Below the pieces are notes generated by a model. The model searched no databases. It worked only from the letters and a program-made list of their open reading frames with translations, and had not been told where the DNA came from. From Meghimatium bilineatum (Eukaryota; Mollusca; Gastropoda; Stylommatophora; Philomycidae), in the NCBI GenBank assembly GCA_034231615.1, contig CM067317.1, positions 44,772,652-44,836,651 on the forward strand: a stretch of 64,000 bases of DNA, read 5' to 3'. The translations under genes were made by a program, and so were the position numbers. Shown here one piece after another: positions 1-64,000 of this stretch. Every line of letters starts with the position of its first letter. Positions within the stretch are counted from its first letter, which is position 1.

Positions 1-1034
1 CTACCAGTAGAGTATCAAAATAAATAAATTTTGTTCTTTTTTTTTTCAAACGTTTCAGCACATCTCATAAATTGATTGTCAAATTATTAGAAATATATTT
101 TTTTATTTTCTCTTTCAAACTTTTCAACACATCTCATAAATGTATCTACCAGTAGAGTATCACTAGAAATATATCTTTTCATTTTCTTTTTCAAACTTTT
201 CAACACATTTCATAAGTGAATATAGTTTATCAAATGAAATTTATTTTTTGATTTTCTTTTTGAAATTTTTCCACACATTTCATAAATGTATCTAGTTTTT
301 ATCATTAGAAATTTATTTTTTTGATTTTGAAACTTTTCCACACATTTCATAAATGTATCTAGTTTATCATTAGAATTTTTGATTTTGAAACTTTTGAACA
401 TATCTCATAAATGTATCTACCGGTAGTTTATCATTAGAAATATGTCTTTTCATTTTATTTTTCAAACTTTTCAACACATTTCATAAATGTATATAGTTTA
501 TCATTTGAAATATATTTTTTTATTTTCTTTTTCAAACTTTTCAACACATCTCATGAATGTATCTACCAGTAGAGTATCACTAGAAATATATATTTTTATT
601 TTCTTTTTCAAACGTTTCAACACATAAATTGATTGTCAAATTATTAGAAATATGTTTTTTGATTTTCTTTTTCAAACTTTTCAACACATCTCATAAATGT
701 ATCTACCAGTAGATTATCACTAGAAATATATCTTTTCATTTTCTTTTTCAAACTTTTCATAAATGTATATAGTTTATCAATAGAAATATTTTTTTCTTAT
801 TTTCTTGTTCAAATTTTTCAACACATTTCATAAATGAATATAGTTTATCATTAGAAATATATTTTTTTCTTTTCTTTTCCAAATTTTCAACACATTTCAT
901 AAATGTATATAGTTTATCATTAGAAATATATTTTTTTATTTTCTTTTTCAAACTTTTCAACACATCTCATAAATGTTATCTACCAGTAGAGTATCACTAG
1001 AAATATATCTTTTCATTTTTGTTTTCAAACTTTT

Positions 1035-4000
1035 TAATACATGTCATAAATGTATATAGTTTACCATTATAAATATTTTTTTTTATTTTCAAAGTTTTGA
1101 ACACATTTCATAAGTGTATATAGTGTATATCAATAGAAATTTATTTTTTAATTTTCTTTTTGAAAAATTTCAACACATGTCATAAATGTATCTAGTTTTT
1201 ATAATTAGAAATATATTTTTTGATTTTTTAAACAACTTTTCAACACATCTCATAAATGTATCTAGTTTATGAATAGAAATATATTTGTTTTATTTTCAAA
1301 CTGTTCAACACATCTTATAAATGTATCTACCGGTAGAGTATCACTAGAAATATATTTTTTGATTTTCTTTTTCAAACTTTTCAACACTTCTCATAAATGT
1401 ATCTACCGGTAGATTATCACTAGAAATATATCTTTTCATTTTCTTTTTCAAACTTTTCATAAATGTATATAGTTATTATTAGAAATATTTTTTTTCTTAT
1501 TTTCTTGTTCAAATTTTTCAACACATTTCATAAATGTATCTAGTTTATCACTAGAAATATATTTTTTTGATTTTGAAACTTTTCAACACATTTCAGCAAT
1601 GTATCTAGTTTATCATTAGAAATATATTTTTTTATTTTCTTTTTCAAACTTTTCAACACATCTCATAAATGTATCTACCAGTAGAGTATCAAAATAAATA
1701 AATTTTGTTCTTTTCTTTTTCAAACGTTTCAGCACATCTCATAAATTGATTGTCAAATTATTAGAAATATATTTTTTTATTTTCTTTTTCAAACTTTTCA
1801 ACACATCTCATAAATGTATCTACCAGTAGAGTATCACTAGAAATATATTTTTTGATTTTCTTTATCAAACTTTTCAACACATCTCATAAATGTATCTACC
1901 GGTAGATTATCACTAGAAATATATCTTTTCATTTTCTTTTTCAAACTTTTCATAAATGTATATAGTTTATCATTATAAATATTTTTATTTTCTTTTTGAA
2001 ATTTTTCAACACATTTCATAAATGTATCTAGTTTTTATCATTAGAAATTTATGTTTTTGATTTTGAAACTTTTCCACACATTTCATAAATGTATCTAGTT
2101 TATCATTAGAAATTTTTTTTGTTTTGATTTTCAAACTTTTGAACACATCTCATAAATGTATCTACCGGTAGATTATCACTAGAAATATATCATTTCATTT
2201 TCTTTTTCAAACTTTTCAATACATTTCATAAATGTATATAGTTTATCATTATAAAATTTTTTTTTTTAATGTTTTGAACACATTTCATAAGTGTATATAG
2301 TTTATCAATAGAAATTTTTTTTTTCTTTTATAAATTTTTCAACACATTTCATAAATGTATCTAGTTTTTATCATTAGAAATATATGTTTTTGATTTTTCA
2401 AACTGTTCAACACATCTCATAAATGTATCTACCGGTAGAGTATCACTAGAAATATATTTTTTGATTTTCTTTTTTCAAACTTTTCAACACATCTCATAAA
2501 TGTATCTACCGGTAGATTATCACTAGAAATATATCTTTCCATTTTATTTTTCAAACTTATCAACACATTTCATAAATGTATCTAATTTATCATTAGAAAA
2601 AGATTTCTTTGATTTTGAAACTTTTCAACACATTTCAGCAATGTATCTAGTTTATCATTTGAAATATATTTTTTTATTTTCTTTTTCAAACATTTCAACA
2701 CATCTCATAAATGTATCTACCAGTAGAGTATCACTAGAAATATATTTTTTTATTTTCTTTTTCAAATGTTACAACACATTTCATAAATTGATTGTCAAAT
2801 TATTAGAAATATATTTTTTGATTTTCTTTTCCAAACTTTTCAACACATTTCATAAGTGTATATAGTTGATCAATAGAAATTTATTTTTTTATTTTCTTTT
2901 CCAAACTTTTAAACACATTTCATAAATGTATCTAGTTTATCACTAGAAATATATTTTTTGAATTTCATTTCCAAACTTTTCAACACATTTCATAAATGTA
3001 TCTAGCTTATGATTAGAAATATATCTTTTATTTTCTTTTTCAAACTTTTCAACACATCTCATAAATGTATCTAGTTTATCATTAGAAATATATTTTTTTG
3101 ATTTTCAAACTGTTCAACACATCTCATAAATGCATCTACCGGTAGAGTATCACTAGAAATATATATTTTGATTTTCTTTTTCAAACGTTTCAACACATAA
3201 ATTGATTGTCAAATTATTAGAAATATTTATTTCTTATGTTCTTGTTCAAACTTTTCAACACATTTCATAAATGAATATAGTTTATCACTAGAAATATATT
3301 TTTTGATTTTCTTTTCCAAATTTTAAACACATTTCATAAATGTATCTAGTTTATCATTAGAAATATATTTTTTTAAATTTCAAACTTTTCAACACATCTC
3401 ATAAATGTATCTACCGGTAGTTTATCATTAGAAATATATTTTTTGATTTTCAAACTTTTCAACAGATTTCATAAGTATATATAGTGTATCAATAGAAATT
3501 TATTATTGATTTTCTTTTTCAAACTTTTCAACACATTTCATAAATGTATCTAGTTTATCATTAGAAATATAATTTTTTATAAATTTCAAACTTTTCAACA
3601 CATCTCATAAATGTATCTACCGGTAGATTATAACTGGAAATATATCTTTTAATTTTCTTTTTCAAACTTTTCAACACATTTCATAAATGTATATTGTTTA
3701 TCATTATAAATATTTTTTTTGATTTTCAAACTTTTCAACACATTTCATAAGTGTATATAGTTTATCAATAGAAATTTATTTTTTGATTTTCTTTTTGAAA
3801 TTTTTCAACACGTCATAAATGTATCTACCGGTAGTTTATCATTAGAAATATATTTTTTAATTTTCTTTTTCAATCTTTTCAACACATCTCATAAATGTAT
3901 CTACCGGTAGATTATCACTAGAAATATATCTTTTCATTTTCTTTTTAAAACTTTTCAATACATTTCATAAATGTATATAGTTTATCATTATAAATATTTT

Positions 4001-7000
4001 TGTTTTCTTGTTCAAACTTTTCAACACATTTCATAAATGTATCTAATTTATCATTAGAAAATATTTCTTTGATTTTGAAACTATTCAACACATTTCAGCA
4101 ATGTATCTAGTTTATCAATAGAAATTTATTTTTTGATTTTCTTTTTGAAATTTTTCAACACGTCATAAATGTATCTACCGGTAGTTTATCATTAGAAATA
4201 TATTTTTTAATTTTCTTTTTCAATCTTTTCAACACATCTCATAAATGTATCTACCGGTAGATTATCACTAGAAATATATTTTTTCATTTTCTTTTTCAAA
4301 CTTTTCAACACATTTCATAAGTGAATATAGTTTATCAAATGAAATTTATTTTTTGATTTTCTTTTTGAAATTTTTCAACACATTTCATAAATGTATCTAG
4401 TTTTTATCATTAGAAATTTATTTTTTTGATTTTGAAACTTTTCCACACATTTCATAAATGTATCTAGTTTATCATTAGAATTTTTGATTTTGAAACTTTT
4501 GAACATATCTCATAAATGTATCTACCGGTAGTATATCATTAGAAATATGTCTTTTCATTTTATTTTTCAAACTTTTCAACACATGTCATAAATGTATATA
4601 GTTTACCATTTGAAATATTTTTTTTTATTTTCAAAGTTTTGAACACATTTCATAAGTGTATATAGTGTATATCAATAGAAATTTATTTTTTAATTTTCTT
4701 TTTGAAAAATTTCAACACATGTCATAAATGTATCTAGTTTTTATAATTAGAAATATATTTTTTGATTTTTAAACAACTTTTCAACACATCTCATAAATGT
4801 ATCTAGTTTATGAATAGAAATATATTTGTTTTATTTTCAAACTGTTCAACACATCTTATAAATGTATCTACCGGTAGAGTATCACTAGAAATATATTTTT
4901 TGATTTTCTTTTTCAAACTTTTCAACACTTCTCATAAATGTATCTACCGGTAGATTATCACTAGAAATATATCTTTTCATTTTCTTTTTCAAACTTTTCA
5001 TAAATGTATATAGTTATTATTAGAAATATTTTTTTTCTTATTTTCTTGTTCAAATTTTTCAACACATTTCATAAATGTATCTAGTTTATCACTAGAAATA
5101 TATTTTTTTGATTTTGAAACTTTTCAACACATTTCAGCAATGTATCTAGTTTATCATTAGAAATATATTTTTTTATTTTCTTTTTCAAACTTTTCAACAC
5201 ATCTCATAAATGTATCTACCAGTAGAGTATCAAAATAAATAAATTTTGTTCTTTTCTTTTTCAAACTTTTCAACACATCTCATAAATGTATCTACCGGTA
5301 GATTATCACTAGAAATATATCTTTTCATTTTCTTTTTCAAACTTTTCATAAATGTATATAGTTTATCATTATAAATATTTTTATTTTCTTTTTGAAATTT
5401 TTCAACACATTTCATAAATGTATCTAGTTTTTATCATTAGAAATTTATGTTTTTGATTTTGAAACTTTTCCACACATTTCATAAATGTATCTAGTTTATC
5501 ATTAGAAATTTTTTTTGTTTTGATTTTCAAACTTTTGAACACATCTCATAAATGTATCTACCGGTAGATTATCACTAGAAATATATCATTTCATTTTCTT
5601 TTTCAAACTTTTCAATACATTTCATAAATGTATATAGTTTATCATTATAAAATTTTTTTTTTTAATGTTTTGAACACATTTCATAAGTGTATATAGTTTA
5701 TCAATAGAAATTTTTTTTTTCTTTTATAAATTTTTCAACACATTTCATAAATGTATCTAGTTTTTATCATTAGAAATATATGTTTTTGATTTTTCAAACT
5801 GTTCAACACATCTCATAAATGTATCTACCGGTAGAGTATCACTAGAAATATATTTTTTGATTTTCTTTTTTCAAACTTTTCAACACATCTCATAAATGTA
5901 TCTACCGGTAGATTATCACTAGAAATATATCTTTCCATTTTATTTTTCAAACTTATCAACACATTTCATAAATGTATCTAATTTATCATTAGAAAAAGAT
6001 TTCTTTGATTTTGAAACTTTTCAACACATTTCAGCAATGTATCTAGTTTATCATTTGAAATATATTTTTTTATTTTCTTTTTCAAACATTTCAACACATC
6101 TCATAAATGTATCTACCAGTAGAGTATCACTAGAAATATATTTTTTTATTTTCTTTTTCAAATGTTACAACACATTTCATAAATTGATTGTCAAATTATT
6201 AGAAATATATTTTTTGATTTTCTTTTCCAAACTTTTCAACACATTTCATAAGTGTATATAGTTGATCAATAGAAATTTATTTTTTTATTTTCTTTTCCAA
6301 ACTTTTAAACACATTTCATAAATGTATCTAGTTTATCACTAGAAATATATTTTTTGAATTTCATTTCCAAACTTTTCAACACATTTCATAAATGTATCTA
6401 GCTTATGATTAGAAATATATCTTTTATTTTCTTTTTCAAACTTTTCAACACATCTCATAAATGTATCTAGTTTATCATTAGAAATATATTTTTTTGATTT
6501 TCAAACTGTTCAACACATCTCATAAATGCATCTACCGGTAGAGTATCACTAGAAATATATATTTTGATTTTCTTTTTCAAACGTTTCAACACATAAATTG
6601 ATTGTCAAATTATTAGAAATATTTATTTCTTATGTTCTTGTTCAAACTTTTCAACACATTTCATAAATGAATATAGTTTATCACTAGAAATATATTTTTT
6701 GATTTTCTTTTCCAAATTTTAAACACATTTCATAAATGTATCTAGTTTATCATTAGAAATATATTTTTTTAAATTTCAAACTTTTCAACACATCTCATAA
6801 ATGTATCTACCGGTAGTTTATCATTAGAAATATATTTTTTGATTTTCAAACTTTTCAACAGATTTCATAAGTATATATAGTGTATCAATAGAAATTTATT
6901 ATTGATTTTCTTTTTCAAACTTTTCAACACATTTCATAAATGTATCTAGTTTATCATTAGAAATATAATTTTTTATAAATTTCAAACTTTTCAACACATC

Positions 7001-10000
7001 TCATAAATGTATCTACCGGTAGATTATAACTGGAAATATATCTTTTAATTTTCTTTTTCAAACTTTTCAACACATTTCATAAATGCATATTGTTTATCAT
7101 TATAAATATTTTTTTTGATTTTCAAACTTTTCAACACATTTCATAAGTGTATATAGTTTATCAATAGAAATTTATTTTTTGATTTTCTTTTTGAAATTTT
7201 TCAACACGTCATAAATGTATCTACCGGTAGTTTATCATTAGAAATATATTTTTTAATTTTCTTTTTCAATCTTTTCAACACATCTCATAAATGTATCTAC
7301 CGGTAGATTATCACTAGAAATATATCTTTTCATTTTCTTTTTAAAACTTTTCAATACATTTCATAAATGTATATAGTTTATCATTATAAATATTTTTGTT
7401 TTCTTGTTCAAACTTTTCAACACATTTCATAAATGTATCTAATTTATCATTAGAAAATATTTCTTTGATTTTGAAACTTTTCAACACATTTCAGCAATGT
7501 ATCTAGTTTATCAATAGAAATTTATTTTTTGATTTTCTTTTTGAAATTTTTCAACACGTCATAAATGTATCTACCGGTAGTTTATCATTAGAAATATATT
7601 TTTTAATTTTCTTTTTCAATCTTTTCAACACATCTCATAAATGTATCTACCGGTAGATTATCACTAGAAATATATTTTTTCATTTTCTTTTTCAAACTTT
7701 TCAACACATTTCATAAGTGAATATAGTTTATCAAATGAAATTTATTTTTTGATTTTCTTTTTGAAATTTTTCAACACATTTCATAAATGTATCTAGTTTT
7801 TATCATTAGAAATTTATTTTTTTGATTTTGAAACTTTTCCACACATTTCATAAATGTATCTAGTTTATCATTAGAATTTTTGATTTTGAAACTTTTGAAC
7901 ATATCTCATAAATGTATCTACCGGTAGTATATCATTAGAAATATGTCTTTTCATTTTATTTTTCAAACTTTTCAACACATGTCATAAATGTATATAGTTT
8001 ACCATTATAAATATTTTTTTTTATTTTCAAAGTTTTGAACACATTTCATAAGTGTATATAGTGTATATCAATAGAAATTTATTTTTTAATTTTCTTTTTG
8101 AAAAATTTCAACACATGTCATAAATGTATCTAGTTTTTATAATTAGAAATATATTTTTTGATTTTTAAACAACTTTTCAACACATCTCATAAATGTATCT
8201 AGTTTATGAATAGAAATATATTTGTTTTATTTTCAAACTGTTCAACACATCTTATAAATGTATCTACCGGTAGAGTATCACTAGAAATATATTTTTTGAT
8301 TTTCTTTTTCAAACTTTTCAACACTTCTCATAAATGTATCTACCGGTAGATTATCACTAGAAATATATCTTTTCATTTTCTTTTTCAAACTTTTCATAAA
8401 TGTATATAGTTATTATTAGAAATATTTTTTTTCTTATTTTCTTGTTCAAATTTTTCAACACATTTCATAAATGTATCTAGTTTATCACTAGAAATATATT
8501 TTTTTGATTTTGAAACTTTTCAACACATTTCAGCAATGTATCTAGTTTATCATTAGAAATATATTTTTTTATTTTCTTTTTCAAACTTTTCAACACATCT
8601 CATAAATGTATCTACCAGTAGAGTATCAAAATAAATAAATTTTGTTCTTTTCTTTTTCAAACTTTTCAACACATCTCATAAATGTATCTACCGGTAGATT
8701 ATCACTAGAAATATATCTTTTCATTTTCTTTTTCAAACTTTTCATAAATGTATATAGTTTATCATTATAAATATTTTTATTTTCTTTTTGAAATTTTTCA
8801 ACACATTTCATAAATGTATCTAGTTTTTATCATTAGAAATTTATGTTTTTGATTTTGAAACTTTTCCACACATTTCATAAATGTATCTAGTTTATCATTA
8901 GAAATTTTTTTTGTTTTGATTTTCAAACTTTTGATCACATCTCATAAATGTATCTACCGGTAGATTATCACTAGAAATATATCATTTCATTTTCTTTTTC
9001 AAACTTTTCAATACATTTCATAAATGTATATAGTTTATCATTATAAAATTTTTTTTTTTAATGTTTTGAACACATTTCATAAGTGTATATAGTTTATCAA
9101 TAGAAATTTTTTTTTTCTTTTATAAATTTTTCAACACATTTCATAAATGTATCTAGTTTTTATCATTAGAAATATATGTTTTTGATTTTCAAACTGTTCA
9201 ACACATCTCATAAATGTATCTACCGGTAGAGTATCACTAGAAATATATTTTTTGATTTTCTTTTTTCAAACTTTTCAACACATCTCATAAATGTATCTAC
9301 CGGTAGATTATCACTAGAAATATATCTTTCCATTTTATTTTTCAAACTTATCAACACATTTCATAAATGTATCTAATTTATCATTAGAAAAAGATTTCTT
9401 TGATTTTGAAACTTTTCAACACATTTCAGCAATGTATCTAGTTTATCATTTGAAATATATATTTTTTTTTCTTTTTCAAACTTTTCAACACATCTCATAA
9501 ATGTATCTACCAGTAGAGTATCACTAGAAATATATTTTTTTATTTTCTTTTTCAAATGTTACAACACATTTCATAAATTGATTGTCAAATTATTAGAAAT
9601 ATATTTTTTGGTTTTCTTTTCCAAACTTTTCAACACATTTCATAAGTGTATATAGTTGATCAATAGAAATTTATTTTTTTATTTTCTTTTCCAAACTTTT
9701 AAACACATTTCATAAATGTATCTAGTTTATCACTAGAAATATATTTTTTGAATTTCATTTCCAAACTTTTCAACACATTTCATAAATGTATCTAGCTTAT
9801 GATTAGAAATATATCTTTTATTTTCTTTTTCAAACTTTTCAACACATCTCATAAATGTATCTAGTTTATCATTAGAAATATATTTTTTTTATTTTCAAAC
9901 TGTTCAACACATCTCATAAATGCATCTACCGGTAGAGTATTACTAGAAATATATATTTTGATTTTCTTTTTCAAACGTTTCAACACATAAATTGATTGTC

Positions 10001-11320
10001 AAATTATTAGAAATATTTTTTTCTTATGTTCTTGTTCAAACTTTTCAACACATTTCATAAATGAATATAGTTTATCACTAGAAATATATTTTTTGATTTT
10101 CTTTTCCAAATTTTAAACACATTTCATAAATGTATCTAGTTTATCATTAGAAATATTTTTTTTTAAATTTCAAACTTTTCAACACATCTCATAAATGTAT
10201 CTACCGGTAGTTTATCATTAGAAATATATTTTTTGATTTTCAAACTTTTCAACAGATTTCATAAGTATATATAGTGTATCAATAGAAATTTATTTTTGAT
10301 TTTCTTTTTCAAACTTTTCAATACATTTCATAAATGTATCTAGTTTATCATTAGAAATATAATTTTTTATAAATTTCAAACTTTTCAACACATCTCATAA
10401 ATGTATCTACCGGTAGATTATAACTGGAAATATATCTTTTAATTTTCTTTTTCAAACTTTTCAACACATTTCATAAATGTATATTGTTTATCATTATAAA
10501 TATTTTTTTTGATTTTCAAACTTTTCAACACATTTCATAAGTGTATATAGTTTATCAATAGAAATTTATTTTTTGATTTTCTTTTTGAAATTTTTCAACA
10601 CGTCATAAATGTATCTACCGGTAGTTTATCATTAGAAATATATTTTTTAATTTTCTTTTTCAATCTTTTCAACACATCTCATAAATGTATCTACCGGTAG
10701 ATTATCACTAGAAATATATCTTTTCATTTTCTTTTTAAAACTTTTCAATACATTTCATAAATGTATATAGTTTATCATTATAAATATTTTTGTTTTCTTG
10801 TTCAAACTTTTCAACACATTTCATAAATGTATCTAATTTATCATTAGAAAATATTTCTTTGATTTTGAAACTTTTCAACACATTTCAGCAATGTATCTAG
10901 TTTATCAATAGAAATTTATTTTTTGATTTTCTTTTTGAAATTTTTCAACACGTCATAAATGTATCTACCGGTAGTTTATCATTAGAAATATATTTTTTAA
11001 TTTTCTTTTTCAATCTTTTCAACACATCTCATAAATGTATCTACCGGTAGATTATCACTAGAAATATATTTTTTCATTTTCTTTTTCAAACTTTTCAACA
11101 CATTTCATAAGTGAATATAGTTTATCAAATGAAATTTATTTTTTGATTTTCTTTTTGAAATTTTTCAACACATTTCATAAATGTATCTAGTTTTTATCAT
11201 TAGAAATTTATTTTTTTGATTTTGAAACTTTTCCACACATTTCATAAATGTATCTAGTTTATCATTAGAATTTTTGATTTTGAAACTTTTGAACATATCT
11301 CATAAATGTATCTACCGGTA
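1035..11320 (+). repeat. 3.4-kb higher-order repeat, about three copies
   Basis: Blocks recur at an offset of 3,396 bp. The GTATATCATTAG variant is at 4531, 7927 and 11321, and an unusual AAAATAAATAAATTTTG variant recurs at about 5229 and 8625. The first copy (from about 1,035) has an offset of about 3,540 because it holds two extra monomers (about 144 bp, near 1,700-1,850) that the next copies lack. Copies are nearly identical apart from scattered single-base changes and A/T-run length changes. This indicates recent unequal exchange. Confidence 0.85.
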
Positions 11321-14300
11321 GTATATCATTAGAAATATGTCTTTTCATTTTATTTTTCAAACTTTTCAACACATTTCATAAATGTATATAGTTTATCATT
11401 TGAAATATATTTTTTTATTTTCTTTTTCAAACTTTTCAACACATCTCATGAATGTATCTACCAGTAGAGTATCACTAGAAATATATCTTTTCATTTTCTT
11501 TTTCAAACTTTTCAATACATTTCATAAATGTATATAGTTTATCATTATAAATATTTATTTTTTATTTTCAAAGTTTTGAACACATTTCATTTCATAAGTG
11601 TATATAGTTTATCAATAGAAATTAATTTTTTGATTTACTTTTTGAAATTTTTCAACACATGTCATAAATGTATCTAGTTTTTATAATTAGAAATATATTT
11701 TTTTGATTTTTAAACAACTTTTCAACACATCTCATAAATGTATCTACCGGTAGTTTATCATTAGAAATATATTTTTTTATTTTCTTTTTCAATCTTTTCA
11801 ACACATCTCATAAATGTATCTACCGGTAGATTATCACTAGAAATATATCTTTTCATTTTCTTTTTCAAACGTTTCAACACATAAATTGATTGTCAAATTA
11901 TTAGAAATATTTTTTTTTATTTTCTTTTTCAATCTTTTCAACACATTTCATAAAAGTATCTAGTTTATCACTAGAAATATATTTCTTTGATTTTGAAACT
12001 TTTCAACACATTTCAGCAATGTATCTAGTTTATCATTAGAAATATATCTTTTCATTTTCTTTTTCAAACTTTTCAACACATTTCAGCAATGTATCTAGTT
12101 TATCATTAGAAATATATTTTTTGATTGTCTTTTTCAAACTTTTCAACACATCTCATAAATGTATCTACCGGTAGATTATCACTAGAAATATATCTTTTCA
12201 TTTTCTTTTTCAAACTTTTCAACACATTTCATAAATGTATATAGTTTATCAATGAAAATTTATTTTTTGATTGACTTTTTGAAACTTTTCAACACATCTC
12301 ATAAATGTATCTACAGTTAGATAATCACTAGAAATATATCTTTTCATTTTCTTTTTCAAACTTTTCAATACATTTCATAAATGTATATAGTTTATCATTA
12401 TAAATATTTATTTTTTATTTTCAAAGTTTTGAACACATTTCATTTCATAAGTGTATATAGTTTATCAATAGAAATTAATTTTTTGATTTACTTTTTGAAA
12501 TTTTTCAACACATGTCATAAATGTATCTAGTTTTTATAATTAGAAATAAATTTTTTGATTTTTAAACAACTTTTCAACACATCTCATAAATGTATCTACC
12601 GGTAGTTTATAATTAGAAATATATTTTTTTATTTTCTTTTTCAATCTTTTCAACACATTTCATAAAAGTATCTAGTTTATCACTAGAAATATATTTCTTT
12701 GATTTTGAAACTTTTCAACACATTTCAGCAATGTATCTAGTTTATCATTAGAAATATATCTTTTCATTTTCTTTTTCAAACTTTTCAACACATTTCAGCA
12801 ATGTATCTAGTTTATCATTAGAAATATATTTTTTGATTGTCTTTTTCAAACTTTTCAACACATCTCATAAATGTATCTACCGGTAGATTATCACTAGAAA
12901 TATATCTTTTCATTTTCTTTTTCAAACTTTTCAACACATTTCATAAATGTATATAGTTTATCAATGAAAATTTATTTTTTGATTGACTTTTTGAAACTTT
13001 TCAACACATCTCATAAATGTATCTACAGGTAGATAATCACTAGAAATATATCTTTTCATTTTCTTTTTCAAACTTTTCAATACATTTCATAAATGTATAT
13101 AGTTTATCATTATAAATATTTTTTTTTTATTTTCAAAGTTTTGAACACATTTCATAAGTGTATATAGTTTATCAATAGAAATTAATTTTTTGATTTACTT
13201 TTTGAAATTTTTCAACACATGTCATAAATATATCTAGTTTTTATAATTAGAAATATATTTTTTTGATTTTTAAACAACTTTTCAACACATCTCATAAATG
13301 TATCTACCGGTAGATTATCACTAGAAATATATCTTTTCATTTTCTTTTTCAAACGTTTCAACAAATAAATTGATTGTCAAATTATTAGAAATATATCTTT
13401 TCATTTTCTTTTTCAAACTTTTCAATACATTTCATAAATGTATATAGTTTATTATTATAAATATTTTTTTTTTATTTTCAAAGTTTTGAACACATTTCAT
13501 TTCATAAGTGTATATAGTTTATCAATAGAAATTAATTTTTTGATTTACTTTTTGAAATTTTTCAACACATGTCATAAATGTATCTAGTTTTTATAATTAG
13601 AAATATATTTTTTTGATTTTTAAACAACTTTTCAACACATCTCATAAATGTATCTACCGGTAGTTTATCATTAGAAATATTTTTTTTTATTTTCTTTTTC
13701 AATCTTTTCAACACATTTCATAAAAGTATCTAGTTTATCACTAGAAATATATTTCTTTGATTTTGAAACTTTTCAACACATTTCAGCAATGTATCTAGTT
13801 TATCATTAGAAATATATCTTTTCATTTTCTTTTTCAAACTTTTCAACACATTTCAGCAATGTATCTAGTTTATCATTAGAAATATATTTTTTGATTGTCT
13901 TTTTCAAACTTTTCAACACATCTCATAAATGTATCTACCGGTAGATTATCACTAGAAATATATCTTTTCATTTTCTTTTTCAAACTTTTCAACACATTTC
14001 ATAAATGTATATAGTTTATCAATGAAAATTTATTTTTTGATTGACTTTTTGAAACTTTTCAACACATCTCATAAATGTATCTACAGTTAGATAATCACTA
14101 GAAATATATCTTTTCATTTTCTTTTTCAAACTTTTCAATACATTTCATAAATGTATATAGTTTATCATTATAAATATTTTTTTTTTATTTTCAAAGTTTT
14201 GAACACATTTCATAAGTGTATATAGTTTATCAATAGAAATTAATTTTTTGATTTACTTTTTGAAATTTTTCAACACATGTCATAAATGTATCTAGTTTTT

Positions 14301-17300
14301 ATAATTAGAAATAAATTTTTTTGATTTTTAAACAACTTTTCAACACATCTCATAAATGTATCTACCGGTAGTTTATCATTAGAAATATATTTTTTTATTT
14401 TCTTTTTCAATCTTTTCAACACATTTCATAAAAGTATCTAGTTTATCACTAGAAATATATTTCTTTGATTTTGATACTTTTCAACACATTTCAGCAATGT
14501 ATCTAGTTTATCATTAGAAATATATCTTTTCATTTTCTTTTTCAAACTTTTCAACACATTTCAGCAATGTATCTAGTTTATCATTAGAAATATATTTTTT
14601 GATTGTCTTTTTCAAACTTTTCAACACATCTCATAAATGTATCTACCGGTAGATTATCACTAGAAATATATCTTTTCATTTTCTTTTTCAAACTTTTCAT
14701 AAATGTATATAGTTTATCAATAGAAATATTTTTATCTTATTTTCTTGTTCAAACTTTTCAACACATTTCATAAATGAATATAGTTTATCATTAGAAATAT
14801 ATTTTTTAATTTTCTTTTCTAAATTTTCAACACATTTCATAAATGTATATAGTTTATCATTAGAAATATATTTTTTAATTTTCTTTTTCAAACTTTTCAA
14901 CACATCTCATAAATGTATCTACTAGTAGAGTATCACTAGAAATATATTTTTTTATTTTCTTTTTCAAACGATTCAACACATAAATTGATTGTCAAATTAT
15001 TAGAAATATTATTTTTAATTTTCCCTTTCAAACTTTTCAACACATCTCATAAATGTATCTACAGGTAGATTATCACTAGAAATATATCTTTTCATTTTCT
15101 TTTTCAAACTTTTCAACACATTTCATAAATGTATATAGTTTATCATTATAAATATTTTTTTTTATTTTCAAAGTTTTGAACACATTTCATAAGTGTATAT
15201 AGTTTATCAATGAAAATTTATTTTTTGATTGACTTTTTCAAACTTTTCAACACATCTCATAAATGTATCTACCAGTAGAGTATCACTAGAAATATATTTT
15301 TTTATTTTCTTTTTCAAACGATTCAACACATAAATTGATTGTCAAATTATTAGAAATATTATTTTTTATTTTCCTTTTCAAACTTTTCAACACATCTCAT
15401 AAATGTATCTACAGGTAGATAATCACTAGAAATATATCTTTTCATTTTCTTTTTCAAACTTTTCAATACATTTCATAAATGTATATAGTTTATCATTATA
15501 AATATTTATTTTTTATTTTCAAAGTTTTGAACACATTTCATTTCATAAGTGTATATAGTTTATCAATAGAAATTAATTTTTTGATTTACTTTTTGAAATT
15601 TTTCAACACATGTCATAAATGTATCTAGTTTTTATAATTAGAAATATATTTTTTTGATTTTTAAACAACTTTTCAACACATCTCATAAATGTATGTACCG
15701 GTAGTTTATAATTAGAAATATATTTTTTTATTTTCTTTTTCAATCTTTTCAACACATTTCATAAAAGTATCTAGTTTATCACTAGAAATATATTTCTTTG
15801 ATTTTGAAACTTTTCAACACATTTCAGCAATGTATCTAGTTTATCATTAGAAATATATCTTTTCATTTTCTTTTTCAAACTTTTCAACACATTTCAGCAA
15901 TGTATCTAGTTTATCATTAGAAATATATTTTTTGATTGTCTTTTTCAAACTTTTCAACACATCTCATAAATGTATCTACCGGTAGATTATCACTAGAAAT
16001 ATATCTTTTCATTTTCTTTTTCAAACTTTTCAACACATTTCATAAATGTATATAGTTTATCAATGAAAATTTATTTTTTGATTGACTTTTTGAAACTTTT
16101 CAACACATCTCATAAATGTATCTACAGGTAGATAATCACTAGAAATATATCTTTTCATTTTCTTTTTCAAACTTTTCAATACATTTCATAAATGTATATA
16201 GTTTATCATTATAAATATTTTTTTTTTATTTTCAAAGTTTTGAACACATTTCATAAGTGTATATAGTTTATCAATAGAAATTAATTTTTTGATTTACTTT
16301 TTGAAATTTTTCAACACATGTCATAAATGTATCTAGTTTTTATAATTAGAAATATATTTTTTTGATTTTTAAACAACTTTTCAACACATCTCATAAATGT
16401 ATCTACCGGTAGTTTATCATTAGAAATATATTTTTTTATTTTCTTTTTCAATCTTTTCAACACATCTCATAAATGTATCTACCGGTAGATTATCACTAGA
16501 AATATATCTTTTCATTTTCTTTTTCAAACTTTTCATAAATGTATATAGTTTATCATAGAAATATTTTTATTTTCTTGTTCAAACTTTTCAACACATTTCA
16601 TAGATGTATCTAATTTATCATTAGAAAAATATTTCTTTGATTTTGAAACTTTTCAACACATTTCAGCAATGTATCTAGTTTATCATTAGAAATATATTTT
16701 TTGATTGTCTTTTTCAAACTTTTCAACACATCTCATAAATGTATCTACCGGTAGATTATCACTAGAAATATATCTTTTCATTTTCTTTTTCAAACTTTTC
16801 AACACATTTCATAAATGTATATAGTTTATCATTATAAATATTTTATTTTATTTTCAAAGTTTTGAACACATTTCATAAGTGTATATAGTTTATCAATGAA
16901 AATTTATTTTTTGATTGACTTTTTCAAACTTTTCAACACATCTCATAAATGTATCTACCAGTAGAGTATCACTAGAAATATATTTTTTTATTTTCTTTTT
17001 CAAACGATTCAACACATAAATTGATTGTCAAATTATTAGAAATATTATTTTTTATTTTCCTTTTCAAACTTTTCAACACATCTCATAAATGTATCTACAG
17101 GTAGATAATCACTAGAAATATATCTTTTCATTTTCTTTTTCAAACTTTTCAATACATTTCATAAATGTATATAGTTTATCATTATAAATATTTTTTTTTT
17201 ATTTTCAAAGTTTTGAACACATTTCATTTCATAAGTGTATATAGTTTATCAATAGAAATTAATTTTTTGATTTACTTTTTGAAATTTTTCAACACGTCAT

Positions 17301-20300
17301 AAATGTATCTACCGGTAGTTTATCATTAGAAATATATTTTTTAATTTTCTTTTTCAATCTTTTCAACACATCTCATAAATGTATCTACCGGTAGATTATC
17401 ACTAGAAATATATCTTTTCATTTTCTTTTTAAAACTTTTCAATACATTTCATAAATGTATATAGTTTATCATTATAAATATTTTTGTTTTCTTGTTCAAA
17501 CTTTTCAACACATTTCATAAATGTATCTAATTTATCATTAGAAAATATTTCTTTGATTTTGAAACTTTTCAACACATTTCAGCAATGTATCTAGTTTATC
17601 AATAGAAATTTATTTTTTGATTTTCTTTTTGAAATTTTTCAACACGTCATAAATGTATCTACCGGTAGTTTATCATTAGAAATATATTTTTTAATTTTCT
17701 TTTTCAATCTTTTCAACACATCTCATAAATGTATCTACCGGTAGATTATCACTAGAAATATATTTTTTCATTTTCTTTTTCAAACTTTTCAACACATTTC
17801 ATAAGTGAATATAGTTTATCAAATGAAATTTATTTTTTGATTTTCTTTTTGAAATTTTTCAACACATTTCATAAATGTATCTAGTTTTTATCATTAGAAA
17901 TTTATTTTTTTGATTTTGAAACTTTTCCACACATTTCATAAATGTATCTAGTTTATCATTAGAATTTTTGATTTTGAAACTTTTGAACATATCTCATAAA
18001 TGTATCTACCGGTAGTATATCATTAGAAATATGTCTTTTCATTTTATTTTTCAAACTTTTCAACACATTTCATAAATGTATATAGTTTATCATTTGAAAT
18101 ATATTTTTTTATTTTCTTTTTCAAACTTTTCAACACATCTCATGAATGTATCTACCAGTAGAGTATCACTAGAAATATATCTTTTCATTTTCTTTTTCAA
18201 ACTTTTCAATACATTTCATAAATGTATATAGTTTATCATTATAAATATTTATTTTTTATTTTCAAAGTTTTGAACACATTTCATTTCATAAGTGTATATA
18301 GTTTATCAATAGAAATTAATTTTTTGATTTACTTTTTGAAATTTTTCAACACATGTCATAAATGTATCTAGTTTTTATAATTAGAAATATATTTTTTTGA
18401 TTTTTAAACAACTTTTCAACACATCTCATAAATGTATCTACCGGTAGTTTATCATTAGAAATATATTTTTTTATTTTCTTTTTCAATCTTTTCAACACAT
18501 CTCATAAATGTATCTACCGGTAGATTATCACTAGAAATATATCTTTTCATTTTCTTTTTCAAACGTTTCAACACATAAATTGATTGTCAAATTATTAGAA
18601 ATATTTTTTTTTATTTTCTTTTTCAATCTTTTCAACACATTTCATAAAAGTATCTAGTTTATCACTAGAAATATATTTCTTTGATTTTGAAACTTTTCAA
18701 CACATTTCAGCAATGTATCTAGTTTATCATTAGAAATATATCTTTTCATTTTCTTTTTCAAACTTTTCAACACATTTCAGCAATGTATCTAGTTTATCAT
18801 TAGAAATATATTTTTTGATTGTCTTTTTCAAACTTTTCAACACATCTCATAAATGTATCTACCGGTAGATTATCACTAGAAATATATCTTTTCATTTTCT
18901 TTTTCAAACTTTTCAACACATTTCATAAATGTATATAGTTTATCAATGAAAATTTATTTTTTGATTGACTTTTTGAAACTTTTCAACACATCTCATAAAT
19001 GTATCTACAGTTAGATAATCACTAGAAATATATCTTTTCATTTTCTTTTTCAAACTTTTCAATACATTTCATAAATGTATATAGTTTATCATTATAAATA
19101 TTTATTTTTTATTTTCAAAGTTTTGAACACATTTCATTTCATAAGTGTATATAGTTTATCAATAGAAATTAATTTTTTGATTTACTTTTTGAAATTTTTC
19201 AACACATGTCATAAATGTATCTAGTTTTTATAATTAGAAATAAATTTTTTGATTTTTAAACAACTTTTCAACACATCTCATAAATGTATCTACCGGTAGT
19301 TTATAATTAGAAATATATTTTTTTATTTTCTTTTTCAATCTTTTCAACACATTTCATAAAAGTATCTAGTTTATCACTAGAAATATATTTCTTTGATTTT
19401 GAAACTTTTCAACACATTTCAGCAATGTATCTAGTTTATCATTAGAAATATATCTTTTCATTTTCTTTTTCAAACTTTTCAACACATTTCAGCAATGTAT
19501 CTAGTTTATCATTAGAAATATATTTTTTGATTGTCTTTTTCAAACTTTTCAACACATCTCATAAATGTATCTACCGGTAGATTATCACTAGAAATATATC
19601 TTTTCATTTTCTTTTTCAAACTTTTCAACACATTTCATAAATGTATATAGTTTATCAATGAAAATTTATTTTTTGATTGACTTTTTGAAACTTTTCAACA
19701 CATCTCATAAATGTATCTACAGGTAGATAATCACTAGAAATATATCTTTTCATTTTCTTTTTCAAACTTTTCAATACATTTCATAAATGTATATAGTTTA
19801 TCATTATAAATATTTTTTTTTTATTTTCAAAGTTTTGAACACATTTCATAAGTGTATATAGTTTATCAATAGAAATTAATTTTTTGATTTACTTTTTGAA
19901 ATTTTTCAACACATGTCATAAATATATCTAGTTTTTATAATTAGAAATATATTTTTTTGATTTTTAAACAACTTTTCAACACATCTCATAAATGTATCTA
20001 CCGGTAGATTATCACTAGAAATATATCTTTTCATTTTCTTTTTCAAACGTTTCAACAAATAAATTGATTGTCAAATTATTAGAAATATATCTTTTCATTT
20101 TCTTTTTCAAACTTTTCAATACATTTCATAAATGTATATAGTTTATTATTATAAATATTTTTTTTTTATTTTCAAAGTTTTGAACACATTTCATTTCATA
20201 AGTGTATATAGTTTATCAATAGAAATTAATTTTTTGATTTACTTTTTGAAATTTTTCAACACATGTCATAAATGTATCTAGTTTTTATAATTAGAAATAT

Positions 20301-23300
20301 ATTTTTTTGATTTTTAAACAACTTTTCAACACATCTCATAAATGTATCTACCGGTAGTTTATCATTAGAAATATTTTTTTTTATTTTCTTTTTCAATCTT
20401 TTCAACACATTTCATAAAAGTATCTAGTTTATCACTAGAAATATATTTCTTTGATTTTGAAACTTTTCAACACATTTCAGCAATGTATCTAGTTTATCAT
20501 TAGAAATATATCTTTTCATTTTCTTTTTCAAACTTTTCAACACATTTCAGCAATGTATCTAGTTTATCATTAGAAATATATTTTTTGATTGTCTTTTTCA
20601 AACTTTTCAACACATCTCATAAATGTATCTACCGGTAGATTATCACTAGAAATATATCTTTTCATTTTCTTTTTCAAACTTTTCAACACATTTCATAAAT
20701 GTATATAGTTTATCAATGAAAATTTATTTTTTGATTGACTTTTTGAAACTTTTCAACACATCTCATAAATGTATCTACAGTTAGATAATCACTAGAAATA
20801 TATCTTTTCATTTTCTTTTTCAAACTTTTCAATACATTTCATAAATGTATATAGTTTATCATTATAAATATTTTTTTTTTATTTTCAAAGTTTTGAACAC
20901 ATTTCATTTCATAAGTGTATATAGTTTATCAATAGAAATTAATTTTTTGATTTACTTTTTGAAATTTTTCAACACATGTCATAAATGTATCTAGTTTTTA
21001 TAATTAGAAATATATTTTTTTGATTTTTAAACAACTTTTCAACACATCTCATAAATGTATCTACCGGTAGTTTATCATTAGAAATATTTTTTTTTATTTT
21101 CTTTTTCAATCTTTTCAACACATTTCATAAAAGTATCTAGTTTATCACTAGAAATATATTTCTTTGATTTTGAAACTTTTCAACACATTTCAGCAATGTA
21201 TCTAGTTTATCATTAGAAATATATCTTTTCATTTTCTTTTTCAAACTTTTCAACACATTTCAGCAATGTATCTAGTTTATCATTAGAAATATATTTTTTG
21301 ATTGTCTTTTTCAAACTTTTCAACACATCTCATAAATGTATCTACCGGTAGATTATCACTAGAAATATATCTTTTCATTTTCTTTTTCAAACTTTTCATA
21401 AATGTATATAGTTTATCAATAGAAATATTTTTATCTTATTTTCTTGTTCAAACTTTTCAACACATTTCATAAATGAATATAGTTTATCATTAGAAATATA
21501 TTTTTTAATTTTCTTTTCTAAATTTTCAACACATTTCATAAATGTATATAGTTTATCATTAGAAATATATTTTTTAATTTTCTTTTTCAAACTTTTCAAC
21601 ACATCTCATAAATGTATCTACTAGTAGAGTATCACTAGAAATATATTTTTTTATTTTCTTTTTCAAACGATTCAACACATAAATTGATTGTCAAATTATT
21701 AGAAATATTATTTTTAATTTTCCCTTTCAAACTTTTCAACACATCTCATAAATGTATCTACAGGTAGATTATCACTAGAAATATATCTTTTCATTTTCTT
21801 TTTCAAACTTTTCAACACATTTCATAAATGTATATAGTTTATCATTATAAATATTTTTTTTTATTTTCAAAGTTTTGAACACATTTCATAAGTGTATATA
21901 GTTTATCAATGAAAATTTATTTTTTGATTGACTTTTTCAAACTTTTCAACACATCTCATAAATGTATCTACCAGTAGAGTATCACTAGAAATATATTTTT
22001 TTATTTTCTTTTTCAAACGATTCAACACATAAATTGATTGTCAAATTATTAGAAATATTATTTTTTATTTTCCTTTTCAAACTTTTCAACACATCTCATA
22101 AATGTATCTACAGGTAGATAATCACTAGAAATATATCTTTTCATTTTCTTTTTCAAACTTTTCAATACATTTCATAAATGTATATAGTTTATCATTATAA
22201 ATATTTATTTTTTATTTTCAAAGTTTTGAACACATTTCATTTCATAAGTGTATATAGTTTATCAATAGAAATTAATTTTTTGATTTACTTTTTGAAATTT
22301 TTCAACACATGTCATAAATGTATCTAGTTTTTATAATTAGAAATATATTTTTTTGATTTTTAAACAACTTTTCAACACATCTCATAAATGTATGTACCGG
22401 TAGTTTATAATTAGAAATATATTTTTTTATTTTCTTTTTCAATCTTTTCAACACATTTCATAAAAGTATCTAGTTTATCACTAGAAATATATTTCTTTGA
22501 TTTTGAAACTTTTCAACACATTTCAGCAATGTATCTAGTTTATCATTAGAAATATATCTTTTCATTTTCTTTTTCAAACTTTTCAACACATTTCAGCAAT
22601 GTATCTAGTTTATCATTAGAAATATATTTTTTGATTGTCTTTTTCAAACTTTTCAACACATCTCATAAATGTATCTACCGGTAGATTATCACTAGAAATA
22701 TATCTTTTCATTTTCTTTTTCAAACTTTTCAACACATTTCATAAATGTATATAGTTTATCAATGAAAATTTATTTTTTGATTGACTTTTTGAAACTTTTC
22801 AACACATCTCATAAATGTATCTACAGGTAGATAATCACTAGAAATATATCTTTTCATTTTCTTTTTCAAACTTTTCAATACATTTCATAAATGTATATAG
22901 TTTATCATTATAAATATTTTTTTTTTATTTTCAAAGTTTTGAACACATTTCATAAGTGTATATAGTTTATCAATAGAAATTAATTTTTTGATTTACTTTT
23001 TGAAATTTTTCAACACATGTCATAAATGTATCTAGTTTTTATAATTAGAAATATATTTTTTTGATTTTTAAACAACTTTTCAACACATCTCATAAATGTA
23101 TCTACCGGTAGTTTATCATTAGAAATATATTTTTTTATTTTCTTTTTCAATCTTTTCAACACATCTCATAAATGTATCTACCGGTAGATTATCACTAGAA
23201 ATATATCTTTTCATTTTCTTTTTCAAACTTTTCATAAATGTATATAGTTTATCATAGAAATATTTTTATTTTCTTGTTCAAACTTTTCAACACATTTCAT

Positions 23301-23978
23301 AGATGTATCTAATTTATCATTAGAAAAATATTTCTTTGATTTTGAAACTTTTCAACACATTTCAGCAATGTATCTAGTTTATCATTAGAAATATATTTTT
23401 TGATTGTCTTTTTCAAACTTTTCAACACATCTCATAAATGTATCTACCGGTAGATTATCACTAGAAATATATCTTTTCATTTTCTTTTTCAAACTTTTCA
23501 ACACATTTCATAAATGTATATAGTTTATCATTATAAATATTTTTTTTTATTTTCAAAGTTTTGAACACATTTCATAAGTGTATATAGTTTATCAATGAAA
23601 ATTTATTTTTTGATTGACTTTTTCAAACTTTTCAACACATCTCATAAATGTATCTACCAGTAGAGTATCACTAGAAATATATTTTTTTATTTTCTTTTTC
23701 AAACGATTCAACACATAAATTGATTGTCAAATTATTAGAAATATTATTTTTTATTTTCCTTTTCAAACTTTTCAACACATCTCATAAATGTATCTACAGG
23801 TAGATAATCACTAGAAATATATCTTTTCATTTTCTTTTTCAAACTTTTCAATACATTTCATAAATGTATATAGTTTATCATTATAAATATTTTTTTTTTA
23901 TTTTCAAAGTTTTGAACACATTTCATTTCATAAGTGTATATAGTTTATCAATAGAAATTAATTTTTTGATTTACTTTT
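10590..23978 (+). repeat. Tandem duplication of a 6.7-kb satellite block
   Basis: The segment from about 10,590 to 17,284 is repeated from about 17,284 to 23,978 at an offset of 6,694 bp (for example CGTCATAAATG at 10601 and 17295, GTATATCATTAG at 11321 and 18015). The junction lies inside the shared string GAAATTTTTCAACAC, as expected for unequal crossing over within a monomer. The two copies differ by only a few bases, including a 5-bp TTTCA insertion in some monomers. Confidence 0.82.
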
Positions 23979-23979
23979 T

Positions 23980-25440
23980 GAAATTTTTCAACACATGTCA
24001 TAAATGTATCTAGTTTTTATAATTAGAAATATATTTTTTTGATTTTTAAACAACTTTTCAACACATCTCATAAATGTATCTACCGGTAGTTTATCATTAG
24101 AAATATTTTTTTTTATTTTCTTTTTCAATCTTTTCAACACATTTCATAAAAGTATCTAGTTTATCACTAGAAATATATTTCTTTGATTTTGAAACTTTTC
24201 AACACATTTCAGCAATGTATCTAGTTTATCATTAGAAATATATCTTTTCATTTTCTTTTTCAAACTTTTCAACACATTTCAGCAATGTATCTAGTTTATC
24301 ATTAGAAATATATTTTTTGATTGTCTTTTTCAAACTTTTCAACACATCTCATAAATGTATCTACCGGTAGATTATCACTAGAAATATATCTTTTCATTTT
24401 CTTTTTCAAACTTTTCAACACATTTCATAAATGTATATAGTTTATCAATGAAAATTTATTTTTTGATTGACTTTTTGAAACTTTTCAACACATCTCATAA
24501 ATGTATCTACAGTTAGATAATCACTAGAAATATATCTTTTCATTTTCTTTTTCAAACTTTTCAATACATTTCATAAATGTATATAGTTTATCATTATAAA
24601 TATTTTTTTTTTATTTTCAAAGTTTTGAACACATTTCATAAGTGTATATAGTTTATCAATAGAAATTAATTTTTTGATTTACTTTTTGAAATTTTTCAAC
24701 ACATGTCATAAATGTATCTAGTTTTTATAATTAGAAATATATTTTTTTGATTTTTAAACAACTTTTCAACACATCTCATAAATGTATCTACCGGTAGTTT
24801 ATCATTAGAAATATATTTTTTTATTTTCTTTTTCAATCTTTTCAACACATTTCATAAAAGTATCTAGTTTATCACTAGAAATATATTTCTTTGATTTTGA
24901 AACTTTTCAACACATTTCAGCAATGTATCTAGTTTATCATTAGAAATATATCTTTTCATTTTCTTTTTCAAACTTTTCAACACATTTCAGCAATGTATCT
25001 AGTTTATCATTAGAAATATATTTTTTGATTGTCTTTTTCAAACTTTTCAACACATCTCATAAATGTATCTACCGGTAGATTATCACTAGAAATATATCTT
25101 TTCATTTTCTTTTTCAAACTTTTCATAAATGTATATAGTTTATCAATAGAAATATTTTTATCTTATTTTCTTGTTCAAACTTTTCAACACATTTCATAAA
25201 TGAATATAGTTTATCATTAGAAATATATTTTTTTATTTTCTTTTCCAAATTTTCAACACATTTCATAAATGTATATAGTTTATCATTAGAAATATATTTT
25301 TTAATTTTCTTTTTCAAACTTTTCAACACATCTCATAAATGTATCTACCAGTAGAGTATCACTAGAAATATATTTTTTTATTTTCTTTTTCAAACGATTC
25401 AACACATAAATCGATTGTCAAATTATTAGAAATATTATTT
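23980..25440 (+). repeat. Partial third satellite block, offset 3,727 bp
   Basis: After the 6.7-kb duplication the sequence resumes as a near copy of about 20,260-21,720. The ATCTTATTTTCTTGTTCAAAC monomer region at 21,430 recurs at about 25,157. This shows that a different register of exchange was used at the right end of the left arm. Confidence 0.7.
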
Positions 25441-26397
25441 TTAATTTTCCTTTTCAAACTTTTCAACACATCTCATAAATGTATCTACAGGTAGATTATC
25501 ACTAGAAATATATCTTTTCATTTTCTTTTTCAAACTTTTCAATACATTTCATAAATGTATATAGTTTATCATTATAAATATTTTTTTTTTATTTTCAAAG
25601 TTTTGAACACATTTCATAAGTGTATATAGTTTATCAATAGAAATTAATTTTTTGATTTACTTTTTGAAATTTTTCAACACATGTCATAAATGTATCTAGT
25701 TTTTATAATTAGAAATATATTTTTTTGATTTTTAAACAACTTTTCAACACATCTCATAAATGTATCTACCGGTAGTTTATCATTAGAAATATATTTTTTA
25801 ATTTTCTTTTTCAATCTTTTCAACACATTTCATAAAAGTATCTAGTTTATCACTAGAAATATATTTCTTTTATTTTGAAACTTTTCAACACATTTCAGCA
25901 ATGTATCTAGTTTATCATTAGAAATATATCTTTTCATTTTCTTTTTCAAACTTTTCAACACATTTCATAAATGTATATAGTTTATCATTAGAAATATTTT
26001 TTTTTATTTTCAAAGTTTTGAACACATTTCATAAGTGTATATAGTTTATCAATGAAAATTTATTTTTTGATTGACTTTTTGAAATTTTTCAACACATTTC
26101 ATAAATGTATCTAGTTTTTATCATTAGAAATATATTTTTTTGATTTTTAAACAACTTTTCAACACATCTCATAAATGTATCTAGCTTATGATTAGAAATA
26201 TACCTTTTATTTTCTTTTTCAAACTTTTCAACACATGTCATAAATGTATCTAGTTTATCATTAGAAATATATTTTTTTGGATTTTCAAACTGTTCAACAC
26301 ATCTCATAAATGCATCTACCGGTAGATTATCACTAGAAATATATCTTTTCATTTTCTTTTTCAAACTTTTCATAAATGTATATAGTTTATCAATAGA

Positions 26398-26415
26398 AAT
26401 ATTTTTTTAAATGTG
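26398..26415. other. Orientation switch (inversion junction) in the satellite
   Basis: Left of this point all monomers read TTTCATAAATGTAT on the plus strand. Right of it they read ATACATTTATGAAA, the reverse complement. The switch happens within a T-run followed by AAATGTG, with no foreign DNA between the arms. The arms are therefore inverted relative to each other. Confidence 0.9.
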
Positions 26416-29237
26416 TTTATTAGTTTGAAATTTAAAAAAAATATATTTCTAATGATAAACTGATACATTTATGAAATGTGTTGAATAGTGTGATCTTTAA
26501 AAAAAACATATTTCTAGTGATAAACTAGATACATTTATGAAATGTGTTGAAAAGTTTGGAAAAGAAAATCAAAAAATATATTTCTAGTGATAATCTAGAT
26601 ACATTTATGAAATATGTTGAAAAGTTTGAACAATAAAATTGAAAAAAAATATTTCTAATGATAAACTAGATACATTTATTAAATTTTTTGAAAAGTTTGA
26701 AAAAGAAAATCACAAAATATATTTCTAATGTTAAACTAGATACATTACTGAAATGTGTTGAAAAGTTTGGAAAAGAAAATCAAAAAATAAATTTCTAGTG
26801 ATAAACTAGATACATTTATGAAATATTTGTTGAAAAGTTTTAACAAGAAAATAAAAATAAATATTTCTAATGATAAACTATATACATTTATGAAATGTGT
26901 TGAAAAGTTTGAAAAAGAAAATGAAAAGATATATTTCTAGTGATAATCTACCGGTAAATATATTTATGAGATGTGTGGAAAAGATTGAAAAAGAAAATAA
27001 AATAAAATATTTCTAATGATAAACTACCGGTAGATACATTTATGAGATGTGTTGAAAAGTTTGAAAAAGAAAATAAAAAATATATTTCTAATGATAAACT
27101 AGATACATTTGTGAAATGTGTTGAAAAGTTTGGAAATGAAAATCAAAAAATATATTTCTAGTGATAAACTAGATACATTTATGAAATATGTTGAAAAGTT
27201 TGAACAAGAAAATGAAATGATATATTTCTAATAATTTGACAATCAATTTATGTGTTGAAACGTTTGAAAAAGAAAATGAAAAGATATATTTGCAGTGATA
27301 ATCTACTGTTAGATACATATATGAAATGTTTGAAAAAGAAAATAAAAAAATATATTTCTAATGATAAACTAGATACATTGCTGAAATGTGTTGAAAAGTT
27401 ACGAAATCAAAGAAATATTTTTCTAATGATAAATCAGATACATTTATGAAATGTGTTGAAAAGTTTGAACAAGAAAATAAAAAATAAATATTTTTAATGA
27501 TAAACTATATACATTTATGAAATGTGTTGAAAAGTTTGAAAAATAAAAAATATTTCTAATGATAAACTAGATACATTTATGAAATGTGTTGAAAAGTTTC
27601 AAAATCAAAAAAATATATTTCTAATGATAAAAACTAGATACATTTATGAAATGTGTTGAAAAATTTCAAAAAGAAAATCAAAAAATAAATTTCTATTGAT
27701 AAATTATATACACTTATGAAATGTGTTCAAAACTTTGAAAAAGACAATAAAAATATATATTTCTAGTGATAATCTACCGGTAGATACATTTATGAGATGT
27801 GTTGAAAAGTTTGAAAAAGAAAATCAAAAAATATATTTCTAATAATTTGACAATCAATTTATGAGATGTGTTGAAACGTTTGAAAAAGAAAATTAAAAAA
27901 TATATTTCTAGTGATACTCTACTGGTAGATACATTTATGAGATGTGTTGAAAAGTTTGAAAAAAAAAATAAAAATATATTTCTAATGATAAACTTGATAC
28001 ATTGCTGAAATGTGTTGAAAAGTTTCAAAATCAAAGACATATTTTTCTAATGATAAATTAGATACATTTATGAGATGTGTTGAAAAGATTGAAAAAGAAA
28101 ATTAAAAAATATATTTCTAATGATAAACTACCGGTAGATACATTTATGACATGTGTTGAAAAATTTCAAAAAGAAATTCAAAAAATAAATTTCTATTGAT
28201 AAACTATATACACTTATGAAATGTGTTGAAAAGTTTGAAATTTTTAAAAAATTATTTCTAATGATAAACTAGATACATTTATGAAATGTGTTGAAAGTTT
28301 GGAAATGAAAATCAAAAAATATATTTCTAGTGATAAACTAGATACATTTATGAAATGTGTTTAAAAGTTTTAAATTTAAAAAAAATATATTTCTAATGAT
28401 AAACTGATACATTTATGAAATGTGTTGAATAGTGTGAAATTTAAAAAAAACATATTTCTAATGATAAACTAGATACATTTATGAAATGTGTTGAAAAGTT
28501 TGGAAAAGAAAATCAAAAAATATATTTCTAGTGATAATCTAGATACATTTATGAAATATGTTGAAAAGTTTGAACAAGAAAATAAAAAAAAATATTTCTA
28601 ATGATAAACTATATACACTTATTAAATGTGTTGAAACGTTTGAAAAAGAGAATAAAAAAATATATTTCTATTGATACTCTACCGGTAGATACATTTATGA
28701 GATGTGTTGAACAGTTTGAAAATCAAAAATTTTTATTTCTAATGATAAACTAGATACATTTATGAGATGTGTTGAAAAGTTTGAAAAAGAAAGTAAAAAA
28801 TATATTTCTAGTGATAAACTAGATACATTTATGAAATATTTGTTGAAAAGTTTTAACAAGAAAATAAAAATAAATATTTCTAATGATAAACTATAAACAT
28901 TTATGAAATGTGTTGAAAAGTTTGAAAAAGAAAATGAAAAGATATATTTCTAGTGATAATCTACCCGTAAATACATTTATGAGATGTGTGGAAAAGATTG
29001 AAAAAGAAAATAAAAAAAAATATTTCTAATAATAAACTACCGGTAGATACATTTATGAGATGTGTTGAAAATTTTGAAAAAGAAAATTAAAAATATATTT
29101 CTAATGATAAACTAGATACATTTGTGAAATGTGTTGAAAAGTTTGGAAATGAAAATCAAAACATATATTTCTAGTGATAAACTAGATACATTTATGAAAT
29201 ATGTTGAAAAGTTTGAACAAGAAAATGAAATGATATA
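26409..29237 (-). repeat. AT-rich satellite array, right arm, proximal part
   Basis: These are the same monomers as the left arm but inverted. A higher-order unit of about 1.95-2.0 kb is visible: the GAATAGTGTGA variant at about 26,485 recurs near 28,430, and the GAAAATGAAATGATATA variant at 27,210 recurs at 29,221. The array is interrupted at 29,237 by the pogo element. Open frames of 65-88 codons are satellite artefacts. Confidence 0.95.
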
Positions 29238-29262
29238 CCGTTAATTTCCGTGTATAACCCGA
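29238..29262 (+). repeat. Left terminal inverted repeat of the pogo element
   Basis: CCGTTAATTTCCG is identical to the reverse complement of the right end, followed by a partly conserved tract ending in ACCC. Confidence 0.93.
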
Positions 29263-30008
29263 GAATTTTTGGACAATAAACAGAGATGTCTTCATACTCT
29301 TCGTCTTATAATCGAGTAACATCAAATTAAAAAAAAAAATTACGTCCAAATCACAGTAAAAATGGAGAAAAACACTTTAAAAAAAATTACAGTCACATGT
29401 CCCGATATATTAAGCCAGGATAAAATGACTAGGGCTCACCAGCAATCTAGAGCGTACTTACCATAATGCTAGGCCTCTAATTACATTAATTTCTATATAT
29501 CATACAATATTTCCTTCGAAATCTCCGATATTTCTTGATAAAAACTCACTTACTAGGTCTATATCGTTATTTCCAACACGCCGCCATTTTTTTAGCAAAA
29601 TTTCCCGGAAATGCTATTTTTAGCAATGGGTATTACCGGTTTTTTTTACCGTTTATAGTACATATATTTCTATCATAAAGGTTTCAATTGATCATCGAAA
29701 TTGGTCAGAAAAGTATACCAGTATCTGATGTTATTTATTAACTACAGTAAAGTGTAGGTACCGGTAGTTACCGGGTGCATATAATGTCTGTGATAACAAA
29801 TGACATCTATATAACGGTAACTGGCGTTTATAGTCTAGCCTTACTGGGTAGTGTTTGATAGTAACAGACTAAATTATAGGAGGTTTGGCTTGCGTACAGC
29901 AAAATGTTTAAACACAATTATCTGTAGTGTAGACACAAAAACAGAACACAGAATAACATCAAATATCGATAAAATTTAGGAAAAACTTACCGGTGCCAGT
30001 CGAAACAG

Positions 30009-31331
30009 TCATTGAAATCCTTCGAAGTCCGAATCACTGTCTGAAGTCTGAAATAACTCATGAATGTCATCATCTGTCATGGAAACATCAGGGTGGATAT
30101 CGTCAGTCTCTGGTACATTGTCGTCGTCGGCATCGTCCTCAAAGATAGCGTCGCCCTCACTTCCATCCATTGCGTTACTTATTGAACACTTTTTGAAAGA
30201 TCTGATGATCATTTCGGATGAAATATCAGACCACGATTCTTTGACCCACGTAACGATTGTGGTGATGTCAACTTTTTTAATGTTACCACCCTTCGTCACT
30301 GCTAAATCAGATGATGCCATCCAGTCATTCCATTTTGCTCGGAGTCTGTCCTTGAATGGTTTGTTCAGGCAGACATCTAGTGGCTGTAAGAGGGATGTAA
30401 GTCCCCCAGGAATGACGGAAACAGACAACCCCATCTCACGGCATCGTTGTACCACTTTCTCTGTGAGATGCGCCCTAAATGAATCCCAGACTAGCATGGA
30501 TGGTTTTTTTAAAGCGGCCCCCTTCCTCTGCCCCCACACTTTATCCAGCCATTCCAGAGTACCACTTTCGTCCATCCAACCTTTCGTGTGAGCACGCACA
30601 AATACGCCACTTGGGAATTTAATACCCTTAGGCAGAGTCTTGCGTTTAAATATAATCACGGGGGGCAAACGTGACCCATCTGCCATGCAAGCTAATACAA
30701 CAGTGAATCGTGTTTTTTCATGCCCAGTTGTCTTTACAAAAACTGTCTTCGCACCTTTGCATTCAACGGTGCGATTAGAAGGCATATCAAAGCAGACAGG
30801 TGTCTCGTCCATGTTTCCTATTTGAGATAGATCGTAGTTAAATCTCTTCCTCAGGTTGATAGTGAAACGTTGAAACAAATCAATTTTTGTTTCTAGCTCC
30901 TTCGGCAACTTTTGCGCCAGCTTAGTGCGTGTTCGTAGACACAAGTGATGTCTGTTCATAAAGCGATTGCACCATCCCATTGACGCAACGAAGTCCTCAG
31001 ATTTGTTATTCTGGAATGCAGGATCTTTCAATATCGAGAGCGCCCTGATTCGAATATTGGTGCGGGTTATAATTAATCCGATCTGTCTAGACTCCATTAT
31101 CCATTCTGATAATTTCTTCTCCAGCGCAGGGAATGAAGCTGTACGGCCACGTGATGCTCTCTTTGATCTTGGCATCAAAGACAATTCTTCCTTTTTTTTC
31201 CTCCATTCTCGCACTTGCTTTTCATTCACAATGAAGTGGCGGGAAGCCATGGAATTGTTGGACTTCTCCGCAAAAGCGATAACATCCAACTTAAAACCAG
31301 CAGTATACGATGTTCGTTTCTGTCCAGGCAT
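30009..31331 (-). CDS. Pogo-like transposase (Brinker-type HTH, CENP-B HTH, DDE_1)
   Basis: This 440-aa uninterrupted ORF is full length for the family. Residues 1-55 form a Brinker-type helix-turn-helix (GFKLDVIAFAE, then RHFIVNEKQVREWRKKK). Residues 65-135 match the CENP-B-type HTH, with LEKKLSEWI and GWCNRFMNRH. The DDE_1 catalytic core spans about 170-380. The three acidic positions are D175 (NMDETP), D283 (VWDSFRAHL) and D319 (LLQPLDV), a DD35D spacing typical of pogo. The C-terminus (395-440) is very acidic. The chosen ATG is the first in frame and precedes the first helix directly. The enzyme should bind the terminal repeats and catalyse cut-and-paste transposition into TA in the nucleus. 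No stop or frameshift is present, so activity is possible but untested. Confidence 0.93.
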   Translation of the reverse strand: MPGQKRTSYTAGFKLDVIAFAEKSNNSMASRHFIVNEKQVREWRKKKEELSLMPRSKRASRGRTASFPALEKKLSEWIMESRQIGLIITRTNIRIRALSILKDPAFQNNKSEDFVASMGWCNRFMNRHHLCLRTRTKLAQKLPKELETKIDLFQRFTINLRKRFNYDLSQIGNMDETPVCFDMPSNRTVECKGAKTVFVKTTGHEKTRFTVVLACMADGSRLPPVIIFKRKTLPKGIKFPSGVFVRAHTKGWMDESGTLEWLDKVWGQRKGAALKKPSMLVWDSFRAHLTEKVVQRCREMGLSVSVIPGGLTSLLQPLDVCLNKPFKDRLRAKWNDWMASSDLAVTKGGNIKKVDITTIVTWVKESWSDISSEMIIRSFKKCSISNAMDGSEGDAIFEDDADDDNVPETDDIHPDVSMTDDDIHELFQTSDSDSDFEGFQ

Positions 31332-32292
31332 CCTTCTTATAAAACACGAATAAAATCAATGACAATAAAAATGTATGAACTGGAAGCTAAACTACTTGTG
31401 CAGTATTCTTGGCTAGCTAAGTCAGCCTTATATTCTATTAATTAGTCCAGCCCACTGAGGCCGCAGATGGCCTACTGGCCCTACCCATTTCAATCGGCTC
31501 AACCAATCCAAGTTTCCCTCACATTATGTGATGCCATTCAGATAAGTGACTAAATGCAATCTTTCTTTATAGAAGATTTGAAACGAGGTTCCAAATCACA
31601 ACACATCATAGGCATTTTGTAGTAAAATTGCGCCGTAATTGATTCCCTCCCCCAACCACTGTACATTTAGTGGAAGACGAGATCAATTTCACAATCCTCT
31701 GTTATGTTTATTTTATTACCGTATTCTCCCCACACGGTAAACATAACCAGGAACAAAGTTCAAACTCTTCTGTATCTTATAAAAACAAACGTGATCTCGC
31801 TGTCTTGCCTTTCATCATTTCCCACTTAAACGTCACTGTCAGAAGCCGGTGACATAATAGTTACGTAGTAATTACTATTCACTAGGGCTGTTCCGCGTCA
31901 TAACGCCCAGACACCCAACACAGACAATTCATTCAGGAAAATCTTTGTTCCCCAAAGTCTCGCCACCTCATAAACCATCTATAGTCATGGATAGGGAAGT
32001 CAGCCTACCGGGTATTCATTATTTTCGGATATATTGATCCAGAATACAGTAGCCACCGGGGTTTCATTCCTTGATTCATTCAAGTTACGTGAGTGAAGCA
32101 AATGAAAGGAATGCTATTTTCTTAGAGTTGCAAAAGTTTGTGTTAATTTCCATTTAGCATGTCGGTTCTTTCTTATGATGATGAAGTTCATTATTGCCGG
32201 CTTTGTTAAGTTGGGGATGTCGGTCTATAGTCGGACTTTCGACTTTCTCCACTTTTGGGAAGGGATAGTTAGGTTGTCGGCCTACAATCGGA
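31332..32292. other. Non-coding right part of the pogo element
   Basis: This is the probable promoter and 5' leader of the transposase (minus strand) together with the subterminal region. No other convincing ORF is present. I see no strong TATA match directly upstream of the start codon beyond TTTTATAAG about 10 bp before it. Confidence 0.5.
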
Positions 32293-32317
32293 TGGGTTTA
32301 TATTCGGAAATTAACGG
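32293..32317 (-). repeat. Right terminal inverted repeat of the pogo element
   Basis: CGGAAATTAACGG is the exact 13-bp partner of the left end. TA follows at 32,318 and then satellite DNA resumes. Inside the end, the short motif GTCGGNCTAYARTCGG occurs twice (about 32,219-32,234 and 32,275-32,290), a possible subterminal transposase site. Confidence 0.9.
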
Positions 32318-34937
32318 TATTTCTAATAATTTGACAATCAATTTATGTGTTGAAACGTTTGAAAAAGAAAATGAAAAGATATATTTCCAGTGATAATCTA
32401 CTGGTAGATACATATATGAAATGTTTGAAAAAGAAAATAAAAAAATATATTTCTAATGATAAACTAGATACATTGCTGAAATGTGTTGAAAAGTTACGAA
32501 ATCAAAGAAATATTTTTCTAATGATAAATCAGATACATTTATGAAATGTGTTGAAAAGTTTGAACAAGAAAATAAAAATAAATATTTTTAATGATAAACT
32601 ATATACATTTATGAAATGTGTTGAAAAGTTTGAAAAATAAAATGAAAAGACATATTTCTAATGATAAACTACAGCTAGATACATTTATGAGATGTGTTGA
32701 AAAGTTTCAAAATCAAAAAAATATATTTCTAATGATAAAAACTAGATACATTTATGAAATGTGTTGAAAAATTTCAAAAAGAAAATCGAATAATAAATTT
32801 CTATTGATAAACTATATACACTTATGAAATGTGTTCAAAACTTTGAAAAAGACAATAAAAATGTATATTTCTAGTGATAATCTACCGGTAGATACATTTA
32901 TGAGATGTGTTGAAAAGTTTGAAAAAGAAAATCAAAAAATATATTTCTAATAATTTGACAATCAATTTATGAGATGTGTTGAAACGTTTGAAAAAGAAAA
33001 TTAAAAAATATATTTCTAATGATAAACTTGATACATTGCTGAAATGTGTTGAAAAGTTTCAAAATCAAAGAAATATTTTTCTAATGATAAATTAGATACA
33101 TTTATGAGATGTGTTGAAAAGATTGAAAAAGAAAATTAAAAAATATATTTCTAATGATAAACTACCGGTAGATACATTTATGACATGTGTTGAAAAATTT
33201 CAAAAATGTAATCAAAAAATAAATTTCTATTGATAAACTATATACACTTATGAAATGTGTTGAAAAGTTTCAAAATCATAAAAAAATATTTATAATGATA
33301 AACTATATACATTTATGAAATGTGTTGAAAAGTTTGGAAAAGAAAATCAAAAAATATATTTCTAGTGATAATCTAGATACATTTATGAAATATGTTGAAA
33401 AGTTTGAACAAGAAAATACAAAAAAATATTTATAATGATAAACTATATACAATTATTAAATGTGTTGAAACGTTTGAAAAAGAGAATAAAAAAATAAATT
33501 ACTATTGATACTCTACCGGTAGATACATTTATGAGATGTGTTGAACAGTTTGAAAATCAAAAAAATATATTTCTAATGATAAACTAGATACATTTATGAG
33601 ATGTGTTGAAAAGTTTGAAAAAGAAAGTAAAAAATATATTTCTAATGATAAACTAGATACATTTGTGAAATGTGTTGAAAAGTTTGGAAATGAAAATAAA
33701 AAAATATATTTCTAGTGATAAACTAGATACATTTATGAAATGTGTTGAATAGTGTGAAATTTAAAAAAAACATATTTCTAATGATAAACTAGATACATTA
33801 ATGAAATGTGTTGAAATGTTTGAAAAAGAAAATGAAAAGATATATTTCTAGTGATAATCTACAGGTAGATACATTTATGAGATGTGTTGAAAAGTTTGAA
33901 AAAGAAAATTGAAAAAAAATATTTCTAATGATAAACTAGATACATTTATGAAATGTGTTTAAAAGTTTTAAATTTAAAAAAAATATATTTCTAATGATAA
34001 ACTGATACATTTATGAAATGTGTTGAATAGTGTGAAATTTAAAAAAAATATATTTCTAATGATAAACTAGATACATTTATGAAATGTGTTGAAAAGTTTG
34101 GAAAAGAAAATCAAAAAATATATTTCTAGTGATAATCTAGATACATTTATGAAATATGTTGAAAAGTTTGAACAAGAAAATAAATAAAATATTTCTAATG
34201 ATAAACTATATACACTTATTAAATGTGTTGAAACGTTTGAAAAAGAGAATAAAAAAATATATTTCTATTGATACTCTACCGGTAGATACATTTATGAGAT
34301 GTGTTGAACAGTTTGAAAATCAAAAAAATATATTTCTAATGATAAACTAGATACATTTATGAGATGTGTTGAACAGTTTGAAAATCAAAAAATATATTTC
34401 TAGTGATAAACTAGATACATTTATGAAATGTGTTTAAAAGTTTGAAATTAAAAAAAAAATATATTTCTAATGATAAACTGATACATTTATGAAATGTGTT
34501 GAATAGTGTGAAATTAAAAAAAAACATATTTCTAATGATAAACTAGATACATTTATGAAATGTGTTGAAAAGTTTGGAAAAGAAAATCAAAAAATATATT
34601 TCTAGTGATAATCTAGATACATTTATGAAATATGTTGAAAAGTTTGAACAATAAAATTGAAAAAAAATATTTCTAATGATAAACTATATACATTTATGAA
34701 ATGTGTTGAAAAGTTTGAAAAAGAAAACGAAAAGATATATTTCTAGTGATAATCTAGATACATTTATGAAATATGTTGAAAAGTTTGAACAATAAAATTG
34801 AAAAAAAATATTTCTAATGATAAACTAGATACATTTATGAAATGTGTTGAAATGTTTGAAAAAGAAAATGAAAAGATATATTTCTAGTGATAATCTACCG
34901 GTAGATACATTTATGAGATGTGTTGAAAAGTTTGAAG
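32318..34937 (-). repeat. AT-rich satellite array, right arm, distal part
   Basis: The inverted monomers resume immediately after the pogo TSD and closely follow the sequence at 27,228 onward: the unusual ACATATATGAAATGTTTG monomer is in both. Positions 32,318-34,300 are therefore another copy of the roughly 2-kb higher-order unit. The array ends at about 34,937, fused to a FOXRED1-like exon copy. Confidence 0.95.
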
Positions 34938-35163
34938 GCACACAGAGACTGCAGTCACGGTAAAACTCACGTTTAACACTCAGATGACATTTGATGTCAC
35001 GCATGAACTCAGAGGTACACAGAGATAACTTGACATTTTCTGGGACAGAGAACTGGTGTCGCACACATTCCCATGAAAGTAGATTTGAAGCTCTTGTGTA
35101 CTGGAAGTAAAAATTAACAGTTTTTTATAATCAAATTTTCTGACAAAATTAGAAATAATTTTT
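34937..35163 (-). pseudogene. Duplicated FOXRED1-like exon next to satellite
   Basis: This segment is a near copy of 46,548-46,732. On the minus strand it has a splice acceptor (TTACTTCCAG) at about 35,101, then an open exon at 34,971-35,100. The peptide contains VRHQFSVPENVKLSL and EFMRDIKCHLSVK and ends at the donor GTGAGT with one extra base (phase 1). It matches the part of FOXRED1 that follows the N-terminal FAD-binding fold. After the donor come GTGAGTTTTACCGTGACTG and the beginning of another repeat unit, which is cut off by the satellite. The upstream intron is also shared with the 46-kb copy up to about 35,163. It is a partial segmental duplicate and is not collinear with the other exons, since on the minus strand it lies downstream of the 45.7-kb exon. 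Confidence 0.75.
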
Positions 35164-35380
35164 CCATCGGCACTTCAGCATTTGCTATTGTGCTTTAATT
35201 TTGATCTGCTGTACCATGTTATATATCCTTCATGCTGTTAATTCAACAAAAGGAAAATGAATGAATGATTAATAATTTTTAATGATAACGAAATTTCTTG
35301 TCGTCAACCTTGTTATCCGCCATATGGCTGCTCCATTTATTTTTATGTTGTCAGATTTTTAAGAAAAGAAAAAATTTTAA
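35164..35380. other. Unassigned intergenic stretch
   Basis: AT-rich sequence between the FOXRED1-like exon copy and the 93-bp satellite. I see no exon, repeat or element end in it. Confidence 0.5.
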
Positions 35381-36945
35381 ATGTTTATACGAATGTGTTA
35401 ATATAGCGCATATTTACATACAAAGTATATTTTATAAAAATGTTTACTTCTGAATTTTGCACTATTGGAACTAAGCAGAAAAAGAATGTGTTTATATGAC
35501 ATATATTTATATACAAGATAAATTTTGAAAAATATTTACTTCTGATGTTTGCACTATAGGAACTAAGTAGAAAAAGAATGTGTTTATATGTCGCATATTT
35601 ACATACAAAATATATTTTATAAAAATGTTTACTTCTGAATTTTGCACTATAGGAACTAAGTAGAAAAAGAATGTGTTTCTATGTCATATATTTATATACA
35701 AGGTAAATTTTATTAAAATATTTACTTCTGATCTGTGCACTATAGGAACTAAGTAGAAAAAGAATGTGTTTATATGTCATATATTTATATACAAGGTAAA
35801 TTTTATAAAATTATTTACTTCTGATTTTTGCACTATAGGAACTAAGTAGAAAAAAAATATTTTTATATGTCATATATTTATATACAAGTTAAATTTTATA
35901 AAAATATTTACTTCTGATTTTTGCACTATAGGAACTAAGTAGAAATAGAATGTGTTTATATGTCGCATAAAAAAGGAAATTTTTTTTAAAATGTTTATTT
36001 TTGAATTTTGCACTATAGGATCTAAGTAGAAAAATAATGTGTTTATATGTCGCATAAAAAGAAAAAAGGAAATTTTATAAAAATGTTTATCTTTTAATTT
36101 TGCACTATAGGATCTAAGTAAAAAAAGAATGTGTTTATATGTAATATATTTATATACAAGGCAAAATTTATAATAATATTTACTTCTAATTTTTGCACTA
36201 TAGGAACTAAGTAGAAATAGTATGTGTTTATATGTCGCATAAAAAGAAAAATGAACATTATTTTTAATGTTTATTTTTTGTATTTTGAAAAATAGGATCT
36301 AAGTAGAAGAAGAATGTGTTTATATGTCGCATAAAACGAAAAGAGTAAATTTTTTTTAATGTTTATTTTTGGATTTTGCACTATAGGAACTAAGTAGAAA
36401 AAAAATAATGTGTTAATATGTCGCATATTTACATACAAGGCAAATTTTATTACAATATTTACTTCTGATTTTTGCACTATAGGAACTAAGTAGAAATAGA
36501 ATGTGTTTATATGTCGCATAAAAAGAAAAAAGTAAAATTTTTTTTTAATGTTTACTTCTGAATTTCGGACTATAGGAACTAAGTAGAAAAAGAATGTGTT
36601 TATATGTCTCATAAAAAGAAAAGAGTAAATTTTTTTTTAAATGTTTATTTTTGAATTTTGCACTATAGGAACTAAGTAGAAAAAAATAATGTGTTAATAT
36701 GTTGCATATTTACATACAAAGTATATTTTATAAAAATGTTTACTTCTGAATTTTGCACTATAGAAACTAAGTAGAAAAAGAATGTGTTTATATGTAGCAT
36801 AAAAAGAAAAAAGTAAATTTTTTTTAATGTTTATTTTTGAATTTTGCAATATAGGAACTACCGGTAAGTAGAAAAAGAATGTGTTTATAAGTCGCATATT
36901 TACATACAAAGTAAATTTTATAAAACTGTTTATATAAATTTTCAC
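35381..36945. repeat. 93-bp satellite array
   Basis: About 17 monomers share GCACTATAGGAACTAAGTAG, then AATGTGTTTATATGTCGCAT and a T-rich segment. GCAC starts at 35,459, 35,551, 35,644 and 35,737 give a period of 92-93 bp. From about 35,940 many monomers are shortened by loss of the ATATTTACATACAAGGT segment and read CATAAAAAGAAAA instead. Minus-strand frames of 61-113 codons repeat a peptide with the monomer and are not taken as genes. The sequence is unrelated to the 70-76 bp satellite. Confidence 0.93.
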
Positions 36946-36979
36946 CCATATGATTCAATAGTTCTTATGTCATTTGTTT

Positions 36980-39035
36980 CCGCTGAGCTTACGTTTCTTT
37001 GTCTATCTATTATCTTTTTTACCAATGGTGTTAGATGTCGCGGGGGAAGTATTCTGTTCTTTCTTTTTCTTCTGAGTTCAGCATCTACGGTCACGTTATA
37101 TTGTCAGGCCTGTCCTGGCATCAGGGCAAAGTCCACTGTCTACTCCAGGTCAGAGCGATTACCCCATAGCTTTTGCCTCAAATCTGTATCCTATGGCCAG
37201 GTCTGGTTTCTCTGCTCTTTGTATGTTGGGCGATCCTGATGGTTGGAGATGTGACAGAAGTTGGTTCTCTTCTGCCTGATTGTGGTTGATTTAGAAATTT
37301 GCGTATGCATTAGATGGTTTGGCATGCGTTTCATTTTTTTCCCCTTTGTACAAGCACTCTTTCCTTTTTTCTGTCATCCAATGGGGTGGATGTTTACATG
37401 TTTTTCCATTGCATGCATTAGAGTGGTTTTTATCCCTCATGAGTTTATTTGACATCCTGCATTTTTTACTTTCGATAGGTGATCAGTATTTGTTTTCGAT
37501 TCTGATGCCCAGGATGTTATTCCACATTCTACTACAGGTCTGACTGTACTGATGTAGACTTTTCAGAGAATACTTCCATTTTCTCCCCAACTTGTGCCTA
37601 CAAGTTTCTCCATCAAGGATAGTTTCCTGGTTGCTTTTTGCTCAGTGGTTATCAGGTGTGGTTTCCAGGTGAGTCGCTTGTCTAGTTTGACCCTGAGATA
37701 ATCTCCTCATGTGCTAACTCACTTTCATTTATTGGTAGATTTGTTTTTCTTGGTGGTTTGAAAGTGAGAAGATGGTTTTTCACATTTTTGGAGAGGTTGA
37801 TCTGGACTCCCCAGTCAGATGTCCATTCACTTAGGGTGTCAAGTGTGGTCTGCATTCTGTTTTTGCAGTGGACAGGTTGCCTGCCACACTCCAGCAAAGT
37901 CATCTGCATGAAGGGTCTTTGAAATATGATGTGACAGTTTCTCTCCAATACCACTGATGAATACTAGGAAGAGGGTAGGAGAGATCACTCCTCCTTGAGA
38001 TACTCCTTGTTGGAGTACAAACATGTTTGCTTAGTTTACCATCTACTTTTACTTTTGCAGTGCGGTAGCAGAGGAAATCTTTTACCCAGTTAAACATTCT
38101 TCCTTCAATTTTGTTTTCGAGAAGCTTGAAGAGGACTCCATCTTTTCACACCTTATCAAAGGCCTTAGTCAAGTCCATAAAAGTTGCCAGCACTTTTTCC
38201 TTCTTTTGAAAAGCATTTTCAATTTCCTGTGCTAGGTATATGAGCTGGTCTTCAGTGCTTCGATTTTTTCTATAGGCCGACTGTATCTCTTGGTGAGCTT
38301 TTGGTTTCCTTCTAGGTATTTTATCAGTCTAGAGTTGACCTCATTCCATTGCTTTTTCCTATGCAACTCAAGAGGCTGACTGGTCGGTAGCTTGACTTGC
38401 TGGTTATTTTTCTTTTGGTTTTTTTTACCGAATGGGATGATGACAGCTTCACGCCAAGTCTGGAATTTTGCCAGTTCTCCATGACTGGTTGAAGATGGTA
38501 AGGAGCTTGTTTCTGCTCACTGGCCCTAGGTTCCTGATCAAATCATTGGTTATGCCATCCTTTTCTGGGGCCTTTTTGGTTTTTAGTTTTCCTATGGCAT
38601 CATTTAGTTCTGCGATGGTAAAAGGTGTCTTCATGCATGGCTTGGGATTTGAATTCAGTTTTCTTGAATTTCTGTTTTTACGTCTTTGATACCTTCATGA
38701 GAAAGTGTTGTTGTACTTTCTTCCTTATAGAAGTCAGCTAAAATGTTTGCTGCCATTTTACCTGTGTGGAATTTCCCCGCTTCTTTGATGACAGTCTTGT
38801 AGTGTGGATTCTTTTTTTCTTCATTTAGACCTCTTGTAAGATTCTGTACATGGAAACTGGTACATGGTCACTTCCTCCCAGTTGACTTTCTACTGTTCTT
38901 GTAATGTGTCTAGTCATCTGTTGCCATGGCAAGATCTGGTGAGCTAATTTTTTTCCAGGCTCTGGATTAGAATGTTGGTGTTATCATCTGGCTGGTTTAT
39001 TAGAATTAGTTTGTTTTCCATCATCCAGGCCACAG
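36980..39035 (-). pseudogene. Decayed non-LTR retrotransposon (end of EN domain, RT, C-terminus)
   Basis: Reading right to left on the minus strand, the pieces are: the end of an endonuclease domain (WMMENKLILINQPDD near 39,030-38,945); the start of the RT domain (ELNDAIGKLKTKKAPEKDGI near 38,630-38,570); a middle RT piece with GVSQGGVISPTLF (about 38,000); the catalytic box as LHADDFAGVW (about 37,910); and post-RT text KLDKRLTWKPHL, then YGITSWA. Frames change several times and stops intervene. The usual YADD is HADD here. This is a 5'-truncated, inactive LINE copy. The family cannot be fixed without a library search. Confidence 0.85.
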
Positions 39036-39039
39036 GGGT

Positions 39040-39345
39040 GACCAGAAGACACAGAATTAGAAACAATGTCATAAGAGAAAGAGTGGGTGTCATATCAATT
39101 CTACAATACATACAAAACCAACAGATACAATGGTTTGGTCATCTGGAAAGAATGCTGTGTGATTCATTAGTTTATAAATCATATATGAAGAGAGGAGAAG
39201 CAGAAATAAGAGCGAGAGGTAGACCTAGAGTACGCTGGATGACAACATCAAAGAGAGATTACATGAACACCAAATTACATTTTCTGAAGCTGCCAGAAAA
39301 GCGAGAACAAGAACATTGTATCTCCCTCGACACCTGTAAAGGGTA
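39040..39345 (+). pseudogene. Non-LTR retrotransposon C-terminal fragment
   Basis: The plus-strand frame reads RRHRIRNNVIRERVGV, QQIQWFGHLERM and RGRPRVRWM, the standard tail of many LINE ORF2 proteins downstream of the RT. It abuts the minus-strand LINE at about 39,037, so the two insertions are in opposite orientation. A related tail lies at 63,420-63,600 (IKQIKYFGHLKRHENM). Confidence 0.75.
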
Positions 39346-39355
39346 AAAGAGGAAG

Positions 39356-39515
39356 GAAAAATAGATAGACCCAATTAAGGCTGGGGGACCGGGAGCCGTT
39401 GCGATCTGAAAAACATTTCTGCGTCAACTGGAGAGAAAACCCAGGATCACTCATATGCGAAGCCAGTGCACTAACCACTTCGCTACTCTGCACATATGCA
39501 TACATACATATAAAA
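39356..39515 (-). mobile_element. tRNA-derived SINE fragment
   Basis: The minus strand reads GTAGCGAAGTGGTTAGTGCA, which fits a pol III A box in a tRNA-like D arm. About 40 nt later CCTGGGTTTTCTCTCC is a degraded B box. The anticodon-arm region is TGGCTTCGCATATGAG. No mature tRNA fold is preserved, so I call it SINE-derived rather than a tRNA gene. Confidence 0.5.
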
Positions 39516-39748
39516 CATGCCCCCGAGGTTGATTCTGTCATCTACATCTTTGTATACTAGCTCTAACTCTTTGATCTAATGCCATGTAATGATAGTCTAG
39601 AGAACGGAATGTGCTATCGTAGTTTACAGCTTGGTTTCGATAGATGTGCCTATACATCTGAATTCAGCATGACTTTTGGGTCACTATGACCGAAACCACC
39701 TGCAGTAAAGACCTGTGTGCAAAAAGTAAACATGACCTGAAATGCTAA
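39516..39748. other. Unassigned stretch before the CACTG element
   Basis: Contains a short ATACATACATAT microsatellite near 39,497-39,512. No ORF or further element end is recognised. Confidence 0.4.
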
Positions 39749-39751
39749 TTA

Positions 39752-39763
39752 CACTGCGCAACA
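39752..39763 (+). repeat. Left terminal inverted repeat of the CACTG element
   Basis: CACTGCGCAACA is identical to the reverse complement of 45,293-45,304 and is preceded by TTA. Confidence 0.9.
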
Positions 39764-39915
39764 AAAAAAAGTTTTTTTTTTTTCTTACAAGTATAAAATT
39801 AGTCAATTCCTACTGAAAATGGGTTGAGAAAAATGAATATGACATCAGAAAATGTTTATTAGCTCTAGTTTTTGAGTTATTGTAATTTCAATATTTGTAT
39901 TAAAAATCCTATTTC

Positions 39916-40971
39916 TTATTGTTTCCTTTTCCTCTTGTATACCACTTCTGGAGCTTCTCTTGTGACATTCCAGCAGTAGTCAGCAAGCATGGATGTATTC
40001 CACTTACCCTGGTACCTTTTTTCCATCAATGCAATGTCTTGGTGGAAACGCTCCCCATGTTCATCACTTACTGCACCACAATTTGGAGGGAAGAAATCAA
40101 GATGAGAATCCAGGAAGTGGATCTTAAGTGACATGTTGCAACCTAATTGTTGATATGCTGTCAGAAGTTCATTAATAGCAACAGGATAGTTCTCACTTCT
40201 ATGATTGCCCAGGAAATTTTGTACAACACATTTGAAAGATTGCCATGCACCTTTCTCATTCCCATGAATAATGGCATCAAAATGCTCATCTTTCAACAGT
40301 TCCCTTATCTGTGGGCCTACAAATAATCCTTCCTTTATTTTACCATCACTAAGGTAATGAAATTTTGTCCTCAAGTACTTAAATGCCTCTCCCTCCCTAT
40401 TCATGCCCTTGATAAAGTTCTTCATTAGCCCCAATTTAATATGAAGAGGAGGTAGAATTATTTTATTTCTATCAACCAAAGAAATTTGCTGTACATTCTT
40501 TTCACCAGGCTCCATAACCTTCCTATCAGGCCAAGTTTTCCTAATGTAATGAGAAGTTCTCTGTCGACTGTCCCATTCACACAGAAAGCAACAATATTTT
40601 GTGTAACCTAATTGCATTCCAAGTAAAATTGCAATAACTTTCAAGTCTGCACAAATCTGCCACTGATGATCATCATATTTTATTGTTTTAAGAAGTAATT
40701 TCATATTTTCATAAGTCTCCTTCATGTGGACAGCATGGCCTATAGGGATAGAAGGTAATGAATTGCCATTGTGTAGCAAAACTGCTTTCAAACTTAACTT
40801 TGATGAGTCAATGAATAACCTCCACTCTTGTTGTATGTGCTCTATTTTCAAAGCTTCCATAAGCCCATTAACATCATGGCAAGCAACAATGCTATTATTC
40901 ATTGTGAAAAATGGAGTTAGAGATTTCTGACGTTCTCTGTCACACCTGTTATTCTTTACCAAAATGTTCAC
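39916..40971 (-). CDS. Orphan DDE-like transposase, C-terminal catalytic part
   Basis: An open frame of 351 codons starts at a GTG, so the true left border is probably an exon acceptor near 40,931 (upstream CAG). The conserved core begins at about residue 13 (RQKSLTPFF). Landmarks are LFIDSSKLSLKAVLLHNGN (D55), WQICADLKVIAILLGMQLG (D109), a Cys cluster CCFLCEWDSR (127-131), LPPLHIKLGLMKNF (H177), GCNMSLKIHFLDSHLDFFP (281-295) and VSDEHGERFHQD (E304/E307). Two aspartates, a CxxC insert and a late glutamate suggest a DDE/D nuclease with a zinc-binding insertion; this is my reading of the motifs. Proteins of this kind are common, usually unnamed, in invertebrate genomes. A minus-strand AATAAA lies at 39,855-39,860. 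No stops interrupt it. Confidence 0.8.
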   Translation of the reverse strand: MNILVKNNRCDRERQKSLTPFFTMNNSIVACHDVNGLMEALKIEHIQQEWRLFIDSSKLSLKAVLLHNGNSLPSIPIGHAVHMKETYENMKLLLKTIKYDDHQWQICADLKVIAILLGMQLGYTKYCCFLCEWDSRQRTSHYIRKTWPDRKVMEPGEKNVQQISLVDRNKIILPPLHIKLGLMKNFIKGMNREGEAFKYLRTKFHYLSDGKIKEGLFVGPQIRELLKDEHFDAIIHGNEKGAWQSFKCVVQNFLGNHRSENYPVAINELLTAYQQLGCNMSLKIHFLDSHLDFFPPNCGAVSDEHGERFHQDIALMEKRYQGKWNTSMLADYCWNVTREAPEVVYKRKRKQ

Positions 40972-41360
40972 TCTTAGTTAGGCCACACAGGAGGCATTTC
41001 AGCTATTGTAGTCCTGAAGGGCGTTACAGACCTGACATATTTATTACCCAGCGCTGAATGAAAAAATTCGCGTGGAGGCTTGGATTTCGCTTCTGGTTCA
41101 AAGATACCGTTTCTCAATTTTGCGAATTTTATACAGCAGCCAGAGTTTGTGCATTTGCAAGCACAACTCAACATTTTCCATCATCATATTTTTGTACAAG
41201 TCCTATTAGGTTGTCATTGTTTTTGACCAGTGCACATTCAATATTTATACAGGTAAGACAATTTCGTTGTTCTTCATGTTAATTTAGTAGGCCTAATATC
41301 ATTACTTTACATACAGTGTCAAATTTGTTAGATCATCGTTTACCATAAGAATGTACAAAT
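40972..41360. other. Presumed intron or spacer with Cys-rich open stretch
   Basis: On the minus strand, 40,974-41,174 is open with a Cys cluster (MLSCACKCTNSGCC) and stops 3 bp before the frame of the catalytic ORF. I do not recognise it. The rest is AT-rich and leads into the 201-bp array. Confidence 0.35.
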
Positions 41361-42720
41361 TAAACCTATTATGCCACGATCAAACACTAGTTTAGCATGT
41401 ATATCTAATTAGATCTCATTTTACTTGTGCAAATATGATCAAAATTAGTTACATTGCGCAATTAGATCATGTAAAAGATTCATTCTTTGTGTAGCATTAA
41501 CGTTACGAACTTGTCTTCATGATAATTTTTCTATTCGTGGTCGGCAAATATAAGTCCAAAATAAACCTATTATGCCACCATCAAATACTAGTTTAGCTTG
41601 TATATCTAGTTAGATCTCATTTTACTTGTGCAAATATGATCGAAATTAGTTACATTGCGCAATTAGATCATGTAAAAGATTCATTCTTTGTGTAGCATTA
41701 ACGCTACGAACTTGTCTTCATGATAATTTTTCAATTCGTGGTCGGCAAATATAAGTCCAAAATAAACCTATTATGCCACCATCAAATACTAGTTTAGCTT
41801 GTATATCTAGTTAGATCTCATTTTACTTGTGCAAATATGATCGAAATTAGTTACACTGCGCAATTAGATCATGTAAAAGATTCATTCTTTGTGTAGCATT
41901 AACGCTACGAACTTGTCTTCATGATAATTTTTCAATTCGTGGTCGGCAAATATAAGTCCAAAATAAACCTATTATGCCACCATCAAATACTAGTTTAGCT
42001 TGTATATCTAGTTAGATCTCATTTTACTTGTGCAAATATGATTGAAATTAGTTACATTGCGCAATTAGATCATGTAAAAGATTCATTCTTTGTGTAGCAT
42101 TAACGCTACGAACTTGTCTTCATGATAATTTTTCAATTCGTGGTCGGCAAATATAAGTCCAAAATAAACCTATTATGCCACCATCAAATACTAGTTTAGC
42201 TTGTATATCTAGTTAGATCTCATTTTACTTGTGCAAATATGATCGAAATTAGTTACATTGCGCAATTAGATCATGTAAAAGATTCATTCTTTGTGTAGCA
42301 TTAACGCTACGAACTTGTCTTCATGATAATTTTTCTATTCGTGGTCGGCAAATATAAGTCCAAAATAAACCTATTATGCCACCATCAAATACTAGTTTAG
42401 CTTGTATATCTAGTTAGATCTCATTTTACTTGTGCAAATATGATTGAAATTAGTTACATTGCGCAATTAGATCATGTAAAAGATTCATTCTTTGTGTAGC
42501 ATTAACGCTACGAACTTGTCTTCATGATAATTTTTCAATTCGTGGTCGGCAAATATAAGTCCAAAATAAACCTATTATGCCACCATCAAATACTAGTTTA
42601 GCTTGTATATCTAGTTAGATCTCATTTTACTTGTGCAAATATGATCGAAATTAGTTACATTGCGCAATTAGATCATGTAAAAGATTCATTCTTTGTGTAG
42701 CATTAACGCTACGAACTTGT
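41361..42720. repeat. 201-bp tandem array inside the CACTG element
   Basis: The string TAAACCTATTATGCCAC starts at 41361, 41562, 41763, 41964, 42165, 42366 and 42567, an exact 201-bp period, giving about 6.8 copies with only one to a few substitutions each. Every unit contains CATTGCGCAA, or in the copy near 41,854 CACTGCGCAA, which equals the first ten bases of the element ends. Homogeneity points to recent expansion. Units contain stop codons in the frames I checked and are not coding. Confidence 0.95.
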
Positions 42721-42887
42721 TCTGTGTGATAGTTATCAATCGCGGTTGTTTCCCCATAACCGTTCGAATAAGTTCGTTGCATGCTACACATACACAGAAA
42801 AGTAATTTACTATTGTAATAAGTATATGTTATACGTTTCTTTTGTGAAAATGTGTTAATAATATTTTAAAATTTATTTCAAAACAGG
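42721..42887 (+). promoter_or_regulatory. Upstream region of the RAG1-N-like gene
   Basis: AT-rich DNA between the 201-bp array and the ATG at 42,888. The ATG is preceded by TTTATTTCAAAACAGG, which could be a splice acceptor, so the true first exon may lie further upstream. Confidence 0.3.
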
Positions 42888-43968
42888 ATGGATCACTGCA
42901 GTTCACTACACATGCGATTTTTGAATGATTTGTGCAGAATTTGTGTAGGAAGAACATTATCTAAGAAAGATAAAAGGATGCAGAAGAAACCACGGTCCTG
43001 TAGCTTATATCAAAGTGACCTGGCTAGTATTTATGGGATACATATCATGGACGATAGTGAAACAAAAAATTCAACCACATTGTGTGTCAAGTGTGTAATG
43101 CGAAATCATAAACTCAAAATCAACAAGGATAGTAAATCTCTAGCTCGAGCCAAATTGATAGCTACTAACAGTGCCCACATCTGGATGGATTTTAATCCTA
43201 ACCTAACTGTTTTAGAATGTTCCGTGTGTAGTCATCATCAAAGTATGAACTGTGGCAGCATAAAAAGAAAGAGAGTTTTTGATAATTCTGATAATGATCA
43301 TGATGTATCTGTGTATGTGTTATTTCCTGCTACAGAAACAGAGGAAGATATTCTAATGCCAGTGACAGCAAGATTGTCTCCACAACTCACCAATAGTAAT
43401 AACAATCCAACAAATTTAACAGTACCCACAGCTCGCCGTTGTCTTCAATATAATAATGGAATATTTTCCACATTTGCAACAACTGCATATCCACAATGTA
43501 GCTATACCAGCACACCTTCCACATTTACAACACCTGCATATCCACAATGTAGTTATACCAGCACACCCTCCACATATTTTAGACCTTCAACGCCCAATAA
43601 CATACACGATTCTGCTATATCTAGCATATAACCTGCAGTTACAACATGTACAGTTTCTGAATTCAGAAAGTTAACATCAGACAGCGCCACTTCTCCCATG
43701 ATGAAACATGACTTTAGTTTTAAAAAATCTATCAGCAAACCTATATCAGAACAGAACCTTGACAAATAAGGAGGAATTATTACTCACACATCTAATTAGA
43801 AGGAAGCTTTACAACAACCCTAATAAACTTTTACGGTGCAAAACAGGAGGACAACCTTTAGTGTTTCAAAGAATAATAGTTCCACGAAAACAAACAAATC
43901 TAATTGGCACACCAACAAAAAGAAGAAGAACTAATTTGCTATGCAGTGTACGGAAACATATTGCATGA
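42888..43968 (+). pseudogene. RAG1 N-terminal-like zinc-binding transposon gene, decaying
   Basis: The first ORF (42,888-43,631, 247 aa) has C16-C19 (LCRICVGRTLSKK), C66-C69 (TTLCVKC), W99 (HIWMDFNP) and C111-C114 (LECSVCSHH). The order CRIC, FCxxC-like, then W...CxVC follows the RAG1 N-terminal region and the sea-slug transposon protein N-RAG-TP; similarity is judged by eye. A Thr/Ser/Pro-rich tail repeats AYPQCSYTSTPST twice. After the TAA at 43,629 the same frame stays open to 43,768 (TVSEFRKLTSD), then coding continues one frame over (ELLLTHLIRRKL, TGGQPLVFQRI) to 43,968. One stop and one frameshift therefore break it. AATAAA occurs at 43,822-43,827. It lies antisense between the two transposase ORFs. 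Confidence 0.65.
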
Positions 43969-43974
43969 GATACG

Positions 43975-44110
43975 CGATACATGTGGGAGAATAACATAAC
44001 AAGATGGACAGGGTACAGTCTAGCAGAGTGCATCACCAAAACAAGAGGCAGGGGATGTTGAGATCTGTTGCAGCCAACCTTTGTTGCAGAAATGGTACTA
44101 GATGATGTCT
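43975..44110 (+). pseudogene. LINE 3' tail fragment inside the CACTG element
   Basis: The frame reads ITRWTGYSLAEC and then LRSVAANLCCRNGT. The stretch ATGGACAGGGTACAGTCTAG is nearly repeated at 63,614 in another LINE. It follows directly on the last codon of the RAG1-N-like gene, so it may have truncated that gene. Confidence 0.5.
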
Positions 44111-44132
44111 ACCTGCCAAGTTTCTGGCTTGT

Positions 44133-44155
44133 GTCCCCTGATTTCACCAGGGGAC
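44133..44155. repeat. Perfect 8-bp stem hairpin
   Basis: GTCCCCTG, loop ATTTCAC, CAGGGGAC. It lies between the convergent plus-strand pseudogene and the minus-strand N-terminal ORF. Confidence 0.7.
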
Positions 44156-44210
44156 AATTGAAGGGTTTCTCTTATTTCCCTTGAATTTTCTAATTGCAAT
44201 TGAATTGACA

Positions 44211-44237
44211 GTGGGCGTGAACAGTGAACACGCCCAC
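44211..44237. repeat. Perfect 9-bp stem hairpin
   Basis: GTGGGCGTG, loop AACAGTGAA, CACGCCCAC. It is GC-rich in an AT-rich neighbourhood and lies just beyond the minus-strand stop at 44,259. Confidence 0.7.
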
Positions 44238-44258
44238 CTCTGGTTTATTGATATCTCC

Positions 44259-44954
44259 TTAAAAACTAAGAGTCCATCTAGTTACAGGTGTGCTGTACAT
44301 AGACACCTTAACATTTTTATCCAGGAGATTCCACTGCTGAAGTCTTGATGCAAGAAGTTCAGCTTTTGTTTTAGATAAGTCAAGATCTCGAATTAAGTCA
44401 CTTAGTTCATTTTGAGAAATTCTATGTAGAATATCAACAGAACCTATTGGTGTGAATTGAGTATCTTCCTGTTCAAACTCAGGTTGTATTTCTTGACCAC
44501 AATCTGCATCAAGCTCTATAACTTTCTGGTTGGGTGAGGTAGGAACAGGCAGATCTTTTCCATGTGGTACTGGCCGTATAGCTGATGGAATATTGGGGTA
44601 ATTCAAAGTCCACTTCTTCTTTTTAGATATTCCGTGTTGGAGAGGAGGCACCATACAAAAATAGCAGTCACTTACATGATCTCTCGGCTCTCTCCATATC
44701 ATAGGAATCGCGAAAGGCATTGACCGCACTTTGCCATTCAGCCAACCACAGAGTTTCACAGTACATGTAATACAGCAAATGTGAGGTGCCCAGGGTTTGT
44801 CTTGATCACCTATCTTACAGCCGAAGTAAAGATGATATGCAGTTTTAATTAAAGGTGTAATATTACGTTTTTGAGACGACAACGTCCCCTCGCCACAAAC
44901 ATAGCAAAAATTGTTAGCACTATTAACGCACTTTCGTGACATTATGGAATCCAA
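44259..44954 (-). CDS. Orphan transposase N-terminal part: Cys-rich zinc-binding protein
   Basis: The 231-aa ORF starts at ATG 44,954. Cys/His pairs occur at C17-C20 (CYVCGE), H58-C60-C61-C64 (APHICCITC) and C97-C100 (DCYFC), with MPFAIPMIWREP between, so two zinc-binding modules are likely. Residues 180-218 (LSDLIRDLDLSKTKAELLAS) form a predicted helical linker. As I remember related proteins, this N-terminal part is directly continued by the RQKSLTPFF core found at 40,931, so both ORFs probably belong to one gene. A possible donor is CTAT|GTACAG at about 44,293, phase-compatible with the acceptor at 40,931. Alternatively the ORF ends at its own stop, and AATAAA lies at 44,244-44,249 just after it. 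DNA binding at the element ends is inferred. Confidence 0.75.
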   Translation of the reverse strand: MDSIMSRKCVNSANNFCYVCGEGTLSSQKRNITPLIKTAYHLYFGCKIGDQDKPWAPHICCITCTVKLCGWLNGKVRSMPFAIPMIWREPRDHVSDCYFCMVPPLQHGISKKKKWTLNYPNIPSAIRPVPHGKDLPVPTSPNQKVIELDADCGQEIQPEFEQEDTQFTPIGSVDILHRISQNELSDLIRDLDLSKTKAELLASRLQQWNLLDKNVKVSMYSTPVTRWTLSF

Positions 44955-45292
44955 TCTTTATACAAATTCAGACATTTATAGCACTGGAAAATAAAATATA
45001 TATATACTACTTGAAAATTTTAATTATATACACATTTTGAAATATGTGGTTTGTTTTTTACATCAACACACGATTTAAACAATATAGCGGCCATTGAGAG
45101 AAGTTGCACGGTGTCAACATGCATTCGTCGCTGAATAAATTTTTCGTTAGAAAAATTTTCCACTTTTTTCGACACAATAAACAAGGAATATCACAACAAC
45201 AAGAGCAAACTGAGAATTTTTAATGTGATATTCGTTTTTCTCACCACATTTTCAGTAGGAAATAATTATTTTCATGTCTGTAATTTTTTATG
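44955..45292. other. Right subterminal region of the CACTG element
   Basis: Non-coding, AT-rich, with the conserved subterminal inverted tract at about 45,225-45,262. It is the probable promoter region for the minus-strand ORF that starts at 44,954. Confidence 0.5.
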
Positions 45293-45304
45293 TGTTGCGC
45301 AGTG
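45293..45304 (-). repeat. Right terminal inverted repeat of the CACTG element
   Basis: TGTTGCGCAGTG is the exact partner of the left end and is followed by TTA at 45,305-45,307. Confidence 0.9.
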
Positions 45305-45307
45305 TTA

Positions 45308-45677
45308 TTTATCATTTTCATGAATTTCATTGGTCAGTCTTGTTTCTCTTTGGCATGCAACCCAAAGTATATAATGAGTGACCAACAAATAATATGAAAA
45401 TAATAAAAAAACATAACGAATGAAGTCTAGTTTACGTTCTGGTGATAGATCTATACTGGAGTCGGCCATGCTTTGACCTATAGGATGGGACAGTCAATTC
45501 TACCCTGAATTCTCCTTAATTGTCTTTTACAACATGCATGTCAGGTGTCACAGTGTTGCCATTTTCCTTTTTAGGTAAAAGTGACAAACAAGCAAAGTTG
45601 AAGTTTGTTTTGAATCATAAACAAATTAATCACAAACACAAAACATAATCCAAGCCACAATTACTTCTAACTCTTAC
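45308..45677. other. Intron-like sequence beside a FOXRED1-like exon
   Basis: AT-rich, no ORF. I looked on the minus strand for the next FOXRED1 exon and found none. Confidence 0.4.
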
Positions 45678-45777
45678 TTTTGCATATCTACGTTCACCGC
45701 TAATTGTTCTGCTTCATTTTCCCTGGCAAGGATAAGATAACCTTGGTGGTTAAATTGTATATCAGGTGGACCTTCAT
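45678..45777 (-). CDS. FOXRED1: FOXRED1-like FAD oxidoreductase, internal exon
   Basis: On the minus strand CATTTTTTCAG precedes the exon and GTAAGA follows it. The 100-nt exon begins with two bases of a split codon and reads EGPPDIQFNHQGYLILAREN then EAEQLAVNVDMQ, ending with two bases of the next codon. This matches the FOXRED1 segment in which an N-terminal FAD fold leads into the FNPxGYLxLA strand. FOXRED1 is a mitochondrial flavoprotein needed for complex I assembly. The phase (2 nt needed at the start) fits the exon copies at 46.4 kb and 35.0 kb, which end in phase 1. Later exons are not found between here and the satellite, so the gene is either truncated or continues outside the window. 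Confidence 0.75.
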
Positions 45778-45827
45778 CTGAAAAAATGTGCATACACAAT
45801 TTGTATTAAATTAAAATAAATGTGTAC

Positions 45828-46060
45828 AGAGTTTTCAAGTTATAGAAGATTGTTTGACTCAATGTGTCCAGAGTTTTCAAGCTCCAGAAGTTTCCAGAGT
45901 TTTCAAGTTCCAGAAGATTGTTCGACTCAATGTTTTCAGAATTTTTAACTTCAAGAATATTGTTTGACTCAATGTTTTCAGAGAATTCAAGTTCCAGAAG
46001 ATTGTTTGACTCAATGTGTCCTGAGTTTTCCAGTTCTAGCTAGAAGATTGTTCGACTCAA
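45828..46060. repeat. 42-bp minisatellite
   Basis: About five imperfect units of AGAGTTTTCAAGTTCCAGAA followed by GATTGTTTGACTCAATGT, with one shortened unit near 45,873-45,898. It lies in the presumed intron between two FOXRED1-like exons. Confidence 0.85.
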
Positions 46061-46375
46061 TGTGACACTTGGATGCAGTGCCAAATCTTTGTATACTAGC
46101 AACCTGCAGTATTCTACTCTGAAGGGGACTCGCATACATAAAAAATAATTTGAAGTAAGTGGTTATAGAAACATAATTAATACTAGCTTACAGGTACAAA
46201 CATCAATAATCTCATGCCATACAACACTGTATGGGAAGAATGTTAGCAGGACGACAGTATTAGATTACCACTTTCCACATCTGGAGACAGGAGGACACCA
46301 CTTCATACCCATCTAGCAGTTATTTTAGAGTTAACTCAGGAATAGATGAGAAGCAAATATATTTTTAGTTCATAA
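46061..46375. other. Unassigned intronic stretch
   Basis: No exon, repeat family or element end recognised. Confidence 0.4.
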
Positions 46376-46673
46376 CCGAAGTCACAGTAAAACTCACATT
46401 TAACACTCAGATGATATTTGATGTCATGCATGAACTCAGAGGCACACAGAGACTGAAGTCACGGTAAAACTCACGTTTAACAGATGATATTTGATGTCAC
46501 GCATGAACTCAGAGGAACACAGAGACTGAAGTCACGGTAAAACTCACATTTAACAGATGACATTTGATGTCATGCATGAACTCAGAGGTACACAGAGATA
46601 ACTTGACATTTTCTGGGACAGAGAACTGGTGCCGTACACCTTCCCAAGAAAGTAGACTTGAAGCTCTTGTGTA
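46376..46673 (-). CDS. FOXRED1: FOXRED1-like exon with tandemly triplicated 3' end and donor
   Basis: Minus-strand acceptor TTACTTCCAG at 46,674, then a 126-nt exon (46,548-46,673) reading VRHQFSVPENVKLSL and EFMHDIKCHLLN, then donor GTGAGT at 46,547. Downstream, the last 51 nt of exon plus 22 nt (GTGAGTTTTACCGTGACTTC, AG) are repeated: a second 73-bp unit and a third unit with four more bases (AGTG) as in the 35-kb copy. Unspliced, the repeats shift frame and hit TGA. If each 22-nt GT...AG piece were absent, the frame stays open through SEFMRDIKYHL and SEFMHDIKYHLSVK and ends in phase 1, matching the exon at 45,777. It may still be part of a pseudogene, as two FAD-region residues (SWEG) look unusual. 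Confidence 0.65.
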
Positions 46674-46849
46674 CTGGAAGTAAAAAATAACAGTTTTTTA
46701 TAATCAAATTTTCTGACAAAATTAGAAATAAATGTTTTCCCTGGGAAGCTAAGAAGAGGAGGATCTCCGCAAAATAGCAGTGGCTTTTCATTGCATCCTT
46801 AAGAATACCTCCGCAGCTAAGGGGTTAACAATTCTATATTAAAATCAAT

Positions 46850-47480
46850 TTTAATTATGTAAATTACCCATTATGAATATTAATTAGCTGTGGTTGTATT
46901 TATAAATTATGGCTGTGTAATCCACAGATTCGTCTAGTTTTCCAGAACACAAAAATGTATAGTATATAGGATAATTTTTCTCGTAAATAATTGAAATATT
47001 TAATAATTACACTAAATTCAATGTTAATTATGCAAATTAGCCGCCATTTTGAATATTTAATAACCCCAATTTCTTCAGAAAATTAGCACAATGTAATAAA
47101 CAGATGTGTCTTGTCTGTGCGCACAAAAAATATAGTTTATGTGGTATTTTATTATATTCAATAGTTATATAATTTATTTCCATTTTAATTATGCTAATAA
47201 AGTGCCATTTTGAATATTAATTAGTTCTGCTTGCATCTAAAAATTACAGAAATGTGATCAACAGATCCATCTTGTCTTTGCAAACACAAAAATATATATA
47301 TTATGTGGCATTTAAATATATTTAATTAGTATATAATTCTTTTTTTATTTTAAATATGCTAATTAGCTGCCATTTTTCAATATTAATTAGTGGTCGTGCT
47401 TCTGAAATATACAGAAATAGGATCAACAGTTGTGTGTTGTCTTCGCAAAAAAAAATGTATAGTTTGTGTGTTGTATTATT
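46850..47480. repeat. Diverged tandem repeat, about 170 bp, four units
   Basis: Four degenerate units start near 46,850, 47,023, 47,190 and 47,350. Each has TTAATTATGCWAATTAGC, GCCATTTTGAATATTAATTA, then a segment like GATCAACAGATSYRTCTTGT and AAAAATGTATAGTWTATGTG. No coding potential. Confidence 0.75.
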
Positions 47481-47880
47481 GAAAATAACAAAGATAATTT
47501 AAAAATTATCAGTTTTGCTATATTTTGTGGTCACAAGTTTTATTTATATTTTTCTATATATGTCATGTAAATTATTTTGATGCTAAATTAATTTTGTAAA
47601 AATTCATAACTTTTTACATGGTTGACGTACAGACTTGGTTGAGGTATCGTTGAATTGCAATTTTGGCACATTCGTCATTCAGGGCTACACTGTGACCTTT
47701 GATCTAGTTTCGATGTATTCCCTAACATTTCCCAAGTAAGATGAGATATGATCAAAGGTCAAGGTTGGAATAGGGGAAATCAGCATTGGGCAAGCTGGTG
47801 TGGTTTTTGGTATGGTTAAAAAAGGGATCTTCTCTCCCCCCCCCTAATTGCAAATAATAAAATTGGTAAATTGTTCTTTT
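47481..47880. other. Unassigned stretch with a 12-bp inverted repeat
   Basis: TGACCTTTGATC (47,693-47,704) and GATCAAAGGTCA (47,750-47,761) are perfect inverted repeats 45 bp apart. Nothing else recognised. Confidence 0.5.
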
Positions 47881-47892
47881 CTACGGTCACTG

Positions 47893-47986
47893 CACTATAA
47901 ATAGCACACTGTTTTCATGTTTAAGCAGATGACGTCATGGAGTTCCGTGAGAAAACCAATCACTGTGATGCGTGCAGTGATGTCAC
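47893..47986 (+). promoter_or_regulatory. TATA plus CRE-like module, copy 1
   Basis: CTATAAATAG at 47,895, the full palindrome TGACGTCA at 47,930-47,937 and GTGATGTCAC at 47,977-47,986. The same order and spacing recur at 48,652-48,746. The motifs are real matches; promoter activity is inferred only. Confidence 0.4.
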
Positions 47987-48437
47987 ACCCCACCAAGTGA
48001 TTGTGTGCCGTGGAGCTATAAATCATATCGATTCACCCTTACACAAGAATTCTTAGAGAATTAATTATTAATTCTAAACATTTTTCTAACCCTTCTCCCC
48101 CTCCTAAAAATATCTATAAACTAATTCCAATCCTTTTCACCCCCCTTTACCAAAAGCTATGGTACAAGATTGTCATTCTGCCGGGATCATCATTCTTATC
48201 ATATTAGGAAATACATAAAAACTAGGTCAAATTTCACTGTGACCATAGAAACGAAAGATGTGCCATAAAGTTATTGCAAAAAAAATAAATCTCACTGTCT
48301 GCATTGAGAGTTGCAGCATGTCTTTCATTGTGGCGCATGTGCAATTGCTGGTGGGGAAAACAGTTTTAGGAGTGCGTGGACATGAGCAGTGGAAAGAAAA
48401 AATTACCACTTCAAGCCTACCGAAAACACTAATATTC

Positions 48438-48605
48438 AACCAATCTCAAGTGTCATGCCGAGTGGCATAGGCAATCATGTTTCTCCACAACTCTTTGGTG
48501 TTGTTAATAAGTTCAGCTGGTGACTTCTTTTTGTGCCACAGTGACAACCACAACTGTCAACACATCCAGAAATTTGTCTTCCTGTCTCTTCTCCCGTTGA
48601 CCTTT
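48438..48605 (-). pseudogene. Non-LTR retrotransposon 3' tail
   Basis: The minus strand reads GRRDRK, then SPAELINNTKELWRNMIAYA and RHDT followed by a stop. This is the usual LINE ending (xELIxxTxDRxxWRxMIA). The terminal string CACTCGGCATGACACT is shared with a plus-strand tail at about 49,982-49,997, so both are from one family. A frame change occurs near 48,560. Confidence 0.65.
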
Positions 48606-48651
48606 CCAGTGGTTACAAAAATAGGTGAAAGTACAGAATAGCTCTCTGCTG

Positions 48652-48746
48652 TGCTATAAATAGCAAGCTGTTTACATTTTTAACTAGGTGACGTCACGGA
48701 TTCCTGTGTAACACACATGAAGTTGAAATAGATGCAGTGATGTCAC
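48652..48746 (+). promoter_or_regulatory. TATA plus CRE-like module, copy 2
   Basis: CTATAAATAG at 48,654, TGACGTCA at 48,689-48,696 and GTGATGTCAC at 48,737-48,746. The TATA-to-CRE distance (34 bp) is identical to copy 1, 759 bp upstream. No ORF or exon follows closely. Confidence 0.4.
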
Positions 48747-48974
48747 ATGTCCCGACGCAAACGAGTTTTAGTTATCACTATCGCTGCACATAATAGCACT
48801 AAAGAAAATGACATTTTGTTACGCAGTGTGCTGTCTCTACCTGCCGAAAATGCACTAACGTTTGTGTTTTAGTGTTTTCTACGTATCGGCATCTATCAAT
48901 TTCACTGGTGTTACACAGAAATCCATGAGGTCGAATAGTTAAAGATGTAAACGGTGTGCTATTGCGGTTCCTAA

Positions 48975-49335
48975 TCCCCAACCCCTAAACCTAATCATAT
49001 CCCGTAATCCCTAAACTAATCCCTATTACCCAAACCTACTCCCTATTCCCCAAAACTAATCCCTATTCCCCAAACTAATCCCTATTTCCCAAACTTACTC
49101 CCTAAACCTACTCCCTATTCCCCAAAACTACTCCCTATTCCCCAAAACTACTCCCTATTCCCCAAACCTACTCCCTATTCCCCAAACTAATCCCTATTCC
49201 CCAAACTAATCCCTATTCCCCAAACCTACTCCCTATTCCCCAAACCTACTCCCTATTCCCCAAAACGAATCCCTATTCCCTATTCCCCAAACTAATCCCT
49301 ATTCCCCAAACCCACTCCCTAATCCTAATCCCTAC
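48975..49335. repeat. 20-bp CCCTATTCCCCAAA minisatellite, G-rich on minus
   Basis: About 17 imperfect units of CTCCCTATTCCCCAAACCTA with the variant CCCTATTCCCCAAACTAAT. The minus strand alternates GGGG, AATA, GGG, so four G-runs fall within about 30 nt repeatedly, allowing G-quadruplexes. It is not a canonical TTAGGG telomere repeat, although CCCTAA occurs at the edges. Confidence 0.9.
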
Positions 49336-49435
49336 GGCTAGCCCACAGGTGACGATATACCACGACACTAGAGGTACGGTCACAACGTAGCATTAAAAGC
49401 AACTTGTGTAACAACATGAATTATATGACACTCAC

Positions 49436-49489
49436 CTTATTCAGAATTTTCTGCAGGATACACTTTTTTAACTCTGAAAGGAACTTCAT
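49436..49489 (-). CDS. Possible first coding exon on minus strand
   Basis: ATG at 49,489 (minus) opens an 18-codon frame, MKFLSELKKCILQKILNK, that ends exactly at AAG|GTGAGT, a strong donor. The text vaguely resembles the basic helical stretch near the start of FOXRED1, and its position upstream of the FOXRED1-like exons on the same strand would fit. No exon encoding the following FAD-binding GxGxxG motif was found between here and 46.7 kb. Weak call. Confidence 0.25.
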
Positions 49490-49837
49490 GAATATATCAT
49501 TCGAACCGACATGCTTCCTTCTTCATATATACTGATAATACATAAATACGATGAAAATTGCCCTGAACATCTTCCACCCTGAATTCTAAATTCTCTTTTA
49601 ACACTACCCCATAAACTACCCTCCATAGTATTTGTATTGTCTGCTCCTGTTCGTTTCTTTCCGTCTGCTACTGTATACCACTGCGCATGTCCCTTATTAA
49701 TAGCACTCTACAAGGCAATCCCAAAACAAAGGTCAGAAAACACATGGAAACTAAATCAAATGTTACAGTGGAGAACTATAATAATGTACTTCAGCCCAAA
49801 AATATTAAGGTAAATATATAATAACCACTGGAAAGAT

Positions 49838-50000
49838 CAAGGGGAGAAGAGATAGGGTACGACAAAGATAAAAGTTGCTAGATGGACTAGTATTATCGGT
49901 AGCAGTTCATCAACCGAGCTATTGACAACACAAGAGCCGAGGCAGAGTCGTGGTGACAGTAGTGACACACATGATCTGACACTCGGCATGACACTCTATT
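49838..50000 (+). pseudogene. Non-LTR retrotransposon 3' tail
   Basis: Plus-strand text IKGRRDRVRQR, LLDGLV, then STELLTTQEP. It ends with CTCGGCATGACAC, the same terminus as the minus-strand tail at 48.4 kb. Several stops. Confidence 0.55.
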
Positions 50001-50105
50001 GAGTATTGATTGATAGTAAATATTGCCTATAAATTACCAGGACAACCAAGTACAATATGAACTCATATATTCTTTTTTGTTTAGTATATAACTGCAAACT
50101 CACAT

Positions 50106-50126
50106 ATCTCTCTCTCTCTCTCTCTT
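50106..50126. repeat. TC microsatellite
   Basis: An uninterrupted run of TCTCTC repeats of about 20 bp. Confidence 0.85.
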
Positions 50127-50504
50127 TCTATCTATATTTCACTTTCAGTTATTGGACTTTTCTTGTTTCTACATTGACATTGATTTTGAATTACAAACTT
50201 CTAGTTCTAGCAGTTGTTATTGTTACCAGTGACTCGTAGAAGATTCAATCATTTTTTAATGTAATGAAGTTAAGTGTGATTTTTACAAATTTAATACTAA
50301 ATTCATTTTTGAAAATTCATACAAATAAGTAAAATTGCATAAAATAGTTAGTTTTTACGGATTATGCAAAATAAATTGAGATAAATTATATTCTCAAACA
50401 ATTTAATAATCACATTAAGCTTCATGGCAAGCTGGCAATTTCTGGTAAAACAATATCGGAGGCGATATGAGATCTGTGTTGTACTTTCGTTATCAACAGC
50501 TAAC

Positions 50505-50626
50505 ATGTCGGTGGATATTAGACTTGCCAGTTCTCGTGAGACAGGAGCAGATTTGTATCATGGAGAGAATCCAGGAAATATTGTTACACCTGGAGATATT
50601 ACCACAGCAAACACTGGATTCATGAG
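50505..50626 (+). CDS. EXOSC2: Exosome subunit Rrp4, first coding exon
   Basis: ATG at 50,505 opens MSVDIRLASS and the exon ends with VTPGDITTANTGFMR at AG|GTAATC (donor at 50,627), leaving two bases of the next codon. The pattern M-x-x-E/D-I-R-L then PGD-x-x-T-x-TGFMR is the N-terminus of EXOSC2/Rrp4, and the break after GFMR precedes the expected GHGTY exon. EXOSC2 is an S1/KH cap subunit of the RNA exosome. The frame is also open upstream to 50,424, but family length favours the internal ATG. I could not find the GHGTY exon in the following 13 kb, so the gene may have a very long intron, or this may be an orphan exon copy. Confidence 0.7.
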
Positions 50627-50639
50627 GTAATCTTTATGC

Positions 50640-50930
50640 ACTGTTACAAGTAGCAAAGTAAAGTAAGAATATCACAATTACCTGTTTTCGATATGTTGCA
50701 AAACTGATCTTCTTTCACTTTCAGATCAAGACTTATTAAAAGACATATATAGTTTTACTAAGTTTACACACTTTACTAACAAATTTACACTTTACTAACA
50801 AATTTATAACGACAAGAGCAGTAAAGGAATACACAATAGAGGTTAGTAAAGCCAAGCCCTAGGGCGCAAATGGCACCAATCTTCAGAAACAACATTGTAG
50901 ATTTAAGATTTAAACACCAAAATAACATAT
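50640..50930. other. Intronic or intergenic, unassigned
   Basis: AT-rich, with a short duplicated ACACTTTACTAACAAATTTA segment near 50,766-50,806. No exon seen. Confidence 0.4.
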
Positions 50931-51345
50931 AACAAAACACTATTCACATCGATTATTATGCCAACGCTGTGCTACCAATGCCAGACATGGACAACGACAG
51001 CACAAGACAAACGTAAACTTATGACAGTTGAAATGGCATACAGTATGTCATACTTACGCAGAATCCTAGAAATATCGCAGAGAGTGAGAAATGTGGACAT
51101 TATTATCATTAATTAGACAAAGAACTGGCACCATCCCAATCTTAGAATAATTATTAAGAGCCAACCGATCAAATGGTTTGCACACATCAGCAGACTACCA
51201 CCAGACAGCATACCAAAGCAAGCTATGCTACACAGATACAGTAAAGGCAGACCACGATGAAAAGATTAAGGGGAGAAGAGACAGGGGACGACAAAGAAAG
51301 TTACTAGATGGACTTGTATTATACTAGATGGACCCAATACAACCA
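50930..51345 (+). pseudogene. Non-LTR retrotransposon post-RT fragment
   Basis: The plus-strand frame reads LCYQCQTWTTTAQDKRKLM, SYLRRILEIS, QPIKWFAHISRLPPD and KGRPR, then GRRDRGRQR in another frame. This is the standard post-RT to C-terminus layout of LINE ORF2. Stops and frame changes make it inactive. The ATACTAGATGGACCC segment is locally duplicated at its end. Confidence 0.7.
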
Positions 51346-51484
51346 AGTTACTAGATGGACATAATACGAACCTGAATCTTATCAGATTCTTCAGTATACG
51401 TCTAGCAGTGCGTAATATTTTCAACGCATGCTCCAACACAACAGCAAACAATCCATACTTGACGAACCACATCCCTTAAAAGGA

Positions 51485-51722
51485 TGCAATGTTGTCAAGA
51501 CATTCAAACTGTGTACTCAAGTCACTGAAACGGACCAATCGAAACAAGGACTATTACAATAACATAGAACACGCGTTGAAGTATCATTATTACCACAAAA
51601 ACAGAACATCCACATTCGTACTACAAGAGTCAATATGCCTCCTTGTAAACATAAATAGCACAGAGACAGTGCAATGTTGTGTTTTCAGTGACTTGAGCAC
51701 ACAGTTTGAATGTCTTTAAAAA
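51485..51722. mobile_element. Short element with 34-bp inverted arms (MITE-like)
   Basis: GACATTCAAACTGTGTACTC with AAGTCACTGAAA (arm 51,497-51,530) is repeated inverted at 51,683-51,716 with one mismatch. The roughly 220-bp unit has no clear target duplication, so its class is open. The enclosed 76-codon frame (51,489-51,719) is probably chance. Confidence 0.5.
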
Positions 51723-51754
51723 TCACATTTTGTGGGGAGGGAAGGATGGAATGA

Positions 51755-51960
51755 GGTTAGTCAAGTACGGAAGGACCCATTTATTCGAGCTGCAATGCGA
51801 TTGGTACCGCTAGAACAGACATGGTTCAATTCCTGTTTGTCTCAATAATTAATATCTAGTAGAAGCATTGTTCTGCTTCAAGAGAAATTCAGCGTGAGTT
51901 TGAGAACGAACACTAACAAAACAACTATGGATGGGATTCCATATCGGTTATATTAGGAGT
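51755..51960 (+). mobile_element. tRNA-derived SINE
   Basis: A-box-like TTAGTCAAGTACGG near 51,757 and a perfect B box GGTTCAATTCC at 51,824. The spacing is longer than in a tRNA, so it is a SINE head, not a tRNA gene. Confidence 0.45.
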
Positions 51961-52365
51961 AACAGCATCATGAAATTTTGACAGATCGAAGTTGATGTAA
52001 CCAGACTATTCAGCAATCATTAATTTCAAATAGCAGTTGATTAACGTTGTGGTCATAGTGATGGCACATATCATAGTCCTAATGAGATGCCATAAGTATT
52101 TGTAGGAACGTGTTGGTGGAATAGTTTCTTACTATACTGTACTATTGAGAACTAGTTAGTGCACTGGCTTTATAGTCTGGTGTATTGTGGTTTCATTTCA
52201 GTTTATCTGGAAATAGTTATACAAATTAACAACGGCTGCTCAGTCTGAGGAAGTGGGTATCATGTGTCCTGGAAAACTAAAGGTGGTTGGTGTTTTGTTC
52301 TTGTGACATTACTTTCTCAGGAGGTTGAGCAGGCTTCTTCATCGTCCCTGTGTATGCAGTTTGTC
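51961..52365. other. Unassigned stretch, possible second SINE remnant
   Basis: TTAGTGCACTGGCTTTATAG near 52,155 resembles the SINE head at 39.5 kb, but no convincing B box follows. Nothing else recognised. Confidence 0.3.
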
Positions 52366-53390
52366 AAATTTTTTTTTCTTCTTCTTTCGTTCACTTGAAA
52401 CATGTCTATATCTGTAATTCTGTCTCCTTAATAAAACTCACTGTCCTCTGTAGTTCATACAGTGTCCCATAGAGCTTTGATTCCAGTGTTGTTTCCTCTG
52501 GCCAATATGTCATCCTCAGCGTTGCATGCTCAGAACACTCTTGAAGTATATGTTTGGCACTCTGTGCTGCCACATGTACACCTGGCCGTGTTGCCAATCT
52601 TGAACTTTGTATACATGTGACTGCGGAGTCGGTTGTGTCCTGTTCTGAGACGTAGAATTATAACTTGTTCTGATCTGTTCATAATGTGATAGTCATCTTG
52701 TGTTGGTGTTTGTGGCTTTCTTATTGACTTGATCATCTGTTTTTTCTGATGGTAGGTGATTGGTATATCTGGTTGGTCTTCGGCAGCACCTTCATTAGCC
52801 AGTTGGTCTGCTTTTTCATTTCCTGGTATTCCACAGTGAGAGGGTATCCACTGCATGGTTACCCTATACTGGTAAGACAATTCGCTAATTAGTTTTTTCA
52901 AGTCTGTTAGTTTTCCAGACTGGAGAGCTTGAAGCACTGACCTTGCATCTATCAGGAATACCACAGGCTGTAGGCCAGAGTTGGAGTTCAGCAGTTTTTT
53001 AGCTGCCACACTAATTGCCTGGATTTCTGCATCATAATTATTGCAGAATTTTCCCGTTGGTGTTCTGATTGTATCTCTAGGCTTGTGTGGATATTCTATA
53101 TATACACCTGCACCTCCATTCCTCACAGCATTCTGTGCTGACCCATCTGTGTATACTCTGACCCATATATCTTGTGGATATTCCTCATCCAGGAAACTGA
53201 GGGTGACTGTCATTCGCTGCACACTGTTCTGTTCATCCTCGCTTAGTATTCCTTTCACATGGGTCTGAATGTATATTGGCATTCCATGGCTTTCTAGTTT
53301 GTCAATGAAAAATACAGATTTAAATACCTTATTCCTCAAAGGCGTGTACAAGAAATACTTGGCTAGAGGAATGCACAAAGACTGCAACTG
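52366..53390 (-). pseudogene. LINE 3' part with RNase H domain
   Basis: The 285-codon minus-strand frame carries an RNase HI fold: VRVYTDGSAQNA (D), NYDAEIQAI (E), FLIDARSVLQAL (D), then WIPSHCGIPGNEKADQLANE (H and D). A post-RNase-H tail follows, RLRTGHNRLRSHMYTKFKIG then CTCG. Near 52,565 five bases (TGTCC) are missing relative to the copy at 62.9 kb, so the end (QSAKHILQECSEH, YWPEETTLESKLYGTLYEL) is in another frame down to 52,406. The 3' end is an A-rich tail at about 52,366. The 5' side stops at about 53,390, before any RT, so it is 5'-truncated. An RNase H after the RT is typical of I/Jockey/R1-type LINEs. Confidence 0.88.
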
Positions 53391-53459
53391 ATAATGTGCC
53401 TACTATCTAAATAACCTCAGGTGTGATAGAAAGCTGGAGAGATTTAGTTAGTTATTCCT

Positions 53460-54010
53460 CTAGGGCCAAAGACGGATGTCATAGATTTCCATGTCTCTCA
53501 TATCATTGCAATTTGCTTTAGATCTTCATTGTTTCTACTAACGATGGTGAAACGTTCCCTTGTAATAGTTCTACGTAAAATTTCTTTTGGTCTTCCTCGT
53601 TACCTCTTGCCTTTTGGTGACTACATCAAAGCTTGACAGGGGAGTCTTTCAGTATCCATTCGTAGTGCCTGTCCGATGTAATTCCAGTGACGCTTTCTAA
53701 TATAGGTGGATACATATTCTTGTTTTGATTCTTGTCTGACAACTGTGTTTGATTTGAAGTCTGACCAACGTATGTTCAGTAGCCTTCTAAGACATTTATT
53801 TTCAAAGGTGTTTAGTCCTTGCTCTAATTTTGATGTTGCTTTCCAACTTTCGCATCCATATGTTAATGTTGGAATTATGCAGTTGAAGATTTTGAGTTTT
53901 GTGTTATTTCTTAGTGTTTTTGAATGCCAGCTATTTGATAGTTTATTGAATGAGTTAGCAGCCAATGCAATACGGTGTGATATTTACGGAGAGATTGCAG
54001 TCAAGGAAAT
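53460..54010 (-). pseudogene. Non-LTR retrotransposon post-RT fragment
   Basis: The minus strand reads ALAANSFNKLSNSWHSKTL, IPTLTYGCESWKATSKLEQ, NKCLRRLLNIRWSDF and RGRPKEILRRTITRE, a post-RT LINE C-terminus. It is one open frame from 53,965 to 53,621, then has stops. Confidence 0.8.
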
Positions 54011-54174
54011 CACAATCACTAATGTTTGAGTTTGCTTAGATTGTATATGTATCAATGTATCAAAACACCTGAAGACTATTGTGTCAAGAAACTGAATATG
54101 TTGTCATTCAATTTCAGAATTCAACATCAAAGAATGACATAGATTCCTGAAGCAAAAACCTTTCTATTGAGCAG

Positions 54175-54331
54175 GTGAAGGAGAAGGTGTCTGTTGCTGT
54201 TACAGAGCTGAAAAATATGGAGGAGTATCACCATGGAGACGGCATGAAGTATCAAAAGGCTATTGGAGACCTTTACTGGGACTACAGGAGAACAGAGCTA
54301 GGTGACTTTCTGGCGGACTTGGGGTATGCAG
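54175..54331 (+). CDS. Host-gene exon, unidentified (helical-repeat type)
   Basis: The acceptor TTTCTATTGAGCAG precedes it and donor GCAG|GTGAGA follows. The reading is VKEKVSVAVTELKNMEEYHH, then YQKAIGDLYWDYRRTELGDF and LADLGYA plus one base (phase 1). This joins in phase to the exon at 61,823. The helix-rich text with a DLYWDY segment suggests an armadillo-type protein, but I do not recognise the gene. The acceptor could instead lie at 54,152, which would add eight residues. The GC content is higher than in the surrounding intron. Confidence 0.55.
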
Positions 54332-54654
54332 GTGAGATCTATTATTAGTACAATATGCACAAGACCAATCTTCCTTTATGTCAGTACATATCAATAATAA
54401 ATAAATGTAAGATTATATTTTAAATGGTTCCTATTACGTTTAAGTTATATCAGCTCCAATTAATTGTTTACTAGTGTCATGAGTTATAAGTGTCATTCAC
54501 TCTTGTCATTAATTTTACTTGTGGAAAAGAAAGGTAATGGTCAGCTGAGCTATGAACCGATGTAACAACACTCTTTTCCCATAAGTGCTCAGCTGCCAAA
54601 TCCCTCTCAGTATATCAGGTTGACCAAAAATTACCTTACTAGCGTCGCCTAATG
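54332..54654. other. Intron sequence, unassigned
   Basis: AT-rich, no recognised feature. Confidence 0.4.
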
Positions 54655-54821
54655 CACTTGCTCAAAGACGATTCTCGAATTTCCAAGAGCTTGATTGGGA
54701 GAGAGCTAGAAAGATCCAATATTGACATAGAAAATCTGAGTGAAACTCGCCTTGCTGGTGTTGGTCAGTTTTGTGAAAGAGCTGCTGGTTATACATGATT
54801 TTGGGGCAGAAGAGACATTAA
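54655..54821 (+). pseudogene. LINE endonuclease remnant, left piece
   Basis: The plus frame reads LIGRELERSNIDIENLSETR, LAGVGQFCERAAGYT, then FWGRRDI. NIDIxxLSETR and GYTxFW are the start of an apurinic-type endonuclease domain of non-LTR elements. It is interrupted at TTAA by the 877-bp element and continues at 55,703. Confidence 0.75.
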
Positions 54822-55698
54822 CCTTTAGGCCCCTGTGGTCGCAATCACGCAACATACGATATCACTCAATTCCCGAGTACGTAACTTCACGAAGTTAAAG
54901 CTTATATGACGTAGAATTCCCGCAACACGAAGCTAGGAATACGTCACAGTTTAAAGGTCAAATTCCTTTACTCATTACGATTGTAAGAGAGAGAAAGCCG
55001 GTTGAATTTGTCAACGCATTTCTAGAGCGACTTTAGCCATTTTCGGCCGTATTTTACTATCAAATTGAGTACCGCGTGGCATGGGTAAGTGATCGTGACT
55101 ACATGTTCTAATTGTTGTTTTTTGTGTTTAATATGTTGTTATTTGATAAGAATGTTTGTGTAGTCGTTCAAAAACACAAAAATAATATGTATCAGGGGTG
55201 ACACGTGTGTGCATGGACAATAATTACACTGCGTGTCGGCATAGACCTAGTGTTGACCGGACGGACGTTATATGCAATTTCTTCACGTTTTATTAGTCTT
55301 TTTAGTTCATATTATATTAGTTTTGATATAAAACAATACATATACAATAAGTATAGGTATTTATGAGGATTTTATCAATGTTGCCACACATTGCTCATGT
55401 ATTAGGGTCGTCACGAAGATATATTTGCGATTTTGAAAATGACGTTTTGCGTTTTTCGCCAGAATTTTCAACTTCAAAACGTGCTCACAACTGTCATATC
55501 ACACATACAACAACAACAAAAACACGATAATATTCACTATTCACTCCTTTATTTAGATGTGCAAAAATTATTTTGATATCTTTTAAAACAAAAAAGTTAT
55601 GACGTTTTCAAAACACCCACCATCAATAACGCAAATTTTCCAAAAAATAAGTCAGGCCCTGGGGGAAGTTTTGTAATTTTAAGCCAGGGCTCTAAAGG
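54822..55698. mobile_element. piggyBac-like nonautonomous element, TTAA target
   Basis: TTAA at 54,818-54,821 and again at 55,699-55,702 flank an 877-bp segment beginning CCTTTAGGCCCCTG and ending CAGGGCTCTAAAGG. The ends are inverted repeats, and CC(T)TTAG with TTAA is the piggyBac signature. There is no transposase ORF. Removing it with one TTAA rejoins the LINE endonuclease text on both sides, so the borders are secure. Confidence 0.85.
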
Positions 55699-55702
55699 TT
55701 AA

Positions 55703-55805
55703 AGAAAGACGTAGTGCGTGAGTATGCTTCGCTATTAAAACATCACTTTATGCAAACTAGCAGGCTCACCAAAGGGAATAAATGATCGCCTCATGACGGT
55801 AAGTC
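55703..55805 (+). pseudogene. LINE endonuclease remnant, right piece
   Basis: Continues the domain after the TTAA element: VCFAIKTSLYAN (as in GVGFAIKxxL of the family) with a stop, then a further conserved stretch (NDRLMT region) ending near the minus-strand LINE at about 55,790. Confidence 0.65.
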
Positions 55806-56510
55806 TACCTGCTTTTTGGTAAGAAATATGCAATAATTCTCCGACTCCACCACTGTCGGACACCATTCCCTGCATTCTCTATTGAGTGATATTATTACTT
55901 TGAAGGCTGTCGGACAATCTAAGGGCGCCCGACTCTTTTCCGCACCAGGTAGCAAATCCTCCAATCTGGACACGCTTTGTATAATATCATCTGCTCGTCC
56001 CATCCACGACTTTCCTCTCTTAAGTTGACTGCCTTTGAGAATTTCAGGTTGTAGATGGTGCTCTTTATCAGCTGGGATTTGTAGATATTCCCACGCTCGG
56101 CATATTTGTATTCTCTGCAGTTGGGGAATCAAGTAAGTATTGCATAGCCCGTGCCGATGTGTCTCTCGTGTACCCCAAAATTATTCGCATTGCCTCATTC
56201 TGGATTCTATCCAATCTTTCTGTTTGAGTCTGAATCATTGTCAGAATCGCAATTGCGTCTCTTCCATCGCCACCACCAATCCCTGATACAGCAGAAATAG
56301 CAACCTCTGCTCACATTGAGCAGCAGCCATAACTTTCATCGCCGCAAGACCTTTATATGCCTTTACAATGATGTCGACATGATCTTTGAAACTCAGACTT
56401 CGGTCCAACATAACCAACACGTACTTCATTGTGCTGGTTCTCTCGCGGACATCCCCTTTCAAAGTAACCGATAACGTGGGCGTGTTTACTATGTAATTGG
56501 GGTGCAAAGG
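55790..56510 (-). pseudogene. LINE post-RT region
   Basis: The minus strand reads YVLVMLDRSLSFKDHVDII, VKAYKGLAAMKVMAAA, then after frame changes IPQLQRIQICRAWEYLQ and KRGKSWMGRADD, RECREWCP. LDRSLSFKDHV followed by a helical segment is the thumb/post-RT layout. It probably belongs with the RT block at 58.16-59.24 kb, separated by inserted repeats. Confidence 0.7.
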
Positions 56511-57000
56511 GAACGCATCGCTCTAGGCGGACAAATATAAATAACCAAATGGTCAGAGGGTGTCCGACAAAGTGGATGGTGCCGCAGTAACCTAATGAAC
56601 AAATAGTAACGCAAAATGAGGTAAACAGGTTACTAAAACACTTACCTAGCCTATTAATAAAAATATATTTTAAAAAGTATATATAAAAAACATACAATAA
56701 AACTAAACAGGACAATTCTCCATGTATCGGCTCAAATTGAACCTTTTTCAAGAGACAAACAACAGAAAACGACAAAATAAAAAACAAAATAGATGTCTAT
56801 ATTTCATCAAGCCCCGTCTCCATAGCGCAGGGATGGCAACGCATCTAGTAAAAGTGAAAATGTGTGCATTCATTATAAACAAACCGAAAGTGGGAAATTA
56901 GAGACACTATAGATGAGTGCAAGAATAATAAAAGAAAAAGATAAGAAAAATACCCCTTTTGTCACTTTATCAGACAGGCAGGTTATCTAGGCGGACCCAG
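56511..57000. other. Unassigned intronic stretch
   Basis: AT-rich sequence with no recognised feature. Confidence 0.4.
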
Positions 57001-57330
57001 GGTTAGCAGATAACCAAGATTCCAAATGTACCTCCTCGCGGTGCAGCCTGGAAACAGAAATACAGCAGCTCGAGCTGATTCTGGCCAAATCATTTGGGGA
57101 TCGTGTCCGAGAATGTGGAGGTAGCAGATGGAAAGAGATTTGACTGCTTAAGAGACAGACAATATCTCCGACACCACCAGCATCACCACATATAGTGACA
57201 CTGTCGACATACTGTGAAGCTAGTTTTGTCCAGTCCGAACATTGGAGGGGCGGACAATGTAAAATCCACGCAAAGGTAGATGCATGGCGAGGGACAAATA
57301 GATTTCATACTGAGTACAATGAAAAAATGA
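57001..57330 (-). other. Open minus-strand stretch of unknown origin
   Basis: About 93 codons without a stop on the minus strand, including ILHCPPLQCSDWTKLASQY and HREEVHLESWLSANPGSA. It has no clear start. It could be a C-terminal LINE zinc-knuckle region (HCPPL resembles the HILxxCP motif), but I cannot confirm this. Confidence 0.3.
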
Positions 57331-57521
57331 AAGGGCAGAGCGAACTGCAAATAGAAAGTGAAAGTACCTAGGAAAGGGGAACTACAAGCTCCGTCAGCTC
57401 TAGCCGAGCTTCTAGATACCTGTGCTCCTTACAGACAGAGACCCAGACCCAATCATTGGCGTTTGGAAAAACAAGAAGAAATAACCCAACTCTAATGTCG
57501 AGCCTTCCTAAACCGGAAATA

Positions 57522-57890
57522 TGCTCGCAAAGAGAAAGGGTTCCGTACCCGATGGGCTTAGGCAAGAAAGTGACAACGACTTTCGCCCTGGCCAAACTCT
57601 ACTATCAGGTTTTCCTATACCGGAATTACACTTGCAGAGAGAAAGGGTTCAGTACCTGATGGGCTCAGGCGCTATTGGGACAAGGTCGCTCAGCTTGAGA
57701 ACGCCTTGCTCTCAAACGCATGGTGTGAGACTCGAACTTGGACAAGGGGTACACAATGTCGGTGAATAACACCTCTGCTAAGAGGGCGAAAGAGACAGGG
57801 TCCGACTCTTCTGTTGAGTTCTTCCCCTTAAGGAACCAGGCTCACGGATGAGAAACGGTTCAGTACCTAATGGGCACAGGCACAATACGC
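57522..57890. repeat. Tandem repeat of about 107 bp with a distant third copy
   Basis: AGAGAAAGGGTTCCGTACCC with GATGGGCT at 57,531 recurs at 57,638 (107 bp later), and once more diverged at 57,851. The preceding ACCGGAAATATGCTCGCA / ACCGGAATTACACTTGCA are also related. Confidence 0.65.
57670..57800 (-). mobile_element. tRNA-derived SINE head (minus)
   Basis: The minus strand reads CTCTTAGCAGAGGTGTTATT (A box) and, about 40 nt later, CCAAGTTCGAGTCTC (a good B box). Stems are not all complementary, so a SINE is more likely than a tRNA gene. Confidence 0.45.
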
Positions 57891-58159
57891 CCAATTACAC
57901 GAGGCAAGTTCATAGACAGTGGAACACCTCGTGCGAGACAGACGAGAGCAAAAATCGTCTGGGCGAAGAGTCACCACATACGCGCGTGCCTGGAGACAGA
58001 TATGGAGGCTGTCACAGGCTAGGGTAGCCCACCCGAATTGTCAAGACATGCCGAAATCGGATGTGCTAGGCCTACAAGGCGCATAACGGTGGCACAACGT
58101 AATCATGCTCCTGGCGGAAATCATACGGATATCCGTGCTGGTTACAATGGATCGAACGC

Positions 58160-59240
58160 AAAACAAACAAACTATGTAATTATTTATGAAAACCCATGTT
58201 ATCGATGCTATTGATGGATTAACAAAAGCTCCAGATTTATTGCCCCCCCCCTCCCAGACGATCAAGCTCCCTCTGCAAATTCCTGGCGCTCGTTTCTCTA
58301 TCTCTACCTTGACTATACACCAAGATGTCATCAGCATAGGACATAGTTCTCATTGGTCCTGCAATTTGACAGCTTGTAATTTGAACTGTATACACATTAA
58401 ATAATAATGGGGACAGAGATGACCCTTGTGACTATTGGCGCCAAAGATCAACTCCCACACTTAAGAACAACCTGTCTCTGAAAAAGTCTCGAGACAATCC
58501 ACCTGACAATAAAATTACTTACTTGGAGTTGCATCATTATGGTCATCAAGAAGTTCACGGGAACTCTGTTTTAAGCATCTTCCTGGTCTATTACAGTCTC
58601 CATTCGTTCGTCAAAACTTTCAAACACTTCTTGCGCGAATACGGCAACGTTGTGCCGAGTCTGCTTACCTGGATGATAGCCTCCCAATGTTGAGGGCAGT
58701 CTATTACTCTCTAGATGTAGGGACAATTTCCACTCAACAATCTTTTCTAACAACTTGCCGATCGTATTCTGCATGGTTATGAGCCTGAAACCCTGTATCT
58801 TTGAATGACTCTTGTCAGGCTTGGGTAGTAGGATTAAATAACTATACAGCCAGTTTTCTTCTACTGAGCTATTCACAAGGCTCTTGTTGAACAACATTGC
58901 CAGCTCCTTAAGGTCCTCGTCTGACCTGCTTCTAAGATCGTCATACCTAATGCCGCCAGGTCCTGGCACTGAGTTTCTTGATCTTTTTAGTGCGGCTGTA
59001 ATATCTTCAAGAGTAATTGCATTATCGCTTTATATAACTTGCTTATTGCACATGTCTGTGACTGTTTTCATTATTTCATTGTAATTTCCTATGTTCCTCT
59101 GACCAATTTGTGCCTTATAATGAGCCAGCGGTTCTGCACCCTTATTCTCAACTGTCTTCTGCCATACTAAGCCTGTGCTTTTGAAAATTGGGGATTGTTA
59201 TACGCTTCCTTGGGTAGTTCATTGATTTGTGCAGGCACCA
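58160..59240 (-). pseudogene. LINE reverse transcriptase domain
   Basis: The minus strand has ITLEDITAALKRSRNSVPG, PGGIRYDDLRSRSDEDLKEL, LYSYLILLPKPDKSHSKIQG, FRLITMQNTIGKLLEKIVEW and HNVAVFAQEVFESFDE (to 58,571). Then, in changed frames, the catalytic box SYADDILVYS lies at about 58,345. RT blocks 1-5 are thus present in order with at least two frameshifts. The YADD is intact, but the element as a whole cannot be functional. Confidence 0.85.
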
Positions 59241-59399
59241 AAATTAGTGATTTTTGAATCGCACAATTGAAATCAACATGGAGAACCACCATGTGTTAGC
59301 AGTATGTAAGTAAATTTTCTTTTCTGATAGACACTACAGATAAATTTGAAAAGTGGTTATAATAGTTTGTTGTTTGTTCCTTTCGTGCCACAGGCGAGG

Positions 59400-60235
59400 A
59401 GTTGATTCTCCATTTGTTGCGGTCTGCTCTCTGCAATTTTAGTTCTTGTATGGTCTTACAGACTATTATTCCCCTTCTGTATGTGAACAGAGTATGTTGT
59501 TTTTTAAGATTTGTTTAGGCCTTCCTTGTTGTTTTTTTTACCCTCAGGTGTCCACAGAAGGGTTTGTTGGTTTATTCTGTTTTCATCTAGTCTTAAAATG
59601 GGATCGATGTATTTCATCTGCGTTTTCTTATGACATTTGACACATATTATTGGTGTGTTTTATTTCTTAAATCACCATTTATGACAAAATCGCTCCTTTT
59701 TAATGTTCCTTAGTTTCCTGAGACATTTGTTTTCGGAGTTGTTTAATTTTTGGTTTGTTGCTTGAGTTGATTTCCAGCTTTCACTTCCATATGTTAATAC
59801 TGGGACAATACAGGGTTTATATCCTGTTAGCTTGGTTTTCTTCCTAGATATTTGGATTTCCAGATATTAGTTTAGTGAATGTGCTATCTGCAACTGCTAT
59901 GAGTGTATGTATTTCTTTCATTTAGTCTCAGTCAACAAACATTTGGCTGACCAAGTAATTGAAGTTGGAGACTTTTTCCAGTATTTGGTTGTTTACTGAG
60001 ATGTTGTTTGTTGAAATGGTAAGTTCCATCATTTTGTTGTGTATGTGTTATCTTGAGGTCACGCTGATCTGCAAGTGTGCACAGTTTGTTGGTTATATCA
60101 TTCGGAAAATAGTTCCTACCCGAGTCTAGCCATCTGCAGTCATTTACTCCGAGTATATCGAGATTGTAATTTTTCATGTCCCTTATATTCTCCCTGGCAA
60201 ATTCATCTTGAACAGATGAAGTTGTCTCACACATT
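59400..60235 (-). pseudogene. Internally deleted LINE (endonuclease start joined to post-RT)
   Basis: The minus strand starts with an endonuclease N-terminus, NIRDMKNYNLDILGVNDCRW (60,180-60,120). It passes within 40 codons to post-RT text (YGSESWKSTQATNQ near 59,790, in another frame). The whole RT is missing, so this is an internally deleted or rearranged copy. Confidence 0.65.
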
Positions 60236-60774
60236 TATACATGTTATATTTTCTCATTGACATAGAAAATGACATCTATTTCTGTCCAAATATGGTTAAT
60301 TTTCAAATTATTAAATAATTGAAATAAAACATTGATGAAAACATTGCTTTCGTTACTGCATGTTTTGCTGTGAAGGAGTGCAGTGAGACTTTTTTGTGGG
60401 CTGTAGAAATAAAGGCCGCTTTGCAATAGCAGACACCGCGACGTTTTTGATTGTACCTTCGAAAGAAAAAAATGTTGTACCAACCGTTGATTGAACCCGA
60501 GACCACAAGAGTCATAATTGCATAAAATTGGTATACAATGAATTAAATTGCAAAATTTAAAATTTAAATTTTAAATGATAATCCAATTGCAAAATCATGA
60601 AAATAATGAATTTTTAAAGGTATATTAGTAATTTCTACTGCATGTAGCCACCGACCCCCTAGACCGCCTGAGAGCCCGCCCCTCAAGTTGTTTCTGAACC
60701 TACCAGCACCCCAAGAAGTCTTCATCACCCACTGGGCGACGGTACCACCCACTATGGGAATCTATGCTCTAGAC
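60236..60774. other. Unassigned stretch
   Basis: AT-rich up to about 60,640, then a GC-richer segment up to the MITE. No exon recognised on either strand. Confidence 0.4.
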
Positions 60775-60948
60775 CAGTGTTTCTCAACCGTTTTTTTTAA
60801 CCATGCCCCACGTCTTTCTAAAATTGTTATGGACACCCCCCCCCCCCCCATCTAACGTGCACATATTTTTTATATTGAAAAATTGAATTATTCAATAAAT
60901 GAAGCCTTAATTACAAGGTATTCAAATTGCCCACGTTGAGAAACACTG
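60775..60948. mobile_element. hAT-type MITE, 174 bp, 8-bp TSD
   Basis: Starts CAGTGTTTCTCAAC and ends GTTGAGAAACACTG (14-bp perfect inverted repeats). It is flanked by the perfect 8-bp duplication CTCTAGAC (60,767-60,774 and 60,949-60,956). Contains a C13 tract near 60,837. An 8-bp TSD and CAGTG ends with TCTCAAC are typical of nonautonomous hAT elements. Confidence 0.95.
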
Positions 60949-60956
60949 CTCTAGAC

Positions 60957-61247
60957 GAATATTTACAATCTTCACTACTAGATGAGCATGGTGTGCATAC
61001 TTCTTCTTCAACGCTCATCATTAAACTCCCGCTGGATATCTATTGTAGCAGAACAATGGTCCTACTAGATTTCCAGCAGGATGTAGTCCAGAGAATGCAA
61101 ATGCGCTGTGTCACAATTTTTATTTGCTCCAGTGGCCCGACACATCCGTCTTCGGCGGGGTGTGGATACAAACTGGACATATTTGAGCAAATAAATTTGC
61201 GATACAGTGGTGCAGGAATTGTATGATGGAATTCTACAGTTTAGAAT
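60957..61247. other. Unassigned stretch
   Basis: Contains a near-inverted pair (TTTTTATTTGCTCC and GAGCAAATAAATTTG at about 61,118 and 61,183). No exon or element end recognised. Confidence 0.35.
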
Positions 61248-61536
61248 TATAGAGACTTTGCAACTTTTGCTTTCTCAAACGGAGTTAAATAGGGATGTGT
61301 ATTAGCACTTATCCTGTTTAGCATCATGTTCTCTGCTATGTTGGATGATGCTTTCAGAGATCTGGACTTGGGAGTAGACAACAGATATCGCATTGATGGG
61401 AAATTGTTCATTTCGGTAGCTTCGAGCACAAACCAAAGTCAAATCAAACATCATCAGTGATCTCCTATTTGCTGATGACTGTGTCCTAAATGCCAACTCT
61501 GAGGCTGATCTACAAATCACCATTGACAAATTTTAA
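61248..61536 (+). pseudogene. LINE reverse transcriptase fragment
   Basis: The plus strand reads FSNGVK, stop, GCVLALILFSIMFSAMLDDA, RYRIDGKLF, then one frame over DLLFADDCVLNANSEADLQ. These are RT blocks 4-5 (GVxQGC and FADD). It likely comes from the same LINE family as the endonuclease remnant at 54.7 kb. Confidence 0.8.
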
Positions 61537-61745
61537 GTTTAAGCCAAGAGATCGCGAGTTCGAATCCCACTGACAGTATCTTGCTTATAAAGTGGATTTT
61601 TCACAGAGATCCGTGAAAATTATCGCTTGAACCTATAAGCAGTGAACAGTACTATCAGCAGGCGGCATGCCGCTTCGTTAAAAAGAACGGAGTTCATATG
61701 GGTAACCCGAGTAAAATGAAGTCAATCCTTTACCCCCTTTACGCC
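61537..61745 (+). mobile_element. tRNA-derived SINE
   Basis: AAGCCAAGAGATCGCGAGTT followed by CGAATCCCAC gives a perfect B box (GAGTTCGAATCCC). The body follows to about 61,745. The tRNA 5' half is missing, replaced by the LINE fragment. Confidence 0.5.
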
Positions 61746-61822
61746 ATTTTGAGTTCTTACAAATATTTCTGTTCAGTAAACCGTGTATTAGACGTGCTAT
61801 TTGTTGATCTTGTCATCACTAG

Positions 61823-61953
61823 AGATAACAGTAACCATGCTGAAACAGATGAACAGTTTGGGAATCTTCAAGAATGATGACATTTGGTTCCCAACATATT
61901 ACACTTACAACACATGCTGGAACTACAGTGATGCTAGTGAGAGCCTGGCCAGG
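61823..61953 (+). CDS. Host-gene exon, unidentified, continues the exon at 54,175
   Basis: The acceptor TTGTCATCACTAG ends at 61,822, and donor CCAGG|GTGAGT begins at 61,954. The exon starts with two bases that complete the codon left by the 54.2-kb exon (GAG). It reads ITVTMLKQMNSLGIFKNDDI, WFPTYYTYNTCWNYSDASES and LAR, in phase 0 at the end. WNYSDAS resembles the WNxTD repeats of armadillo-like proteins. The matching phases of two isolated open exons 7.5 kb apart support one gene. Confidence 0.6.
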
Positions 61954-62600
61954 GTGAGTTCATAATCATTGTCAACCACTTATGCCTTACTAGCTGATCT
62001 AGAAACTAAAGAATTAATATACCGAAAACGAATACTACTTGGCACAAATTTAAAAGGCTGCACAACGTAGGGGCCTATTTCATAGTCCTACTACTCGGCA
62101 GAAATCACACGACGTACATTCGTGTTGGTTATTTCAGTGAAAGCGGAAGGAGAGGAAATAACTAGTAACTAGGGGTCAAGATTAGGCTGTGGCTATTGTC
62201 ATGGTCATTATTATGTCGATGATCACTCTATGAACCACAGGACTTTAAGAATGGATGACTGCGCCATGCGTGAATGGAGTACATTGGGATTCTACACCTT
62301 CCTTGATATGTTGCCTTGATCATGCTGGATTTCAGTGTATTGAAACAGCTGATAGGTTGGCTTCATGGGCAAAGATATCAGGACATATGACAATCGACAT
62401 ATGGTGCATTTTGATTTCATTTTGTGTGCGTATTTTGGATGAGAACACAGTGACAGACAAGACTTTTAGTAAGAGATTGAGTTAGTTTGCAATAGCTTGA
62501 GGGGATAGCGGATGATGACGATAAGGAGTGGACTGAGTAAGATAATTTCCGAGTTATGGATAGTATCATCATACATACCCTTTTGCCATCTAAATAAAGG
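61954..62600. other. Intron sequence, unassigned
   Basis: A segment at 62,048-62,135 (GCACAACGTA, then GGCAGAAATCACACGACGTA) is a diverged relative of 58,092-58,146. Nothing else recognised. A 76-codon frame at 62,255 has no visible family features. Confidence 0.4.
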
Positions 62601-64000
62601 AAAAGAACTCTTATTGGGTTGTCTGGAGTGTAATGCCATCGGCGTAGAAATTCACTAATCACTAGAGATTGTCTTCGATATGCAGATTCTTCTTCTTCTT
62701 TCGTTCACTTGAAACATGTCTATATCTGTAATTTTGTCTCCTTAATAAAACTCACTGTCTTTTGTAGTTCATACAGTGTCCCATAGAGTTTTGATTCCAG
62801 TGTTGTTTCCTCTGGCCAATATGTCTGCCTCAGCGTTTCATGCTCAGAACACTCTTGAAGTATATGTTTGGCACTCTGTGCTGCCTGTCCACATGTACAC
62901 ATGGCTGTGTTGCCAATCTTGAACTTTGTATACATGTGACTGCGGAGTCGGTAGTGTCCTATTCTGAGACGTAGAATTATAACTTGTTCTGATCTGTTCA
63001 TAATATGATAGTCATCTTGTGGATATGCAGATGACACTATCCTTTTAGCAGAAAGTGAAAAGGAACTACTGGCTAATAGATCAAGTACAGAATATGGACT
63101 AGATGTAGGAAAAAAATATATAAAACCATAGAATCAGAAGAACATGTGCTAGACATGAACATACATGTAGAGATACTGTAACACGTGGATCATTTCCAAT
63201 ATATTGGACACATAATCACAAATGGTAGATGTTAAAAAGAAGTTAAAAGGAGAATAGAAATGGCTAAAATTACTTTCAATGACATGATAAAAATATTAAC
63301 ATCTAAACAAATTACAGACATACTAAAATATTGGAATTATAAAATGATACATTTATTCTATATTGATGTATTCCTATGGCTCAGAAATTGGACAATGAAC
63401 AAACAACTAGGAGGCAGAATTGAAGACAAAAACGAACAAAGAAGTTCTAATAACACGTCGTATGAAGAAAGAATTATTGAAGAAAATAAAAATCAAACAA
63501 ATAAAGTATTTTGGACATCTTAAAAGACATGAGAACATGTTGAAGACCTTACTTGAGGGTAAAGTCGAGGGCATGAGAACAAGAGATGCAGATAGGAGAG
63601 AAAAATCATGATATGGACAGGTTACAGTCTAGAAGAGTGCACCACTGAGGTAAAATTCGGCAATCGATAATAAATAAGACTTCTGTAAAATTGTAGGAAT
63701 ATACAATTACTTAGGCATAGGTAGAACACCAGTGATGTGAAACAGAAGTTAAAAGGAGAATAGGAATGGCTAAAAGTACCTTCAATGACATGAGGAAAAT
63801 ATTAATATCTAAACAAATTACAAAGTTAAAAATGAGAATTATAAAATGCTACATCTATTCCATATTAATGTATGGCTCAGAAACATGGACACTAAATAAA
63901 CAATTAGAAGACAAAATTGATGCCTTTGAGATGTGGGTATATAGAAGAATAGGGAGAACATCATGGAAAGAGAAGAAAACAAATAAAGAGGTGCTAAAGA
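62601..64000 (+). pseudogene. LINE RT and post-RT region, interrupted, runs off the window
   Basis: The plus strand reads TRDCLRYADD up to 62,687, is interrupted by another LINE end, and resumes as YADDTILLAESEKELLANRS at 63,022. Post-RT text follows with many stops, then IKIKQIKYFGHLKRHENM (63,480-63,535) and WTGYSLEEC. From about 63,740 a second related copy starts (RIGMAKSTFNDMRKILISKQ, YSILMYGSETW), matching 63,239 onward. Two copies of one family therefore lie head to tail, the second cut by the window edge. Confidence 0.8.
62688..63021 (-). mobile_element. LINE 3' end inserted in another LINE, 11-bp TSD
   Basis: The exact 11-bp duplication GATATGCAGAT flanks it (62,677-62,687 and 63,022-63,032). 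The minus-strand frame is intact from 63,020 to 62,720: MNRSEQVIILRLRIGHYRLR, CTCGQAAQSAKHILQECSEH, YWPEETTLESKLYG. It is the same family as 52,366-53,390, with a (GAA)n tail at 62,688-62,697. Only about 330 bp of 3' end were inserted, typical of 5' truncation during target-primed reverse transcription. Confidence 0.93.

Follow-up and report, generated by a model that had tools for sequence, protein, structure and literature searches.

Ends and genes of the transposon unit

The window, i.e., the whole 64,000-nt stretch of Meghimatium bilineatum DNA that was analysed, contains a unit of 5553 bp (39752-45304) with perfect 12-bp CACTGCGCAACA at both ends; the left terminal inverted repeat occupies 39752..39763 on the plus strand and the right one 45293..45304 on the minus strand (exact match). 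Comparison of the flanks identifies a TTA duplication (TSD) at 39749..39751 and 45305..45307. This is the 5.55-kb unit of a preliminary description of this DNA, and its 12-bp ends and TTA duplication are confirmed here at exact coordinates. Inverted similarity extends inward over 97-nt arms (75%), weaker than in the 12-bp ends themselves. When first-order Markov copies were generated from the unit, 0 of 500 had 12-bp ends accompanied by a 3-bp duplication at a span of 5000-5553 bp. The ends fit the 5′-CAC ... GTG-3′ pattern of Chapaev3 transposons, and the duplication is of the TWA type, with A-TTA before and TTA-T after the element. Eleven other loci in the genome have both exact ends: the flanks are TWA in eight, AAA in two and unequal in one (L010), and six of the eight TWA-flanked loci have A before and T after.

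Two minus-strand open reading frames (39916-40971 and 44259-44954) enclose a Cys-rich frame on the plus strand (42888-43631), an arrangement that is present as first described. Between the minus-strand frames lies a block of 3352 bp (40941..44292, plus strand) with ends CACACCTGT...ACAGGTGTG of its own (right terminal inverted repeat CACACCTGT at 44284..44292, minus strand, by end match), flanked by CTGT at 40937..40940 and 44293..44296. From these ends, its genome copies and a full-length relative, we identify it as an internally deleted, non-autonomous Chapaev transposon. Nine-bp ends with a 4-bp duplication are weak evidence on their own, since 235 of the 500 Markov copies made from the unit, which is AT-rich, have such a pair; the case for an inner insertion rests on the restored reading frame and the copies elsewhere in the genome (see below), and not on ends and duplication by themselves.

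Within the block lies a tandem array of about seven 201-bp copies (41356..42720, plus strand), also present in the full-length relative. An end-like motif, TAGTTACACTGCGCAA, at 41848-41863 was considered as a second end of the outer type and rejected: it lies within one 201-bp repeat, and as the other six of the seven repeats read CATTGCGCAA there, a point change within the array is its simplest explanation. The preliminary description did not mention the inner ends with their CTGT, the array, or the frameshifted continuation of the plus-strand gene.

The inner family, its deletion and the plus-strand gene

A genome search at the DNA level with 42761-44292 returned at least 43 rows at 40 or more places (best 40 of 4292 candidates scored). 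The listed places comprise 27 short-form loci (L021-L047, window included), 10 that end at query position 1203 or 1205, and three that are otherwise rearranged. The left 400 bp of the inner element have at least 40 genome matches at 97-100% (best 40 of 643 candidates); all these copy numbers are lower bounds. Identical 4-bp flanks occur in seven of the eight inner-family copies in which both ends could be seen (the window copy with CTGT, L027, L032, L036, L037, L045 and L055/L056), while those of the eighth, L049, do not match. The 5′-CAC ... GTG-3′ ends and the 4-bp duplication are those of Chapaev, for which 3 to 4 bp are expected.

The full-length relative (L055+L056) measures 6656 bp, is flanked by a CAGT duplication and specifies one protein of 979 aa. 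CxxC pairs start at residues 16, 66 and 111 of this protein and CKTGGQP at 332, followed in L055 by the stretches of the DDE, C(2)C, LH and H(4)H motifs, namely FGGDHG (from 520), FLFGDYD (589), CLWC (612), PPYLH (676), HILEFH (901) and GEQGGE (922). By our inspection, the three catalytic residues of the family probably fall within these stretches. The full-length family has the Chapaev DDE domain with C(2)C, LH and H(4)H, which the window copy lacks. At least 58 genome matches were obtained with the 979-aa protein (best 47 of 2721 candidates); residues 1-979 are covered at no fewer than seven places, five of those seven without an internal stop. In L049, one of the 10 loci mentioned above, the frame runs past the stopping point of the window copy into the DDE domain, which matches the Pfam family DUF1280 (E 2.7e-17) and terminates at a deletion different from the short-form junction. 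A genome search with this DDE part gave at least 128 matches (best 121 of 438 candidates).

Only positions 1-3480 and 6328-6656 of the 6656-bp relative correspond to the inner element of the window; 2.85 kb, including the DDE part, are therefore absent from it, and comparison with the short-form loci and the relative places the deletion junction at 43965..43966 (plus strand). All 27 fetched short-form loci (window included) share this one junction, which indicates a single deletion that was subsequently amplified.

What is left here of the inner element's own transposase, a protein of 979 aa in full-length relatives, is an N-terminal stump, and the plus-strand gene encodes it. Its Cys-rich part (CRIC, CVKC, CSVC; 42888..43631, plus strand) ends at a TAA after 247 aa, and a frameshifted continuation with the KTGGQP stretch (43708..43968, plus strand) ends at the deletion junction, both assigned from the ORF and its relatives. 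The “RAG1-N-like gene” is thus no partner gene captured from elsewhere. As to the relatives of this N-terminal part, none of the 128 candidates in a first protein search reached E <= 0.01, and a read-through query yielded a single weak one among 2640 (P0121, 26%, E 6.8e-5). Viral contigs scanned with the outer or the inner protein gave no relative. In Pfam, the N-part matched only an SseK_NleB row, below its curated cut-off, and in PDB unrelated rows or none.

Truncated transposases of other elements repress transposition, e.g., KP of the P element. By analogy, the short form might have been kept for its N-only protein. The 27 loci with one junction would agree with this, as would the 373-aa N-only frame open in L026 and the six or more other places that match residues 1-376 or 1-377 of the 979-aa protein, every one of these with at least one internal stop. 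Set against it, neither the start codon nor the first Cys pair is present in 20 of the 27 short-form loci (L028-L047). A stop and a frameshift interrupt the window copy, and in the short-form loci that reach the start region the first stop comes after 247 (window), 247, 263, 263, 373 and 71 aa; a seventh such locus, L023, gave no exact match to the start motif. Amplification of non-autonomous elements in trans needs only the ends. Given the broken window copy, the missing starts and the early stops, a kept function is disfavoured and we consider it improbable.

The outer transposase and the nested insertion

Removal of 40941-44292 together with one copy of CTGT fuses the two minus-strand pieces into one open frame of 556 aa. 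The 5′ part (44293..44942, minus strand; ORF, frame joining, homologues) specifies the Cys-rich N-terminal domain, and the 3′ part (39916..40940, minus strand; ORF, frame joining, alignment) the C-terminal section with the D/D/E, C(2)C, LH and H(4)H motifs. The 556-aa protein has 2447 homologues at E <= 0.001. Amongst the 120 listed homologues that were aligned, all 26 residues around the junction are kept in 119 and 25 residues in the remaining one, and D260, D314, C333/C336, H382, H490/H495 and E512 each have a conservation of 1.0 (rounded). No Pfam family was matched by either of the two window pieces or by P0001. The two parts recognised in the preliminary description are real, but the protein is not an “orphan”: an insertion has divided a single, ordinary Chapaev3 transposase.

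A search of the 1.6-Gb genome with the C-terminal piece yielded at least 117 matches (best 116 of 4303 candidates scored). In the 20 outer copies compared, the alignment halts at the insertion site only in the window's own copy (L001); the site is uninterrupted in all 19 others fetched (L002-L020), 18 of them ungapped and L003 with four gap positions. Conversely, the 29 other inner loci (L022-L050) provided 27 right flanks for testing, and the outer element is matched by none of them, so that the nesting in the window stands alone among the loci tested.

Chapaev3 transposons (Merrow, Garfield, Conan) are described as having 5′-CAC..GTG-3′ ends, a TWA duplication between A and T, and a transposase of 556 aa with C(2)C, LH and H(4)H motifs (PMC4079192). 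The outer element has the same ends, TWA, protein size and motifs as in that account and, on these features, is assigned to the ordinary Chapaev3 transposons; it differs in being interrupted by another transposon. Chapaev elements, as described, combine CAC..GTG ends and 4-bp duplications with a Cys-rich N-part followed by a DDE domain (PMC4411706, PMC4079192, PMC12730594). The inner family resembles them in its ends, 4-bp duplications, and Cys-rich N-part joined to a DDE domain with C(2)C, LH and H(4)H; it additionally includes the 201-bp array and, towards its 3′ side, a stretch derived from repeats, and the window copy has lost the DDE part.

The best explanation is a nested pair, a deleted Chapaev inside a Chapaev3, both being CMC/RAG1-related cut-and-paste transposons, and we put its probability at about 97%. 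A 2.2-kb Chapaev3 with a single-exon gene for a 556-aa DDE transposase entered at TTA; later, a 3352-bp member of a Chapaev family entered CTGT at codons 216-217 of that gene, inactivating it. The inserted copy is non-autonomous, a 2.85-kb internal deletion having taken the DDE half and left the Cys-rich N-part. These three steps are evident from the sequence. The deleted form was amplified, and its mobilisation in trans, presumably by full-length relatives with the same ends, is most likely in view of the shared ends and the copy number. Each element would most likely move by cut and paste, its ends being the substrate of a DDE transposase from its own family. The non-matching flanks of L049, the unequal flanks of outer locus L010 and the two outer loci with AAA speak against the nested account, as does the lack of any match by sequence between the outer family and a Pfam family or a RAG1 chain in PDB.

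The preliminary description had left open whether the unit is a nested pair or a two-gene element. The inner ends, the CTGT, the restored frame and the uninterrupted copies bear out the former. A composite CACTG transposon, in which a transposase and an antisense RAG1-N-like partner moved as a unit, would account for two genes inside one pair of ends with one TTA duplication. Such a unit is, however, hard to reconcile with 19 of 19 other outer copies without the middle block, with a block that has its own ends and duplication and a family at 40 or more genome places, and with the flanks of the other inner loci; we reject it as extremely improbable. Block-free copies and a separate CTGT duplication around the block are what the preliminary description had named as signs of a chance insertion, and both were found. 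Equally negligible is an intron of the minus-strand transposase holding an opposite-strand gene, for which the two-exon transposases described in the Chapaev3 families Merrow and Garfield (PMC4079192) provide a precedent and which is rejected because a 4-bp duplication flanks the block and all 19 other copies fetched lack it. The arrangement is real, well explained and mostly ordinary, and a tempting false lead is removed: the two genes are no working pair.

Relation to RAG1 and to N-only transposons

The link to RAG proposed at the outset is in part appropriate. A RAG1 N-terminal “Chapa” domain has been reported in Chapaev and Chapaev3 (PMC4411706); in RAG1 itself, a zinc-binding domain is placed at residues 87-217 (PMC3124419), and three zinc motifs are named in the N-terminus (PMC7204232). 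Three CxxC pairs follow one another in the inner N-part (16, 66 and 111 in the full-length relative), but its sequence matched neither a RAG1 family in Pfam nor a RAG1 chain in PDB. The DDE part of L049 did not find RAG1 by sequence in PDB either, and none of the four ORF pieces scanned had a RAG2-like match. A single-sequence fold of the inner protein (pLDDT 34) was too poor to use.

The predicted fold of the outer transposase core resembles the RAG1 and HzTransib structures, at ~12-14% identity in those alignments; on this model, the outer family has an RNase H core in a RAG1-like arrangement. It is unlike RAG1 and Transib in that a PDB search with the outer-family profile matched no RAG1 chain by sequence, and the duplications here are of 3 and 4 bp, as against 5 bp described for Transib (PMC8355894). 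The same profile did not match the inner N-part alignment; with the full-length inner protein, the catalytic parts align (E 7.3e-4), with a reported probability of only 26%.

An element to be compared with the inner copy, N-RAG-TP of Aplysia californica, was reportedly described by Panchin and Moroz in 2008. It is presented as a transposable element in which the coding part is RAG1-N-terminal-like only (PMC8355894, PMC2996935, PMC13337447). The inner element of the window likewise retains only an N-terminal coding part, putatively RAG1-N-like; unlike N-RAG-TP as described, it has full-length relatives in the same genome, which identifies its N-only state as the result of a deletion. It offers a clean example in which deletion produces, and amplification then spreads, an element with a RAG1-N-like gene and nothing more, and it bears on how N-RAG-TP is read in accounts of the origin of RAG1.

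We tentatively suggest, at rather less than even odds, that N-only transposons such as N-RAG-TP may be recurrent internal-deletion derivatives of Chapaev, in which a single transposase already joins a Cys-rich N-part to a RAG1-like DDE core, and no separate kind of element. If so, this genome would hold source and derivative side by side, one derivative having reached 27 copies or more, and an origin of RAG1 by fusion of Transib with an independent N-only transposon would be weakened. This reading is anticipated in part, since an ancestral fusion has already been argued (PMC4411706), and MITEs that are direct internal-deletion derivatives of full-length Chapaev have been published (PMC4079192).

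Tandem arrays

A very large tandem array of a 70-bp unit runs in one orientation over positions 22–26372 and in the reverse orientation over 26436–29237, and a second stretch of the array lies at 32345–34936. Array stretches flank on both sides a 440-aa ORF on the minus strand (30009–31331), which encodes the domains DDE_1, HTH_Tnp_Tc5 and BrkDBD and which we take to be pogo/Tigger-like.

The 201-bp tandem array at 41356–42720 belongs to the inner element, the internally deleted Chapaev copy nested in the transposase gene of the outer Chapaev3 transposon, and is common to other copies of the inner family. The repeat is present in seven copies in the window's inner element versus about nine in L055, a full-length relative of that family.

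Lone motif resembling the outer end

A lone CACTGCGTAACA, differing by one mismatch from the end of the outer element, occurs on the minus strand at 48817–48828; we looked for outer-element sequence beside it and found none.

Retrotransposon-like sequences

Two retrotransposon-like pieces are located on the minus strand (52530–53387 and 58571–58969); the matches are to RNase H, as a domain hit with E = 7.8e-15, and to reverse transcriptase, the latter scoring under its curated cut-off. Positions 63439–63566 share 84% identity with a segment in the 3′ portion of inner-family elements (element positions 6176–6303 in L055/L056); judging from its translated sequence, this common stretch presumably resembles the tail of a LINE ORF.
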